DNA of 64,000 bases from Parietichytrium sp. I65-24A (taxonomy: Eukaryota; Sar; Bigyra; Thraustochytrida; Thraustochytriidae), in contig BLSF01000069.1 in NCBI GenBank assembly GCA_012862575.1, positions 124,001 to 188,000 on the forward strand, in the 5' to 3' direction. How positions within the stretch are numbered: the stretch's first letter is position 1; each line of letters begins with the position of its first letter. The position numbers and the translations under genes were made by a program. Under the pieces are notes generated by a model. The model was not told the origin of the DNA. It saw only the letters and a program-made list of their open reading frames with translations, and ran no database searches. Shown piece by piece: positions 1-64,000 of the stretch.

Positions 1-789
1 CATCTCCTGCTGGTCACGAACCTTCTCTTTCTTGCGCCTCTGCTCATCTTGTAGTGACTTTTTGATTCGAGCAAGCTCCTCGTCGTCCTGGCGCTGCAAC
101 CGCGCCTTCTGCCTCTCCTGAGCGGCTTTGATCGCCTTGATGTTTGCCTCGCGCTCTTCTTTCTCGAGCTGGAATCTCTTGTCGCTGTCAGCCTTTTTGC
201 GTCGGACTTCGTCTTGGTACTCAAGCGACTTTTTCAGCAGCTCCTGGCCGTAGGCCTCCTCTTCTTTCCGCTCCCGGTCGCGCCTTTCGCGAAGGGCTTC
301 CACTTGCTCGTCCAAGGTCTTCTTCACTAGCCGCTTCTCCTGCAGCTCCCTCGTTCTCTTCTGTTGCTGCTCCACCTGGTACGAGAATCGGTCCGCTTCC
401 ATGAGCACGAGGTAGTCATCGTTGGGGAGGTTGGAGGTCTTGGCCGATGCGAGGTCCCGCGTCTTGGAGACTGCACGCTTGGAGGCGTCGGCTGCCTGTG
501 GCCGCGCGTTCTTGTCAACGAACGCGAACGACGCTTCTCGCACGGCGTTCTCCAGCTCGCGCAAGTGCGACTCGGCGATCTTGACTCGTGAGCATTTGCG
601 GGCCATCGCGTGCACCATGTCAGAGATCTGGCCACGGAACTCGTCGCGGCCGCCGGGAGAGACCCCGGCTGGGGTGTATGCTTGGACCAGTTTGTCCTCC
701 ACGTCGCGCAAGAGCTTCTCGCGCTCGGCCATTCCGCTGCCATCCTTGCTGGCGGCAAGCAATGCTTCCAGCCGCTCTGTTCGGGCCAT
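1..789 (-). CDS. Coiled-coil protein, C-terminus cut by window edge
   Basis: An open frame of 263 codons reads from an ATG at 789 down to base 1 without a stop, so the gene continues to the left of the window. Residues 1-130 (starting MARTERLEALLAASKDG) are moderately helical. From about residue 135 the protein is almost pure charged coiled coil, rich in E, K, R and Q with repeated arginine/glutamate heptads (for example KRTRELQEKRLVKK and AAQERQKARLQRQ). There is no signal peptide or membrane segment. This composition is seen in cytoskeletal, basal-body and ciliary proteins (trichohyalin/trichoplein-like), but nothing visible is diagnostic of a family, so no function is assigned. The start was chosen because it is the first ATG of the frame that carries the coiled coil; the frame upstream shows no comparable coding character. 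Confidence 0.72.
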   Translation of the reverse strand, partial: MARTERLEALLAASKDGSGMAEREKLLRDVEDKLVQAYTPAGVSPGGRDEFRGQISDMVHAMARKCSRVKIAESHLRELENAVREASFAFVDKNARPQAADASKRAVSKTRDLASAKTSNLPNDDYLVLMEADRFSYQVEQQQKRTRELQEKRLVKKTLDEQVEALRERRDRERKEEEAYGQELLKKSLEYQDEVRRKKADSDKRFQLEKEEREANIKAIKAAQERQKARLQRQDDEELARIKKSLQDEQRRKKEKVRDQQEM

Positions 790-1875
790 CTCGAACTGTG
801 CTGCCACGCCTCAAAAGTTTCCCTGCTCAAGATTCCTCCTCCCGCTCCAATCGCCCGCGTCGTCAAGTACAAGGCAACAAGACAGCAAGGCAACAAGACA
901 AAGTTTCTGCGTCTACTTTGTGCTGCGCGCTCAGTGCGGTGCGGTGCGACCTGCGACAGATTGCTTGCAAAGTGCAAAGTGCAAAGGAATCGAAAGGAAA
1001 GGAGAGCTTTCGTGTCGTGCCGGATACACGGATGCGGAAAGTATATAGTAGTTTTCTGGGACGTTGCGAAGCTGCAGAGCAAATAGAGTTAGTCTGGCTT
1101 GAAAGAATGTGCAACTTTTGCAGCTGCTATTGGCCTGCCGACTCTGAGCTGAGCTTGCATCTTGCATCTTGCCTCTTGCCTCTTGCATCTTGCATCTTGC
1201 CTCTTGGAGTAGATGAAACGTTGCTTGCATTTGCGAAATTTGGGCGCGGGCCGGTTGTGGCAATTGTATTGTTTCGAACAGAACTGTGAATTCTGAATTC
1301 GCTGTGAGTCGTTTACGAGTCGATTCCAACTCGGACTAACTCCAAACTTGACTTGACTTTGACTTTCTTTTCATTTTCACAAACCTGGAGGAAGGAGAGA
1401 AAAACTTTGAACGGATAAATAGAATGCTTCTCTGTTCTAGATCATTTCCTTGCTCGTTGTAACCAAATCTGACCAAACGCCATAGTATTGCTGACCTGAT
1501 GATTTCCAATTTAGTGTCGTACTAGTCGCGGCACTAACAGTACGGTGTAGGCATTGATCGAGTGACTGTTGTTTGTTGAGATCATGGTCATCATAAATGC
1601 GTCGAGACCAAACGTCTTTGAGTCGATCTGACACTGCGTCGAATCATTAGGTTGGAAAAAGGTCAATCACCAACTCAAGATCAAAAGAGACAATATAATA
1701 CTAGTACTAGGGTCTAAATCAAGGTGGAGAACGCGCAAGCATGAGGTGCAAGTAAACATCCGACTAAAATACCAGGTGACAGTGGATGGTGACGAAGAGG
1801 CGGGAATGCTCTCGGAAAAAGGCACTCATGCAAGAGCTTGGAGGGCGCGGGTTTCTGCGGATGTAAATGTTATAT
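790..1875. other. Intergenic region, no gene seen
   Basis: Between the coiled-coil gene (start 789) and the FHA gene (end 1876) I see no supportable coding frame. It holds a 7-bp tandem repeat (CTTGCAT/CTTGCCT, about seven units) at 1154-1206 and AT-rich sequence from 1380 to 1750. It contains the promoter side of the left gene and the 3' side of the FHA gene. Confidence 0.5.
1154..1206. repeat. 7-bp tandem repeat CTTGCAT/CTTGCCT
   Basis: About seven consecutive 7-base units that alternate between CTTGCAT and CTTGCCT, read directly from the sequence. It lies about 370 bp upstream of the left-edge gene. Confidence 0.85.
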
Positions 1876-2796
1876 TCATGATGAGTCAGTCGCGGCATCG
1901 TCTTGTGCAAGGCGGTCGAGAGCACCCTGATACTTTTCCACCTGCAGCGAGCTCAGCAAGGCCACCTTCTCGTCGGCAGAGAGGGACTCGTTGCTTCGCA
2001 CAAGGTCCCCTGTTTCTCTCATGGAACATAGCATAGCATGCATGATCCCGAGGAGGTTTCCTCTTGTAGATCGCAAATCCTCTAGGACAGTTTGGACAGA
2101 GTCTTTGTGCTCGGCGGACTCTTCGCCTTCCTGAAGGCTGCTTTCGCTCTTGATCCCGTGCGCACTCTCGTCAAGTCCTACTGTCGTGACGGAGGTCGGA
2201 GAGCCAGGCGCATCGGAGATCAAATCTCGCAGTTTTCGAATCGTCCCGTCGTTCGCATACACGCTAGCAGCTAACCTCGCAGTCTCTACTATGAGCATCT
2301 CCTCAAGCTTCTCAAGTTCCTTCCACTGCTCCGAGCTTTGCTGTTGCTCCCTCTGCGCGAATTTAGCTTCTTCCGTGCTCAGCGGGCTGTTTGAAGCCGC
2401 TGCGGCTGGTTCTACTCCCGACTCCACACTGGCTGAGCCGAACGAGCTAGGATCTTGCAGAATCTCAAAGACGAAGGTGTACTTTCGCCGCTCGGCATCT
2501 TCGCACGGAAGCACAATTTCCGAACCGTTGAGCAGCCTGGCTTGCACACCCTTTTCTAGCTTCTCGCCATCGATCCACGTCCCGTTCGAGCTGGAATCCT
2601 CCACGACCACTTCGCGCAACCCCTCCGCGGACACCTTTTGTGAAATGGTGAGATGCTTATTGGAGATGTGCATGTCCGACAGCACCAAGCTACACGAAGG
2701 ATGTCTGCCCAACGTGAAAACAGACCTCTTCGCAGTATCAAACGACAGCGTCCATTCGTCGCTACCTTCGCTCTGAACCCGGGCCCACACACCCAT
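1876..2796 (-). CDS. FHA-domain protein
   Basis: 306 residues, single exon. Residues about 5-115 form a forkhead-associated domain, a phosphothreonine-peptide binding module. The expected landmarks are all present: G30-R31 (TLGRHPSC), S45 and H48 (ISNKHL), and S70-N71-G72 (SSNGTWIDG). The rest (about 120-306) is acidic and helical, with a likely coiled coil around 150-185 (EQQQSSEQWKELEKLEEML) and no catalytic domain or membrane segment. FHA proteins usually act in phosphorylation-dependent signalling (DNA damage, transcription, trafficking), but with only this module visible the pathway cannot be named. The ATG at 2796 places the FHA domain at the extreme N-terminus, which is common. A pyrimidine-rich CACTTTT tract lies directly upstream. 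Confidence 0.88.
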   Translation of the reverse strand: MGVWARVQSEGSDEWTLSFDTAKRSVFTLGRHPSCSLVLSDMHISNKHLTISQKVSAEGLREVVVEDSSSNGTWIDGEKLEKGVQARLLNGSEIVLPCEDAERRKYTFVFEILQDPSSFGSASVESGVEPAAAASNSPLSTEEAKFAQREQQQSSEQWKELEKLEEMLIVETARLAASVYANDGTIRKLRDLISDAPGSPTSVTTVGLDESAHGIKSESSLQEGEESAEHKDSVQTVLEDLRSTRGNLLGIMHAMLCSMRETGDLVRSNESLSADEKVALLSSLQVEKYQGALDRLAQDDAATDSS

Positions 2797-2827
2797 CTTT
2801 CCACAGCTGCCGCAAGGCTTGCACGTC

Positions 2828-2891
2828 CACTTTCACTTTCACTTTTCACTTTTCACTTTCAATTTCACCTTTCACTTTCAATTTCACTTTC
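2828..2891. repeat. CACTTT-type simple repeat upstream of the FHA gene
   Basis: Imperfect repeats of CACTTT, CACTTTT and CAATTT fill this stretch immediately upstream of the FHA start codon, so it is probably in its 5' UTR or core promoter. Confidence 0.8.
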
Positions 2892-3197
2892 TCCAATCCT
2901 TTATGTCCGTCAAACCGCGAGCAAACAAACTTGCATAAAGGATAACTTCCGTGACGACCAACCCGCGAACAAAGTCGCGCAGCCGTGGCGTGTCCGTCTC
3001 CAATAGTCTGCCAACAGTGCCAACAAAGCCAATAGTGCCAACTATGCCAGCGCATGCAAGAGCAGAAAGGGCCAGCCTCTCTACGACAGCCAGCGTTGCC
3101 GCCGTCCCCGGCACCCTGCAACTCGCCGAAAGGTCCTCGCCGCGCACAGCATTAACTGCGTGCCTAACGGTTTTAGCAGGTGGAGAAAGTCTGGAGG
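2884..3197 (-). other. Possible small hydrophobic ORF or exon without an ATG
   Basis: An open minus-strand frame runs from an in-frame TAA near 3198 to a stop at 2884. It encodes a peptide with two hydrophobic stretches (ALSALACAGIVGTIGFVG and VVTEVILYASLF) separated by a charged segment, ending in LTDIKDWRK. It looks more protein-like than random sequence, but there is no ATG in the frame; the first near-start is a GTG. It could be a downstream exon of a small membrane-protein gene or chance. Its end lies in the CACTTT repeat beside the FHA gene. Confidence 0.22.
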
Positions 3198-3199
3198 AT

Positions 3200-3780
3200 T
3201 AGACTAGCTCTAAAGAGTGTTTGCTGCGCTGATTGCCTTAGAGTCTAAGGAAGAAGGATAGTTTCTAAATTCTAAATTCTAAATTAGATGTACTTTGTTT
3301 ACTCTGTGGCGAATTGGCATGCGCTCGAAGGGCGATGGAGTTAGTTCTTGATGGGACCAAGCAGACAGAACGATTTTTAAGATGGCAAGTGGAAAGTGTC
3401 GTCGATGGAATCGGGATTGGTAATGTCTCTGCTCCGAACCTCATGACCGTTTCAGGGAAAGACGCCGAATGGGCCGAAGTGAGCCCAATGCGAAGCTGTC
3501 AAATGTGGCGGAGATGGGATACAAGGAGGCGTTTCTTCTTTCCGCGAAGTGGGTTCTGGCTTGAAATGGGCGCTCCTGTCAGCTGGCTGCCATCGGAGCT
3601 GGAATGGGGTGGCTGAGGAAGGAAAGGACGACAGATAGGATAAGAAAGCGCTCTCCCTATCTTGGCGTTGGTGGTCTCTCTGAAGAAAAGAAAAGAAGAG
3701 AAAGAGATGAATTTCAAGGTGCGGAAGGCATCTGATAATAAATATGCAAAAAAAAGGTTGGGTGCCTTCGAATCAAATTC
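3200..3780. other. Intergenic region, no supported gene
   Basis: A plus-strand 100-codon frame at 3314-3616 has no recognisable domain and no supporting context, and overlapping frames on the other strand are equally open. It is treated as 3' flank of the GH28-like gene. Confidence 0.4.
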
Positions 3781-5592
3781 TCAAGCGTCATCAAGCTTAA
3801 CGCTCTCTATCGCAGATATTCTACTAGAGTTCAAAGACCCTTTCGTGTCAGCTTTCTTTCGTCGCTGAAGGAAAGTGAACCCGGCAGTCACAGCGACAAC
3901 TAGCACGAAAACAGAAAGACATACAACAAGCGGCACAACAAACTTTGGCACGCACTCAGAGGTATCAGAGCTTCCATTGGTCTCATCCACAAAACAGCTG
4001 GGGACCGGCCAAGTGTCTCCCAACGCGACTGCATTTTCGACTCCTTCGCATCTGTAGTACACTTCAGTATCCCCTGTCGTGCTGCTCACGTGACCGAGCC
4101 ACGCACCGACGATTGAGATTCCGACCACAAGCAAAGTTGCTGTGATGGCGGTGCACAGACGCACTTTGCGATGAGAGTCACAGAACGTTTTTGTGCAGCA
4201 ACCTTTTCGCCAACAGAGCGCACAAGGTAGTAATCCGAAAACGACAATTCCGGACAAAATCATAAGGATCATGTAGGCTATGTAGGGATCACTGATGCTC
4301 GTGGGGAGGTTTGGAAAAGTGTCCTCGAAATTTGACAAGTCCGACTCGCAGAGAGTCACTCGAACGTTGTCGAAGGTTAGGTTTCGAATTGGAAACGATT
4401 CATCAGCAAGAATCACTCCGGGGCTTCCTTTTGGATTGCGGATTTCAATGTTTCGGAACATCAGGTTTGTGTAACTAGAGTTTGGCATTCCAAAACACTC
4501 TGCACCTGGGATCGTCGGCCAGCAAATAGAGCAGGGGTTCGCGTAGCACAGTGCGCGAGTGTCTGACTGCTGTGCTGGACCGATCCAGATCGGCCACTGC
4601 TCGTTGTTGTCGATAATTATGTTTTCGTAGGTGATGTCGCTCACGGAACCGAACCCATCGCGAGTGTTTCTGAACTTCATATATATGCCTTTGTGCGAGT
4701 TGTGCAGAACGCAGTCCCGAAATGTGACGTTCCTTACTGACGAGCTTCCGATAGAGCCAATTGTGAGGCCGACACCGCTAGCGTTGACCCTCTCCACTAG
4801 GACGTTTTCCGTTCCGTCTTTGACTGCGATACAATCATCCTGACTATACACGGTCACGTCATGGACGTGTATGTTTTTTCCTGTAAAGTCGAATCCATCG
4901 GTGTTGAAGGCGGTCATGTCCATGATTCTGTGGCCATCGTTCTCCGTTCGCCGAGCGGAGATATCAGAGTGTCTGATGATGAGTCCATCCACCCGCTTGA
5001 AGTATGTCGTCCAATAAGGCGAGTCCAGGAAGAGCAACTTTTCGACCACAATGTTGCTCGAATCCGTGGTGGCAAGAATTCGCGGTCTATCTTCTGCGTG
5101 GCGCAAGTATCCCAGTCCAGGGAGCCACCACCACTTGTGCCCATTGCCATCCAAGACCCCGCGCGCGCTATTGGACGTGAATGTGACGTTGTGTACATTG
5201 TCAAAGAGAAGGCACTCGAGGACGTGCCCAGCTTTCGGCACTGCATGGCCGCCGTCTTCGTCTGTCTGTGGGCCTGCGCTTCGGGGCCACTCTTCAATGT
5301 GGTCCGAGAATCGCAGCGTCCCATCAATTCGGATCACAACGTCACTGATATTAAACACCTGAATCCCGCCCATCGTGGTGAACACGTTATCTTGGGGCAC
5401 CACGAACACGTCTCCAGGTTCGAGCGAATTCAGCGTCTCATTGAGCAGCCGGCCATTTGCAAGAGCCACTTCCAGGCTCTCGTCCCCAGCCACGCCACCG
5501 ACTTGGCTGAACACAACCTCATCACCACAGACGACCCGCGCAGCCAAATTAGCCACCGCAGCCACCGCTGCCGCGAGGAGCAGCTTTCCCAT
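3781..5592 (-). CDS. GH28-like beta-helix protein with three C-terminal membrane segments
   Basis: The open frame begins at 5661, but I chose the ATG at 5592 because the 603-residue product then opens with a good signal peptide (MGKLLLAAAVAAVANLAA). Positions below use the longer 626-codon frame. Residues about 75-440 form a glycoside hydrolase family 28 (polygalacturonase-type) right-handed beta-helix: NTDGFD at 253-258 and QDDC at 274-277 match the catalytic Asp motifs. The usual GHG motif is GVG (296-298), so the conserved His is missing, and RIK is replaced by YMK (327-329). Strongly hydrophobic segments lie at about 461-483, 504-523 and 574-597, with a Cys-rich loop between, ending in a basic tail (QRRKK). 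Family knowledge suggests pectin or polyuronide hydrolysis. The altered motifs make another substrate or loss of activity possible. It is probably a cell-surface protein with the beta-helix outside. Confidence 0.85.
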   Translation of the reverse strand: MGKLLLAAAVAAVANLAARVVCGDEVVFSQVGGVAGDESLEVALANGRLLNETLNSLEPGDVFVVPQDNVFTTMGGIQVFNISDVVIRIDGTLRFSDHIEEWPRSAGPQTDEDGGHAVPKAGHVLECLLFDNVHNVTFTSNSARGVLDGNGHKWWWLPGLGYLRHAEDRPRILATTDSSNIVVEKLLFLDSPYWTTYFKRVDGLIIRHSDISARRTENDGHRIMDMTAFNTDGFDFTGKNIHVHDVTVYSQDDCIAVKDGTENVLVERVNASGVGLTIGSIGSSSVRNVTFRDCVLHNSHKGIYMKFRNTRDGFGSVSDITYENIIIDNNEQWPIWIGPAQQSDTRALCYANPCSICWPTIPGAECFGMPNSSYTNLMFRNIEIRNPKGSPGVILADESFPIRNLTFDNVRVTLCESDLSNFEDTFPNLPTSISDPYIAYMILMILSGIVVFGLLPCALCWRKGCCTKTFCDSHRKVRLCTAITATLLVVGISIVGAWLGHVSSTTGDTEVYYRCEGVENAVALGDTWPVPSCFVDETNGSSDTSECVPKFVVPLVVCLSVFVLVVAVTAGFTFLQRRKKADTKGSLNSSRISAIESVKLDDA

Positions 5593-6698
5593 CTCGCACG
5601 TCTTTCCGCAGGCCTCGTCTCCGGCTCCGAGGCACCTGTCGCACGAGGAAGAGACACGCAACCAGAGATGGAGAGATGGAGAAAGAGATTTGGAATGACT
5701 GATGGGACTGACACGATTGACGTCTCATCGCACACTTGACTAAACTGTTAGAGAGCTTTCAATCTGCGCTCTTCGTCTTGGATGACCTTTCGCGAAACAT
5801 GAGTTGTAGATGTTGTAGTTGGCCAAACCCTCCACAATAACTTTGTGCATCTATGCATATGTGCAGAGGATTTGATCGTCCGAAAAGAATACATTCTTTT
5901 CTTTTGAAAGCTAAAAGCAAAAGCAAAAGGAAAGCAAATGGAAAGAAACGAATAAGGCAAACGAAAAAGAGAGTGTTGAGGATTGATTTTTAGTTGGAAT
6001 CTCATCTTTTGAGACGTTCGAGTGCACACTTTCGCAATCACTAATTGCCGCTACACCGCAGCTACAACCAAACTCCATCTTCTTCCCATGCAAGGGTGTT
6101 AAGCACGAAGATATGTGAATCATTAGTCGCACACCTCTTCTCTAGAAGCTGCTAGAAGCCACTTGCGCATCGGTAACCTTCATTATAAGAGGCGTAGGAA
6201 TGCGTGGGAGAACAAAGAACTGTTGTTAGGGAAGTGCTGGCTAAAGAGGTAGTGTTGACTGGCACTTCAGATTAGCTTTTCACTGTTTGGCGTAGCTGCC
6301 AGCTAGATACTACACTAAATTATAAGAAGTCGAGCCCAAATTCCGTGAAAAAATATTTGAAAAATTCCCATTAAATTCCATCAAAAATTCACAATTCACC
6401 TTTTTCATCTCCCAAGGTCGCGGAACCCATTCATGCTCGCTTAGCATCGTAAGGTATCGTAAGATATCGTAAGCGTCGTACACACGTTACCACTCGTTAC
6501 TATGCGTTACCATGCGTTACAATCGTTCCATTGCGTTCCTCTCAGTACTGTGTACTCACTGTGAGCACTACTGAGAGTGAGTACCGGGTAGGTAGGTAGC
6601 GTACGTACACGTACAGCCGTTACAGCCGGTCAGCCGTTACAGACAGGCGTTACAGTAGTACTAGTAGAGGCAGGCGTTGGCGGTGCAGTTAGTAGCCG
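5593..6698. other. Intergenic region with repeated CGTTAC/CGTAAG words
   Basis: This lies between the divergent GH28-like and Met-repeat genes. No gene was recognised. From about 6440 to 6665 there are dispersed short words (ATCGTAAG, GCGTTAC, CAGCCGTTACAG, GTACGTACAC) that form an imperfect, partly palindromic array upstream of the plus-strand gene. Confidence 0.5.
6447..6537. repeat. Imperfect CGTAAG / CGTTAC repeat cluster
   Basis: Three TATCGTAAG-like units are followed by five CGTTAC-like units (ACGTTACC, TCGTTACT, GCGTTACC, GCGTTACA). CGTAAC and CGTTAC are reverse complements, so the cluster has inverted character. It lies about 160-250 bp upstream of the 6699 start codon and may be promoter-associated. 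Confidence 0.55.
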
Positions 6699-8975
6699 TT
6701 GGACGGAATGGAGGTACGCGCGGCGTGCGAGAGGCTCGAGCGCGGCATCAGCAAGCTGTGGTGGCCGCCTTCACCGTCGGGCGCTAGCTCAGGACACGCA
6801 GGCTTACATGATGCAACAACAACAACAACGCCAATGGGAACGACAATGCCAAGGACAATGCCAATGCAAATGACAATGCCAATGACAATGCCAATGACAA
6901 TGCCAATGCCAATGGGAACGACAATGCCAATGACAATGCCAATGACAATGCCAATGGGAACGACAATGCCAATGACAATGCCAATGACAATGGGGCTCCA
7001 TCTTCCGGAAGACATGGCGGAGTTCTCCTTGGCTGTCGCAGAGGTGCGGGCCACCGTCGCGAGAACGCACGAGTTGGCGGTGTCGATGTCGATGTCAATG
7101 TCAATGTCATCGCGCGCTGGCGGGTTTGTGAAGAGGATGTTGGACGGGGAGATGGCGCTGTTCGAGTTGGTCAAGTGGCTTCAAGGGAATGTTGGCGTGC
7201 TGGCATCTGGCGCGAGCGTGACCTGGGAGCGCGACCTGGAGAATGGGACCAAGTGCTACGTGGGAGTGCAGGAGGCAGTGCTTTGTGGGGTCCTGGCGCC
7301 GTGGACGGTGCCGGAGCAGCTTGGGCTTGACTATATTGCGCGGCTCTTGGTGGGCCTGTCTCTTCGCACGGTTCGAAAGGCTGTGGTGTGGGATGCTCTG
7401 CTTGCAGTGGCGCGAAGGCCGGACGCAACAGATGGCCTCATGAAGCTGGAGAATTTTGTGTCGATCGACGCGTTCCTTGCGGCTCTCAGGCAAAGAGTGC
7501 CGCCCTTGATTTCCAGAGTTTGTCAGCTTTTGCACGCGTCGCGTTCGTTGGGCATTCACTGCTCCAAGTTTCTGTTTGAAGGCTGGCTGGTACAGTATTT
7601 TGTGAAACGGAAAAAGTCCAAAGAGATGGCTACAACGCTCAGCCGGCTTGGGTACATTCTGAGCACCGAGGGCCGTGACCTTCACGGCGTGGAGCCGCAT
7701 GTTGTTCAAGCAGCTTCAGAGTGGGTGGACTTGGTCATTCAGACTGCAGTCCCGCCGCCTTCACCCTGCCCTAGCGCACGATACTGCAATCTAGTTTGCA
7801 TCAACGGTGAAAACCTGCTTCAGCTTTTAAATGTTTGTTACATCTTTGTGGAGTGTTCTGAGACTTTGCGATCATCTTCTTCTGAGTCAAAACCGGATGT
7901 TTTGACCACTTCAGCCCACGTTTCCTTACCAGAGGGAAAGCTCGGCGAGCTGAAAAGTCTGCTGTCAAATCTGAGGCTGGAGGAGCTGCACAGAGATGGC
8001 GTGTTTTCCGCGGAGTGCACTGTCGTACTTTCCATGAATTCTGCGGCCGACCTCGATGAGCACGTAGCAAGTATTCGCTGGCGCGCTCGGGAGTTGAAAT
8101 CACTGATTTCCAGGGTAGAAGAGGCTCTTGCTAGAGAAGCATTGCTCAAGGACAGCCAGGTTGCGGTGTCAAACCGTGTTCGGGAGCTAAATTCACTGTC
8201 TGAGGAGTGTGAAAGCCTTTCGCACCAGGCATTCATAGTGAGCAGTGCAAACGCTCAAGTAAAGGAAGAGCTTGCGTACTTTAAGGCGGTGGAGAGCTAC
8301 TTGCAGGCCCAAGTTCTGTCATCGACGTCGCCTGGCGAGAAGCCAGAGAGATCACGCTCTACGTCGCCGCGGAAGGCTAATAAAGTGAGGAAGAAAGAGA
8401 AGAGAAGAGCGGGAGGCAAAGCTTCTGGCAACAACCCGCATGCACAGATGACTGACACTAAAGAGGAGAAGAAGCAGGGCGACGAGCTGGAGCAGTGCAT
8501 TGGGGTGATGCTTGCCCCGGCGGAGTTTTTGGAAAAGATGTACACAGCTGTGCCCGGGCTCGATAACCAAATTGTTAATAAAAGCACGGCCGGGCACCTA
8601 TGCAAGTACAATCTCTCCGATGATCGGAGCTGCATTGTAGTGAGCGCACTTCACGATACCCTTGGGGATGCTAAATTTGTTCCAATAGACGATATCGTTA
8701 AAGCCGACATGGGTCTTGCTGATTCGTGCTCTCGCGCAGACGGAATTCGGTGGAGCTCTTCGCTTGGTTGCTGCTTCTACATTGTTTTGAAGAATGGTGA
8801 CACAGTGCAACTCGTCGCCAGAAGCGAAGAGCTCGCACTCAGCTGGGTGTTTGGTTGTCAACACCTAAGCTCAAGAATACGAAACCCTTGGGATTCTCAG
8901 AGGTACAGAGAAGCCCGGCGTCTGTCCGCAACACGTCGCTATGAGACTAGCGACGCGGTCAGCGGTATGCTGTAG
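6699..8975 (+). CDS. Large protein with Met/Thr/Pro repeat and possible C-terminal PH-like domain
   Basis: 758 residues in one exon; not assigned to a known family. Residues about 46-98 are a low-complexity TMPM/GTTMPM repeat, encoded by a 12-bp ACAATGCCAATG unit, followed near 125 by an SMSMSMSM run. Residues about 130-350 are helical and globular (for example GYILSTEGRDLHGVEPHVVQ), perhaps an armadillo-like or GBD/FH3-like fold. Residues about 430-540 look like coiled coil (WRARELKSLISRVEEALARE), followed by a basic linker (KANKVRKKEKRRAGG). The C-terminus (about 595-735) has the pattern of a pleckstrin-homology-like domain, with FYIVLKNGDTVQLVA and a closing helix containing LALSWVFG. Together this resembles a membrane-associated signalling scaffold, but that is inference. 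The ATG at 6702 or 6708 is an equally possible start. Confidence 0.72.
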   Translation: MDGMEVRAACERLERGISKLWWPPSPSGASSGHAGLHDATTTTTPMGTTMPRTMPMQMTMPMTMPMTMPMPMGTTMPMTMPMTMPMGTTMPMTMPMTMGLHLPEDMAEFSLAVAEVRATVARTHELAVSMSMSMSMSSRAGGFVKRMLDGEMALFELVKWLQGNVGVLASGASVTWERDLENGTKCYVGVQEAVLCGVLAPWTVPEQLGLDYIARLLVGLSLRTVRKAVVWDALLAVARRPDATDGLMKLENFVSIDAFLAALRQRVPPLISRVCQLLHASRSLGIHCSKFLFEGWLVQYFVKRKKSKEMATTLSRLGYILSTEGRDLHGVEPHVVQAASEWVDLVIQTAVPPPSPCPSARYCNLVCINGENLLQLLNVCYIFVECSETLRSSSSESKPDVLTTSAHVSLPEGKLGELKSLLSNLRLEELHRDGVFSAECTVVLSMNSAADLDEHVASIRWRARELKSLISRVEEALAREALLKDSQVAVSNRVRELNSLSEECESLSHQAFIVSSANAQVKEELAYFKAVESYLQAQVLSSTSPGEKPERSRSTSPRKANKVRKKEKRRAGGKASGNNPHAQMTDTKEEKKQGDELEQCIGVMLAPAEFLEKMYTAVPGLDNQIVNKSTAGHLCKYNLSDDRSCIVVSALHDTLGDAKFVPIDDIVKADMGLADSCSRADGIRWSSSLGCCFYIVLKNGDTVQLVARSEELALSWVFGCQHLSSRIRNPWDSQRYREARRLSATRRYETSDAVSGML
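6819..6993 (+). repeat. Coding 12-bp minisatellite (ACAATGCCAATG)
   Basis: Tandem units of ACAATGCCAATG, interrupted by GGAACG, occur inside the 6699-8975 coding frame and stay in frame, giving alternating Thr-Met-Pro-Met. Because 12 is a multiple of 3, length changes would not break the frame. Confidence 0.9.
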
Positions 8976-9372
8976 AGCTGCATTACCAACTTTGAGTTGT
9001 GCTGACACTGGGATATGAACGCCCAGGATGTCGAGTAAGCTTGGTCGCTCGCTGTATCTCATGTTATAGCAGGGCCGCACCCGTTTCAGTATTGAAAGGA
9101 GGTGGAAACATCTGTTCTGATGCCTGGGCAAAGAGTTTGATTTCAAATTTTTTTATAGAATGAATTTTAATCACTTTGGAGCGATAGTGTAAGTAAAGTT
9201 CTACTAATTATGTGTTGCGAACAATTTACACGAGAGGTTTCTCGAGCTTTTGGCTAGCGCGAGCAGATATTAGCTCGTGAGAGCAAGTTTGAAGACTATA
9301 CATAGTACGGGCAAATGTGCATGTTGCGCAACTTGCCGTTCCCGATTGGGCAAGGGCGCAACAACTTGGTTT
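8976..9372. other. Convergent intergenic region, nothing recognised
   Basis: AT-rich spacer between the 3' ends of the Met-repeat gene and the OpuAC-GPCR gene. A small hairpin-forming stretch (CTCGAGCTTTTGGCTAGCGCGAG, split here only for description) lies around 9240-9265. No gene was seen. Confidence 0.4.
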
Positions 9373-11754
9373 TTAAGATTCCGTACCCACAGATGACTTG
9401 AGGTTTGATGGCGGCGCGATCGAGTTTGCGACTTGAGTCACTTTGGACCCGGAGTTGGTGGTCTTTGGGTCTTGCATGTTCTTGTAACCAGCATAGATGC
9501 GGGAACCTGCAACAAGCAGCGCGGTCATGACTGTTGCAATGAAGATGCAAATTGAGACCATCACGCCTAGCATCGTGACGGAAACGCCGTCCAACATGCT
9601 CAGTGCGATAGCGAAGGTGAAGAAGATCGCGGCATTGTAATTACTGAAGAACATGAACTTTGCCTCACCAAAAATGACTCCGCCAAAGTTTTTGGTTTGC
9701 TGAGCAAGGATGCAAGAGATCACTAGAATGATGAAGCCGAAGAACACGTACAGGAGAAGTAGGATCGAGTTTGGCTCGCAAACTTGGTTTTTGATTCCGT
9801 AGTCTTCGTCCACGACCTCTATGGACACTGGGCTACCATGCACCGTGTACAAAACGAGAGCCCAGATTCCACAGAGAATTGAGGAAACCAATACTAGGAA
9901 CACAAACTGGTAGCGCAGGATGATGGTCTTCTTCCTTGCGTCCTTCCTGTCCAACTTGTACTTGACTCGCATAAGCGAAGTGATAATGTACTGTTTGACA
10001 AGAAGGGATCCACTGAAGAAGGCAAACCCTATTATGACGAGAAAAGCTCGGGCAAGACACTTCATTTCAGAAACCTCTCCGATTCCGAGGACCGACGAGA
10101 TATTGAGAAGCGCAGCACCAAATAAAAAGTTGAGCATGGTCCAAACGCGCGCAGCTTTGATCGCTGGTGTTGATCTCAGCGCGACGATTCCGACGCCAAG
10201 GCAGGCTGTGATCACGATTGCAAAGACCGCAAAGAAGATGACGATGCTGCTTGCACCATTGTCCGCCGGCACGTAAGAGCATGGGAAAGTGATGGACTCC
10301 TTCGTAATCGGATGCCTGGACGTCGTCCACCTGGACTTGTACACTGTTTCTTGTGTGGTTGGATCCTCCAGCTGGCAAAGGCCATCTGGAATTTCCCAAG
10401 AAACGAACCCGACCTCCTCGTACATACTGGAGGCGTACATTTTGTACACGGGTTGGACAGCGTCTGTGTTGCATCCGCACCCAAAGTAAGTCGGGCGCAA
10501 ATTCTCGTTAAGCCAAGGCTTTTGAGCAAATTGGTTCTCTGTTGCGTTGGTCCACATCTCATACGTCTCAGGTTTCTGCTTTACCCAATCACAAGCGATC
10601 TTGCGGTGGTTATTGTCGGTGAGGAGGGCCTCCTTGAGGAGCTGCTCTTGCTGCTCAGTGGAAGTATACTTGAAGGCGGTGAGGAAAACCGAAACGTCTG
10701 GCATGTTCTCAGAGAGTCTCTTGGCGATAATCTTGTAGAATGTCTCCGTGGGGTAGTCGCAGTCTACATGGTCGCTCTCCCAAGTAGATTGCGAGAATGC
10801 GGGAAGCATTATATTTGTCAAGTTGTGTACTTGGAAAAGCGCATGCGGTTTCCAAAAGTAGAATATAATCGGATTGCGCGTAGCTACCGACTCCTCCAAA
10901 GCAGCAATGAGATTGTCTTCCGAGACGGCAAACTCCATGGTGAGGTTTAAATTCAAGTTTTTAATCAGCTGATCGTCCACCTGAACCCAGTCAGGCGCCC
11001 CCGAGATGAAGCGGCCTCCGTAGGTGGACGGTCTCAGTGACAGATCTGCGTCACACTCCGCGGATGACGCGAAGCCTCCGTTGGCCACTGGAGTCCCGAG
11101 GAGCTCTTCAGACGGCATGCAAGGGAACGTGGTAACATCGTTCGCACCATACAGATCTGTGGGGCAACATGAGGCGTTACTGTTTGGGTTGCGAAAAATA
11201 AGAGCATTGTCGTCTTTGGCGAGAGTGCGCCAGTATTCGAGGGACGGGTCGTGGTCTTCCAAAACGTAGGAGGGCATGAACCATCCAATCTTGCCAGTCG
11301 CTCCGAGGGTTCCAGCGTCTGTGACGAGGCCATCTCTGATGACGTATTCGTTGTAATTCGTTTGGTGGCCGCTGGGCCAGACCTCCAGAATGCCGTCGAT
11401 GATACCAGCTCGCAAGCGAGGCCACATGCCACTCTGTTCATCTCCTTCGGCATTCTGCTCCAGCTCGTCATTGAAGATTTCCACTGGGTACCCAAGGAAC
11501 TCCTCGATAAAGATTGCAGCAAGGTGGACGTTGAGCGACGACCCTGTCCAGCTATTGACGCCCAGTTTCACCGCGCAGGGATACACGCCGTCCACCTTCT
11601 CGCACCTGAACCGCTTGCCGTCCTGCTTCTCCCAAAACGACTCTTCAAAGCAGCAATTCTCCTCATTCTCTGCACACGAGAGCTCCAAGCTTCCTGCTCC
11701 ATGTGCGGCGTGCGCACACAAACTGCCCAGCAGCAAACCAAGTCCTGTGCGCAT
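9373..11754 (-). CDS. OpuAC (glycine betaine-binding) domain fused to class C GPCR 7TM
   Basis: 793 residues, single exon. A signal peptide (MRTGLGLLLGSLCAHAAHGA) leads into residues about 61-400, which match the substrate-binding protein of betaine/proline ABC importers (OpuAC, type II periplasmic-binding fold): NSWTGSSLNVHLAAIFIEEF, LEVWPSGH (W126), KIGWFMPSY (W158) and FYFWKPHALF (W301). In bacterial homologues such aromatic residues cage the quaternary ammonium group. A Cys-rich linker (about 420-495) connects to seven hydrophobic helices at about 502-526, 536-557, 563-590, 612-638, 660-685, 700-722 and 726-750. The segment FGEAKFMFFSNYN (695-707) corresponds to the conserved NEAK region before TM6 of class C receptors. 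The tail is short and Ser/Thr-rich. The inferred role is a cell-surface receptor for an osmolyte such as glycine betaine, proline betaine, choline or DMSP. Ordinary class C receptors use a type I (LIVBP-like) ligand domain, so this pairing is unusual. Confidence 0.9.
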   Translation of the reverse strand: MRTGLGLLLGSLCAHAAHGAGSLELSCAENEENCCFEESFWEKQDGKRFRCEKVDGVYPCAVKLGVNSWTGSSLNVHLAAIFIEEFLGYPVEIFNDELEQNAEGDEQSGMWPRLRAGIIDGILEVWPSGHQTNYNEYVIRDGLVTDAGTLGATGKIGWFMPSYVLEDHDPSLEYWRTLAKDDNALIFRNPNSNASCCPTDLYGANDVTTFPCMPSEELLGTPVANGGFASSAECDADLSLRPSTYGGRFISGAPDWVQVDDQLIKNLNLNLTMEFAVSEDNLIAALEESVATRNPIIFYFWKPHALFQVHNLTNIMLPAFSQSTWESDHVDCDYPTETFYKIIAKRLSENMPDVSVFLTAFKYTSTEQQEQLLKEALLTDNNHRKIACDWVKQKPETYEMWTNATENQFAQKPWLNENLRPTYFGCGCNTDAVQPVYKMYASSMYEEVGFVSWEIPDGLCQLEDPTTQETVYKSRWTTSRHPITKESITFPCSYVPADNGASSIVIFFAVFAIVITACLGVGIVALRSTPAIKAARVWTMLNFLFGAALLNISSVLGIGEVSEMKCLARAFLVIIGFAFFSGSLLVKQYIITSLMRVKYKLDRKDARKKTIILRYQFVFLVLVSSILCGIWALVLYTVHGSPVSIEVVDEDYGIKNQVCEPNSILLLLYVFFGFIILVISCILAQQTKNFGGVIFGEAKFMFFSNYNAAIFFTFAIALSMLDGVSVTMLGVMVSICIFIATVMTALLVAGSRIYAGYKNMQDPKTTNSGSKVTQVANSIAPPSNLKSSVGTES

Positions 11755-14011
11755 TATGCACGAACTTCCTGTCGCGGCCCTTCTTTCCTTCCTTCTTTTC
11801 TTTCTTTCTTTCTTTCTTTCTGATCGCTCGACGTGATGCAGACCACCTCTTGCAATCGACCAAATCCCGATTCTGACCCTCTTTGCAAACCAAATCTGCA
11901 GAGCGGTGCGCCGAAAACAACAACGAAAAACAACAACAACAACAACAATAATAATAACAACAACACGCAGAGCCGACAGAGCAGAGTGCTACGTGTCTAA
12001 AATGTACCCGGACTGCATGCAATGTTTTCCTTCACCTTGTCTTCGACAGAGCGAGTTGGGGAACTGTCTGCCATCTCTCACTGCTCACAAGAGCGCAATT
12101 AGCGCAATTTCGCAGGTCGCATTGCACTAATACCACTCCACTTTCGCAGAGCTGCAACTAGGACTCCTTCCTTCTTTCCAACTTTCTTTCCAACTTTCTT
12201 TCTTCAGTTCGTTTTGGGTTCGTGCTGTTTATTTGTTTCTTTTTGTTTTGTTTTGATTTGATTTGATTTGTTTGTTTGTTTATTCGTTTGTCTCTTTGCC
12301 AGTCTCCTTTTTCAGTCTCTCTCAGTCTTCCTGCGACGTTTAAAGTGTGGCCACTCACTCACTCGCATTCGCAAACGCATTCCTCTCTTTCTCTTTCGCG
12401 GGTCGAACTGCGGGGCGCCGGCGGTATGCGCATCTATCAATATACATAGTACTTGCCCCCGCATTCTACTCTTTCCGCTTCACACATGCCAGCGCAGAAG
12501 GAAGGAGGAGGCATTTGAGAGCGGTTTTGACAGAGAGGAAGAATGGGAGAAAGAAGGAAAAAAGGAAAAAAGGAAAAAAGGAAAGAGAGGAAGGAATTGA
12601 ATTGTTAAGCGACTCGGATCGACTGAAGACTGATGTGCGACTCCCTCTTATCGCCTGCAAACAAAGAAACTCTAGAATCTCGAGACAATGGCTCACCATC
12701 TGCTCGTCCGATGCGGAGTCTTGTGCAAAGGAAAAGCATCGTGGTTGTGTGGGAAGGAAAAAGGGTTCATCAAAGTTCAACAGATTGGCAGGCTGACACT
12801 CATTGCGTGAGAGAGTGGCGAGCTGAGAGTGCTGAGAGGAGGAAGGAGGAAGGAGGAAGGAGGAAGGAGGAGGGGAGGATCTCAAGCGAGAGAGATCATG
12901 TGCGAGCCAAATGGTCGGTCTGGCATACTTTTCTACCGTTCTACCTTTGTTCCCTACCTTTGCAAATCACTCGTCGACAGCGCAAGCGAAAGATGAAAAC
13001 GGCGCAGAGCTCTACATACACATATAATACACTCGTCGTCATGATCATAATCATACTCTTCAACAGCACTCAACAGCGCCCCGGTCTTCTTTCTCACCAT
13101 TGAGGAGAGGAGGATATGTAACATGTGATGATCCACGCGATTCGCTTCATTGTAAAACGTATAAATGTAAAAGTGTAGAAGTTGGAAGAATTAGAAGATT
13201 GTAAATCGTGAATGAAATAAATAATCAAAACTTGCTTCACCAATCAATTGCTCGCGGTTCACAAGTTGTTATGTAATGCGGTTCGCGAAGGGAAGGAGGG
13301 AACTGCAGTTCAGGAATCAAGTTTCCTTTCGAGTTCGCAGTCCATTGTCTTGACTTGTCTTCTTACTCGCTGCCAGCGTACGGCTGACTGCACTGCTCTG
13401 TGCCTTCCTTCCTTCTTTCCGGGTCACGGTCGGACTCTACTCACCGGCACTCTCCATACCCTCTCCTTTCTCTGCTCTTCTCGCGACTTCGCTCGCACAT
13501 TTTTTAACAGCAAACGACGCGTATTCCGGTATTCTTTCTCCGAAACGCCGTGTATGTCTCTCTGTGTGAGAGATAGATATAGATATAGATATATAGAGAG
13601 AGAGCTGAGCGATGGGACGCGCGAGAACGTGTGAGGGGGCGGGAGAAAGAAGACGGCGATATGGAAATAGTCTCTCTCTCTTTCTCTCCTCTCTGTGCTC
13701 ACTGGCTCTCACACACCAACTCACTGACAGCTCACACGAAAGCAAAAGGAAAAGGAAAAACGAAAACAAGGGATGCAAAGAAAGAATGTACTTACTAGTA
13801 CTGGCCAATGGAATAGTAAGGTACTCTCGCATTACAGTTTCAAAGTTCAGCCACGTCTACGACTGCGGGACCTTCGTGAAGGCAAGAACACGAAAGAGGC
13901 TACTGCGGTAGCTTATACTGTACTACCGGTAAAAAACTAGCACCCAAAGCACCCAAAGCTGTCACTACAGGAATGCAAAGAGTAATTTAGAAGCGAGTGC
14001 TTAACGACGTT

Positions 14012-14069
14012 TCATCCATCCATCCATCCATCCATCCATTCATTCATTTATCCATTCATTCATTCATTC
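14012..14069. repeat. CATC/CATT tetranucleotide microsatellite
   Basis: A run of CATC units passes into CATT units; read directly from the sequence. Confidence 0.9.
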
Positions 14070-15540
14070 GTCCTCGGCGATCCTTCACTTCTTCCGTGTG
14101 TGTCATCCTTGTCTTCCAGCATGGAACGCGCTTGCAACTCTTGCAACTCTTGCAACTCCGGCATCTCTTGGGTTTACGATGTTTACGAAGTTGAAAGAGT
14201 CGTTGAGCGTTGCTCGACCATCGATCAGATCGATGCCATGTACGACAATGACCATCACTATGGTCATGACCACCCATGGCGTTGATGAATGGCCCGCCTC
14301 CTGAGAGTCTCGATGACCGCGCGTGAATACAGTGAGAAGCGAACTGGATCGCAGTTTCGTTCATAGCGTGAGCCGTTGGCGTACTTTGGCCGACGATCAA
14401 CTGAAAGCGCCTCGGCGAGTGGGCACTGGAGGCTGCGATGCAGCGCAAAAGACGAGTCAACCTGCGTCCGGCGATCGGGTTGTTTGACAGTGAAAGCCTT
14501 TTCATTGACACGATACCCGCGGGGAGTTGTTGTGCACGAAGCAAAGAGCTTGGGGAGTCAGGCTGGATGAATGAATTTGTTCGTTACGCTGTATTTTAAA
14601 GCTCGGAGGCTCAGATACTTGAGACTTGTGCACGCTAGTAAATTGTACTGTTCGTTGGTCTCATCGTTGCTCGAAGCTATTATGCTCTGGGCAGTCTGGA
14701 GGAGTCTACACAGTGCAGGGCATTGCAGATTGCAGATGGCGGCAGGTTAGAAAGCATCTACAATTTGTGTGAACTTGCCATTCTTTTTCGATTAAAAGCT
14801 CAAAGACGAACAACGCGACACGGTCTGCTCTTAACCCGTACCCCACGAGCATGTGAGAGTGCGGCGGTCGTAGAATAACAAGGCTGACCTCGAGGCTTCT
14901 TGGTGATCCAACGCATATTCCGACAGCCGTCTGTGTCGCCCGGGCAAGGTTTTTGCTGTTGTGAATTTAATATTGTAGAATCCAACCCACCCCACATGGG
15001 ATTCTCGGATAAACTGCAACCTCGACAAGGGTCGCGTGCAGCCACTCCGCCTCTCAGCGGCTCTCTTGAAAAAGCTCTTTCAAATCTCGCAGGTGTCGCA
15101 AGTGTCGAAGGTCATGGATGTCAAAGCGAGTGAAACTTGAAAGGGTGGGTCGTTTTGAGCCTTCAGGCGCATCGTAGTGTTCAGATGCCTTCGCGATGCG
15201 TAGCCTCTCTCAAGACAATCGCCACCAACCATTTCTTTGCGCCAAAGGCTCCAAAGGGTCTCAGACTGATGCTCGAAAGCCTCTCATCTCAGCCTGAGTG
15301 AGACTTTCTGGGCCGGGCCCAATGCTTTCAACGGCAATTTTGTGCGACCTGCCAACAACAACAACAAAAGCAAATACAACAAAAGCAAATACAACAAAGA
15401 ACATAAGAGCGCACGACGAGGTCGGAGGTGACCAAAGAAGATTCGCGCTGGGCCTGTTTCGTATCTCCAGAGCGTTTTAGCCCAAGTCGCAATCGTCATT
15501 TGCCCGAGAGCGCCGTGCCGGACGGCATTCCAAAGCCCCA

Positions 15541-15604
15541 ACAAATGAATGAATGAACAGCGAAAAAAAGAAGTGAAGAATGAATGAATGAATGAATGAA
15601 TGAA
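15541..15604. repeat. GAAT tetranucleotide microsatellite
   Basis: Two blocks of tandem GAAT/AATG units separated by about 25 bases. Confidence 0.88.
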
Positions 15605-16224
15605 TGCACAGATTTTAACCCACCGCTTCGCACAAAACTCCGAAAATCATTTCTCAGATCAACAGTGAAACTAGCTTTCCCAATTTGTTCTGACAGTGCT
15701 CATAGTGCTCATGCACTGTTCAGTTGAAGTGTTCAATGAATGAATGCTTTCAAATTGAAATCAAAATGAATGAATGAGAGCCGAGACCCAAGTGCCGTTA
15801 CATTGCGTCATCAGTCACCACTGACGTCATACAGCCGCTCTTCCTCCTCCTAGCAGCTGTCAATACGAGACCCGGGGTACCGCGTCGCTACACATGGGAG
15901 TGATCTTCTGCTCGCAAGCAGTGGCAATGACTTTCCTTAATTTCTTTGTTTCTTTCCCGCAGTTTTCTACTAGTTCGGGAAAGAGAGAAAGAGAGAAGAA
16001 AAGGGAAGAAGAAACGAAAAGCGCAGTGTGAGTGGGAATAGACCAAAGCGTTTTTGCCTTTGATTGAGAAAGGTGCTCGTCAAGTACTTCGAGAAAACCT
16101 AGGTTTGGAGAATTTTGGTAGGCCTATTCAATTCATTACTTATCCATTAGACCTTTGAAACGAGATCGCGGTGAAAAAAAGTGGTTCACAATTCCTGAGA
16201 GGAAGAAGTCCCAACTTATTTAAC

Positions 16225-17546
16225 GATGGTAGCTTACTTCTATATTTATAGATAGTGGGGGGGTAATAAACAACAGCAGCGCCTTTTGGCTCGCATCATG
16301 GAGCACCCTTTCTTTTCTTCTTTCTTTTTCACTCACTCACTCACTCGCTCACTCACTCACTCACTCACTCACAAACAATCAATCAACACCAATCAACATT
16401 AAAATTAATCAACAATTAATCAATTAATTAATCATTCTTTTTCTGGGTGTGGAGGATAAAATTGTTTCAAATTTGTGAATTGTGAATGGTGAATGATTTT
16501 TGTCCCGAATTGTGATTATTGACCCTTCAGCACTGAGCATAGTACCATGTCGAATTAATTCACAGTCAATTAGAAATTAAAATTTAGATCTCCCGTTGCA
16601 GAAAAAGACTGCTCACGGAGATCATAAAAAGTGGCGACTTGAATGTGAATGTGCAAACGATCCGAATTCTGAATTCTGAGTTCTGAAATCTAGACTAACT
16701 CTGAATTCTCTACTACAAAGATTCGTCCCAAGATCTGAGGGAGGCGTACCGGGCTTTTAGAAATCCACCATTCAGATACGGAAATAAATACATTGAAGTG
16801 TTTGCTTTTCGAAAGCACCGACTCTGAGCTCTCTTGAACTACCACTGCAATTGTGAAGCAATGCCGGCCGGGCGGTCTGACTCTTGACCGAGTTGCCAGC
16901 GCGATTGACAAAGATTTGAATTGATTTTAATTAAGTTTTTCAATTGCAAACGGCTTGACATGATCATAATTGCTCTTCCGTGCTCTGGTGTGAACATCTC
17001 TCCTGTGGTGTTGACAAACCGGTACTGACAGTGAGTGCACGAGTACCAGTACACCAATGCATCACTGATGTACTGATGTCACATCAGTACATCAATTCAC
17101 TGTCTTGCTGTTCGTGAACAGAGCGCGACGTGGTCATGATGTTGTTCACGAAATCTCTACCAAAAATACATGTTTGGTTGAGAGAGTTGACAGGGACAAA
17201 TTTGGACGAGAGAAAGCAGTGAGAGTTTGGAGCTAAAATTATTCAGGGTTCGATTTGGATTACTCACAGTCAGTATGAGAACGAGCACCGTGAGATATCT
17301 GCGAGCTGTCAACGTTTGCGACTTTGCTCTTGAGCACTTGAAGGTTTTCTCTACTATGCAAGCCATACGAAATTTCCCCGGCAAAGGAAAGAGTTTGACA
17401 CTGTCACCAGTGTAAAATAGTGGTTGATGATGCAGACGAATCATGAATTGTGCATACTGTATGACGAGTACGTCAAAACTACACTCAGGGTGAGAGGAGT
17501 CTTGATAAAGAAAGAAAGAAAGAAAGAAAAAAGAAGGAAAGCTAAT
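16225..17546. repeat. 1.3-kb direct repeat, copy 1
   Basis: The sequence from GATGGTAGCTTACTTC to the AAAG-repeat and GGAAAGCTAAT end recurs almost identically at 17549-18885. It contains a (CACT)n microsatellite at about 16326-16373, no recognisable gene, and an AAAG run near its end. It stops exactly one base before the single N at 17547. Visible differences from copy 2 include a shorter CACT run, a missing TCTGAG-type insertion near 16738, an extra GAGCTCTC near 16828, and a few single-base changes. Confidence 0.95.
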
Positions 17547-17547
17547 N
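17547..17547. other. Ambiguous base N at junction of the two repeat copies
   Basis: The only N in the window. It lies exactly between the two 1.3-kb copies, which points to a contig join rather than a random base-call failure. Confidence 0.95.
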
Positions 17548-17548
17548 G

Positions 17549-18885
17549 GATGGTAGCTTACTTCTATATTTATAGATAGTGGGGGGGTAATAAACAACAG
17601 CAGCGCCTTTTGGCTCGCATCATGGAGCACCCTTTCTTTTCTTCTTTCTTTTTCACTCACTCACTCACTCACTCACTCACTCACTCGCTCACTCACTCAC
17701 TCACTCACTCACTCACAAACAATCAATCAACACCAATCAACATTAAAATTAATCAACAATTAATCAATTAATTAATCATTCTTTTTCTGGGTGTGGAGGA
17801 TAAAATTATTTCAAATTTGTGAATTGTGAATGGTGAATGATTTTTGTCCCGAATTGTGATTATTGACCCTTCAGCACTGAGCATAGTACCATGTCGAATT
17901 AATTCACAGTCAATTAGAAATTAGAATTTAGATCTCCCGTTGCAGAAAAAGACTGCTCACGGAGATCATAAAAAGTGGCGACTTGAATGTGAATGTGCAA
18001 ACGATCCGAATTCTGAATTCTGAGTTCTGAAATCTAGACTAACTCTGAATTCTCTACTACAAAGATTCGTCCCAAGATCTGAGTCTGAGGGAGGCGTACC
18101 GGGCTTTTAGAAATCCACCATTCAGATACGGAAATAAATACATTGAAGTGTTTGCTTCCCGAAAGCACCGACTCTTGAACTACCACTGCAATTGTGAAGC
18201 AATGCCGGCCGGGCGGTCTGACTCTTGACCGAGTTGCCAGCGCGATTGACAAAGATTTTAATTGATTTTAATTCAGTTTTTCAATTGCAAACGGCTTGAC
18301 ATGATCATAATTGCTCTTCCGTGCTCTGGTGTGAACATCTCTCCTGTGGTGTTGACAAACCGGTACTGACAGTGAGTGCACGAGTACCAGTACACCAATG
18401 CATCACTGATGTACTGATGTCACATCAGTACATCAATTCACTGTCTTGCTGTTCGTGAACAGAGCGCGACGTGGTCATGATGTTGTTCACGAAATCTCTA
18501 CCAAAAATACATGTTTGGTTGAGAGAGTTGACAGGGACAAATTTGGACGAGAGAAAGCAGTGAGAGTTTGGAGCTAAAATTATTCAGGGTTCGATTTGGA
18601 TTACTCACAGTCAGTATGAGAACGAGCACCGTGAGATATCTGCGAGCTGTCAACGTTTGCGACTTTGCTCTTGAGCACTTGAAGGTTTTCTCTACTATGC
18701 AAGCCATACGAAATTTCCCCGGCAAAGGAAAGAGTTTGACACTGTCACCAGTGTAAAATAGTGGTTGATGATGCAGACGAATCATGAATTGTGCATACTG
18801 TATGACGAGTACGTCAAAACTACACTCAGGGTGAGAGGAGTCTTGATAAAGAAAGAAAGAAAGAAAGAAAAGAAGGAAAGCTAAT
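17549..18885. repeat. 1.3-kb direct repeat, copy 2
   Basis: Near-identical to 16225-17546, offset by about 1324 bp, with a longer (CACT)n run at about 17653-17715 and a handful of SNPs and small indels. It continues past the repeat end into unique sequence (TCACAATTCACAGTTCAC), as expected if it is the true continuation of the chromosome. Confidence 0.95.
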
Positions 18886-19383
18886 TCACAATTCACAGTT
18901 CACAATTCACAACATTTGCCGTTGTCGGGCAGCTCGGGCTCTGAGAGAGATTAATGCAAACGGAAACATGGGATGTCCATCTTCCGCCACCGACGCGCTG
19001 ACGTGAGGGTCTAGCTAGTGGTTTGTAAGTCCAGCAAGACGTTGCATAAAGCTCAAAAAAACAATAGGACGGCTTCTTACTTGTTCGGGGAAAGTCAGTG
19101 AGCATGAACACGTTTTGTCCCCTTCGAATAGTGAAGGAGCACACGAGTGAGAAAAAGGTTTCTTTTTCCTTCCTCATCACTTTATCAACTTTTACAATAG
19201 TTTATTCACTGCCAAAAGCATTACGCCGGGGCAAAGCGGCGACTATTTATTCGGGCATGGCCTTACACATAAAATACAACCCTTTTACCACCCTTTTACT
19301 TTACTGTTCTTCTCTCTTGGTTCTCGTGTAAATTTTCCCCCGCTCCCTATTTGCTGAAGCTTTCAACAACCAAACCTGTCAGA
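18886..19383. other. Intergenic, nothing recognised
   Basis: Spacer between the repeat and the 3' end of the papain-like gene; no supported gene or RNA. Confidence 0.4.
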
Positions 19384-20436
19384 TTACATAAAGAATGTCA
19401 CGGAGGATTTAATCCTCCGCATCTGGCGAGCGGTCTCCACCGGTTTCATTTCCTCCCTTTCGCACTCTGCAGAGCTGTTCGGCAGATCGTCCCAGCTTGT
19501 TTGAACGTTTGGGTGCGCTTCTAATGACTGGCCCTCTTGACGAGCCGGTGAATTCGGCACCCTCTTCGTTGGATGTGCCAAAACGACTTCGGAATCTGCG
19601 GTTTCGAGTGCCCCGAGCTGCGACTGGTGGGTTCTGCGCTCTGCATGCTTGTCCAACGAGGCCCACGATAATGCTTGGCTCCACGAGGATGGGCTCGTGG
19701 TCGTCAAGTCTCCGCAATTTATGGGAATTTCCGTACCAAGAGTGACGCCGTGCTGAAACGCTGGCGCTCGGTGTGAAAGAGCTCCCGATGAGAAATCTCG
19801 AGGAATATAAAGCGATGGATCGCGACTGGTGTGCGGTAAAAAACCCATTACCATGTACGCTGCAGCGACAAGCTGCGAGCAAAAGACGGGCGGCAAGCAG
19901 TCCTTCGGGGTGTGCTTGAGCTCGAACGGGTTCAAGAGCTTGCTGGATTCTGTGCTATCGGAAGCCGGTGTGTAGTTTCCCCACCCAAACCAATCCGCGG
20001 CTTGGAGCATTTTCGTCAGGCTCCTCTCGTACGGGGCACCGACGATCGCCTCCACAAACTTGTGCAGCGAGGCGCACGCCAGTGCGTACTGCGCTTCAGA
20101 CATGGCGCTCACATCTAGGTGGCGCACGAACGCCTCCCCATTATACGAGCTCAGACTCGCCGGAGTGAACCTATGGAGTTGCACACCATGCTCGGCAGCG
20201 GCTTCTAGCGTGTGCCACGCTTTCGCGCCTGCCTTTCTGCGCGTTTCCTTGAGCTGAGTCGAGCAGCACGAGCAAGACTCCCAGTCCACGACAAGCCCAA
20301 TGTGATCAAACTCCGAGTTGCAGAGCACCCTCTGCAGCCGCGAGGCCGCCCTGTCTGTGCGAAACAACACCACATCCCCTTCGCGCAGCGCAGACAACAC
20401 GCCCAGGAATCCCGGGCGTTCTGATGCGTTCAACAC
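19384..20436 (-). CDS. Permuted papain-fold (YiiX/NlpC-P60-like) cysteine hydrolase family protein
   Basis: 350 residues, single exon. The N-terminal half has REGDVVLFRT (19-27) followed by FDHIGLVVDW (43-52), where H45 is the likely catalytic His. A downstream LEAA (E78) fits the acidic or polar third position, and GAPYER (133-138) leads to PVFCSQLVAAAYMVMGFLP with C186 as candidate nucleophile. His preceding Cys is the hallmark of the circularly permuted NlpC/P60 group (YiiX/YebB, LRAT-like). Members hydrolyse amide, thioester or peptidoglycan-type bonds, but substrates in protists are mostly unknown. Residues about 230-350 are Ser/Thr-rich and probably disordered, ending in a basic/hydrophobic tail (RRIKSSVTFFM). 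No signal peptide is seen, so it is probably cytosolic. Confidence 0.78.
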   Translation of the reverse strand: MLNASERPGFLGVLSALREGDVVLFRTDRAASRLQRVLCNSEFDHIGLVVDWESCSCCSTQLKETRRKAGAKAWHTLEAAAEHGVQLHRFTPASLSSYNGEAFVRHLDVSAMSEAQYALACASLHKFVEAIVGAPYERSLTKMLQAADWFGWGNYTPASDSTESSKLLNPFELKHTPKDCLPPVFCSQLVAAAYMVMGFLPHTSRDPSLYIPRDFSSGALSHRAPAFQHGVTLGTEIPINCGDLTTTSPSSWSQALSWASLDKHAERRTHQSQLGALETADSEVVLAHPTKRVPNSPARQEGQSLEAHPNVQTSWDDLPNSSAECEREEMKPVETARQMRRIKSSVTFFM

Positions 20437-21307
20437 TTTGCCTGCCCCGCAATTCGCAGCCCCGCCACTCGTCGCGCCAGACCGAGCGGCTCGGACTCCT
20501 TATCTGCTACTCCTTTACGTCGCCCGCTTTCAGTCCTTTGTCGCTTTGCCTTGTGCCTTGCGCCTCTTCCGTATCCCGAATACCGTTTCCCGTATCTCCC
20601 GTATCTCCCGTATCCCGTGCCCTTACTCCGCTTCCACTTCCAAGATCACTTTGGCGCTGATTGACATCGACGTGAGTGCGCTGTTTTGCCTTTGCTCTCT
20701 TTGTTTGCTCTCTTTGTTTGCTCTCTTTGCTCGTTGCCAGAGTTTGAGCTGAGCATGTCAAAGCCACCTAAGCTACGTATATCTGTCGGTACTGAGTCCT
20801 GAGTACCATGGTGCCGTGGCGACTCTAGCACTTCGGGCGGCTTTCGTTCATTGAACAAAGTTCGTCAGCGATGTGTCGCTTGCATACCATCCGGCAGAGC
20901 CAGCTTGTCATCTGCCGTCTCTGCTGTGGCTGTCGTGGCTGTTGTGGCTGCGCACCCTTGCCTTCTTCACTTCTTCAGGAGCCATTGACGAGGAGCACCG
21001 GGGCGCTGCGGTTTGACTCGATACATTTTACATCTCCATGATACTCTCTTTGCTATCTTTGCGTTGCATTCTTTACATTCTTGCGTTGCGGCGAGGGTCG
21101 CGGCGAGGTCCTCGAAAAGAAGTCTGGCCTTAAAGCTCCTTCCAATCCGAATTTACACTTCCAATCCTGCTTCAATTCTTTCCAAAGCTCAGCCGATCGC
21201 TGCGTTTCGCTGCGGAAGATTGTGTTGCAATGAAGGCGTTCCTCCGCGCCGCCGACGACGACAACGTGCATCGCCATCATGGCCATCGCGATGATACACT
21301 CGCTCGT

Positions 21308-21660
21308 TCGAGAACAAACAAACAACTGAACAACTAAACAACTGAACAAACAACTAAACAACTGAACAAACAACTAAACACCTGAACAAACAAACAAACA
21401 TCTACAACTAACACACAAAACTGAACAAATAAACAAGCAAACATCTAAACAACAACCAACAAACGAACAAAGACCTGAACAAACAAACAAACAACAAACA
21501 AACAAACCTGAACAAATAAACAAGCAAACAAACAAACATCTAAACAACAAACAAACAAAACTGAACAAATAAGCAAGCAAACATCTAAACAACAACCAAC
21601 AAACGAACAAACACCTGAACAAACAAACAGACGATCAAACAACTGAACAAACAAGCAGCA
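21308..21660. repeat. AAAC-rich tandem repeat block (CAAACAACTGAA)
   Basis: Long stretch of CAAACAAACAACTGAACAAA-like units, purine-rich on the plus strand, with recurring ACATCTAAACAACAACCAAC segments. The apparent minus-strand ORFs across it (Cys/Leu/Phe-only peptides) are repeat artefacts. Confidence 0.88.
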
Positions 21661-21783
21661 AGCTTTGCTCCTTCTGAGAGCCATTGAGCGGCACTGTCGT
21701 CGACGGTCATGATGGCGCAGCAGCTCGCTCGTTCCCGGACCTCGGCCCAGAACCGGCGCGAGTTGATCGGGTTCTCCGCCGCC

Positions 21784-21842
21784 GCACGGAACCCGAGTTC
21801 CGTTGGGTTCCGTTGGGTTCCGCCGGGTTCCGCCGGGTTCCA
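21784..21842. repeat. 10-bp repeat GGGTTCCGTT / GGGTTCCGCC
   Basis: Five or six consecutive 10-base units whose last bases switch from TT to CC; read directly. Confidence 0.82.
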
Positions 21843-22865
21843 ACGAGTTGGATGTGAGCGAGTTGGAAATCGACGAAAGGGAGAAGTTCCCGGAACGAGA
21901 ATTTGAAGAACTATGTGAATCCTTTCCTTGAAATTTTCAACGATTTTTTTATCTCTTCGAATTTTATGTTCATGAAGTAAATTTGAAAAGGAGTCGTAAA
22001 TAGAATAAAAAAATGGAAATGAAAAATGGAAATGGGAAAAAATTGGTACGAAAAATAAAACGACGAGTGAACGAGCGAGAACGAACACAAATCTTTCGAG
22101 CTAACCGTAACTCCCAGTCAAGTACTAGTACAAATCTCTCTCTTCATCACCCCTCTCGGCCGCCGTACCTTAAACTAAACTAATGAATTATAAGCTACAA
22201 TCAACAATATTTTAAAGCAACCAACTTTCTCTAGTTCGCGAGTAGACACAAAACGTATTGAGCCTTAGCCTGTCGCTCTATAGCTCTGGCTAGCGCGACT
22301 TCACGTGCCCAATCTTGGATATGCCTAACAATACTTATTCAATACTATAATCCGAGTACCACATGCGCTGCTTCTTGTATCTTGCACCACCGGCTCCGGG
22401 GACGACAGTCGGAGCTCTGTATCCAATATCACAAAACTCCCTAACATACACTACCCATTAACACGACCTAACGAGCCTTACCCTGGGGGCAGGGAAAACC
22501 GTGTCCGGCGACGTCCGCACGGATCCCGGCACTGTGTGACTCACTCAGGCAATAAGCACACCTCCTCCCTCCCCCTCACACGTCGCCCAGTCGCGCGCAG
22601 CACACGTCTGCAACTCCACGGCAAACCGCAGTCCGAGCGGCTGAACCACAACACATACACACATACACACATACACACACATACACAAAGAAGGAAGAAA
22701 GAAGGAAGAAGAAAAGAAAGAAGAGAAAAGAGAGAGACAGAGAGAGAGAGAAAAGTCTCTTGCAGGGTGGAAAAGAGCGACGCCTCACAAGACCACGGCA
22801 GCACAAGAGAAAAAGAGCGATAAAGTGCGATAAAGTGCGAGGAGGAGAGCAATAAGTAATAAGTC

Positions 22866-22912
22866 GAGGACAGAGGACAGAGGACAGAGGACAGAGGACA
22901 GAGGACAGAGGA
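22866..22912 (+). repeat. 7-bp tandem repeat GAGGACA directly before the LysM start codon
   Basis: Six GAGGACA units plus a partial one end four bases before the ATG at 22916, so the repeat forms the end of the 5' UTR. This is a purine-rich, probably unstructured leader. Confidence 0.88.
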
Positions 22913-22915
22913 GGA

Positions 22916-23662
22916 ATGGCGGACTGTTCTCCACGTGCGGGGAAGACGCAAGAGTGGCTGGCAGCCGAGTTGGAGGAGCTGGAAAAGAAGCTGGAAGAGC
23001 GAGCCAGAAGTAGGGAAAAGGAGGAGCAAGAAGCGCAAGTTGAGTTGGCTGAGAGGGAAGATGGAGCGCAGGTGCCGCAATTGGAGGAGTTTATCGTGCA
23101 CAAAGTGACGCCCGCCGACACGCTGGGCGGGCTGGAACTGCGGTATGGGGTGTCCGGATCGGTGATTCGAAGGCTAAATGGCATGAGCAGCGACCGGCTC
23201 ACGTCGCACCTGGAACTGAGGATCCCGAGAAATGGAGACGGGGCCACTAATCTCAGACCCACAAAAGTCTTTGACGAGCGAACAGAAAGGCTACAGATCT
23301 TGCGCCTGTTCAGGATGCACTTTCCGGAGCTGTCTGACGAGGAGATCGACTTTTACATGGCCAGCAATGACAAGTGTATTCGATCCGCGCTCAAGGCATA
23401 CGAGCAGGACCGCGACTGGGAGAGGAGGAATCAGAAGATTCTCAAGCAAAATTCTAAACGTGTCAAATCGCGCAATGGTTCCAAGCCGAGAAACGCCTTT
23501 TCATGGCTCGCAACCGTTGTGTTTGGCAAGAAAACCGATCGGCCAGTGGACGACCAGCCGGGTGAGTCCCGCATGAAGCCTGGCGCAACCTTCCTAGAGG
23601 AGAGCCCTGCGGCTTCCTTGCTTGACATGGACTACCTTACCTTGGGAGACCGAAAGCAATGA
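22916..23662 (+). CDS. LysM-domain protein with coiled-coil N-terminus and CUE/UBA-like segment
   Basis: 248 residues. Residues about 12-50 are a charged coiled coil (LEELEKKLEERARSREKEEQ). Residues 58-105 are a LysM domain (EFIVHKVTPADTLGGLELRYG through LELRIPRN). Residues about 125-170 (LFRMHFPELSDEEIDFYMAS and following helix) have the MFP-like pattern and helix spacing of a CUE/UBA-type fold, which is only suggestive. The C-terminal 80 residues are basic, then disordered. There is no signal peptide, so this is an intracellular LysM protein like the eukaryotic LYSMD and OXR1-type proteins rather than a secreted chitin or peptidoglycan binder. Single exon; the ATG is the first in frame, directly after the GAGGACA repeat. 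Confidence 0.82.
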   Translation: MADCSPRAGKTQEWLAAELEELEKKLEERARSREKEEQEAQVELAEREDGAQVPQLEEFIVHKVTPADTLGGLELRYGVSGSVIRRLNGMSSDRLTSHLELRIPRNGDGATNLRPTKVFDERTERLQILRLFRMHFPELSDEEIDFYMASNDKCIRSALKAYEQDRDWERRNQKILKQNSKRVKSRNGSKPRNAFSWLATVVFGKKTDRPVDDQPGESRMKPGATFLEESPAASLLDMDYLTLGDRKQ

Positions 23663-24144
23663 TCGCGCCAGTCGGACTGTTGGGCTTTTGGTCAAAGCTA
23701 CTTGCAATTTATATCCAGGTCGGGTTTGCGATCGCCAAGCGTTGTGTGCAGTGGTGCACACTTCTTTGTGGTTGTCATATACAGTGTCGCGGGGGCCAAT
23801 TCACTTACACTAAGCTCTCGAAGAGTTCATAGTTTTACAAGTCTGTCTTCGCGCTGAACATGAACCAGGTGAGGTTCGAGTCAACGCAGGCAACTACAGC
23901 GTGCTGTCTTTTGGTGAGCAAGCACCTTTTTGTCTTCTTTACGATTTTTTTAACTTAAAAAAAAAAAATCAACAACATTAGACAGGAAATTTTGAAAGAA
24001 TGTCGAGCAGATGTCAAGGAATAGTGATCAACGACAACCTCTAGTTAGTTTATTTTTGGCTAAAACACATGGGGCAGGGATTGTCTTTTCGCAATGCGAC
24101 AAGCCAGCGAAGGCTGTGAGTCCTCAGGACGAGTGGGTTTTCAG
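23663..24144. other. Convergent intergenic spacer
   Basis: 3' flanks of the LysM and NEDD1-like genes. It contains an A-run (about 12 A) at 23957-23969; no gene was seen. Confidence 0.45.
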
Positions 24145-26082
24145 CTAGTACAGGTTCCGTAAGCGCTCGTTTTCTGCGCGCAAACGGTTGTTTTCTTCTA
24201 TCAAAATGGCAAACTTATCCGTAAAGTCGCCGAGGGTGCTCGAGATGTCGCTCATCTGCAGCCGGAACTGACGCATCATTTCAAGCTGAACATTGTTAAT
24301 GTCTACCCGAAACTGATCCCTCATATCTTGCACAGCAGCCTCAAGGCGCTCGATCTTTTCTCCGAATACTTGCACACCGGTCGTTAGACCGTTCCGGTGG
24401 TCTTCTGTCCCGTGGTGCGCGGTTTGTTGCAAAGTGGGCGCGCCAAAGTTTAACTGCCGCACATCGGTTCCACGGTCGCTCTCAGGGGTCCATGTTGAAG
24501 AAGGCGAAATCGACGGAGAGATGGCACTCTTGCCAGCACCGAGCTTGCTACCGAAAGGGGTTGGGTCCTGTGGAGACCGTGCAAGACCACGGTCAAGCAT
24601 CGTCGACACACTTTTAACATCATCCTCAATGGCCGTCTTGATTTGGGCGCTCCGCCGCAACGAGCTAATGTCCTCCGGTTCCGTTTGGTATTGTGAAGAG
24701 TATTTGGGCGGGGAGGGAAGCTCCTCTGCGACGCTCTGCTTTGGCGAGATGGACACGTCCGAGAGGCCGCCTGCTGACGCTGGCTCAGCGGGCGACAAAG
24801 CGGCTCGTGCAATCGTCGTAGTTGTGGCCAAGGCGGAAGGTTGCCTTTTCTTAAATTCGGTGTTATTGGTGTTGTTCGGGATAGGCTGCGGCGCTGGAGA
24901 AAATAAAGACATACCGTGTCGCTTGTTAGCGTCTTTGACAGACGAGGAGGATGGGATTTCTTTCGAAGGGGTTTGGCGAGATTCACTTTTCGCCTGGCTC
25001 GTGCTCACTGTCGTGCTCTCTTCTCCTTTGCCGTGCCGTGGGGGCGGGCCATCGTTCGTCGAAGAAGGCCGCTCGGAGGCAACTGAGCTTTGCGAGCCGC
25101 CTGCTGTGGAGGAACGGTCGCCCAGAGTTTGGCTCGGAACATAGAAGCGGAGGCAACTCACCGGGCCAGGCTGGTGAGCTTTCAAGGTCTGCACGAACGA
25201 CTCTCCTTTGTTTCTTGGGTCATAGACGAATATCGTTCCGAGCGTCGAGCCCATTGCAATCTTGTCTCCTGAGGGTGCGAAGGATACGCATGTTAGAGGT
25301 TCCGGGCACGAGATGGGACGGATGACCTTGGACTTTCCAGTATCAATGAAGAGAAGTCGCTTGTCCAATCCGACGCTAACGAGCAGAGCGCGATTGACAG
25401 GCGAAAAACACAAATCGCTTGCTGAGCTAGAGTGAGCGCGAGGGCACGCTGCTTTGAGTGACTTTGTTGTTGTATCCCACACGTAAACGCTCCCCGAGTC
25501 ACCGCAGGTGGCGAGGATATCCTTTCGGAGAGGACTAAAGTGTAAACCCCGAATAGCAGCGGCTGATTGACTGCTCGGATGATTCTCCTCCTGAGGAGGT
25601 TTCAACGTAGCTAGCTTCTTGTTCGTGACTAAGCTGTATACGATCACGTCTCCCGACTCTGTTCCGGCCGCAAGAAGACTGGCGTTCACATTAAAGTCCA
25701 CTTGAGTGATTGCGCTGTCCACCACTCCGTGAAAGGACCGCGTGACCTTTCGCACCTTCATATCCCAAAGTCGAACGCTGCCATCATCCCCTCCGGTAGC
25801 CAGATACCGTGTCCCGGGACTCACTGTCAGCGACCGAAGCCCCCCGGCTTGGTCTGACGGAACAGGAAGCTTCCACAACTCCTCGCCCGTATATTTCGAC
25901 ACCGTCACGCAGCCATCCTCCCCACAAGTCAACAGTGCGCGGCCTGTATGATTGAACTGAACGCATGTTGTGCGCTTTTGGTGCGGTTGGCAGAGACAGA
26001 CTCTATCCAGTTTTGTGCAGTCCCCGGAGAGGGAGTTCACGAGGACCTCCTCCGCACAGCTAGCTAGCAAAAGCTCTCCCAT
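24145..26082 (-). CDS. NEDD1: NEDD1-like WD40 protein (gamma-tubulin complex targeting)
   Basis: 645 residues, single exon. Residues about 1-330 are a WD40 beta-propeller with clear blades, for example TGGDDGSVRLWDMKVRK, ILATCGDSGSVYVWDTTTK and GSTLGTIFVYDPRNK. Residues about 335-565 are Ser/Pro-rich and disordered with many SP/TP sites (SISPS, TPFGS), possible mitotic-kinase targets. The last 80 residues are a helical coiled coil (FGEKIERLEAAVQDMRDQF to IEENNRLRAENERLRNLY). A WD40 propeller plus disordered linker plus a short C-terminal coiled coil, with a length near the 660 residues of animal NEDD1, is the architecture of NEDD1/GCP-WD, which recruits the gamma-tubulin ring complex to centrosomes and spindles. 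The identification is by architecture; a generic WD40 protein is the alternative. Confidence 0.75.
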   Translation of the reverse strand: MGELLLASCAEEVLVNSLSGDCTKLDRVCLCQPHQKRTTCVQFNHTGRALLTCGEDGCVTVSKYTGEELWKLPVPSDQAGGLRSLTVSPGTRYLATGGDDGSVRLWDMKVRKVTRSFHGVVDSAITQVDFNVNASLLAAGTESGDVIVYSLVTNKKLATLKPPQEENHPSSQSAAAIRGLHFSPLRKDILATCGDSGSVYVWDTTTKSLKAACPRAHSSSASDLCFSPVNRALLVSVGLDKRLLFIDTGKSKVIRPISCPEPLTCVSFAPSGDKIAMGSTLGTIFVYDPRNKGESFVQTLKAHQPGPVSCLRFYVPSQTLGDRSSTAGGSQSSVASERPSSTNDGPPPRHGKGEESTTVSTSQAKSESRQTPSKEIPSSSSVKDANKRHGMSLFSPAPQPIPNNTNNTEFKKRQPSALATTTTIARAALSPAEPASAGGLSDVSISPKQSVAEELPSPPKYSSQYQTEPEDISSLRRSAQIKTAIEDDVKSVSTMLDRGLARSPQDPTPFGSKLGAGKSAISPSISPSSTWTPESDRGTDVRQLNFGAPTLQQTAHHGTEDHRNGLTTGVQVFGEKIERLEAAVQDMRDQFRVDINNVQLEMMRQFRLQMSDISSTLGDFTDKFAILIEENNRLRAENERLRNLY

Positions 26083-27320
26083 GAGCTTAGCACGAGTTCA
26101 ACTATCCTCACCCCCGACAAGCCAACAACAACAACAACAACAACCTAGAGAGCCTCGTGAATGCAATCAGCTTTTTCGCTGCTCTCGTGGCGAAACCCGG
26201 ACGATACGCAGCCGCCAATCACTGCCCGAACAGCCAGACAGACGGCAACAGCTGCAGCAGCAACTCAATCAAAATCTCCCACTCCACTTTACACTTCACA
26301 CCAACAAACGTGCCCTCAATGTCCAGCCTCAACTCTCAACTCTCAACTTTCCACTTTTGAACTTTTGAACTTTAACTCCTGCACAAGTCGCACCGATCGT
26401 AATCTGCTGCCAAAACTTTCTTGCCAACAACACATCCGAACTCCGCTGTATATCCCTTTCCTCTTAAGCGCCGCGTATCTCTCAGTCCCTTATATATCTT
26501 ATCCCGTGCACTTTATATACTCCAACAAAATATTATAGCCTGCCTCCTTGCCTTATTTGGATCCCTCTCTTGCAGACACCACTCTCGCTCGCACTTTTCT
26601 CTCCTCTGGCAGTCGGGACAGCTGGGACGCTTGGGACAATTGGAACAATTGGGACGCCTTTTTCCCAACGGATCTATGGTAGCTGTGGGGGTGTCCGCGG
26701 GGACTGCAGCTGTTGGTGGGATAGCAAAAGTATGGTTGCAACTTTGGTTGTTTTGGTTTTGAATGGAGTTGGCTAACCGTCTAGTAGAACCTGGGTTATG
26801 TACGGTGGCTATTGATTTGGGTAGAGGTGCAGTAAGGGTCTTAGGCGGGCGTTGGGAGAGGCGTATTGAAGTGGTAGGAGAGATCATATTGTATTAGGGA
26901 GGGAAGGAGGAGATCTGATGAACGAAAGAATGTTCATTGAGTTGCATCGCCTTAAACATCTGGCTTTGTGAAATTGTCTCGTTTTGTTGACAATTAATGC
27001 TTTTGTTCGCGTTAATGTCCATTGGACAGCAAGAAGAAAAGACCAAAGTTGAAAATGAGAGGACCGACGCAGCTTTGGAATTCCAGTGCTCCTCTTGGCT
27101 GTGGAGAAAAAAAAGAGAAAAGAAAAGTGGACGGGGGATATAGATGCCATCGAGAGGGTCCACGGACGCTTTGTATTGCCTGAATTGGAGTAAGTTCGAG
27201 GCGTGGATATCTGAGAGGTTGGCCGGATGGCCGCGGATTGATTAAAGTGTTTCGGGGGAAAAAAATCCTTTTCAATTCGGGGCGGGATAAAACACTGAGC
27301 AGAGTAATGGTAGTTGAGCA
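26083..27320. other. Intergenic region with CAA repeat and possible promoter
   Basis: This lies between the NEDD1-like start (26082) and the DRG1 stop (27321). It contains (CAA)n at about 26121-26141 and, on the minus strand, TATA-like sequence around 26486-26522. No coding frame is supported. Confidence 0.45.
26511..26522 (-). promoter_or_regulatory. Possible TATA box upstream of the NEDD1-like gene
   Basis: The minus strand reads AGTATATAAAGT here, a good TATA-box match, about 430 bp upstream of the NEDD1-like ATG. A second ATATATAAG lies about 20 bp downstream. The distance would imply a long 5' UTR, so this is tentative. Confidence 0.25.
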
Positions 27321-28433
27321 CTACACCTTTTTGACAATCTGGACGACGTCCTCGTCGTTCAAGACATGGTTGATACCAACGCGCTGCGGCTGATGCTTGG
27401 CACTCGAGCCCCAAACGAGAGCATAACTGAACTGATTGCGAAGGCTCCTGTGGATGCGGTCGCAAAAGCTTCCGACAGTTGGGCTCAGCTCGTGAAGAAT
27501 GACCGGCGCGTTGTAGTCCGGAATCTGACCCTTTGGCTTGGTGTAGATACGAATCATCTTGCAGTACTCCCAGATACGCTCCAAAAGCTCGTCCAAATTC
27601 CACTCGTCCTTGGCAGAGATTGGGACGTAATGCGGCACTTTATCTAGCAGCTCAAGCTCCTCCATGGAGATGGCGTCGATCTTGTTGAGCACGTACAAGC
27701 ATGGCATGTAAATGATGTTGCCCTCAATGACATCGATCAAATCGTCCGCAGTGATGTCCTCGCGCAGGACGAGATCAGCGTTGTGGATACGGTATTCCTT
27801 CAAAATCGCCTGCACGGTCTCGAGGTCAAGATTCGTCGGCTTCTCCTTCATGGTGTGTGTAAAGTTGACGCCTCCCTTGTCCTTCTTCTTGAACAGGCAG
27901 CTTGGCGGCTCCTTGTTCAGCCTAATGTTGAACCCGTGGAGCTCCTTCTCGATGATCTTCTTGTGAGTGACAGGTTTGCTAGCGTCCAGCACAATCAGCA
28001 ACGCATTGCACTGTCGCGCGGTGGCGATAACCTGTCTTCCGCGACCTTTCCCATCCTTCGCACCTTCAATAATCCCCGGCAAATCGAGCATTTGCATTCT
28101 CGCGCCACGGTACTCGAGCACTCCGGGGACGCAAGTGAGCGTGGTAAACTCATACGCTGCGGACTCTGAGTGCACGCCGGTCAGCTTGGTGAGCAGAGTT
28201 GACTTTCCAACTGATGGGAAACCAACAAATCCGATCGAAGTATCACCTGATCGAGCGACCTCAAATCCTTCGCCACCGCCGCCACCACCACCTCCTTTAC
28301 CGCCAATGAGAAGCTCTGTGCGAAGCTTTGCGAGCTTGGCTTTAAGCAGTCCCAAATGCTTTGCTGTGGCCTTGTTCTTCTGAGTCCTGGCCATTTCGGA
28401 CTCGATCTCCGCGATCTTCTGTACCACCGACAT
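27321..28433 (-). CDS. DRG1: Developmentally regulated GTP-binding protein DRG1/Rbg1
   Basis: 370 residues, single exon, close to the 367 residues usual for DRG1. All GTPase motifs of the OBG/DRG family are present: G1 GFPSVGKST (about 70-78), switch T in [10 protein letters not shown]3 [10 protein letters not shown]4 NKID and SAK (G5). Between G3 and G4 is the DRG-specific HIG/S5D2L insert with the helical LRLNKEPPS-like segment. The C-terminal about 75 residues form a TGS domain ending in [14 protein letters not shown]. The N-terminal helix ([20 protein letters not shown]) is the region that binds the DFRP1/Tma46 partner. The protein associates with translating ribosomes and helps resolve stalls. 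A glycine run ([14 protein letters not shown]) links the N-terminal helices to the G domain, as in other DRGs. High certainty. Confidence 0.97.
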
Positions 28434-29680
28434 CTTTCCTTGCTGCTTTTGTATATGTACTCCTTCTCCTCACTAATCTGTACGTTGTTTACCTTTTCTT
28501 CTCTCTCTTCGCGCACGTCCTCACAAATCTGTGTGAGTCCAACAAGACCAACAAGACCAACAAGAGCTAATTGAATTAGATCGGCACGCTCGCACTGGAA
28601 GCGTTCCGCACTGTCGAGCGCCTCTGCGGTCCTCTGCGGTCTTCTGCGTCGCACGCTGGGAAATGCGTTCCGCAAATTGTAAATGGGATTGTCCTCGCCG
28701 CGGACTGTCGATCTGTCGATCTGTGGGCTTGCGTACGCGCGAAGATTGCTACCGGAGGGACTAGTCGAGTGCTAGCATGTGAGAGTGTGGTGGAGTTGTT
28801 GGCTCCCCGTCACACAGCCTCGCTGCGTAACAGAGACGTTTTCGTGATGATAAGTCGTCTCAAAGACGTCTATATGACGTTGCATGCAACCAGTTGCCTT
28901 AGTATCTAGCAGCTTCGATCTACCAAATATTAAACGCCTATTCTATTGAACGTAACTATAACGTTATCATGATACCATGTTGGAAAAACATAACGGTATG
29001 GTCTTTTGTGACGTAAGATCATGAGCTTACCGTGATGCAAACATAACCAATTCACGTAAGCAAGACGCCTCCGTGACGCACGCTGCACGAGATATACCGA
29101 GTGAACATCAGAGAACACAAGAGAACAAAAAGGAACGGCCAGGAGAGCCCGCCGAGTCCGTGTGCAAAAGTTATGTGCAACGATTTTCTTTTCCGAACTT
29201 CCAACAGCACGTACCGGCAACTGCTAACTGTTCCTACCACTGTACCCGAGTACCAACAGGGGTACGCGCTCTTAACCGACCGGTAAGAAGCATACTTAGC
29301 GGTGTACGTGGACCTTGCACGCGGTGGAAACGGAGAAAAAAGGAAGAAAAGGAGCACTGATCGAGGTGGCATTGGGAGGGGAAAAGTGGAAAAAAGTGGA
29401 GCAAGTATAGGGCGCTCGTTCCTTTTGGCTGTGCATGTGCATGTGGATGTGCATGTGCATGTGGATGTACATGTGCATGTGCATGTGCATGGCAATTGAG
29501 TGCAAGGGTGTACGCGGACGGGACGTATATGAATAAATATAGCGTGTATTCGTGGAGTGATTGGAGTTGATTCAATTGGCCGACTTGGACGTGTGGCGCT
29601 GGTCGGGAATTAGGTTAGGTCCTGGGGTTTTATATTTATACATGTAAATTTTGACCGGAGATCGACTTGGAGCGCTGAGC
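28434..29680. other. Divergent intergenic region
   Basis: This is upstream of both DRG1 (-) and the GTPase-like gene (+). It contains a short ACAAGACCA repeat at about 28534-28563 and a CATGTG-type repeat at 29431-29492. No gene was seen. Confidence 0.45.
29431..29492. repeat. ATGTGC/ATGTGG hexanucleotide repeat
   Basis: About ten hexamer units alternating GCATGT, GGATGT and ACATGT; alternating purine-pyrimidine character could favour Z-DNA. Confidence 0.88.
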
Positions 29681-29868
29681 GATTGATTGGTGTTTGCGGG
29701 ATTGTCTGTTTGTGCTTGCTATTGAAGAAACTGGTGAGCCCAAGTGCGAGCAACGGGAAGCAAACTTTCATTCCGATTGATTGGTGTTTGCGGGATTGTC
29801 TGTTTGTGCTTGCTTTTGAAGAAACTGGTGAGCCCAAGTGCGAGCAACGGGAAGCAAACTTTCATTCC
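29681..29868 (+). repeat. 94-bp tandem duplication in the leader of the GTPase-like gene
   Basis: Copy 1 is 29681-29774 and copy 2 is 29775-29868. They differ at only one visible base (CTTGCTATTG versus CTTGCTTTTG). 94 is not a multiple of three, so it cannot be an in-frame coding duplication, which supports a start codon downstream at 29974. Confidence 0.93.
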
Positions 29869-29973
29869 ATTAACTACAAGGTGAAGTCAAAGAAACGAAC
29901 GACACATATAGAGAGAGAGACGCATCGGTGCTGTTCAAAAACGACGCTGGACCTTCTTGCGGTTGTGGTGAGA

Positions 29974-31101
29974 ATGGGTAATCTGGTGACAAACTGCTTC
30001 CAGGATGAGGATGAAGAGAGCAGTGGCGAAGAAGAAGGCTGGCGACTCGTCACCACTGCAGAGCAGTCCAACGGCGCTGTTCATAATGCAAGCGACGAAA
30101 TCACGAGCGGCACGAATGGTAATCTTTCGCAAGGTTTGCAAGCCCAAGCGAAGTTTGGAGATGGTGCGTGCGAGATGCCTTCGAACAAGAACAGCTTAGC
30201 GTTGGTGGCGATCGGCGTCATGGGTCACGGGAGATCAAGCGTTTTGAACACACTTTTTGACGATGAAAACGCATGTAAAGTGAGCGGCGGCCAGCTCAGA
30301 GGCACGCGCGGTTTTGATGTGCGGTCTGCACCGGTGCCGTCGGCATCAGGGGCCTCGGACGAAGCGGTGGTGCTCGAATTCGTGGACGGAGAAGGCATTC
30401 GCGGGGATCAGGTGCTACGGGAGGACGAATTGGCGTCTTATTTGGCGGGCTTGGGCACAGCATTGCGCGGGATGAAATGCCAGGTGCCACGGGTGGTCTT
30501 TGTGCTAGATGTGGAAGAGCGACAGAACGGCCCAGTCATGCTAAACTTGCTGGCATTGACTGAGGCTTTCAAAAGTTGCAGAGCGAGGTGCTATCTTTGC
30601 TTGACGAAGTGGAACTCGAACTCGGTCCAAGCCGAATGGAACCGGAAGCTGTACAGTTGGTGCCGCGCGCACCGGAAGATTGACAGCTTGGAGGACATTA
30701 CAACTGAACCGCCTTCCCCCTCCGAAATGTGGCAAGATTACGTGACTTACCTGGAAACCAAATTGAATACCCCGACAGAGATTGTCGCGCTTCAAAAAGC
30801 AAGGAGGCTGCTGGACTTTTTCGAAGACCGTGTCGCATTTACGCTCAATCTTGACAGCATGCAGCAAGAAGACCGGGCTGCCGGAGAGCTTCCAGCATAT
30901 GAGGAGTACCTTTACAGATTCTACAGAAAGGCGGCAGTCGCAAAGCTGATCTCGACGTACACCAAGGAGTGTACCAGCGAACTGGATTGGACGAAGGCAA
31001 CATCCGCAGGAGAGCTGGAGAGCATGGGGGCCACTTACCTTCAGGCCTCGTATGGGGAAGGCGCTCAAACAAGTGGGCTTACCAGACTTGCTATTTCGTA
31101 A
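29974..31101 (+). CDS. GTPase-like protein with degenerate P-loop and N-myristoylation motif
   Basis: 375 residues from the ATG at 29974. The open frame extends further upstream, but that part is a 94-bp duplication, and starting here gives MGNLVTNCF, a textbook N-myristoylation motif (G2, T6) with a palmitoylatable Cys8. An acidic stretch follows (DEDEESSGEEE). The central domain resembles a TRAFAC-type G domain (GBP, atlastin, Sey1 or AIG1-like): P-loop GVMGHGRSS at 81-89, TRG (111-113) as switch I, DGEG at 138-141 as the DxxG/DTEG motif, and TKWN at 211-214 in the place of TKxD. The invariant P-loop Lys is Arg (R87) and the G4 Asp is Asn. The C-terminal about 150 residues are helical. It is probably membrane-anchored at the plasma membrane or endomembranes. 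Nucleotide binding is doubtful given the substitutions. Confidence 0.7.
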   Translation: MGNLVTNCFQDEDEESSGEEEGWRLVTTAEQSNGAVHNASDEITSGTNGNLSQGLQAQAKFGDGACEMPSNKNSLALVAIGVMGHGRSSVLNTLFDDENACKVSGGQLRGTRGFDVRSAPVPSASGASDEAVVLEFVDGEGIRGDQVLREDELASYLAGLGTALRGMKCQVPRVVFVLDVEERQNGPVMLNLLALTEAFKSCRARCYLCLTKWNSNSVQAEWNRKLYSWCRAHRKIDSLEDITTEPPSPSEMWQDYVTYLETKLNTPTEIVALQKARRLLDFFEDRVAFTLNLDSMQQEDRAAGELPAYEEYLYRFYRKAAVAKLISTYTKECTSELDWTKATSAGELESMGATYLQASYGEGAQTSGLTRLAIS

Positions 31102-31913
31102 GGAATGGAGCTCGGGGATTAATGGCTCAAGTAGGATGCCCTTGCCCGTTCGAATGAATGAATATATATATCGCACACGCGGCACGGATGGGGCAACTGA
31201 ACTTGAATCTTCAGCAAACGACGCAGCAAGTAGCCACTACTTAGCAAAGCACACTTCTTCGCACGAATCTCGGGTATCTGTCTATCTACGTAGACTCGCT
31301 CTCTACTCTAGCCAGGGCTAAATTTGTAAAAAGCAAAACTAAAACTTGGAGCACAAGTAGCCAGACTTGTTCATCGAATTTGCACAACAAGCTTCCAAAA
31401 TCATTTTTTAAAACTACTGCTAAAAGTAGCGAGACACACTCTTATCCTGGGTTTTGATGTAATTTGTTGATTTTTCATTATAAAGATTCTTGGCTTTCCT
31501 GTTTGACTGATTGAGACACACACAACCATGACCTATTGAAGGTGGCTTTTGCGATCCCAAGGAAGCCATTTTCTAATTCTTAGTGGTAGCTCTTTAAAAG
31601 GCGCCTTTGCCGAAACCTTTTCTCTCTTTTCGCACTCTTCATTTCTTGTGTACGATCATCACTTAGCATACTGCCAGGCCACACACCCAACGACAAAACT
31701 GGGGTATTATGGGGGAAGCTGGATTGAGCCAGAGCACCCTGTCACCACCTATCGTTTTCCACTTTTTACTTTTCGAGCTTTAATTTGCCACCCAGAACGG
31801 CTCCCCGTCCAGGATTTTTCAGTCCTGCACGCAAGCGAGCGGTTCGGTGGCCACGATAGATGCACAAGAGCTCTGATTCGTCGTTGAGTACCAGCAGCAA
31901 GCTAAGGTAATTG
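31102..31913. other. Convergent intergenic spacer
   Basis: 3' flanks of the GTPase-like and PRMT genes; AT-rich, with a TATATATA stretch at 31151-31160. No gene was recognised. Confidence 0.45.
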
Positions 31914-34646
31914 TCATAAGACAGTAGTTTTCACTACCACCGAAGCCGATGAAGGGAAGGTGACCTCTACGTTGAGAACATTTAGAATCGAGGCAACTGT
32001 GTCCTCCTTAGGGCTGTGAATGAAGCGTACGAGATGCTTATCGTACCATTGGTCTGGCGCAGGCAAGCCGTCTGCCTCGACCCAGAGAAGCAGAGCCAGC
32101 TCATCCTCTTTAGGTTCCGCCTCCAGGGTCAATTGATGGCCCTCGGGCTTGACGACCTGTAATTCACCAGCGTTGTAATCCATCCTAACAAGATCCAGAG
32201 GCTCCGAGACAAACTCATGGTCGTAACACCACAAGGAAATCGGTAACATCTCCGTGTTTTCGTTCCAGACCGCAGATGCGGCCCCGTGCTTGAAGCCCCT
32301 GATTTCGTCTGGAGCCCGCATCACCTTGCCGAGTTTGTTAAACTTTACCAATCTGCCGAGAACTGTGCCAAAAACAAAAACCAAAAAAAGAAAACAAATG
32401 GTCAGTACCTTGCGCAAGCAGGCAAAATAAAAGGGAGAGTGAAAGAAGCGAAAAGAAACACGATTCAACGTACCTCTTCCGACGGAAGGAACCGCCTGGA
32501 ACTTATTTGGGCACCGAGGGTGCGTCATGAGCCACTGAATCTGAAACAGGAACATGAAGGAGCAGAGCACCGGGTTGGTCGACAAAGCTTCGTAGAACAA
32601 CTCGGAGCAAATGACAAGCCCGCCCGAAGGCGTGGACGAGGCGTCAGGGGTGGAATTGGCAGGAGAAGCAGAGAGCCCAAAAGGGTTTTCTCTGGTAAGC
32701 TGCTCGTCCGTGATCATCTCGACGTTCGATTTAAAGAGCTGGCTCCACAACTCGGCGGAGGGCATAAAGCGCTCCAAGGTCACAACAATCTCAGCGACAT
32801 CGCTCATTAGGCATGCGCAAAGAGAGCCATCGGAGACATCCAGGATGGCGGCGTTGGACCCAAAGTTGTCCATCGCAGCCTGGAGATTCGCCTGGAGGGC
32901 TTTTGTGCGCTCAATATTGGCGAGCTGGCCCATCCGCTCACGCGTATAATGAGCATTCACAGCAAAGTATCGTTCGGGAGTGATTTTCGGTGCATTGGCG
33001 GCGTCGTTCAGGGGCATTGGAGTGTCTTGGACAGAGTCAAAGCCATACGTGTCTACGTCAAGTAGCGCAATATTGTTAAGAGTGCAGCAAAAGTGCAGGT
33101 GGAACTCATGGAGCTTTTTATCTGACAAGAGGATTGTGTGCTTGAGCGGGACAAGAACTGGGAACCAGTGATCCTGCCACTCCGGCTGTGACTCGGAGTT
33201 CCCAAGCCCCGTGCTAAGCGGTTCTACCCGTTTGCGCTTCGAGGGGCCACCATCGAGACTTGCGCTGGCGGCCGCATCTACGTTCGACGACACGTTGAGC
33301 TCCCACCACGTGATGACAAACCGAGCGCGGCGGGGGCAATCCGCTTTGGCAGTGGCCTTTACCGTGGTGTACTTCCTATTGTTGTCGTCCAGCCCGGGCC
33401 TGGCAAAGTCGATGTCGAAGATTTCGAACGGGTCTGTCACTGGCGCCAGCCCTGGGATCCGCGACAGGTGGTAGTTGGTGAGGTGCGTGTGGTCTCCCGG
33501 CAGCGCATTGTCAATGGACCTTTCCTTGCCCACGACCATCCCGTCCTCCAAGTGCAGCTCCGTTAAGTTGACGCCCACCATGGCGTCCTCATCGCAGCTG
33601 AAAACCTGTCCGAACACCTTGGCGCTGCCAGGAACGATCACCGCATCGGGCTTGGCGAGTTCTTTCAACGCGTGCTGCACGGCCTCCAAGATGCCCTCAT
33701 TCAGCAGGTCCGAGTCCAGCGTCTCCGTGACAATCACGTCCACCTTGGCTGATTCGCCCAGATTGAGCGCCAGTGAGTGGTGCCCAATTACCTCCACCCG
33801 GTCCACGCAATTCTCGCCCACGACTTGCCTTGCCGTGATGGCCATTTGCTTGTTCATCTCGCACGAGAGCACATGCGATGCGCCGCTTCTCGCTGCCATC
33901 AGAGAGAGCAGTCCCGTCCCCGCTCCAATGTCCAGCACCAAAGGTCCTGAGCTGCCTTTCTTCGACATCTTACTCTCGCCATCATCATCACCATCAACAT
34001 CATCCTCGCCGTCGCACTTTTCGCCACTTTCCACATCTTTGTTCTTGTCATTGTTCTTGTCCGCCATGATCATTTCTCGCGACTTGAGCTCCACTGCCGC
34101 GCGGATGCCGGCTTCGTACGCCTCATTCCGGCGCTGGTCCTGTAGCATCGGCACCATCATCCTCTTCTTGGTACCCAGCACCTTCAACCTCAGAATCATT
34201 GGGTCTGTCTCCACGAACCACCGCAAACGCGGCGTCTTGCGCACCGCTTCCGCTCCTTCCGCTCCTTCCGACCCTTCCGCGCTCTCCTCCCGCTTGGTCT
34301 CCCCGCTGCTCTCCGCGGGGCCGGCCTCATCGCCTGCATTTTGCCGGTGACGCGGGGTCCTACCGGCGCCTAGCAGGGACTCAGGCCAGGCGCGGTCCAG
34401 CACGGCCGTGAGGACGCCCTTGACCGCGCCCGTGTCCTGCGCCTCCAGCACGGGCAGCTCGTCCCACGTGACGTCGAATTCCACAAGAGATGTCTCGCCC
34501 GGGACCGCGCCGCCGGGCACCGCGCCGCGGCTGGCCATGTCGTCGTCGCCCGCCTGCTGAGACGGCTGCTGCGGGGCTGCTCCTGCTCCTGCTGCTGCTG
34601 CTGCGGGGGAGGCTGCTGTGGGGGAGGCTGTGGGGGCACTTGGCAT
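31914..34646 (-). CDS. Protein arginine methyltransferase, two-domain (PRMT7/PRMT9-like), one intron
   Basis: The exons are 34646-32474 and 32362-31914. The 111-bp intron (32473-32363, GTACGT...GCACAG) is a multiple of three and free of stops, so the unspliced frame also stays open; spliced length is 873 residues. The N-terminus (1-130) is Ala/Pro/Glu-rich and disordered. Motif I of the SAM-binding fold is VLDIGAGTGLLS (237-248), followed by the acidic ribose-binding SCEMN and the double-E loop ETLDSDLLNEG with E308 and E317. FVITWWEL resembles a THW-loop region. A second, degenerate methyltransferase-like half follows (AILDVSDGSLCACLMSDVA), as in PRMT7 and PRMT9. An acidic Asp/Glu insert (201-225) precedes motif I. 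Arginine methylation of nuclear or RNA-binding proteins is expected. The exact subtype (mono- versus symmetric dimethylation) cannot be decided from sequence alone. Confidence 0.88.
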   Translation of the reverse strand: MPSAPTASPTAASPAAAAAGAGAAPQQPSQQAGDDDMASRGAVPGGAVPGETSLVEFDVTWDELPVLEAQDTGAVKGVLTAVLDRAWPESLLGAGRTPRHRQNAGDEAGPAESSGETKREESAEGSEGAEGAEAVRKTPRLRWFVETDPMILRLKVLGTKKRMMVPMLQDQRRNEAYEAGIRAAVELKSREMIMADKNNDKNKDVESGEKCDGEDDVDGDDDGESKMSKKGSSGPLVLDIGAGTGLLSLMAARSGASHVLSCEMNKQMAITARQVVGENCVDRVEVIGHHSLALNLGESAKVDVIVTETLDSDLLNEGILEAVQHALKELAKPDAVIVPGSAKVFGQVFSCDEDAMVGVNLTELHLEDGMVVGKERSIDNALPGDHTHLTNYHLSRIPGLAPVTDPFEIFDIDFARPGLDDNNRKYTTVKATAKADCPRRARFVITWWELNVSSNVDAAASASLDGGPSKRKRVEPLSTGLGNSESQPEWQDHWFPVLVPLKHTILLSDKKLHEFHLHFCCTLNNIALLDVDTYGFDSVQDTPMPLNDAANAPKITPERYFAVNAHYTRERMGQLANIERTKALQANLQAAMDNFGSNAAILDVSDGSLCACLMSDVAEIVVTLERFMPSAELWSQLFKSNVEMITDEQLTRENPFGLSASPANSTPDASSTPSGGLVICSELFYEALSTNPVLCSFMFLFQIQWLMTHPRCPNKFQAVPSVGRGTLNRVSFRFFHSPFYFACLRKVLTICFLFLVFVFGTVLGRLVKFNKLGKVMRAPDEIRGFKHGAASAVWNENTEMLPISLWCYDHEFVSEPLDLVRMDYNAGELQVVKPEGHQLTLEAEPKEDELALLLWVEADGLPAPDQWYDKHLVRFIHSPKEDTVASILNVLNVEVTFPSSASVVVKTTVL

Positions 34647-37617
34647 TGCCCTGGGAGGTGGTTGTGAGGAGGCGGTGGGTGGCTCCTTCTTCTTTCTTTC
34701 CTCTGGTCCTTCCCTCTCCTTCTACTTCTCCTTCTCTTTCTCTTCGTCTTCCTCACTCTCAGCTCCTGCCTTCTCCCGTGCTCCGCGAGCTTTTGCTGCA
34801 GGGTTCTCGCGAATCCGCAGAGTCTTGAGAACCTCCCTCACACTGCGCCAGAGGCCCTGAGGAGGATCGGATGGGAGTGGTCGGCCCGAAAGAGCGTTCT
34901 GCGACGTAGCTTCTCGCAGTTCTTGCTCCTCTTAACCTGCGCAGCGCCTCACAACGGGCCGCACTCACTACACTAAAAAGCGCGCGTGGTTGCTATCTTG
35001 TCTTATGCGCAGTCAAGGATAAGGAAGGGGTGCGCGGACGGGAAGAGGAAGGGATCTATGGCGCCTCAAGTCTGAGCCAGCAGGAGCGGATAGCGCGCTT
35101 GACTGGACTTATGGTGCGGAACGGAAGGGCTAAGGCTCGCAGTGGTACATGCGTAGCCGCGGAGCTAATGAGATTGAAGCTAATGCAGGTAGGAGCGGCT
35201 ACGCCTCTCGGTGGACTATGTACTCGGTGGGAAGGGCTACAAGTACTCACACAAGTTGCAGTGAGAGGGTGATGACGAAAGAATTGAAAAGATGGTTCCT
35301 GAATTCTGGCTTCTCCTCTGTGTTCACAATCCCTTTCTGTTCAAAGAACCTTTCGTTTTTTGAGCTGTTTTTGTTCTGGAATGGAAGTTTTTTTTTTTTA
35401 CTAACACAGTGAGGGAGCCAGTCGATAGGAAAGAACATGACCAAATCAATAGAACTTCATCTCCATTATTATGCACATAAGAGGGAGATACATCTTCATT
35501 ACTTGCACATAAGAGGGAGATTCGTCGCTATTGTTTGGACCAGCCAGACCCATAGTCCCCAGTAATGGAAAAACCGCATATTTAAATGAGCCACAATGGT
35601 GGGATAGAGCAATCAGTAAACTCACACGCGTGAGTAACAAGAAAATAGTTTGCCACGGTACCCGCAAGGAATTTAGTCCTAACCTTAATAGAATCCTCTT
35701 CAGTTAGAAATATCTTTCTTCTTCTTTCTTTTCTCTCGACAGTAATTCACATCCATCCATGCATTGCTAACCCATCACTACTCCAAATTCTAGTCCATGG
35801 CACCCCTCTCCTTCATCTTTCTCAACCTATTAGAAGGGGGCTAACCAGCGGTCTCTGTGCGTTCTGTGAGGCAGTCGTCCCACACGTCTTACCATAGTCG
35901 GTAGTTGTGATTCATTCACAGCATTTCACAGCTTGGAAACAAATACTTACCTGACTTACCTGCGACTCACAGGCGCGGCTACTGCTGTCAACTAACAGTA
36001 CTTGCTTACCACAAATTATTGTCTTTCCACAGTTACCCGGCTAGTGCTAGCTTCCGAAGATACTCTGCTATGTCAAATTCTTAGTTGACGCTAACTCGCC
36101 GTTCCTCAAATTTTCGAACTCAGTAGAACTGCGCAGGTCGAAAGAAGGCGTGCCTTTCGCCTTAGACTTTCGGGTGGCAGGGAGTTAGCAAATGGGGGCC
36201 CCTTTTGTTGTTTTTCTCTTGATTGGAGTTGATTTTGTTTGATTTGAAAATGTCACATGATGTCAACAGAGGAAGAAGAAACGACTGGTTAGGAGAATTT
36301 TAGATGCATCAGTCAGTCTGTTGAATAGCGCTGTACTACCACTACCAACTCGAATTCACTACTCGAAGGAGAACAGTGTATTTCTGAAGAGCTGTGAGGA
36401 ATACTGAGGGAGTCTCAGGAAACTGAAAATGGTACTGAATAGTACCGTACTACGAGATGCACGATACTTTGATCATCTTTGACCCCTCTTTTCGAGAAGG
36501 ACCAAGGCCTTATGCTTCCGTCTGGCGGCGCTGTAGATCAGCTAGCTGTAGGTAAGAGGAGTGAAAGATAGTGAAAGCTTCGTTCACAAGTTGTGTGCAC
36601 TATGTGCACTGGTTCGCTTTCGTAGTGCCATCTCTAGCGTCCCGTACTGAGGACTAGTACCAAGGACTACATTCAATTTGTGTTGAGTGAGATCTATCTA
36701 TATGAAGAGGAGGCGCTGCGAGCTGCGAGATCATGATGCTGCGAGACGAAACAGTGTTTATGGATGTTTATGGATGTTTATGGATGTTTATGGATGTTTA
36801 TGGATGTTTATGGATGTTTTTTGAGTCGCAAATGCAATGAAAGGGATCCCACGATGGCCTTGGTATGTAATGACTCGAAAACTGAGACTCACAGGGGCTA
36901 GCTTTTTCCAATAGAAATTGGTACCCACGAACCTTAGAACAAAAGCACACCTTCGGTGAAATACGGTTGTTCCGGTGGCAGAAAGAACGTATAAAATAAT
37001 CACTACAACAGGCGTCAAAATTGCGCCGATATTAAGTATTCAGCACTTTCTATAAGATTCATTTCTTGAGAAACTCCGACGCCCGAATCACGGAAAGGAT
37101 AGAAAGGACAAAACGTCAACAGAATTACCAGAATAAAAGCGCATCATCGCCAATTGACTTGGAGAACTTTGAAAAATTCACAGTCAACAGCGGATCTAAC
37201 ATTCTTCAATCAATGCTCTGAAAGGACGTGTCTGAAGCTCGAGTATCCACAGGAGCCCCTATCCAATCCAAATAGTAAACTTGGCATCTCCGCACGGTAA
37301 GACGTGTGTACACAGTCTGCCGCGTTGCAACGAATTGCTCGATTGATTATAGCTCAAAGTCGAACCCATCTTGCGAGATTGTCGGTCCAAGATGGCTTAG
37401 AGCTCAAATTCAGAACCCTCCTAGCTATCAGAACAGGTTCACTCATGTAAATAGCTCAAGATTCACGGTCACTTGAGCGGAAATCCTCCCGTAAGCTTCG
37501 AACCAATGACGCCAATAACGCCAATCATGGTGTCAATAGTATTTCGAGGGTTGGTTCCTCCCTGGCAGTCACGATCAGAACCCAAAGAACATGTTCTGTT
37601 CTAAAACACTTCCAAGA
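34647..37617. other. 3-kb gene-poor region
   Basis: No coding frame is supportable. It contains an imperfect direct repeat with a core TGCACATAAGAGGGAGAT at about 35471 and 35505 (period about 35), an array of the 10-mer TGGATGTTTA at 36755-36820, and dispersed GTACTA/AGTAC words. Nothing matched a tRNA or snRNA convincingly. Confidence 0.45.
36755..36820. repeat. 10-bp tandem repeat TGGATGTTTA
   Basis: Six perfect or near-perfect consecutive units read directly; the last unit ends in TTTT. Confidence 0.95.
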
Positions 37618-39285
37618 TCATCGTGAAGAGTCCTCAGACTGCTGCGAGCTTGTGATCCGATGCTGAGTGGCCTTGGAGACGCGAAAGCCCACAATCTCTA
37701 GAAAGCGTTTCGCGAAAGCCGCTGGGTTAGTTTTCTTTAGATGAAGCATCACCAGTGTAGCAACGCGGGTGAATGAGCGGTTGCTTCCTATTCTGCGAAG
37801 CCCCATGAGGAGCGGGATCGCTTTTCGAAACTTTGTGAGCTTGTCCTCCTTCCGGTCATTCTTGTTGGTCACAAGTGGCCAGATATACTTCCTGATCAGA
37901 GGAGAGTCCCGCAGCCTTGAATCCAGCTCCTCGTCAGAAATGCTCTCGAAAAAAGTCCCGAGATCATCAAATTTCCCTGCGTCGATAGAATCTCGAGCTC
38001 GCTCTTCAAACTGCATCAATAATGCATCCACCTCGAGCCTCTCTTTCTCGGCGACCCTCTGCACACTTCCATTCTTTCCCTGGGCGCTCATGCGCCGTTC
38101 CGCGCGGACAGATACCATTTTGCATGCTTGCAGCTCATTGTAGGCCGGTATAAAATCCTCATCGGATGCCAAGAGCTTTCCCACATGAAATGTGCGGCGC
38201 GACTCGTGGGTCTGCGGCGGCCGCAGCCGTTTCTCTAGTCTATTCAAAATCGAAGTCATCATTGACAGGCCCTCTCCAACTTCAACTCCGAGATTGCCGT
38301 CTTCCAACCCAGCGCTCGAATCATCAAAATCGCAGCGCCCCTCGCCTTCGTCCAGTGCTGTGGTCCCATTCGTCACGAATCTATGCAACCTCTCGTTCGC
38401 ACAGACTAGTTCCACCATATTCAGCTCCGTCCTAGGCAGCGTCCACTCCTCCGGCTGTGCGGCGCGAATCCTTACCATCCTCACTCCACGAACTGCATAA
38501 GCGCGCTCTACAAAACACGCAACTCGCGCCGCGCCGAGAGCGCCTAGCACCGAGGGCTGTATCCACAAAGCCGGCAAGGCGCTGTTAAAAGCACCCGTCT
38601 TGGCGACAATCTCGCCGCTCCTTCCACGTTTCCGCAATCCAGCACCATTTTGCGGATGCGCCATGAATCCCGACGCCGACATACTGCCTTGGGGCGTGGC
38701 AGGGCGAGGCGCATCGCATTGAAACGGAGCCGGCTGAGATACATCTCGTTCCAGTGCCAATTGCTGCGACGCATCGCATTGGAATATGGAGGACTCGCTG
38801 TGGTTGTGGCTGTGGGACGCAACCTCTCGCACCGTCGCGGGATGCTGAGTTAACGGAAAGTGAGATTCTTGAGACTCGACTTGATGAGAAGAAGCCTGTC
38901 CCTCCTCGGACGACGATCCCGCTTCCAAACGTGAGACATTCTGCGCCGACTCGCCGGTTCCCGCGTCTTGGTTCGCATTATTGGAACCCATTTCTGCTGC
39001 GCTCATTGTCGCCTCCAGCAGCGCCAGAAACACCTCCTCACAGCGCTCGCGAAGCACCAGCGCGTCTGTCCCGCGCACCGCGCACAGGGACGCCACCGTC
39101 GATGGCTCCGCGCCCCACACCTGTCGTACTTGTGGGACTTGAGGGACTTGAGGGGCATCTGGGACGCGTCCCACCTGGGCGTCGCTGTCGTCAGCGGCGT
39201 GTGCCATCTGCTGGGACTCGTCGAGGTCGCGCCACTGCGGGGATGGAGGCGTGGGCGAGGTCCGCGCACGCTTTTGGGGCAGCAT
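37618..39285 (-). CDS. Unrecognised 555-residue protein
   Basis: Single open frame; no family recognised. Residues 1-220 are low complexity: an N-terminal basic stretch (MLPQKRARTSPTPPSP, possibly a nuclear localisation signal), a short PQVPQV repeat, and a His/Gln/Ser-rich region with two FQCDA repeats. Residues about 225-310 look globular (LPALWIQPSVLGALGAARVACF, VELVCANERLHRFV). The C-terminal about 170 residues are helical (ERARDSIDAGKFDDLGTFFE, LIRKYIWPLVTNKNDRK, FAKRFLEIVGFRVSK). The long uninterrupted frame and the contrast between disordered and globular parts support it as real. A nuclear role is a weak inference from the basic N-terminus only. Confidence 0.62.
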   Translation of the reverse strand: MLPQKRARTSPTPPSPQWRDLDESQQMAHAADDSDAQVGRVPDAPQVPQVPQVRQVWGAEPSTVASLCAVRGTDALVLRERCEEVFLALLEATMSAAEMGSNNANQDAGTGESAQNVSRLEAGSSSEEGQASSHQVESQESHFPLTQHPATVREVASHSHNHSESSIFQCDASQQLALERDVSQPAPFQCDAPRPATPQGSMSASGFMAHPQNGAGLRKRGRSGEIVAKTGAFNSALPALWIQPSVLGALGAARVACFVERAYAVRGVRMVRIRAAQPEEWTLPRTELNMVELVCANERLHRFVTNGTTALDEGEGRCDFDDSSAGLEDGNLGVEVGEGLSMMTSILNRLEKRLRPPQTHESRRTFHVGKLLASDEDFIPAYNELQACKMVSVRAERRMSAQGKNGSVQRVAEKERLEVDALLMQFEERARDSIDAGKFDDLGTFFESISDEELDSRLRDSPLIRKYIWPLVTNKNDRKEDKLTKFRKAIPLLMGLRRIGSNRSFTRVATLVMLHLKKTNPAAFAKRFLEIVGFRVSKATQHRITSSQQSEDSSR

Positions 39286-40016
39286 TGTTTGGGGTATGTG
39301 ACTCTTTGGCTTGGTGCGGGGAGGTGGAATGAAGTGTCCTCGGTGCGGTGTTAGCTCTCTATCCGCGGATCCATCTGCGTATGTCTCCTCTTGCTTTCTC
39401 CTTCCGTCTCTCGTTTCAATTCACAGTCAATGTTCATTTCAATGAGATGATGTTCAATCAGTCCAATCAATCAATCAACGAAGTGCTTGCTCGGAACAAC
39501 CGCCGTGTTCTGGTAATAATGAACTTGGTTGGGCTTGGAGGAGAAGGAGAAGGGCGATTGATGAAGCGGTGGCGGGAGAAGCGAAGTGCAATTATCAAAA
39601 GAATTTTTGCTTGCTCTCTTAAGCGGATTAGGTTGCTCTACCTATACATAAATTTGTCACACATTGTATTATATTTGTAATGCACTTGTCACACATTTGT
39701 CATCCTTGCAACAAACACATTTGTCATACATTTGTCTGTCACGCATTTGTCATACATTTGTCTGTCACACATTTGTGCGTCATGCATTTGTCATGCAATG
39801 TGTCATACATTTGCCATACCTCTGACTGCGGCAATGATTGGATGGAGCCTTGCACGCTGGATGCGCGGCGTTTGATGGGTGACAACTGCGGAATGCGAAC
39901 AAAGTTGTTGGTTTGGTTCTCTGCAAATTATTTTACAGTTAGTGTGTTTGCTTTGCTCGGTTGGAAAAAGCTGGCAGAGAATTTAAAAAGGTAATGACAT
40001 AACTGGACATGGCAGT
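39286..40016. other. Intergenic region with CATTTGTC repeats
   Basis: No gene is supported. The stretch 39655-39825 is an imperfect tandem array of CACATTTGTCAT / CATTTGTCTGTCACG units. Confidence 0.5.
39655..39825. repeat. Imperfect CATTTGTC tandem repeat
   Basis: About ten copies of the word CATTTGTC or CACTTGTC separated by 4-12 bases (TGTCATACATTTGTCTGTCA pattern). Near the 3' end of the ABCA gene. Confidence 0.8.
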
Positions 40017-43000
40017 TCAGCGCTTGGAAACCAGTGCTCGAACCCCGCGGGAGAACGCATTAACCGCTTTGATCCCGCCTTCCTTCTTGGCTGGACGAGA
40101 ATCCTTTTCGCTCGAGTAAGGGTTCCACTTGTTCGCGATCGTCATGAAGACCGTCTCGAGACCGGCTTGCGAAACTGCGTAAGAGACGATGCTCCACAAA
40201 GATCGATTTGCCTCCAGCGTGGAGAAAATTCCCGCCAGGGATACATTCTTTCCGGTAATCAGCATCTTGGCCTGCGGGCCGTACTGCTCCTTGACTGTCA
40301 GATTCTTGAAAGTCTGCTGCAGGTACCCGATTGCGTTGTGGCATTCCACCTTGGTCGTGCACTTGATCTGCAACTCGAAACCAGCACAGAATCTTGTCTT
40401 GAGATGCATCGGGGTGCCAATACACCTCATCACACCGTTTGCCATCATACAGAGACGGTCGCATAAAGCCTCTGACTCCTCCATCGAGTGTGTGGTGAGC
40501 ACCACACTTCGGCCTTCGTGCAGAACGGAGCAGATGATCTCCCAGATTTTTCGACGGGCCGATGGGTCCACTCCAGCGGAGGGCTCGTCCAAGAGCAAAA
40601 GCTTTGGACTGCCAATGAGCGCAATTGCCAAGCTCAGCTTCCGCTTTGTGCCGCCAGAGTATGCCGAGGAGATTACGTTGCGGTACTTGATGATGTCGCA
40701 AGCTTCTAACAGCTTTTCAACAACCGAACTTAGCCGGCTCGGCGGAACTCCTTTGATCTTTCCGTAAATTTGCAAGTGCTCCATCGCGGTGAGGCGTGGG
40801 AAGAGCGCGTCAAACTGCGGACAGTACCCAATAGCCCTGGTGTCCTCCGAGTAAATAGACTTGCCATTCAACAGGATTTTCCCTTCACTAGGAAAGATGT
40901 CACGAGTACACATTTTCATTGTTGTGGTCTTCCCAGCAGCATTTGTGCCTAAAAATCCAAAGCATTCGCCCGGCTGCACACCGAGCGAGAGGCTTCTGAC
41001 AGCCACGAACTTTTTGCCGGAGACGAAGTTGGCGTACACCTTTCGCACACTCAAGAGCTGCAAAATGTCAGTTTCCGCATCCCGATATACTCTACGACGC
41101 TCGTCTCGAACATCGACATCCTCGTCGAATACGAAGGTCCCCTTTTTGCTAAACTTTCCCTTCTTGTACCCGTCCGGCTGAAATTCGTATCCACTCGTTT
41201 TTCCATTGTCCATGCGTCGGATGACGCCGCCCTCTACCTCGCGCTGAGAGCTTTCACCCGACTCGTCGAGAAGATCACCTTCCCTCATGTCCGCGCTTGG
41301 CTCCGCCAAAGCCGTTTTAGCAGATGCAGCAGCCTGAGTCTCCTGAGCCTTTTGAGCCTTTTGAGCCTCCTGAGCTTCCATCCCTTGGTACAACCCAGTT
41401 GCCAACGCCTTCGTTCCCAAGTCGTCCTCCTCGTCATCGTCACTAAATTGATTTGAAGGCGTGATTGGCTCATTTTCGTCTTCTTTCATAGCCTCCAAGC
41501 CTTCCAGACCGTCCGGCTTGTGCGACCTGCGCATTCGAACGGGCATGATGCTTGCCTGACGATTGCGAAATGGTCTGAACTTGGCGACGCTCCTCGCAAT
41601 CTTTTCCAAGAAACGGTTGAGGCGGACATTTCCGCAGAGATACTCAATGAAGACAAGCAAAACAAAATAGGCGAAGGACAGGAGGCCTAGAATCGCAATA
41701 TTTCGACCGCACAAATCCCACTCAAAGGCGTTCACATCTGTGTCAATCTCGAGAAGGTTTCTTGTGATGCTCTCTTCAGTCAAGGAAATTAGACCCTCGC
41801 CCAGATTGTACGCCGGAAACCAGCGAAAGACAACCCGAATTTTGTCTGCAGCTGCTGTGTAGCCGTAGATGTCCAGCGAGAAAGAAGTCACAACAAATAC
41901 CCATCCCGTCACAAAGTTGACGATAGAAATGATGATCTGAGCTGTGGCATCGTTGCTAAACAAAAAGCTCATACAGTACGCTGATGGAATCGCGCTCAAG
42001 CCGTATAGCAAAAACAAACAGAATGTTCCAGCTGCAATTGAAGTCTTTTGATCAGCAAAGTCTATCGCCCCGCTGATCGCAAAACAAAACATGGCCCATG
42101 ACGCGACGATCATGTACGTGGCAAAGTCAAACAGCAAGCAAGCAAACCAATAGGTATGATATTCCAGACCGCTCACAAGCATCAAATGCTTCGCACCAGA
42201 AGCACGCTCCTGGACGGCATGCATCCCGTAGCAAGCTGGATTGTAGCAAAAGGGCACCAGGGTGAAAAGAACTGCCAGGAACGCCAAGAAAATCTGGCGG
42301 AAAAGGTTGTCTTCACTGGAGGCCGGGAAAGGGTGATTGTGCACCTTAAAGTTAAGGTTTTTGTTTTGAAAACGCGCCTTCACCCTTGCCTCGGCAATCT
42401 GCGCGGTACAAATTGCTTTCATGTGGAGCGAAGAGGATCCGTACAGACTGGTCATCTCTACCGGCACGGTTACGTTTGCATCATTGTATCCCAGCACTGT
42501 CCCTACCTTCAAGTTGAGCACGAATGCAAAGAATGGAATACTCGACAGACTATCACGAACTGTCGACACAGGATCCAAGCCATAAAGCTCAAATATATCT
42601 TCCATGCTCGCATCCCAGCCAAGATCAGTCCACAAAAAATATTGCGGATCCACGCCATCCAGTGTCTCGCTAAAGGCTTTGTTTGCGTCGAAGAGCTGGC
42701 CCAGCTTTAGCTCCGGAGATATTGACGGAAACAAATCCGCCAATGTCCCCAAAGATGGCGTGTAGGACTCTAGAACCTCAACAGACTGTTGCGACGTGGA
42801 CACACCAAATTCGCTCAGGTACAAAACCGCCAACGCAAGTTGTGCACCGGACTCAGCTTCGATGCTTGAGCACGGAACACCTTGATCGCCGGATTCGAGT
42901 TGATATTGTTCCAGGAACGAAGATCCGAAAGCTTCCTCCAAGTCGGCCACGGACACCGTTGCCGAGCAAGCCTTGCTCTTGTATGCAGAGATCAAGTCGA

Positions 43001-46000
43001 TTTCAAGAGCGTTCGCAATGTCTTCCAAAGTAACATCAGCAAGCGTTTTATTCGCGCTGATGCCAGGTGCTCCATCGCGAGCGATCGTTTCCAGCTTGCT
43101 GAGGAAGAGCGATACATTCAAATTATTGGTTGCTCCGTCGCTCCCCTGAGCAAGCAAGCTCAGCATGCTACTCTCGCTATCTTCAAACAGACCGGTCACG
43201 TAAGCGTAACCTTCTTTGGCCGTACCTACGAAAACTTGACCGCTTTCGCTGATTTGCATCACTACATTGTTCCACCGCGGAATTAGCGCCAATGCGCTCG
43301 TCAACTGTGCAAAGTAGGACTCGGCAAACGTGCTTCCGACGGACGATTCTGCTGTAGTAGATGTTGAAGTAGAATTCGACACGTTGTTCTCGTCCAAAGC
43401 CGTCAAATAAGTGGCAAGATCGATCACCTTCCCTGCAAAGTAAGTCGCATGCGTAGAGATAGAAGTGTTCAAAATCCTGTCTAGCTCGAACTCGATGATG
43501 GCGCCGAATTTGGTGTCTATGACTGCCTCTTTGCTGCGACCGAGACGTTCGGATAGGGTGCCGAGAACTAGCTCCCGGCGTTCCTCCCCGATGAGATTAA
43601 AGCTGTTGAAGTTGATGGGAAGGTATGCAGAGTCTCCAAGCAGGTACCCGCATATCTCCACCTCCCTGTCATCCGTGTCAAAGGCGTTAAAGCTTCCAGA
43701 GGACTTCTCGCGCTCCTGAACGCCCAAATTGATATACGAAAGGCGAATGCTAGATTCGCACGTGTGATCCTCAAGCTCTTCGCCTTTACCAAAGTATGGC
43801 GAAGAGAGGCAAGTCCCATACTGCAGACACTCTCTATCGTCGTCATCGTCGTCATCTTTGCCTTTCAAGATGCGACCGTCTTCTGACAAATATGATGTGA
43901 AGTCGAATTTCTCTGGAAAACCATACGGATACAGTGCGGCGGACTCGCTATTAATTCGCACCCTTTGGTCGTACCGCGAGGCAATTTCCTTGCCGCGGAG
44001 CAATAAAGATGGCCCTGCGCTCTCTGGACTAATTGAAAGTACAAATAGTACGCTGGTCACGAGTATAATTGGAACGACGAGCTCGTGAAACACAGACCCA
44101 CGATCCCGTGACGCTGTTTTCCAGCGCTTGAATAAGATCGCCGCCAATTGCGACCTTGTTGACACCGAGCTGCCCTCTACTTCCCAAGATCGATCTGAGC
44201 TGCCTTTTCGCATGGTCTTAAGCATGCTCTTCAAGTCCACCGATGGGGCGCTTCCTTCGCTCTCTTCAGTTCCGCTACCATTCTTGGCAGATGATTTGGC
44301 ATCATCGATGTCACATAGTGTGAGAAACACATCCTCCAGCGAGGTCATGTTGATGCCATAGGTCTCCACGGAAAAAGATTCCAATCGCTGCTCAAGTTCA
44401 GAGAACATCGGAACCAAAGCTTTGTTGTCTGTGGACGGGATCTGAAAGGAGAGCTCTCCTGCAGAATTGGACAGCAACAGAGCCTGTGGAACGTACGACT
44501 TTATAAACTTAGTGATCCCAGGAACGTCGCACTTGAGTTGATCTGCCTTCACCATAGTAAGGACATAACCAAGCCCGTGCTCCAGCTTCAGGTCCAGAGG
44601 GCTACCACAGGTGATCACCTTGCCGTCTTTCATGATGCAAATCCGGTCTCCTAGAAGATCTGCCTCCTCAAGATGATGGGTGGTCAAAATGACTGTGCGG
44701 TCTCCCTTGATGCGCAATATCAGGTTCCACATTGATCTTCGGGCCTGTGGGTCCATCCCTGCGGTCGGTTCATCCAAGAAGACCAGCTTACTGTGACCTA
44801 AAAGAGCAATCCCCAGACTCAATTTGCGCTTTTGGCCTCCGGAAAGGGTACGGGAAGGCGCGTTGGTCTTGTTCACAAGCTCTAAATCTTCGATCATCTC
44901 GAAAACGTTGGACTGAACGTATTCTTGCTTGAGACCTTTCAGGGCTCCAAAGAACTCCAAGTGTTCTTTCACGGTCAAATCTGGGTAGAGAACATTGTGC
45001 TGCGGGCAGACACCCATGATTTTACGGATATTGGCAATGTCTTTCACCACGGAGTCTCCGTACAGGAGAGAGTCACCAGAACTAACATCGTACAGCCCAG
45101 TGAGCATTGAAATTGTTGTGCTCTTCCCGGCCCCGTTGGAGCCCAAAAGACAGGAGACTTCACCGTGCATCATTTCGAATGAAATGCCATCGACGGCCTT
45201 TCGGTTGCTTCTTGGATAAAGCTTTGTAAGCTGCTTGACCTCTACGGAAGGAATTCTGTGATCCCATTGCTGCACCTTGGCGACCTGCCTCTCAATCGAA
45301 CCGGCGCGGCCGACATCTTTCATGAATTGAATCTGGGCAACAGGTGCTTCCCCAGCATCAGTACTTGACGCTTGGCCTTGTTGCTGAAGAACGTTAACTG
45401 ACGGGTCCTCGTCTCCACTTTTGATGGGCAGGAACAACCGTTTGCGCCAGCCCCGGAAGATGCCAGACCAGTAAGAAGGTTTGAATATGAACAGTGGTCC
45501 CTCATGAGTTCCATACTTGGTCGGAAGAATCTTATCCAAGTACCAGGCTAGAAATCCATAAAGCAGGAAATCGAAAAAGAGCATCCCAAGAGAATAGCTA
45601 AATGGCAGCGCTCCTTTGTGCATATTGCTCCAGGTCAACGCTCGATTGTTGCGTTCATAAGAGATAATGCGGTCTATTCCAAAGGCGAAGGATGTGGGAG
45701 ACAGAAGGGAGAGGGCCTTCCGAACCTCCACGAACTGATACGAAGCGAAGAAGGTGAATACGTAGGCTGGCACTACCATTGCAAAGATGACCACTGGACC
45801 AATCATGGAGGCCAGTTTGGCACGATTGAAAAATGTGGAGACCAGAAAGGCCAGAGACAGAAGGCTCAGTTTGAAAAAGATGAAGAACACGAGGATCAAG
45901 GAGAAGTCTGACCGACAAAATAGACTACTACCGAGGACCAGGGTCTCGAAAAAGCTTTGGATGATGAAGATAACAGCATAGGTCACTAGCCAGGTCAGGT

Positions 46001-47357
46001 GGAATACCCACTCGCGCAAACCCATCATCTTCATCATCTCTCTCATCCGAATCTCCTTTTCCTGAACGACCACCAAAATGAGCTGTGACATTGGGTAAAT
46101 TACTGAGCACGCCATCACAAGTCCCGTAATGTACCCGAACTGCTCGTAAAAGTTATTGACGCTCCACTCCAAACTCGGGTATGGCGACGTCCAGCCATCC
46201 CCAAATGAGTAAGCCCAAGGCAAAGGGGGCACATCAGAGGGTGCCGGAAACAGTTCAGCAAAAAACGACTTGAGCTGATCAAAATCGAACATGTTCTCGA
46301 CGCCAGTCAAGTTCAAGTTGGTATCGTCAAAAAAATACTTGTGCTCCCAGACAAGTGCTTCACCATTTTCCACCGTCCCAATGGCATCGTTCAATTGAAA
46401 TTGCCCTTTCAATAGTGCGTTCACTATATCGCGATAATCTGTCGAAGTGGACAACAAATGAGTCGTATTACTGACAAAATACTCCACAGCTCTGTGCAGC
46501 GTGAGAAACCCGGAAAATAAGTACAGAGCACCTCCAGTCCCCGGCCCAAGCGAGAATTCACGAACGAGATCCTTAGTACTCGGCAGAGAAAAATACTTCA
46601 TGCGAATGCGAAAGTCGAAATCTTGCGTCTCAAAATCGAGGCTGTCAAAGTGCAGGTGCGCCCACGTGTACGGTGAGCTTGAGTCGAGCGCATACGCTTC
46701 GGCTTCGTCGAGGGTGTTGAAAGTGGGGCCCTCCACGTCACTCCAATACCTATATGTTTTTCGCATCCATTCTCGAAGAGCGCGAGTCGCCTCGTTGTCT
46801 GGTGAGATGATGACCTTTCCCATGGAGAGAAGGTTGGTATATATATAACCCGGATAGCCGACCTTTGATGAAAGCGACGCCACTTGCTTGATGCTGTCCT
46901 CTCCAATAAGCTGCACCAAGAGTTTGTGCAACCAGACATACTCGTCCAACGTCGGGATTTGCCTGATGCCCTCTGCAGCTACAATCGAGTTTATTTTGTT
47001 AGCCAGCGCAAGGAGTTCTGACTGCCCCATCGAGCTTGTGTCAGTTTCATTGATCAGCTTTCCGAGTGCCGTCAAGTTAATGTATTTTTCTGCGTAGACC
47101 GTCGTGTTGCTGTGTTGGTCTTCTCCAAGGCTGTAAAACCACAAAAGCACAAGCAGAAAGAGGAGAGGGGAAAGCAGCTCCACGAGCAGTTCGAGGAATC
47201 GCCTTCGCTTGAGTTTTATGTTTTTCGTCATGACGGCTTTGAACTGCCGCCAACCCAGCCCGTCGGAGCTGAGCTGATACTGCAATGTGTCAGCCCCCAT
47301 TGTGTTTGGCATTGCTCTCGATCGACCGCAGCACGCAGCACACAGCACACGCAGCAC
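40017..47357 (-). CDS. Full-length ABCA-type ABC transporter
   Basis: 2446 codons without an intron. The architecture is TMD1-NBD1-TMD2-NBD2, as in ABCA lipid transporters. The first TM is near residue 60 (LELLVELLSPLLFLLVLLW), then an about 340-residue extracellular loop, a TM cluster at about 415-620, NBD1 with Walker A GSNGAGKST (about 736), signature LSGGQKRK (about 836) and Walker B LVFLDEPTAGMDP. TMD2 starts near 1095, followed by a very long loop (about 1120-1685) and a TM cluster to about 1890. NBD2 has Walker A GTNAAGKTT (about 2133), signature YSGGTKRK and Walker B LLLLDEPSAGVDP. Ala replaces the central Gly in the second Walker A. A disordered acidic linker with an AQKAQKAQ repeat precedes NBD2. 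The family exports or flips phospholipids and sterols. The true start may be the internal Met in MPNTMGAD rather than the first ATG. Confidence 0.96.
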   Translation of the reverse strand: MLRVLCAACCGRSRAMPNTMGADTLQYQLSSDGLGWRQFKAVMTKNIKLKRRRFLELLVELLSPLLFLLVLLWFYSLGEDQHSNTTVYAEKYINLTALGKLINETDTSSMGQSELLALANKINSIVAAEGIRQIPTLDEYVWLHKLLVQLIGEDSIKQVASLSSKVGYPGYIYTNLLSMGKVIISPDNEATRALREWMRKTYRYWSDVEGPTFNTLDEAEAYALDSSSPYTWAHLHFDSLDFETQDFDFRIRMKYFSLPSTKDLVREFSLGPGTGGALYLFSGFLTLHRAVEYFVSNTTHLLSTSTDYRDIVNALLKGQFQLNDAIGTVENGEALVWEHKYFFDDTNLNLTGVENMFDFDQLKSFFAELFPAPSDVPPLPWAYSFGDGWTSPYPSLEWSVNNFYEQFGYITGLVMACSVIYPMSQLILVVVQEKEIRMREMMKMMGLREWVFHLTWLVTYAVIFIIQSFFETLVLGSSLFCRSDFSLILVFFIFFKLSLLSLAFLVSTFFNRAKLASMIGPVVIFAMVVPAYVFTFFASYQFVEVRKALSLLSPTSFAFGIDRIISYERNNRALTWSNMHKGALPFSYSLGMLFFDFLLYGFLAWYLDKILPTKYGTHEGPLFIFKPSYWSGIFRGWRKRLFLPIKSGDEDPSVNVLQQQGQASSTDAGEAPVAQIQFMKDVGRAGSIERQVAKVQQWDHRIPSVEVKQLTKLYPRSNRKAVDGISFEMMHGEVSCLLGSNGAGKSTTISMLTGLYDVSSGDSLLYGDSVVKDIANIRKIMGVCPQHNVLYPDLTVKEHLEFFGALKGLKQEYVQSNVFEMIEDLELVNKTNAPSRTLSGGQKRKLSLGIALLGHSKLVFLDEPTAGMDPQARRSMWNLILRIKGDRTVILTTHHLEEADLLGDRICIMKDGKVITCGSPLDLKLEHGLGYVLTMVKADQLKCDVPGITKFIKSYVPQALLLSNSAGELSFQIPSTDNKALVPMFSELEQRLESFSVETYGINMTSLEDVFLTLCDIDDAKSSAKNGSGTEESEGSAPSVDLKSMLKTMRKGSSDRSWEVEGSSVSTRSQLAAILFKRWKTASRDRGSVFHELVVPIILVTSVLFVLSISPESAGPSLLLRGKEIASRYDQRVRINSESAALYPYGFPEKFDFTSYLSEDGRILKGKDDDDDDDRECLQYGTCLSSPYFGKGEELEDHTCESSIRLSYINLGVQEREKSSGSFNAFDTDDREVEICGYLLGDSAYLPINFNSFNLIGEERRELVLGTLSERLGRSKEAVIDTKFGAIIEFELDRILNTSISTHATYFAGKVIDLATYLTALDENNVSNSTSTSTTAESSVGSTFAESYFAQLTSALALIPRWNNVVMQISESGQVFVGTAKEGYAYVTGLFEDSESSMLSLLAQGSDGATNNLNVSLFLSKLETIARDGAPGISANKTLADVTLEDIANALEIDLISAYKSKACSATVSVADLEEAFGSSFLEQYQLESGDQGVPCSSIEAESGAQLALAVLYLSEFGVSTSQQSVEVLESYTPSLGTLADLFPSISPELKLGQLFDANKAFSETLDGVDPQYFLWTDLGWDASMEDIFELYGLDPVSTVRDSLSSIPFFAFVLNLKVGTVLGYNDANVTVPVEMTSLYGSSSLHMKAICTAQIAEARVKARFQNKNLNFKVHNHPFPASSEDNLFRQIFLAFLAVLFTLVPFCYNPACYGMHAVQERASGAKHLMLVSGLEYHTYWFACLLFDFATYMIVASWAMFCFAISGAIDFADQKTSIAAGTFCLFLLYGLSAIPSAYCMSFLFSNDATAQIIISIVNFVTGWVFVVTSFSLDIYGYTAAADKIRVVFRWFPAYNLGEGLISLTEESITRNLLEIDTDVNAFEWDLCGRNIAILGLLSFAYFVLLVFIEYLCGNVRLNRFLEKIARSVAKFRPFRNRQASIMPVRMRRSHKPDGLEGLEAMKEDENEPITPSNQFSDDDEEDDLGTKALATGLYQGMEAQEAQKAQKAQETQAAASAKTALAEPSADMREGDLLDESGESSQREVEGGVIRRMDNGKTSGYEFQPDGYKKGKFSKKGTFVFDEDVDVRDERRRVYRDAETDILQLLSVRKVYANFVSGKKFVAVRSLSLGVQPGECFGFLGTNAAGKTTTMKMCTRDIFPSEGKILLNGKSIYSEDTRAIGYCPQFDALFPRLTAMEHLQIYGKIKGVPPSRLSSVVEKLLEACDIIKYRNVISSAYSGGTKRKLSLAIALIGSPKLLLLDEPSAGVDPSARRKIWEIICSVLHEGRSVVLTTHSMEESEALCDRLCMMANGVMRCIGTPMHLKTRFCAGFELQIKCTTKVECHNAIGYLQQTFKNLTVKEQYGPQAKMLITGKNVSLAGIFSTLEANRSLWSIVSYAVSQAGLETVFMTIANKWNPYSSEKDSRPAKKEGGIKAVNAFSRGVRALVSKR

Positions 47358-47371
47358 GACACACCCGGGCG

Positions 47372-47743
47372 ATGAGGCGATACGCCGCCGTGCTCCTCAA
47401 ACTCACAAATCGCCCTCACGCTCAGCACTCTCTGGCGTTTCCGCGGCGCACTTCCACGACCGAATTCAACCACTGGTTTGATGCTGCAGACTTGGATGTC
47501 GACGAAGCTCGACAAGTTTCCGAGGCCTTGGCACCAAATACCAGTCTAAGGACAATGGTCTTACAATATGGCAGGTGGACAGACGGAGCGACTGCAAATG
47601 TTATTCATATCCAATCCAAAACAATCTCTTTCGACAAACTATGCCACGCTATGCGACGCTCCCTCAGTCGACTTGACCATCCGGCCGGCCGAGTCCGAGT
47701 CTGCCTCCTCGGTAACGAGCAGCTTATGAGTCGGGAGCCCTGA
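47372..47743 (+). CDS. Possible LRR-like gene fragment
   Basis: An open frame from the ATG at 47372 contains the segment DLDVDEARQVSEALAPNTSL (then RTMVLQYG), which matches the spacing of a ribonuclease-inhibitor-type leucine-rich repeat (EALxxNTSLxxLxL). Only about one repeat is present and the rest of the frame has no recognisable feature. A second small frame at about 47943-48091 (MASKLEILIRSQEW), just after a CTTTCTTCAG acceptor-like site, might be another exon, but I could not find a donor that joins them in frame. It overlaps the promoter side of the ABCA gene, so it may be a decayed gene. Confidence 0.28.
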   Translation: MRRYAAVLLKLTNRPHAQHSLAFPRRTSTTEFNHWFDAADLDVDEARQVSEALAPNTSLRTMVLQYGRWTDGATANVIHIQSKTISFDKLCHAMRRSLSRLDHPAGRVRVCLLGNEQLMSREP

Positions 47744-49292
47744 AATATAATGGTGTAATGAGAACGCAACAACGTCTATTTTCCTTTCGGCCCAGCTACT
47801 AGTAGAGCCATTCGGAGATTGCATAGTTAACAAAATTAGAATGCAGGTTTTCTCTGCCTCGCTGCATCTTCTCGCGCAGCAGCAGTTGGCGCCGTCACAT
47901 AACAAGTCACTCGATTTTCTATTTTCTTTCTTCAGAGGCAGATGGCTTCAAAGTTAGAGATTTTGATCAGGTCGCAGGAGTGGTCTGAAAATCTCGACAA
48001 CGAGGTTCGAGAAAATGCAGAGAGGCAGCACTACGCAAACCGACTCTTAACAACACAAATTGGGCAAACAGGCAGATACATAGTTAGTTAAATATAGATC
48101 TCTCTCTCGCCAACTGCCTTTGGCCGCTCTACTCAGTATGCAGCATGTCAGCTCCTCTTCCAATGCTATCGTTTAGCACTTGCCATTGGTTCAATCTTTC
48201 GTCCAACAGCACCGAGCTCATTCATACCATGCAATCAATATACCTATAAATACAATGTACATATACGTACATGCCTTGCAGCTCTCGACTGTTGCGCTTT
48301 TTCTTTCCTTCCTTATCTCAACTTGTCAGATCTTGTCTTACATGTCAACTCAAGCAGAACCTTCTTTCTCGACCCGCCTGGACTCTCAAGCTGCTTTTTC
48401 ACTCACTCGCTCACTCACTCAACCACTCGCCGTTGCAACATCGAGAGGCTCGGAGCCGTTGCTGAGGCGGCATGTTACCGTTCAACGCACATATTGCAAA
48501 GCAAACGCCGGGGGCGTTACGCTTGAGAGCATTAATGTGCGTCATAACCAGCGCCCCCCGAATTGGCGGATTGGTGGATGGGGGATTGGCAGTGGATGGA
48601 ACGGTTTGCATGCAGAGAGAGCTGAGAGTGAGTGAGTGAGTGAGTGAGTGGGTACAATAGCTTGGCAACTCTGGCAGTCAACTTTTTATTTCATCTAAGT
48701 ATTCCAAGAGTGAATTCTGATTCGTGTTGGAAAGGAAAAGGGAAAAGGTTTGGTGCCTGGCGATATATCGATCGATGGTCGGTCGCCTGTCAAGTCGTAA
48801 GTAAGTAGTCTGCGCGACGTTCTCTTCTCTTCAATCTTTTTTAAAATTGTCACTCTTTACGCTTCACTCTCCAAGATCGAATCGGAGTCAGCTCGATGCG
48901 TGCAGTCCTCCCTCACCTTGAGCAGGATCAATTGGTGAACGTGACTTGGGAAGTGGAGATGGGACTTCACTGGCCCTGTTGCCGTTGGCCGCAAGAACGT
49001 ACTTGAAATGCAATGCATTGCGGGAAGTGATCTCCATGTGGTTTGTTAACCGAGATGTCCATGGCCCACGGCTTCTCACTGTTCCACCAATAGGGACACA
49101 GCCTATCTCGCAGAATCGGTCGGATGTCTTGCCCTTTTCCGCCTCCTGCTTGGAATTGTTCGCGGTGAAATGACTGTGGGCCAAACTTTGGATATGGCGG
49201 ACGGATGAGAGCCCCTGGTTAGTTGACTGTGAGAGAAAAGGGGATCCGAACACGGACGGCCGAGGACCTTTGCTTGTCCAGGCGTCCTCAAG
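47744..49292. other. Intergenic region
   Basis: Between the ABCA promoter and the ankyrin-FN3-IQ gene. It contains a GAGT run at 48626-48651. The minus-strand open frame at 48888-49799 largely lies antisense to the next gene and is not supported. Confidence 0.45.
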
Positions 49293-50600
49293 ATGCCTTC
49301 CGATGTTGCGGAGGGAGACGACATCTTTGCGCAGGAGCTTGACAGCCAGTGTCCTCCCTGGAAAGAAAGGTTGTTTCGGGCAATCTGCGCGGACAAGGAA
49401 GATGTAGTGTCCTCTATTTTCAGGGAAACGGGGCTGGATGTGGACAACCTTGCTTTTGGAATTTATTTCAAGCAGGATCACAAGACGAAAAAGACCCAAT
49501 CGAGGCGACTCATTGCATATGGCGCACACATGCTTGATAACCAGCGAGTGGAGGGGTACTTCGTCCGGCGTGGAGCAACTGCTCTCCATGTCGCGGTCTG
49601 GAAAGGTTCGATGCGTGTTGCCCGGCTGCTCGTGTCTGTCCTCGGTGCAAGCACCAGCAAGCGCGACGCCATCGATACAAGCTCCTTTGACAGGGCATCC
49701 TGCGCAGAGATGAAGGCCATTTTGCGCAGGCCTGCCGCGCCGCGAGGCCTGAAAGTTATGAGTGTCCAGCGCGGGCAAGCACGGTTGCAATGGGAGCAAG
49801 CTCAGAGCAAGCCGCCCATCAGGTCGTTTGAGATCCTAGAAAGCCTGAGTTCGCAGAGCTGGCTCGTGAGTTTTGAACATGACGTTCAAGTGTTCACCAT
49901 GAGTGACGAGAGAGATGGTTCCGTGTTTTGTGTCTGCGAAACCCCGCCAAGATCGATTCGGTCCAACACGTCGCATCGATTCTCAGTTCGGTCTTGCAAC
50001 GCAGAAGGCTACTGGAGTGAGTGGTGTGCAGTCCCTGGAGGTGCTGTTCGGGCGAAGCACTGGGCAGAAGACTGGGCCGAAGAGCAAGACGAAATGGAAC
50101 GTCGACCTCGTGTACAGAAAGGGTGGCGAGACCGGGTTGCGGAACAGAAGCAGGGCGGGGGCTCCGACGGGGAAGAAGGCGACCTGCTCGAGCTCAAATT
50201 GGGAGTTGTAAGCTTCGGACGGGTGCCCGCGCGAGAGTGGTTTCGAAGAGCTCAGATTGAGCAAAGCAGGGCAGCGACTCGCATACAGGCCATGTTCCGG
50301 GCCGCTCATCAACGTGGGATATATTTAGAACACCGTCAACTGCGTCATCGACTTTGGGTGCGTTCAAAAGCCGCTCGAACCATTCAAAGATTCTTTCGAC
50401 GCTTCATATCCTATGCACACGTTCGCCACGAACAAGAGATGCGCGTATTGCGCAGATCCCGCAGCAGTGCATCCACTTTGAGACACCATACTGGTTGCCG
50501 CCTCAAATCTTGCTCCTTCACAAAAGCACGTAGAGACAACGTCGCTGCGGAGTTTGCAAGACTCAAGCTATCCCGCCCTACTTCGCGCAAGCACAAATGA
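49293..50600 (+). CDS. Ankyrin - fibronectin III - IQ motif protein
   Basis: 435 residues, single exon. Residues about 20-140 include an ankyrin-type repeat (GATALHVAVWKGSMRVARLLV at 94-114). Residues 147-250 form a fibronectin type III domain: PAAPRGLKVMSVQRGQARLQW start, SHRFSVRSCNAEGYWSEW end. Two IQ motifs follow at about 326-347 (AATRIQAMFRAAHQRG) and 360-380 (AARTIQRFFRRF), which are expected to bind calmodulin or a related EF-hand light chain. The C-terminus is basic. There is no signal peptide or TM, so the FN3 domain is intracellular. The combination recalls FANK1/ANKFN1-type cytosolic proteins, some of which are linked to cilia, but no orthology is claimed. A more upstream start is possible if an intron was missed. 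Confidence 0.8.
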   Translation: MPSDVAEGDDIFAQELDSQCPPWKERLFRAICADKEDVVSSIFRETGLDVDNLAFGIYFKQDHKTKKTQSRRLIAYGAHMLDNQRVEGYFVRRGATALHVAVWKGSMRVARLLVSVLGASTSKRDAIDTSSFDRASCAEMKAILRRPAAPRGLKVMSVQRGQARLQWEQAQSKPPIRSFEILESLSSQSWLVSFEHDVQVFTMSDERDGSVFCVCETPPRSIRSNTSHRFSVRSCNAEGYWSEWCAVPGGAVRAKHWAEDWAEEQDEMERRPRVQKGWRDRVAEQKQGGGSDGEEGDLLELKLGVVSFGRVPAREWFRRAQIEQSRAATRIQAMFRAAHQRGIYLEHRQLRHRLWVRSKAARTIQRFFRRFISYAHVRHEQEMRVLRRSRSSASTLRHHTGCRLKSCSFTKARRDNVAAEFARLKLSRPTSRKHK

Positions 50601-50650
50601 ACTTTGACACCCATCTTTATTATTCCATGCCTCTGCGTCCTCTCTGTCGT

Positions 50651-50655
<5 letters not shown>

Positions 50656-50687
<32 letters not shown>

Positions 50688-50819
50688 ACAACATCAACAT
50701 CAACATCAACATCAACATCAACAGCAACATCAACATCAACATCAACGTCAACATCAACATCAACATCAACATCAACATCAACATCAACAGCAACAGCAAC
50801 AGCAACAGCAACAACATCA
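50656..50819. repeat. ATC / CAACAT trinucleotide-hexanucleotide microsatellite
   Basis: (ATC)n passes into (CAACAT)n and then (CAACAG)n over about 160 bp, starting about 55 bp after the stop codon of the ankyrin-FN3-IQ gene, so probably in its 3' UTR. The ORFs across it are repeat artefacts. Confidence 0.95.
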
Positions 50820-51334
50820 GACGCTTGAGCACGATTCTCTCAAACAAACCAGTCGGCGAGGACAGGTTCCCGTCTCCAACGCCACATCACCAATGACTCT
50901 TTCTCTTTCTCAATCAATAAGATTGAACAGAAGCACTCAAGCGCACGTCATAATTAAGATGGTTAAAATATTACATAATAGTGCATAATACGACTTAAAC
51001 TGCGTGAACCAGCTGAGAGAGACCCACAAACCTCCTTCACTCACTCACTCACTCACAGTCATTCACAATCAGTCCAAAACGGCGACCGCCTCCGTTTCCG
51101 ACCGTTACAAGGGACGTAACTGCCGCGGGCGTCCGCGCGCTAACGGCTGCTTCCGGCATGCGGAGTCTGGGGAAAGTAGAAAAGTAGAAAAGTAGGAACG
51201 TAGAAAACGGAGAGGGATCGAGGAGAGAGGAGTGAACGAGCCCATACTCAACCTCAAACTCAGCCTTAAACTCAACCTCGACTGTGAATTCATTTCCCCA
51301 TTGCCTGCGTCAAGTTAATTCAAGAGCGCGGAGC
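50820..51334. other. Intergenic region upstream of the CID gene
   Basis: Promoter-side sequence with a CACT run at 51039-51054, AAAGTAG repeats at 51174-51198 and CTCAACCTCAAA-type units at 51247-51281. No gene was seen. Confidence 0.45.
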
Positions 51335-52718
51335 ATGGAAGGGCTGCGCGATAAGCTGGAGGCGCTGGACGGGTCAGAGACGCAGGTGCTGGGCATAAGC
51401 AAAGCAGCTCTGCAGCTTCCAGCTTCACAAGGAGGCGAGTTCGTCAAAGTGAGTTAATTGTTCGGAATGGTTGGTAGGTTTGCTTGAGGTCCTGGAAGTT
51501 GTGCGAATGAGCTGGAGTTGTCGATGCCGGCGCTGACGTTGGGACTGATGTGCGTGACAGGAATGGCAAGCTGCGCTGGAGAGTACGCCGAACAAGGCGC
51601 TAGAATTGCTTTACGTGTGCAATGATGTGGTGCAAAGGAGCAAGAGCGCGGACGGCAAGCTGGCCAAGGAGTTTGGGAAGGTGCTGCCTGGCGTGATGCG
51701 CAAGCTGTTCAGTTCAGAGTACCAGGCCAAGGTGCTCCGAATTCTTGGTATTTGGGAAGAGAGGGGTGTGTATTCTTCTGCTTTCATTAAGACGTTGAAG
51801 AAGGAGCTTGGGCGCGCGACTACTTCGACGTCGTATGGGTCAGACGAGGAGGAGATGAACGAAGATACGATTGTTGGCAAAGGCGACGATGACGACGATG
51901 ACTTTTTTGAGGAGGAAGGGCAGATCCACGCCAAGGAAGAGGTAGTTGGTTCCGTCACAGATATTCCACTTCCACGGTTGCTTACCGTCGCGAAGCAGAC
52001 TGGCGCAAAGATGACAGAGCAGCAACAGAATCTGATGAAGGACTCAAAAAGCTGGTTCGAATCAAATCAATTAGACATCGAAAAAACGGAAGAATTGGCG
52101 AATGCTGCGCTGCAAAAGCTCGACGACGCAGAGCTTGAGAACATGATTACCAGTTTAGAAACCATGATTCAATCAAGTAAGGCTGTTCAAAATCTTGCTG
52201 TTGAGTGCCAGGCCCTTGAGACGGGGCTCATAATTGCGCTGGAGAGCCAGGTGGACGTGGTCAGTTCTAAGTTTACACAGTTGGAGGATCGAAACAAGCT
52301 GTGCACAGACCTGCAGGATCGGTTAAAGAAACTGCAAGGAGCTCACCCCGACAGCACGGCAATCCAAACGGTAATCATGGTCGAAGACAAGGTTCTCAAG
52401 CAACCTGCCGGAACGGAGGGAGGGCAGAAGCGGAAACGTGGAGACTCGTCTGAAACGGACAGCTCGAGCGACGACGACGATGATGATGACGAAGATGAGG
52501 AGGAGGAGGAGGAGCAAGACGGGGAGCAAAAGGACGCGATCCCAGAAGGCGGGCAAGCCTCAGTGTTCGCTCTCAAGCCACGCAAGAAGAAGAAGAAGAG
52601 CAAGAAGAAGAAGAAGCAAGAAGCCGAGGAATCCACACCAATGATTTACAACAAAATCCTCAAGCGTTACATCCCCGTTCCAAAGATCGGCGAAGAAGAG
52701 GATTGGCGTGAACACTAG
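51335..52718 (+). CDS. CID-domain protein, RPRD1/Rtt103-like, one intron
   Basis: Exon 1 is 51335-51448, intron 51449-51560 (112 bp, GTGAGT...GTGACAG, phase 0), exon 2 is 51561-52718; 423 residues. Residues 1-130 form a CTD-interacting domain (eight-helix CID): MEGLRDKLEALDGSETQVLG, then EWQAALES, LLYVCNDVVQRSK, and VLRILGIWEERGVYS. The CID binds the phosphorylated C-terminal domain of RNA polymerase II; RPRD/Rtt103 proteins act in transcription termination and CTD dephosphorylation. Residues about 160-320 are helical, like the CREPT coiled-coil dimerisation domain. The tail has a long acidic run (Asp/Glu), a Lys-rich run (KPRKKKKKSKKKKK) and a conserved-looking end (KRYIPVPKIGEEEDW). The exon junction was chosen because it restores the first CID helices. 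It is convergent with DNAI7, 214 bp apart. Confidence 0.88.
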
Positions 52719-52932
52719 TCCGCAAGTGTCAGCGGTACCTTCGTTTACTATTCGCTGGAAAGAGCAAACCAAAAAAAGTTATCTGTTTATCGAACTGAAG
52801 AGATCCTTGAGTGTTGCCAATATTGGGCAAACAGAACAGACTTCAGCCCCGCAAATCATCCCAACTGACAGCGAGCTCGTGACAAAGAGATTTGAGAAAG
52901 AATGGTTTGTGTAGCACTAGTGTTTTAGGAAG

Positions 52933-55926
52933 TTAGAAAGTTTGAGTAAAGCTTAAAGGGCGGACAATGCGCAGGACACTGAGAATGGAGTCCCGCAGTG
53001 ACACTCCTTCATTAGCTCCCCACATAGCGCGTACAGCGTTCTGATCGTAGATACCTGCGTCCTGGAGGCAATTGTCCAGGTACACATGAGTTACCTGGTT
53101 CTTTGCGAGCGTGTCATCGTACGTGTCTTCGTCGTTTTTGGCTTTGATAAAGGAGCACTTGATCTGTCGGTCCTTGACTCCAGAGTCTGTCTGGAAAAGA
53201 AGAGTTCTCGGCTGCGTAGGGATAGGGTCGGGCTCTTCAACCACCACCGCCTCTTCAGGTTGCTCATCTTGCCCCGCGTCCTGAACTTCCTCTACGACGG
53301 GCTCGTCCTTTCCTTTGCCTTTCTTGCCTTTCTTCTTTTTGCTCTTTGGCGTGCTGAGGCCACTGCGACCTGTTTTCGGTGGCTCCTCAGCTTCAGCGTC
53401 CGCCTTAGACTCTTCCGCGTTTGCCGGAGCTGTTTCTCCGTCTTTCGGGGCCTCTTCGGAAGTTGCTTCAGTTGGCTGCCCTTCACCGTCAACGGCTGGG
53501 GCACCTTCAGTAGATGGCTGCTCTCCATCCTTTTGTTCTTCCTCGTTGCCCTCTGGTGAGCCAGCCGAAGCGTCGTTTCCCTTCGCCTCTGCCTCTTCAG
53601 TTTGGGCTTGGCTTCTCTCCTTTTTGCGGAATTCTTCGCCTAGAATGTTGAGCATGTCAATCGTTGGGTCTGTGGACTTGTCAGCCCTCAACAGTGTAAA
53701 GGCGCACTTTGATCTTTCCAAAGTGTGGTTCCACTTGCTGCACGTCAGCGTAAACGTTGCGGCGACGGCAGTGCTCATCTCAGAATATACATGATTTTCG
53801 AGCTCGGCCTCCTTGCTCACAATTCCAGCAACAGTGGTTCCATGAGGTCCGCTGGCCGGGGCGATAATATCTATGCCGCACTTTGCGAGTGCGCCAAACA
53901 GATCCGCGATGGGAAGCCTCCGATCTCGAACAGCGTTCAATTCAGGTTCAAGCGGTTCTTTCAGCGTACACGAGCCATCTTCATGAACTTCAATCTTAAT
54001 CAGCCACTGGTCACATTTGACGACAAGGAGCGCTCCTGTTGGCATACTCAAGCTTCCCTCCTCTTTTCTCGGCGTCACGCCGTCTTCCTCCAGAAGATCG
54101 GAATAGATTGGCTTGAGAATCCAAAAGCGCAAGGGAAGGTCTAAGCACTTGTTTTGAATGACGGCAACACTTGTCAAGTGAGCAGTGTTGACACTGACGA
54201 TTCGCGAGTGTGCATCGAAAGCAACGTCGCTCACGCCATCTTCTATCCATTTGCTATTAACTGGGTCCCACGCCCCGACACGAATCACGGACACATCTTT
54301 ATACGCGTCTTGCTGAACAGCGAGACTTTCGACAACAACCTTTTCTTCTTCATCCATGCCATCTTCTTCGATGTGAACATAAGGGCAGTGCAATCCTTTG
54401 ATGTCGCGGATGATGACATCTTTTGGGATTTTGAAGCGAAGTGTTACGGCCGTTGACTGTGCCCCTGTAGCAATTTCTGCGCCGCCAGCAGCAGGATCAC
54501 CAGAGTTGAAGTTTAGCCTCTGCACACGACCACTCACGGCAGGGTTTGAAGGGCGCATCGTCCACCCCTTGAGAACCTTTGGTGGCGGCGGAAGCCGGAG
54601 AGCCTCTAGGAAGACTACACCACCTTTGGCGACATCGTAGTCCGCTTCCGATGGACTCGTGGCATGAGGGTCTGGGGTTGAGTGAATTGTGAGTGTGTCA
54701 GTGTTGCAATAGATTGTTCGCATTGCAATATTTTGTAGCGCCAGAGTTTTCGGAATTTCTGCGACCATGGAAAGCTCTGGAAAGTCGATGATCTTCATGC
54801 GAAATCCCTTCGCAGCAAGATTCAACCAGATTCCAAACTTGATGGCATCGTTCTTGTATCCGAGAAGCACCTCTGACTTTGGGTTGACATATTCTTCGGA
54901 ATGGTCAAGAATGTGTGAAGTGGCCTCGTCAATCCTCTTGATCTGCGTGTGCATTACATGGTTGAGCTTCGAAAGGCATGCTTGCGCTGCCGAATACTCG
55001 CCCTCCGAAGAGAGACGCACTGCCATGGTTTGAAAGTTCTCCATGACGCTCTGCAGCTCTGCGCAATCTCGAAGAACGATCTGCGGGTCGCTCTTGCCCT
55101 TGCCCATGTAGCTTTCTAGGTAAGAGTTGATGTCCGCCTCCGAGTCATACTGTGGGAGCGGATTGCAGCTCAAAAACGTCGCCCAGTCCTCATTCTTGCG
55201 CTTTTGCTCGAGATACTGCTCGCGGCCGCGTTTTTTGCGCTCCCATCTGGTCCGACTTTCGTTGACTTCCTCATTGAGTCGCTCCAGCTCCTCCTTTCGG
55301 AGCCTCTCACGTTCCAGCCTATCAAACTCCTCTTGTTCCAATCTCCGAGCCTCTTCCTCCAGCCGCTGCTGCTCTTCAGCCTCAAGCCGCTTGCGTTCCT
55401 CCTCCTCTGCAGCGAGCCGTTCTACGATCAGTGAAAAAACAAATGCCAAAAATGAAAAATAAGCATCAAGAAATCAATCTCCAGAGTTGACGAAACCTCC
55501 AACGACGTACCTGCTTCCAATTCTTCCTTGGACTTCTTCTTCTTCTTGCCGCCCGCCTTCTTCGCCTGCGTTCGAAAGCGCGGTCAAATGCCATTCAGGC
55601 GTGCACATCCAAAATCCCAAACGGATTCACGCCATTCCAGAAAATCGGAGTTCCCCATCGCCAATTTCAATTTCCCCCGTTCAATTCCAAGTTCGAGTCC
55701 AAATTGCACATCCCGTTTCCCAATTCCATCGTCCGAGTCCCGTTGTCCACAGAAAACAACAAACAAACAATCAAACAAACAAACAAATAAACCAACCGAC
55801 CGACAAACCAACCAACCAACAAACAAATTACAAACAAACAAACAAATTACAAACAAACAAACAAAAAATCAAACAAATTACAAACAAAGAAACAAACAAA
55901 GAAACAAACAATCAAACAAAGAAACA

Positions 55927-55958
<32 letters not shown>

Positions 55959-56081
55959 AACAAACAAACAAACAAACAAACAAACAAACAAACAAAGCAC
56001 GTTCACATCAACAGACTCTCTCGTCAGTGCCGCGTCTCAAACAACCAAAGTACCCGCGCACAACTCTCTTTCGCTTACCAT
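52933..56081 (-). CDS. DNAI7: Axonemal dynein-associated protein DNAI7 (CASC1/IC97)
   Basis: Exon 1 is only the start codon (56081-56079), intron 1 is 56078-55566 (GTAAGC...CGCAG), exon 2 is 55565-55511 (AKKAGGKKKKKSKEELEA), intron 2 is 55510-55422 (GTACGT...CGTAG), exon 3 is 55421-52933; 848 residues. The spliced N-terminus is Lys-rich and then a Glu/Arg-rich coiled coil (ERLAAEEEERKRLEAEEQQR), typical of CASC1/DNAI7. The central region carries the CASC1 conserved segments (SYMGKGKSDPQIVLRDCAEL, YGIWLN-like FGIWLNLAAKGFR, VVFLEALRLPPPPK, WTMRPSN). Residues about 640-740 are an acidic, Lys-rich disordered insert. Family knowledge: this protein associates with inner-arm dynein I1 and tubulin in motile cilia. 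The upstream splice model is my inference from GT-AG sites and restored homology; the large exon is certain. Confidence 0.85.
55757..55998. repeat. (AAAC)n / (AAAG)n repeat inside DNAI7 intron 1
   Basis: Long AAAC, ACCAACC and GAAA tetranucleotide runs. In the spliced model this block lies wholly within the 513-bp first intron of the DNAI7 gene. The plus-strand ORFs made of Lys/Gln/Thr/Asn are artefacts. Confidence 0.92.
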
Positions 56082-56988
56082 TCTCGCTGCTCCTCCGCAA
56101 GGTACGCGCTGCGCTCTGAGAAGCTCTGCCTGTCCCCGCCGATAGAAATAGGAGAGAAAGAGGTGTCCCCGGCGGTTTCGCCCTCACAACAAAAGCGTCC
56201 TCGCTCTTTCCTCTCTCCTCTCTGCTCTCTCTTTGCGCTTGCTCTCTCACAAACTATATACAATGCGCAAACAGCCCAATTTTTAGGCGAAGAACAAAAG
56301 AGAACAACCGGAAATCACAACGGTTACATCTACCCGACTGACTAGTCCATCGCTAGCTCCGGGGGTTATATGCGAAGTTTATGTAATACAATAGTGTTTT
56401 GGGTTCTAGCGAGAAGAACCCGCGAGGGGGAAGGGGAATCGTTCGAGGCTCTCGCGCTCGGCCACGAGCTATACACGCGATGAGGGTCTTACTCGCTGCG
56501 CATACTCGTCGCCACGCATCTCTAAGCTTGCGTCTGGGCCCGCTGCTCGCGGAACCCACTGCCGTCCCGCGGGAACCCGCCATCAGCGGCCCTCCTTTTC
56601 TAAGCGCAAATCATCCGAGTGCGGAACCCAATCGGATGAACGAAGCGAACAGTTCCCTGCGAGCGCGAGAGAAGGTTCGCCCGACCGTACAGCGCACACC
56701 GAGGGCAGCATCTCGGACTCTGCCGCTGGAAAGGCGCGTCTGGACCTGATCGATTTTCAACGAAGTGCAGCGAAGGAATGACGATCAACAGAGAGAGGAG
56801 TATCTATTCAAGTCAGAGTCTGAGAAGGCGAGAATTGGCAAAAGTGCGCGGAGCCAAGTGCGAATAGGGGACTGAGGGGTGTGTGTATTGTGTATTGTGC
56901 ATCGTGCACTGTGTATTGAGGAGAAGAGAGGACTTGCTTTGACTTTTGGTGTGTGGATCGTTGGGATTTGGATTTGGGCGTCGGCAGG
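56082..56988. other. Divergent promoter region DNAI7 / PSMA1
   Basis: About 0.9 kb between two start codons pointing away from each other. Alternative plus and minus frames overlap equally and no domain is seen, so it is read as a shared regulatory region. A TGTGTATTG repeat lies at about 56880-56920. Confidence 0.45.
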
Positions 56989-57811
56989 ATGAACAGGAAC
57001 CAGTACGACACGGACGTGTCCACGTGGAGTCCGCAGGGTAAACTGCACCAGGTGGACTACGCAATTCAGAGCGTGGATCAGGGAAGCTGCAGTCTGGGCA
57101 TCCGCGGGGATGAGTATGTGGTTTTGGCCGCGCTGAAGAGGTCCACGGGAGATCTGGCATCGTATCAGAAGAAGGTGTTCAAGATTGACGATCATATGGG
57201 CATCGCGATCGCGGGGCTCACGGCAGATGCCAGGGCGTTGGCGACCTATATGCGCACTGAGTGCTTGAATCACAAATTCCAGTTCGATAGCCCAATTGTT
57301 ACCGGTCGTCTCGTGTCTGATTTGGCGGACAAGCACCAAGCAAAGACACAAGCGTCTTGGAAGAGGCCTTACGGAGTGGGGCTCCTCGTGGCTGGCTTTG
57401 ACCGCGACGGCCCTCACTTGTATCAAACTTGCCCATCTGGAAACCTGTACGAATATAAGGCTATGGCCATCGGCGCAAGGGCGCAGTCAGCAAAGACCTA
57501 TCTTGAGAAGCACTTGGACACTTATCCATCAGGTACGTGAATTGTTTTGTTCGAATCCTTGGCCATTGTGGCACGCTTTACTGACCAGCTCGCCGTTACT
57601 TTTTTATTTTAAATCCGCAGCTTCTCTCGAGAAACTGATCATTCATGCACTCAAGGCGCTCGAGGGCCCAGCCAACGACAAGGATGTCGCAGTTGAGAAT
57701 GCTACCGTGGCGGTGATCGGCAAGGGCCAGCCCTTCGAGATTCTCGAAGGCGACTCTCTCAAGCCGTACCTCGACCAGATTGGCAGCGCATCAAGTATGG
57801 AAACTGATTAG
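56989..57811 (+). CDS. PSMA1: 20S proteasome subunit alpha-type 1 (alpha6)
   Basis: Exon 1 is 56989-57532, intron 57533-57620 (88 bp, GTACGT...CCGCAG), exon 2 is 57621-57811; 244 residues. The start is the Met in MNRNQYDTDVSTWSPQG, matching the conserved N-terminus of alpha1 (alpha6/PRE5-type) subunits; an open frame 12 codons upstream has no ATG support. The proteasome alpha signature (STWSPQGKLHQVDYA) and the core GVGLLVAGFDRDGPHLYQ-type strand are intact, with the alpha-subunit pattern CPSGNLYEYKAMAIGARAQSA. The C-terminal helix and strands (FEILEGDSLKPYLDQI) follow in exon 2. It forms part of the outer heptameric ring of the 20S core particle. Slightly shorter than the human protein because the C-terminal tail is brief. 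Confidence 0.95.
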
Positions 57812-59633
57812 ACATACAACCAAACCTCTTCTCTTTTCAATACTATTCTTCGTTGCGAGTCCACCCCTTAATTTTTTACTGATCGTTGGCGCTAAAAAAA
57901 TACAAACAGTATCAAAACTTATTTCACGGTCAGCACGAAGTACGGCTTACTGAAATGCCCCGAGTTGCTGATTTCAACCCATCAAGTCTGTGAGGGCCGT
58001 TCAGTGTTCACTTTATGTCACAGTACATGTCAGTGCCCTTAAAAATTATGATTACAATCAGATCTTGCAGCACAGGATTGGCTCGCCAAGAAAACCAGGA
58101 GCTCTCGAGAGACACTACTACAAAAGGCTTGGGGGCCTTTCCATCTCTTGATCGCGCAGTTTATGCCACTTGTTTGATGCGGAAAATCCACACAGATGTG
58201 AATACTTTCTTCTCTTCAGCACAGCATGAGGCACGCCTTGAATGCAGAAGTAATTTTATTGGACTCTGGACTCTTCTGATTGCCCGATTCCCAAGTTGCT
58301 CAGTGGAAGAAGTTATATCTCCATCCATCCACCCATCCATCGAATTGAGACAATTGCTCGTGTATCAACGCAGGTTATTAGAGTGAGCTTGGCTTGCCCA
58401 AACAGTTTCGAGGACCCTGTCGGGCTTGACTATGTTTCCGCAGGTATTTTGCGCTGTGACACTTTCCGCAACTCGACTCCATGTACTTGCAGTGAGTGTT
58501 GACAACCGGTAAAAACAAACGATGTCCTACCTCACTGTTGGTCGACACAACAATTGGCCGCTTCGGGTACTCGAGTATCTTCCTCAGCCAATTCGTATTT
58601 AACTCTCATTGATGATCGATCTTTGATGATTAATCCAAGGCTGTCCGCAGTGCACCGTTCCGTCCATCGCGTTCATCGCGTTCATCGCGTTCATCAGCAC
58701 TTGCAAAGTTCGCAACAACATCGCAATACTCGACGTACTCGACATTAACGACATTTTCAATCAACATAGGCCAAACAAAGAAAGAGTTCCGCACAGCGCA
58801 GAGCAACACAACTTTCGCGGCGGGGGTGCGTCGCCAGCCTCAGCCACGCGTGTGGCCTCCCTTCTCTCGCGCACAAGTCCATCTCCTGTCCGCATTTTCG
58901 AATGCCTCAATTTCGCTCGCCGACTTCACTTCTCGCTCGCATTCAAATTGAAATAAGGTCAAGTCATTCGCACCCGCCTTTTATTTACAGTTACATTTTC
59001 TGAGAGTTGTTGAGCACAACAAAAACACATTCTCCTTTCTTTCTTTTTTTCGTTGTTTGCATTTCCTTCACGCAAGTCGAAGCGCACTTAGGCCGCTCCA
59101 CTAATCATCAGCCAGCCTCTACTCTAACCATCCTCCGCAACGCTACTGCTACTTACTGCATCCATCCATCCATCTCCTCATCCACTCGCGCTAGTACCCT
59201 CACATACCACCAACGCTAACCACTGGTAGACCCGGCCTTCTTCCTTCCCTCCCTGCTAGCCGCCATTTAGTACTTTACTCTAGCAACCGCTACCAAGCAA
59301 GCCGAGGCAGTAGTCCTCGAGTATCCGCACGTCTCTCACAACAGACGTCTCTCTCTCTCATTCTCTCTCTCAATCTCTCTCTCTCTCTCCCTTCGCGCGC
59401 GTACGGTAGGGCGCGTACGTACGTCGCTCACTGTGGAGGTGAAGGACATTGAAGGACCAGGTGTCAACGGCGGCGCTTCTGTTCACAGGACTGCGGTCGG
59501 CGGCGAGTGGCGAGTGTGGCTCGACTTCAAGGAAGAAGCGCTCTCAAGCTTGTAACTTGTAAGCTTGTGAGCTTGTGAGCTTAAGAGGTTGTGCGGATTT
59601 GAATAGCGGTGGTGTCGCATTGTGACGGTAAGA
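57812..59633. other. Intergenic region, no gene supported
   Basis: It contains short CCATC runs (58321-58340 and 59157-59175), a GTTCATCGC repeat at 58666-58698, and (CT)n tracts at 59340-59395. A 123-codon plus frame at 58015-58386 has no recognisable domain and is not called. Confidence 0.45.
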
Positions 59634-60931
59634 ATGGAGCCTTCAAAGCTGAATAGGACGCAGTCGCGGGAAGCGGCGGTGCGGCGGCACCAGGAGCTGA
59701 TGCTGAAGGAGCTGCAGGACGAACAGACGAGGTCCACGGCAGAGCTGGGAGAAACCAAGCTGCCGATCTCGGATGCATCCGACCGCGTGGTGCGCCAGGG
59801 AGAGTACCAAGTGCAGGAGTCGTCGACGCATGTCACCAAGATCCGCGCTGCACAGCAAGATAGCGCGTGGAAGACCATGTTGAAACAGCTTATCAGCGGC
59901 GGAGGCGCAGGAGCTATCACGGTACGTTGGACTTGATTGGCATTCATCTGCTTGTGTGAGTAGAATGTTGGGCTGACTTTTCTGAGATGTGCGTCGATGC
60001 GCTGCTGCGATCATAGAAAACCGCCGTGGCTCCTTTGGAGAGAGCAAAGATCTTGCTGCAAATTCAAGGGATGATGCAGAATACGGACAAGTCGCAGTTC
60101 AAGTACAAGGGCACATTTGGCACAATTGGAACGGTCGTTAGGGAGGAAGGGCTGTGGGCGCTCTACGCTGGGAACGGCGCGAATGTGCTGCGCGTGATCC
60201 CTGTCTATGCCCTAAAGTTTGCTTTTAATGGTGAGTTGTGTCTTCATTCGCGAGTCTTCGCCTAGCGCGGGAAAGGATGCTGGGCTAATTTCTTTTTGAG
60301 CCAACACATAGACACTTTCAAGGACATGGTGCGCACCCCGGGCCAAGATTTGAGCTTCATGCAGCTGATCGCAGCTGGAACATTGGCGGGGCTATTCCAA
60401 ACTTGTGTGACATATCCTTTGGAGACAGTCCGAACACGACTCACACTCGGCAAAGGGCTTGGTGTCCAGTACAATGGAATCTTTGACGTGTTTCGGCAGA
60501 CAATACGGACGGAAGGAGTGGCGGGGCTGTACAAAGGGATCGGCCCAACCTTTTTGTCTGGCTCGCCTTATGTGGGTTTGCAAATGACTTGCTATGAGAT
60601 ATTTAAACGCAATTTGGAGCGAAGGACGACCGAGCGGTCCGCAACTGTAAAGCAGGTGGAGAAGCTTCTCGCTGGCGCGTGTGCCGGGGTCATTGCTCAG
60701 ACCATTACCTATCCCGGAGACACGATTCGCCGACGAATGCAGATGAATGGTATGGACGGCAGACCAAAAATCTACACCAACTCAATAGATTGCGGTGTCA
60801 AGCTAGTCGCCAGAGAAGGCGTGACCGGACTGTTCAACGGTCTTGGCGCAAATCTCATCCGTTGTCTCCCTGGAGCAGCGATACAATTCTGGGCATACGA
60901 TGCCCTCACTGCGCTGGTTCGTGACATCTAA
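59634..60931 (+). CDS. Mitochondrial carrier (SLC25 family), two introns
   Basis: Exon 1 is 59634-59921, intron 59922-60016 (GTACGT...CATAG), exon 2 is 60017-60230, intron 60231-60311 (GTGAGT...ACATAG), exon 3 is 60312-60931; 373 residues. Three carrier repeats each bear the Px[DE]xx[RK] motif: PLERAK (102-107), PLETVR (203-208) and PGDTIR (302-307), the last followed by RRM, close to the RRRMMM signature of adenine nucleotide carriers. The paired GxxxG-type helices and aromatic ends of each repeat are present. An about 95-residue hydrophilic N-terminal extension (MEPSKLNRTQSREAAVRRHQ) has no EF-hand. It lies in the mitochondrial inner membrane and exchanges small metabolites. The sequence is nearest to nucleotide or CoA-type carriers, but substrate is not decidable here. 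The introns were placed by GT-AG sites that exactly join carrier motifs. Confidence 0.92.
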
Positions 60932-61358
60932 GGTATTGTCATTCTGAATTTTACATGCAACAAGCCCTGCAACTTAATATCAAGTTTTTCTTCACCCTAC
61001 GCTGATTTCAAAGTGCAGCGTTGTCCAAGAACAGAAACAGAAACAGAAACAAAAAGAGATCACAAATGCGCATACCAATATGTTTGGAGGCAGAGCGCTT
61101 TTCGAGGATCGTCTCTACAATCTCTTCAGTGTTGAATAACTTAGTGTCGACAGTTTCGCCTTAATGTCAGCTCCTATATCGTCCACTCTGGAGCCACGTT
61201 CGCCGCAACAACTTTCTTTGATACATTCCCTTACGCTGCTATGTTCAACGAACATGAAATGGCCTTTTTTTTTAAAGATGGAGGAGAGAGGGAGGGTGAG
61301 AGAGAAACCATGTATTTCTCATTCGTTCTACTCTAGCTACTAGTAGTAGTTGCTGTGA
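60932..61358. other. Convergent intergenic spacer
   Basis: 3' flanks of the carrier and T-protein genes, with AGAAAC repeats at 61030-61052 and a T-run at 61266-61274. No gene was seen. Confidence 0.5.
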
Positions 61359-62803
61359 TTAGTTTGGGCCGCGGTAGTAGTTTGCAGGCACGAACGGCAT
61401 TTTGCTCACGGTTGCTGGCACCATCTTGTTTCGCACCTTGACGAAGACATCGGTTCCGTTCTTTGAGCTTCCTTTTTCAATGTATCCCATAGCAATTGGT
61501 GCAGAGAGCTTTGGGCTGAAGGTACCGCTGGTAATCTCTCCGATTGGCTCGGTGGAATCCTGGCTTGCAAAGATTTGCACATGCGAGCGCGCTGGAGCTC
61601 CATTAACCCGGAAGCCTACACGTTTGCGGTTTGGCTTGTTCTTAATCTGGTCAAGAATGATTTTCGCACCTGGAAACCCACCCTCCGCGCGACGACGCTT
61701 GCCGATGGTCCAGAGGAGTCCAGCCTCGACTGGAGTGGTAGTATCATCAATATCCGAACCGTACAAGCACAATCCGGCCTCGACACGTAGTGTGTCGCGG
61801 GACCCCAGGCCTGCTGGCTTGACGTCTGGGGCGTTCAGCAGAGCTTGCATCACGTGAGAGGCTTTTTCGTTCGGAACGGAGACCTCAAAGCCATCTTCTC
61901 CAGTGTAACCACATCTGGTGATGGTACAGTTGACTCCCGCTACCTTGGCAGACTTGGACGTCATGAAAAGCATTTCCGACAAGTTGACGCCCTCAACAAT
62001 CGTTTCTAATGCCGAAGCGGCTTTTGGGCCTTGAACTGCAAACAGGGAAAGCTGGTCGAGGTGCTCAATCTTGGCGTCGAACTTGCCTTGTGCGAGCTGT
62101 TCTTCCATGTGCTTGAGATCCTTTGCCTTGCAGGCACCGTTGATCACCATGGCAACGACGTCCTCCTCCTGAGTGATCACAGTGTCGTCGATGATGCCAC
62201 CCTTGTCATTGGTCAACATACTCAATTGAGCATTTCCCTACAGAAAAGAAGTTTTCGTTTCAAAAATCAATATCATTGGGTCAGAAGATGCGCCGGCGTT
62301 TCAACTGGAATGTATATAAACTTTTTGGCACAGTCAAAGAATTTCGCCACCGTTATTGCACATCTCAACTTACAGGTTTAAGAGCTTCGATGTCACCGAC
62401 CACGAGGGATTCGATGAACTTGACACGGTCAGCTCCGTGAATCTTGACTTGCCCCATATGGGACACATCAAACAGGGACGCCTTTTCGCGCGTATGCTCG
62501 CACTCCTGCTTCACGCCAGCAAACTGAAGCGGTAGCATGTACCCTGCAAACTCCACCATCTTGCCCCCCAGAGCCACATGGTCATCGAAAACCGACGTCT
62601 TCTTCTACTCGGCGCAAAAACCGCGCAGACAAATTCCATCGTCAGCAACCGGCACATTCATTCAAACGTCCAAATTCCAACATTTCGCCTTCACCTTCAC
62701 ACATTGACACCTTGACACTTTCACGTACTGCGTCGCCTGCCACTGAGGCCAACCCTCTTGCGCACACCGCCCGAAAGGACTTCTTCTGCACACCTGCCAA
62801 CAT
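61359..62803 (-). CDS. AMT: Aminomethyltransferase, glycine cleavage system T-protein (mitochondrial)
   Basis: Exon 1 is 62803-62729, intron 62728-62605 (GTACGT...AGTAG), exon 2 is 62604-62374, intron 62373-62238 (GTAAGT...CTGTAG), exon 3 is 62237-61359; 394 residues, close to the human 403. All junctions are phase 0. Exon 1 encodes a basic, Ser/Ala-rich mitochondrial presequence (MLAGVQKKSFRAVCARG). Exon 2 has the T-protein start (HVALGGKMVEFAGYMLPLQF) and SLFDVSHMGQ. Exon 3 contains SMLTNDKGGIIDDTVI, FAVQGPKA, CGYTGEDGFEVSV, DTLRVEAGLCLYGSDID and the C-terminal beta-barrel ending in VPANYY. It transfers the aminomethyl group from H-protein lipoate to tetrahydrofolate, giving methylene-THF and ammonia. 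Single-exon readings miss the presequence and the N-terminal part; the three-exon model restores the complete family fold. Confidence 0.95.
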
Positions 62804-63926
62804 CTTTGCGCGCCACCAACGTTCTAAACAATAGCTACAGAAAAATCTACCACCTGCCGCGCCGAGGACACTTTCTTCCTTCCTTCTCCCCTTCCTTACT
62901 TCCTTCTCTCTCTTTCTTCTCTCTCTCTATCGCACACGCGTATCTTCCACGTCCCTTCTTTCTCCCGGTATTAGGGTAAGCGCTGGGTGGGGTTGGTAAG
63001 GTTGGTTGGGTGGTGAATAGGGACAGTTTCCGGTGAGTTTGCCAACGCATGGCGCCCATCGCTCTTGCATAATAATTTACTGAGTGTGAATTCTGAACTG
63101 AATCTGAATTCGTTTTTTTTAGAAATCTGTTCTGTTCTGTCAAATGTGCCTGCCGATAATTATCCATCATTGAGCTGAACCCAAAAAAATAGTGACGGCG
63201 AGTTGATTTGAATCCTGCCAAGTCTGCGTTGACCAAAGTTGGTACGTTGTGAAAAGTAAAGAAACTTCTTCTCTTCCGTTTCCCATCCATCGTTCGCACG
63301 CACAGCCACAAAAGACAGAAAATGTCCCCTCTCCACTGCTCCCGCTGCCCGCCCCTAGCCTCTCCTACTGCTCTATACCACACAATATCCATCATTACTC
63401 AAATACGGCGCCGCATACAAACCGCAGTCGCGACTACAGCTCATCAGAACAATTCATTGATCCTTTATCCCTGTTCTACCTGATAATCTAGTGACCAATC
63501 TGAAGCAATGAGACAGGGGGATAGGGGTAATTAGCCGAAACGATTAGGGTTCTGTCAGTCACAGCTTCCAGACGCACATTGGAACATTGGAAACAGAGCA
63601 AAAGACAGCAAAAGAAGAGAGAGGACAGGGCGCGGGAGCAGAGGCCGGAAGAGGGTAACAGCGCGCGTGAAGGGCGGGCGATTGGGTTCTTGTGGCGCTT
63701 CGGAAGTTTGGGTTCCTGGTTCTTCGGGACGCTGGGTGCCGACTTGGGCGTGGCGGGTTGGAAAAAAAAAAGTCAGTAGCTCTCGTGAGCAGCTGCAGCT
63801 TCTTACAGTGGAAGGAAATTTGCTTGGATCGGGCGACGCGAAGGTTAACATTTTGGGAACTGGTCGTTTGGCATTTGCAATTTGACATTTGGTGATTTTG
63901 AGGGCTAGAGTTGACGAGCTGGGAAG
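62804..63926. other. Intergenic region
   Basis: Promoter side of AMT and of the right-edge ORF. It contains CTTC/CTCT-rich sequence at 62870-62930; no supported gene. Confidence 0.45.
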
Positions 63927-64000
63927 ATGCAAGATGGCGAAGTTGGCATGGACGATCCCATATTTGACAAGCCTCTGAGGATCCGGCGAATCAATGTGGT
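63927..64000 (+). CDS. Partial ORF entering from the right edge
   Basis: An ATG at 63927 opens a frame (MQDGEVGMDDPIFDKPLRIR and a few more residues) that is still open at the end of the window. It is too short to identify. Its acidic then basic start looks like a genuine protein N-terminus, but the evidence is limited to 24 codons; another ATG seven codons in is equally possible. Confidence 0.35.
   Translation, partial: MQDGEVGMDDPIFDKPLRIRRINV

Follow-up and report, generated by a model that had tools for sequence, protein, structure and literature searches.

A predicted class C receptor with an OpuAC-type substrate-binding domain and an apparently intact four-Trp cage in a protist apparently outside the opisthokonts

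The receptor described here is probably a class C G protein-coupled receptor (GPCR) of an apparently non-opisthokont protist, with a Venus-flytrap domain of the bacterial (type II) betaine/choline substrate-binding kind. In the mechanism proposed as part of this reading, the two lobes would shut around a quaternary-ammonium osmolyte from outside the cell (such as glycine betaine, choline or proline betaine), which would be held by Trp-69, Trp-126, Trp-256 and Trp-301 with His-130 positioned for the carboxylate. Lobe closure would then pass along a linker that contains Cys and lead the seven helices to activate a heterotrimeric G protein. The explanation rests on the presence of both domains, the predicted ectodomain fold, the conservation of the cage and of the TM3/TM6 residues, and the G-alpha genes of the genome, while the ligand, dimerisation, coupling and physiological output (food or osmolyte sensing) are what we infer from them.

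The window, the whole stretch of 64,000 nucleotides that was analysed, is part of contig C69 in a genome of 42.5 Mb and 172 contigs. Within it, the receptor is a single-exon frame of 793 amino acids from ATG to stop at 9373-11754 on the minus strand, as judged by the open reading frame and Pfam; the earlier note had placed one intron-free frame at exactly these coordinates but had given no strand. All receptor features below are on the minus strand. Two paralogs, 57% and 62% identical to the window's receptor, were found in the genome: OpuAC occurs at three places (six stretches) on three contigs, and at all three it shares a frame with 7tm_3. Residues 1-20 (11695-11754) form a putative signal peptide, which is plausible from the sequence by eye; they fall below the hydropathy threshold, and the same residues of paralog L003 lie just above it. 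The alignment of the paralogs defines a Cys-containing N-terminal segment (residues 21-56; 11587-11694) in which Cys-27, Cys-34, Cys-35 and Cys-51 are kept in all three proteins.

The N-terminal half of the receptor is an OpuAC type II substrate-binding domain (residues 57-405; 10540-11586), assigned by Pfam, PDB sequence match and fold. The domain had been expected from the sequence, and the Pfam check gave PF04069 with 81.2 bits (E 1.2e-22, in two stretches), far above the curated cut-off. A PDB sequence search matched the first half of the receptor to glycine-betaine-binding proteins, and the predicted ectodomain structure has the type II substrate-binding fold. The two best structural matches of this model were the dimethylsulfoniopropionate (DMSP) binder DmpX and the trimethylamine N-oxide (TMAO) binder TmoX, and other predicted neighbours included choline, carnitine, acetylcholine-sensor and ergothioneine binders. 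Because identity to six named solved relatives is only 13-22% and the choline-binding family model TIGR03414 scored 31.9 bits against a cut-off of 379.05, the exact ligand is not readable from sequence. Unlike the bacterial TmoX, DmpX, ProX, ChoX and OpuAC proteins, which serve ABC importers, the receptor domain is joined to seven helices and carries, in its second lobe, an insert of about 49 residues that contains Cys (residues 195-243; 11026-11172). The insert was delimited by alignment, is absent from the aligned bacterial relatives, and is modelled with pLDDT under 50; it could reshape the pocket.

To compare the pocket with those of known binding proteins, we used the published pocket residues, as given in the portions of the sources available, of TmoX (W55, W102, F106, E131, W177, F220 and W222), DmpX (W35, T64, W84, E113, W152, A153, Y200 and W202) and E. 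coli ProX (W65, H69, W140, G141, C142 and W188). Equivalent sites in TmoX and DmpX were counted from HMMER alignments to 4xz6 and 7yle, and those in ProX, as well as that of the N-terminal Trp, came from a MAFFT alignment. Trp-126 (11377-11379) aligns with TmoX W102, DmpX W84 and ProX W65; Trp-256 (10987-10989) with TmoX W177, DmpX W152 and ProX W140; and Trp-301 (10852-10854) with TmoX W222, DmpX W202 and ProX W188. For Trp-69 (11548-11550), the counterpart in bacterial relatives is their N-terminal Trp, and TmoX W55 and DmpX W35 would correspond to it, the site being Thr in ProX. Of the remaining pocket positions, Tyr-299 (10858-10860) matches DmpX Y200 and TmoX F220, and His-130 (11365-11367) matches TmoX F106 and ProX H69, the latter listed in a published table, in the portion available, as stabilising the carboxyl group of the ligand. 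These six residues (W69, W126, H130, W256, Y299 and W301) are invariant in the three paralogs. The earlier note had named Trp-69, Trp-126, Trp-158 and Trp-301 as the typical Trp residues. All four are present and three belong to the cage, but Trp-158 aligns with TmoX W133 and DmpX W115, which are absent from the published pocket residues in the portions available; the cage Trp that had been missed is Trp-256. Thus, with its residues present, a four-Trp aromatic cage (W69, W126, W256 and W301) for a quaternary ammonium group looks intact.

Bacterial relatives of the ectodomain were sought by pattern scans. A first scan of genome contigs with the three receptor domains gave 41 pattern matches and no confirmed relative, and a scan of viral contigs with the full receptors matched 64 stretches, again with no confirmed relative. 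A tblastn search of the domain against plasmids returned 31 records, the best being a Nonomuraea record (E 1e-20), and when one Nonomuraea protein was added to the alignment, a second scan of genome contigs confirmed 73 loci among 131 pattern matches. By record title the 73 relatives are actinobacterial except L084 (Chloroflexota); since the sample is biased by the search patterns (FYFW[KD]PH and the VKxxxNxW motif), an actinobacterial donor is not claimed. A 25-row tree that used 15 of the 73 relatives placed the receptors beside them with support of 97/96, subject to a long-branch warning. Across the 73 relatives, sites 69 and 126 are always Trp and site 299 always Tyr, site 130 is His in 67 and site 156 is Ile in 72, while site 256 has Tyr (44) or Phe (29) but in no case Trp, and site 301 has Tyr in 43 and Trp in 30. 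The receptor therefore shares His-130 and Ile-156 with the relatives, which lack its third Trp, and with sites 256 and 301 differing, their pockets are not identical to that of the receptor. Their flanks, searched by tblastn at E 1e-10 with genes of locus L065 named by NCBIfam as references, contain a choline-dehydrogenase-like stretch in 45 of 73 loci and a ChoXWV/ProW-type permease-like stretch in 70 of 73. Locus L065 itself (Nonomuraea, NZ_LT559118.1) has two tandem OpuAC-type binding proteins at 3357-5281, which follow a double permease gene and precede a choline dehydrogenase. At 55 of the 73 loci two stretches match the binding protein; they may be separate genes or parts of a single one.

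The His-130 and Ile-156 shared with these relatives, together with their choline dehydrogenase and permease flanks, point to choline or glycine betaine, which is our best guess for the ligand from sequence comparison. Against the betaine reading, the two nearest folds in the structural comparison bind DMSP and TMAO. With lower probability, the domain may take up a different small ligand, cationic or zwitterionic (DMSP, TMAO, carnitine, acetylcholine, ergothioneine or an amino acid), which would make the protein a sensor of nutrients or prey cues and not of osmolytes. The wider range of structural neighbours and the alignment of Tyr-299 with DmpX Y200 agree with such a ligand, although ProX also has Tyr at this site, so that Tyr-299 does not single out DMSP, and the carboxyl-stabilising His of ProX has its counterpart in His-130. 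DMSP and TMAO appear less favoured, since the Glu used for both (TmoX E131, DmpX E113) is Ile-156 in the receptor; in Pelagibacter TmoX, TMAO was no longer bound once the equivalent Glu had been mutated, according to the portion of that work available. The genome also has three loci of BCCT-type transporters with frames of 813-862 amino acids (C23:126485-128134, C4:446616-448286 and C4:471193-472845, the last two about 23 kb apart), and choline-dehydrogenase-like genes whose best score, 620 bits, is below the equivalog cut-off of 732.1. The presence of both suggests that the organism handles betaine-type solutes.

The second half of the receptor is a class C seven-helix domain (residues 498-760; 9475-10263), identified by Pfam 7tm_3 and conserved sites. 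The expected match to PF00003 was indeed obtained, with 79.5 bits (cut-off 33.5; E 4.1e-22) at residues 501-746 and profile positions 7-245 of 251, and a PDB sequence search matched this half to GABA-B2 and calcium-sensing receptors. A 19-residue hydropathy scan found six separate hydrophobic blocks between residues 495 and 756, the last of which (about 700-756) fits two helices; with the profile coverage, this is consistent with the seven membrane helices proposed from the sequence. A single-sequence model of the helices had low confidence (mean pLDDT 49.5). The GEAKF motif described in the earlier note is present at residues 696-700 (9655-9669) and sits at the start of TM6 in the alignment. 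Between the two domains, the linker (residues 406-497; 10264-10539, from Pfam and alignment) had been called Cys-rich; it holds four conserved Cys residues (426, 428, 460 and 492), and unlike mGlu and calcium-sensing receptors (CaSR), which have the nine-cysteine NCD3G linker, it had no Pfam match to NCD3G at E up to 1. At the same threshold the whole receptor matched only OpuAC, 7tm_3 and Fer4_23 (12.5 bits), with no ANF_receptor, the type I ligand domain that GABA-B, mGlu and CaSR use.

In the genome 82 stretches match 7tm_3, and some of these belong to the same gene. We compared 30 receptors: the 20 top-scoring of the 82 stretches (with 4.5 kb upstream), seven others (with 1.5 kb upstream) and the three with OpuAC, a set whose shares lean to high scorers and which is no census of the 82 stretches. 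At E 0.001 their other matches included Bmp in 12, ANF_receptor in eight, Peripla_BP_6 in five, kelch-type in four, OpuAC in three and SBP_bac_1 in one, counts that may overlap (Peripla_BP_6 with others). The kelch-type beta-propeller matches are in frame with class C helices in four of the 30 receptors. One seven-helix family thus carries many kinds of ligand domain. Because the helices of the receptor belong to the 7tm_3 family, as one of the 82 stretches here, the ligand domain is what differs, and the view of an independently evolved receptor is not supported; that of a eukaryotic receptor built with a module of bacterial uptake type is, an OpuAC-type domain being fused to true class C helices.

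Cys-566, Trp-631 and Cys-659 are invariant in all 30 receptors. Lys occupies site 587 in 28 receptors and Arg in two; site 697 has Glu in 28 and Asp in two, with Lys-587 and Glu-697 in all three OpuAC paralogs. We take Cys-566 and Cys-659 to be the TM3-ECL2 Cys pair, and Lys-587 and Glu-697 to be the Lys (TM3) and Glu (TM6) pair, which, like the 7tm_3 helices, the receptor would have in common with GABA-B, mGlu and CaSR. A tree of the 30 helical domains grouped the OpuAC trio as a single clade (100/100), whose branch is very long (4.11 changes per column). Two substitutions are confined to the trio: Ile-590 in TM3, where the other 27 all have Arg, and Ser-751 in TM7, where 26 of the 27 have Pro and one has Ala. 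Judged from these sites, coupling could be altered or lost. The genome encodes G-alpha, which matched 24 stretches, 17 of them above the cut-off; at C45:94234-103090 G-alpha pieces are clustered and lie in both orientations.

In GABA-B receptors ligand binding and coupling are divided between the two subunits, and by this precedent, together with Ile-590 and Ser-751, the ectodomain may no longer bind a ligand, leaving the receptor as a non-binding heterodimer partner, or the helices may no longer couple. We consider such a loss unlikely, as the cage residues, Lys-587 and Glu-697 are invariant in all three paralogs and purifying selection is similar on the two domains. Among the three paralogs, pS is 0.73-0.90 across ectodomain, linker and helices, so that silent sites are near saturation, and pN has values of 0.21-0.28 for the ectodomain, 0.32-0.35 for the linker and 0.22-0.27 for the helices. 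With pN well below pS in all three parts, ectodomain, linker and helices are maintained together, and since both paralogs hold the frame throughout, the frame is not due to chance. The C-terminal tail (residues 761-793; 9376-9474), poorly conserved by the same comparison, has a pN of 0.51-0.67.

That the frame, read as a single gene from genomic sequence, arose by misassembly or by reading through two neighbouring genes is highly improbable, given the same fusion in one open frame with a conserved linker on each of three contigs, and eukaryotic types among the flanking genes of the window. The alternatives weighed here are not mutually exclusive, so their probabilities need not sum to one. The neighbours were scanned as frames of at least 260 amino acids, a size that puts shorter exons outside the reach of the scan, and the 17 of 19 such frames covered (receptor included) include eukaryotic-type proteins, e.g. 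an ABCA1-like transporter and a Casc1 protein. The window would also encode a DRG-like GTPase, the DRG and ciliary readings being taken from Pfam names. The ABCA1-like transporter is the sole ABC protein in these 17 frames, and no ABC permease or ATPase partner was found among them near the receptor. A GH28 (polygalacturonase-type) gene lies at 3781-5661 on the minus strand, about 3.7 kb from the receptor, and a 758-aa frame at 6699-8975 on the plus strand, with a Met-Pro-rich repeat near its start, had no Pfam match at E 1e-5.

The receptor would belong to a lineage outside animals and fungi. EF-1alpha of the genome reads WYKGPYLLEALD, in which the insertion that we take to mark opisthokonts is absent. 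Since EF-1alpha without the insertion speaks against both a fungus and an animal, the host lineage is most likely outside the opisthokonts. Other lineage markers are the TPI-GAPDH fusion and the tandem acyl-carrier array of the thraustochytrid PUFA synthase. As weak negatives, no fused TPI-GAPDH was found in the genome, TPI and GAPDH matches being on different contigs, and no such acyl-carrier array was found in it. Very long frames of 4460 and 5583 amino acids with several PP-binding domains occur at C7:19811-27643 and C66:7956-22997 and are perhaps PKS/NRPS-like.

The pairing of the two domains is not new. In the portion of their paper available, Krishnan et al. (2012; PMC3251606) described OpuAC on six class C receptors of Allomyces macrogynus (AMAG_01750, 04252, 14324, 14326, 15836 and 17562), from a very large repertoire of 78 members; as in the window's receptor, OpuAC (PF04069) is N-terminal to 7tm_3 in one protein, and that portion gives neither cage residues nor a ligand. 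This was the sole relevant report in a literature search for OpuAC with 7tm_3 or GPCR, a search that mostly left subscription papers outside. Allomyces is a fungus, which the present host, as judged by its EF-1alpha, most likely is not. Class C receptors of gut fungi likewise have a type II periplasmic-binding-like ectodomain on class C helices; such domains are common there and were likened to sugar-uptake binding proteins, with no occurrence of OpuAC in the main text as available (PMC5168858). Seven diatom receptors have periplasmic-binding-like domains, which in three from P. tricornutum resemble sugar transporters, in the portion available (PMC3727952), and the available text of a 2025 survey of animal relatives has no occurrence of OpuAC (PMC12716839).

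What the present sequences appear to add to a kind already known is further OpuAC-7tm_3 receptors and an apparently intact cage. We give about even chances to the fuller reading, in which a GPCR outside animals and fungi, from a receptor set of mixed ligand domains, senses glycine betaine/choline-type osmolytes via a captured bacterial domain whose four-Trp cage is intact, and the fusion may be separate from that of Allomyces. The apparently intact cage and an ectodomain that could be produced on its own make the ligand directly testable. Positive binding would show how an exchange of ligand domains for bacterial uptake domains gives class C receptors new senses, and the question also concerns the sensing of betaine, choline and related solutes by single-celled eukaryotes.
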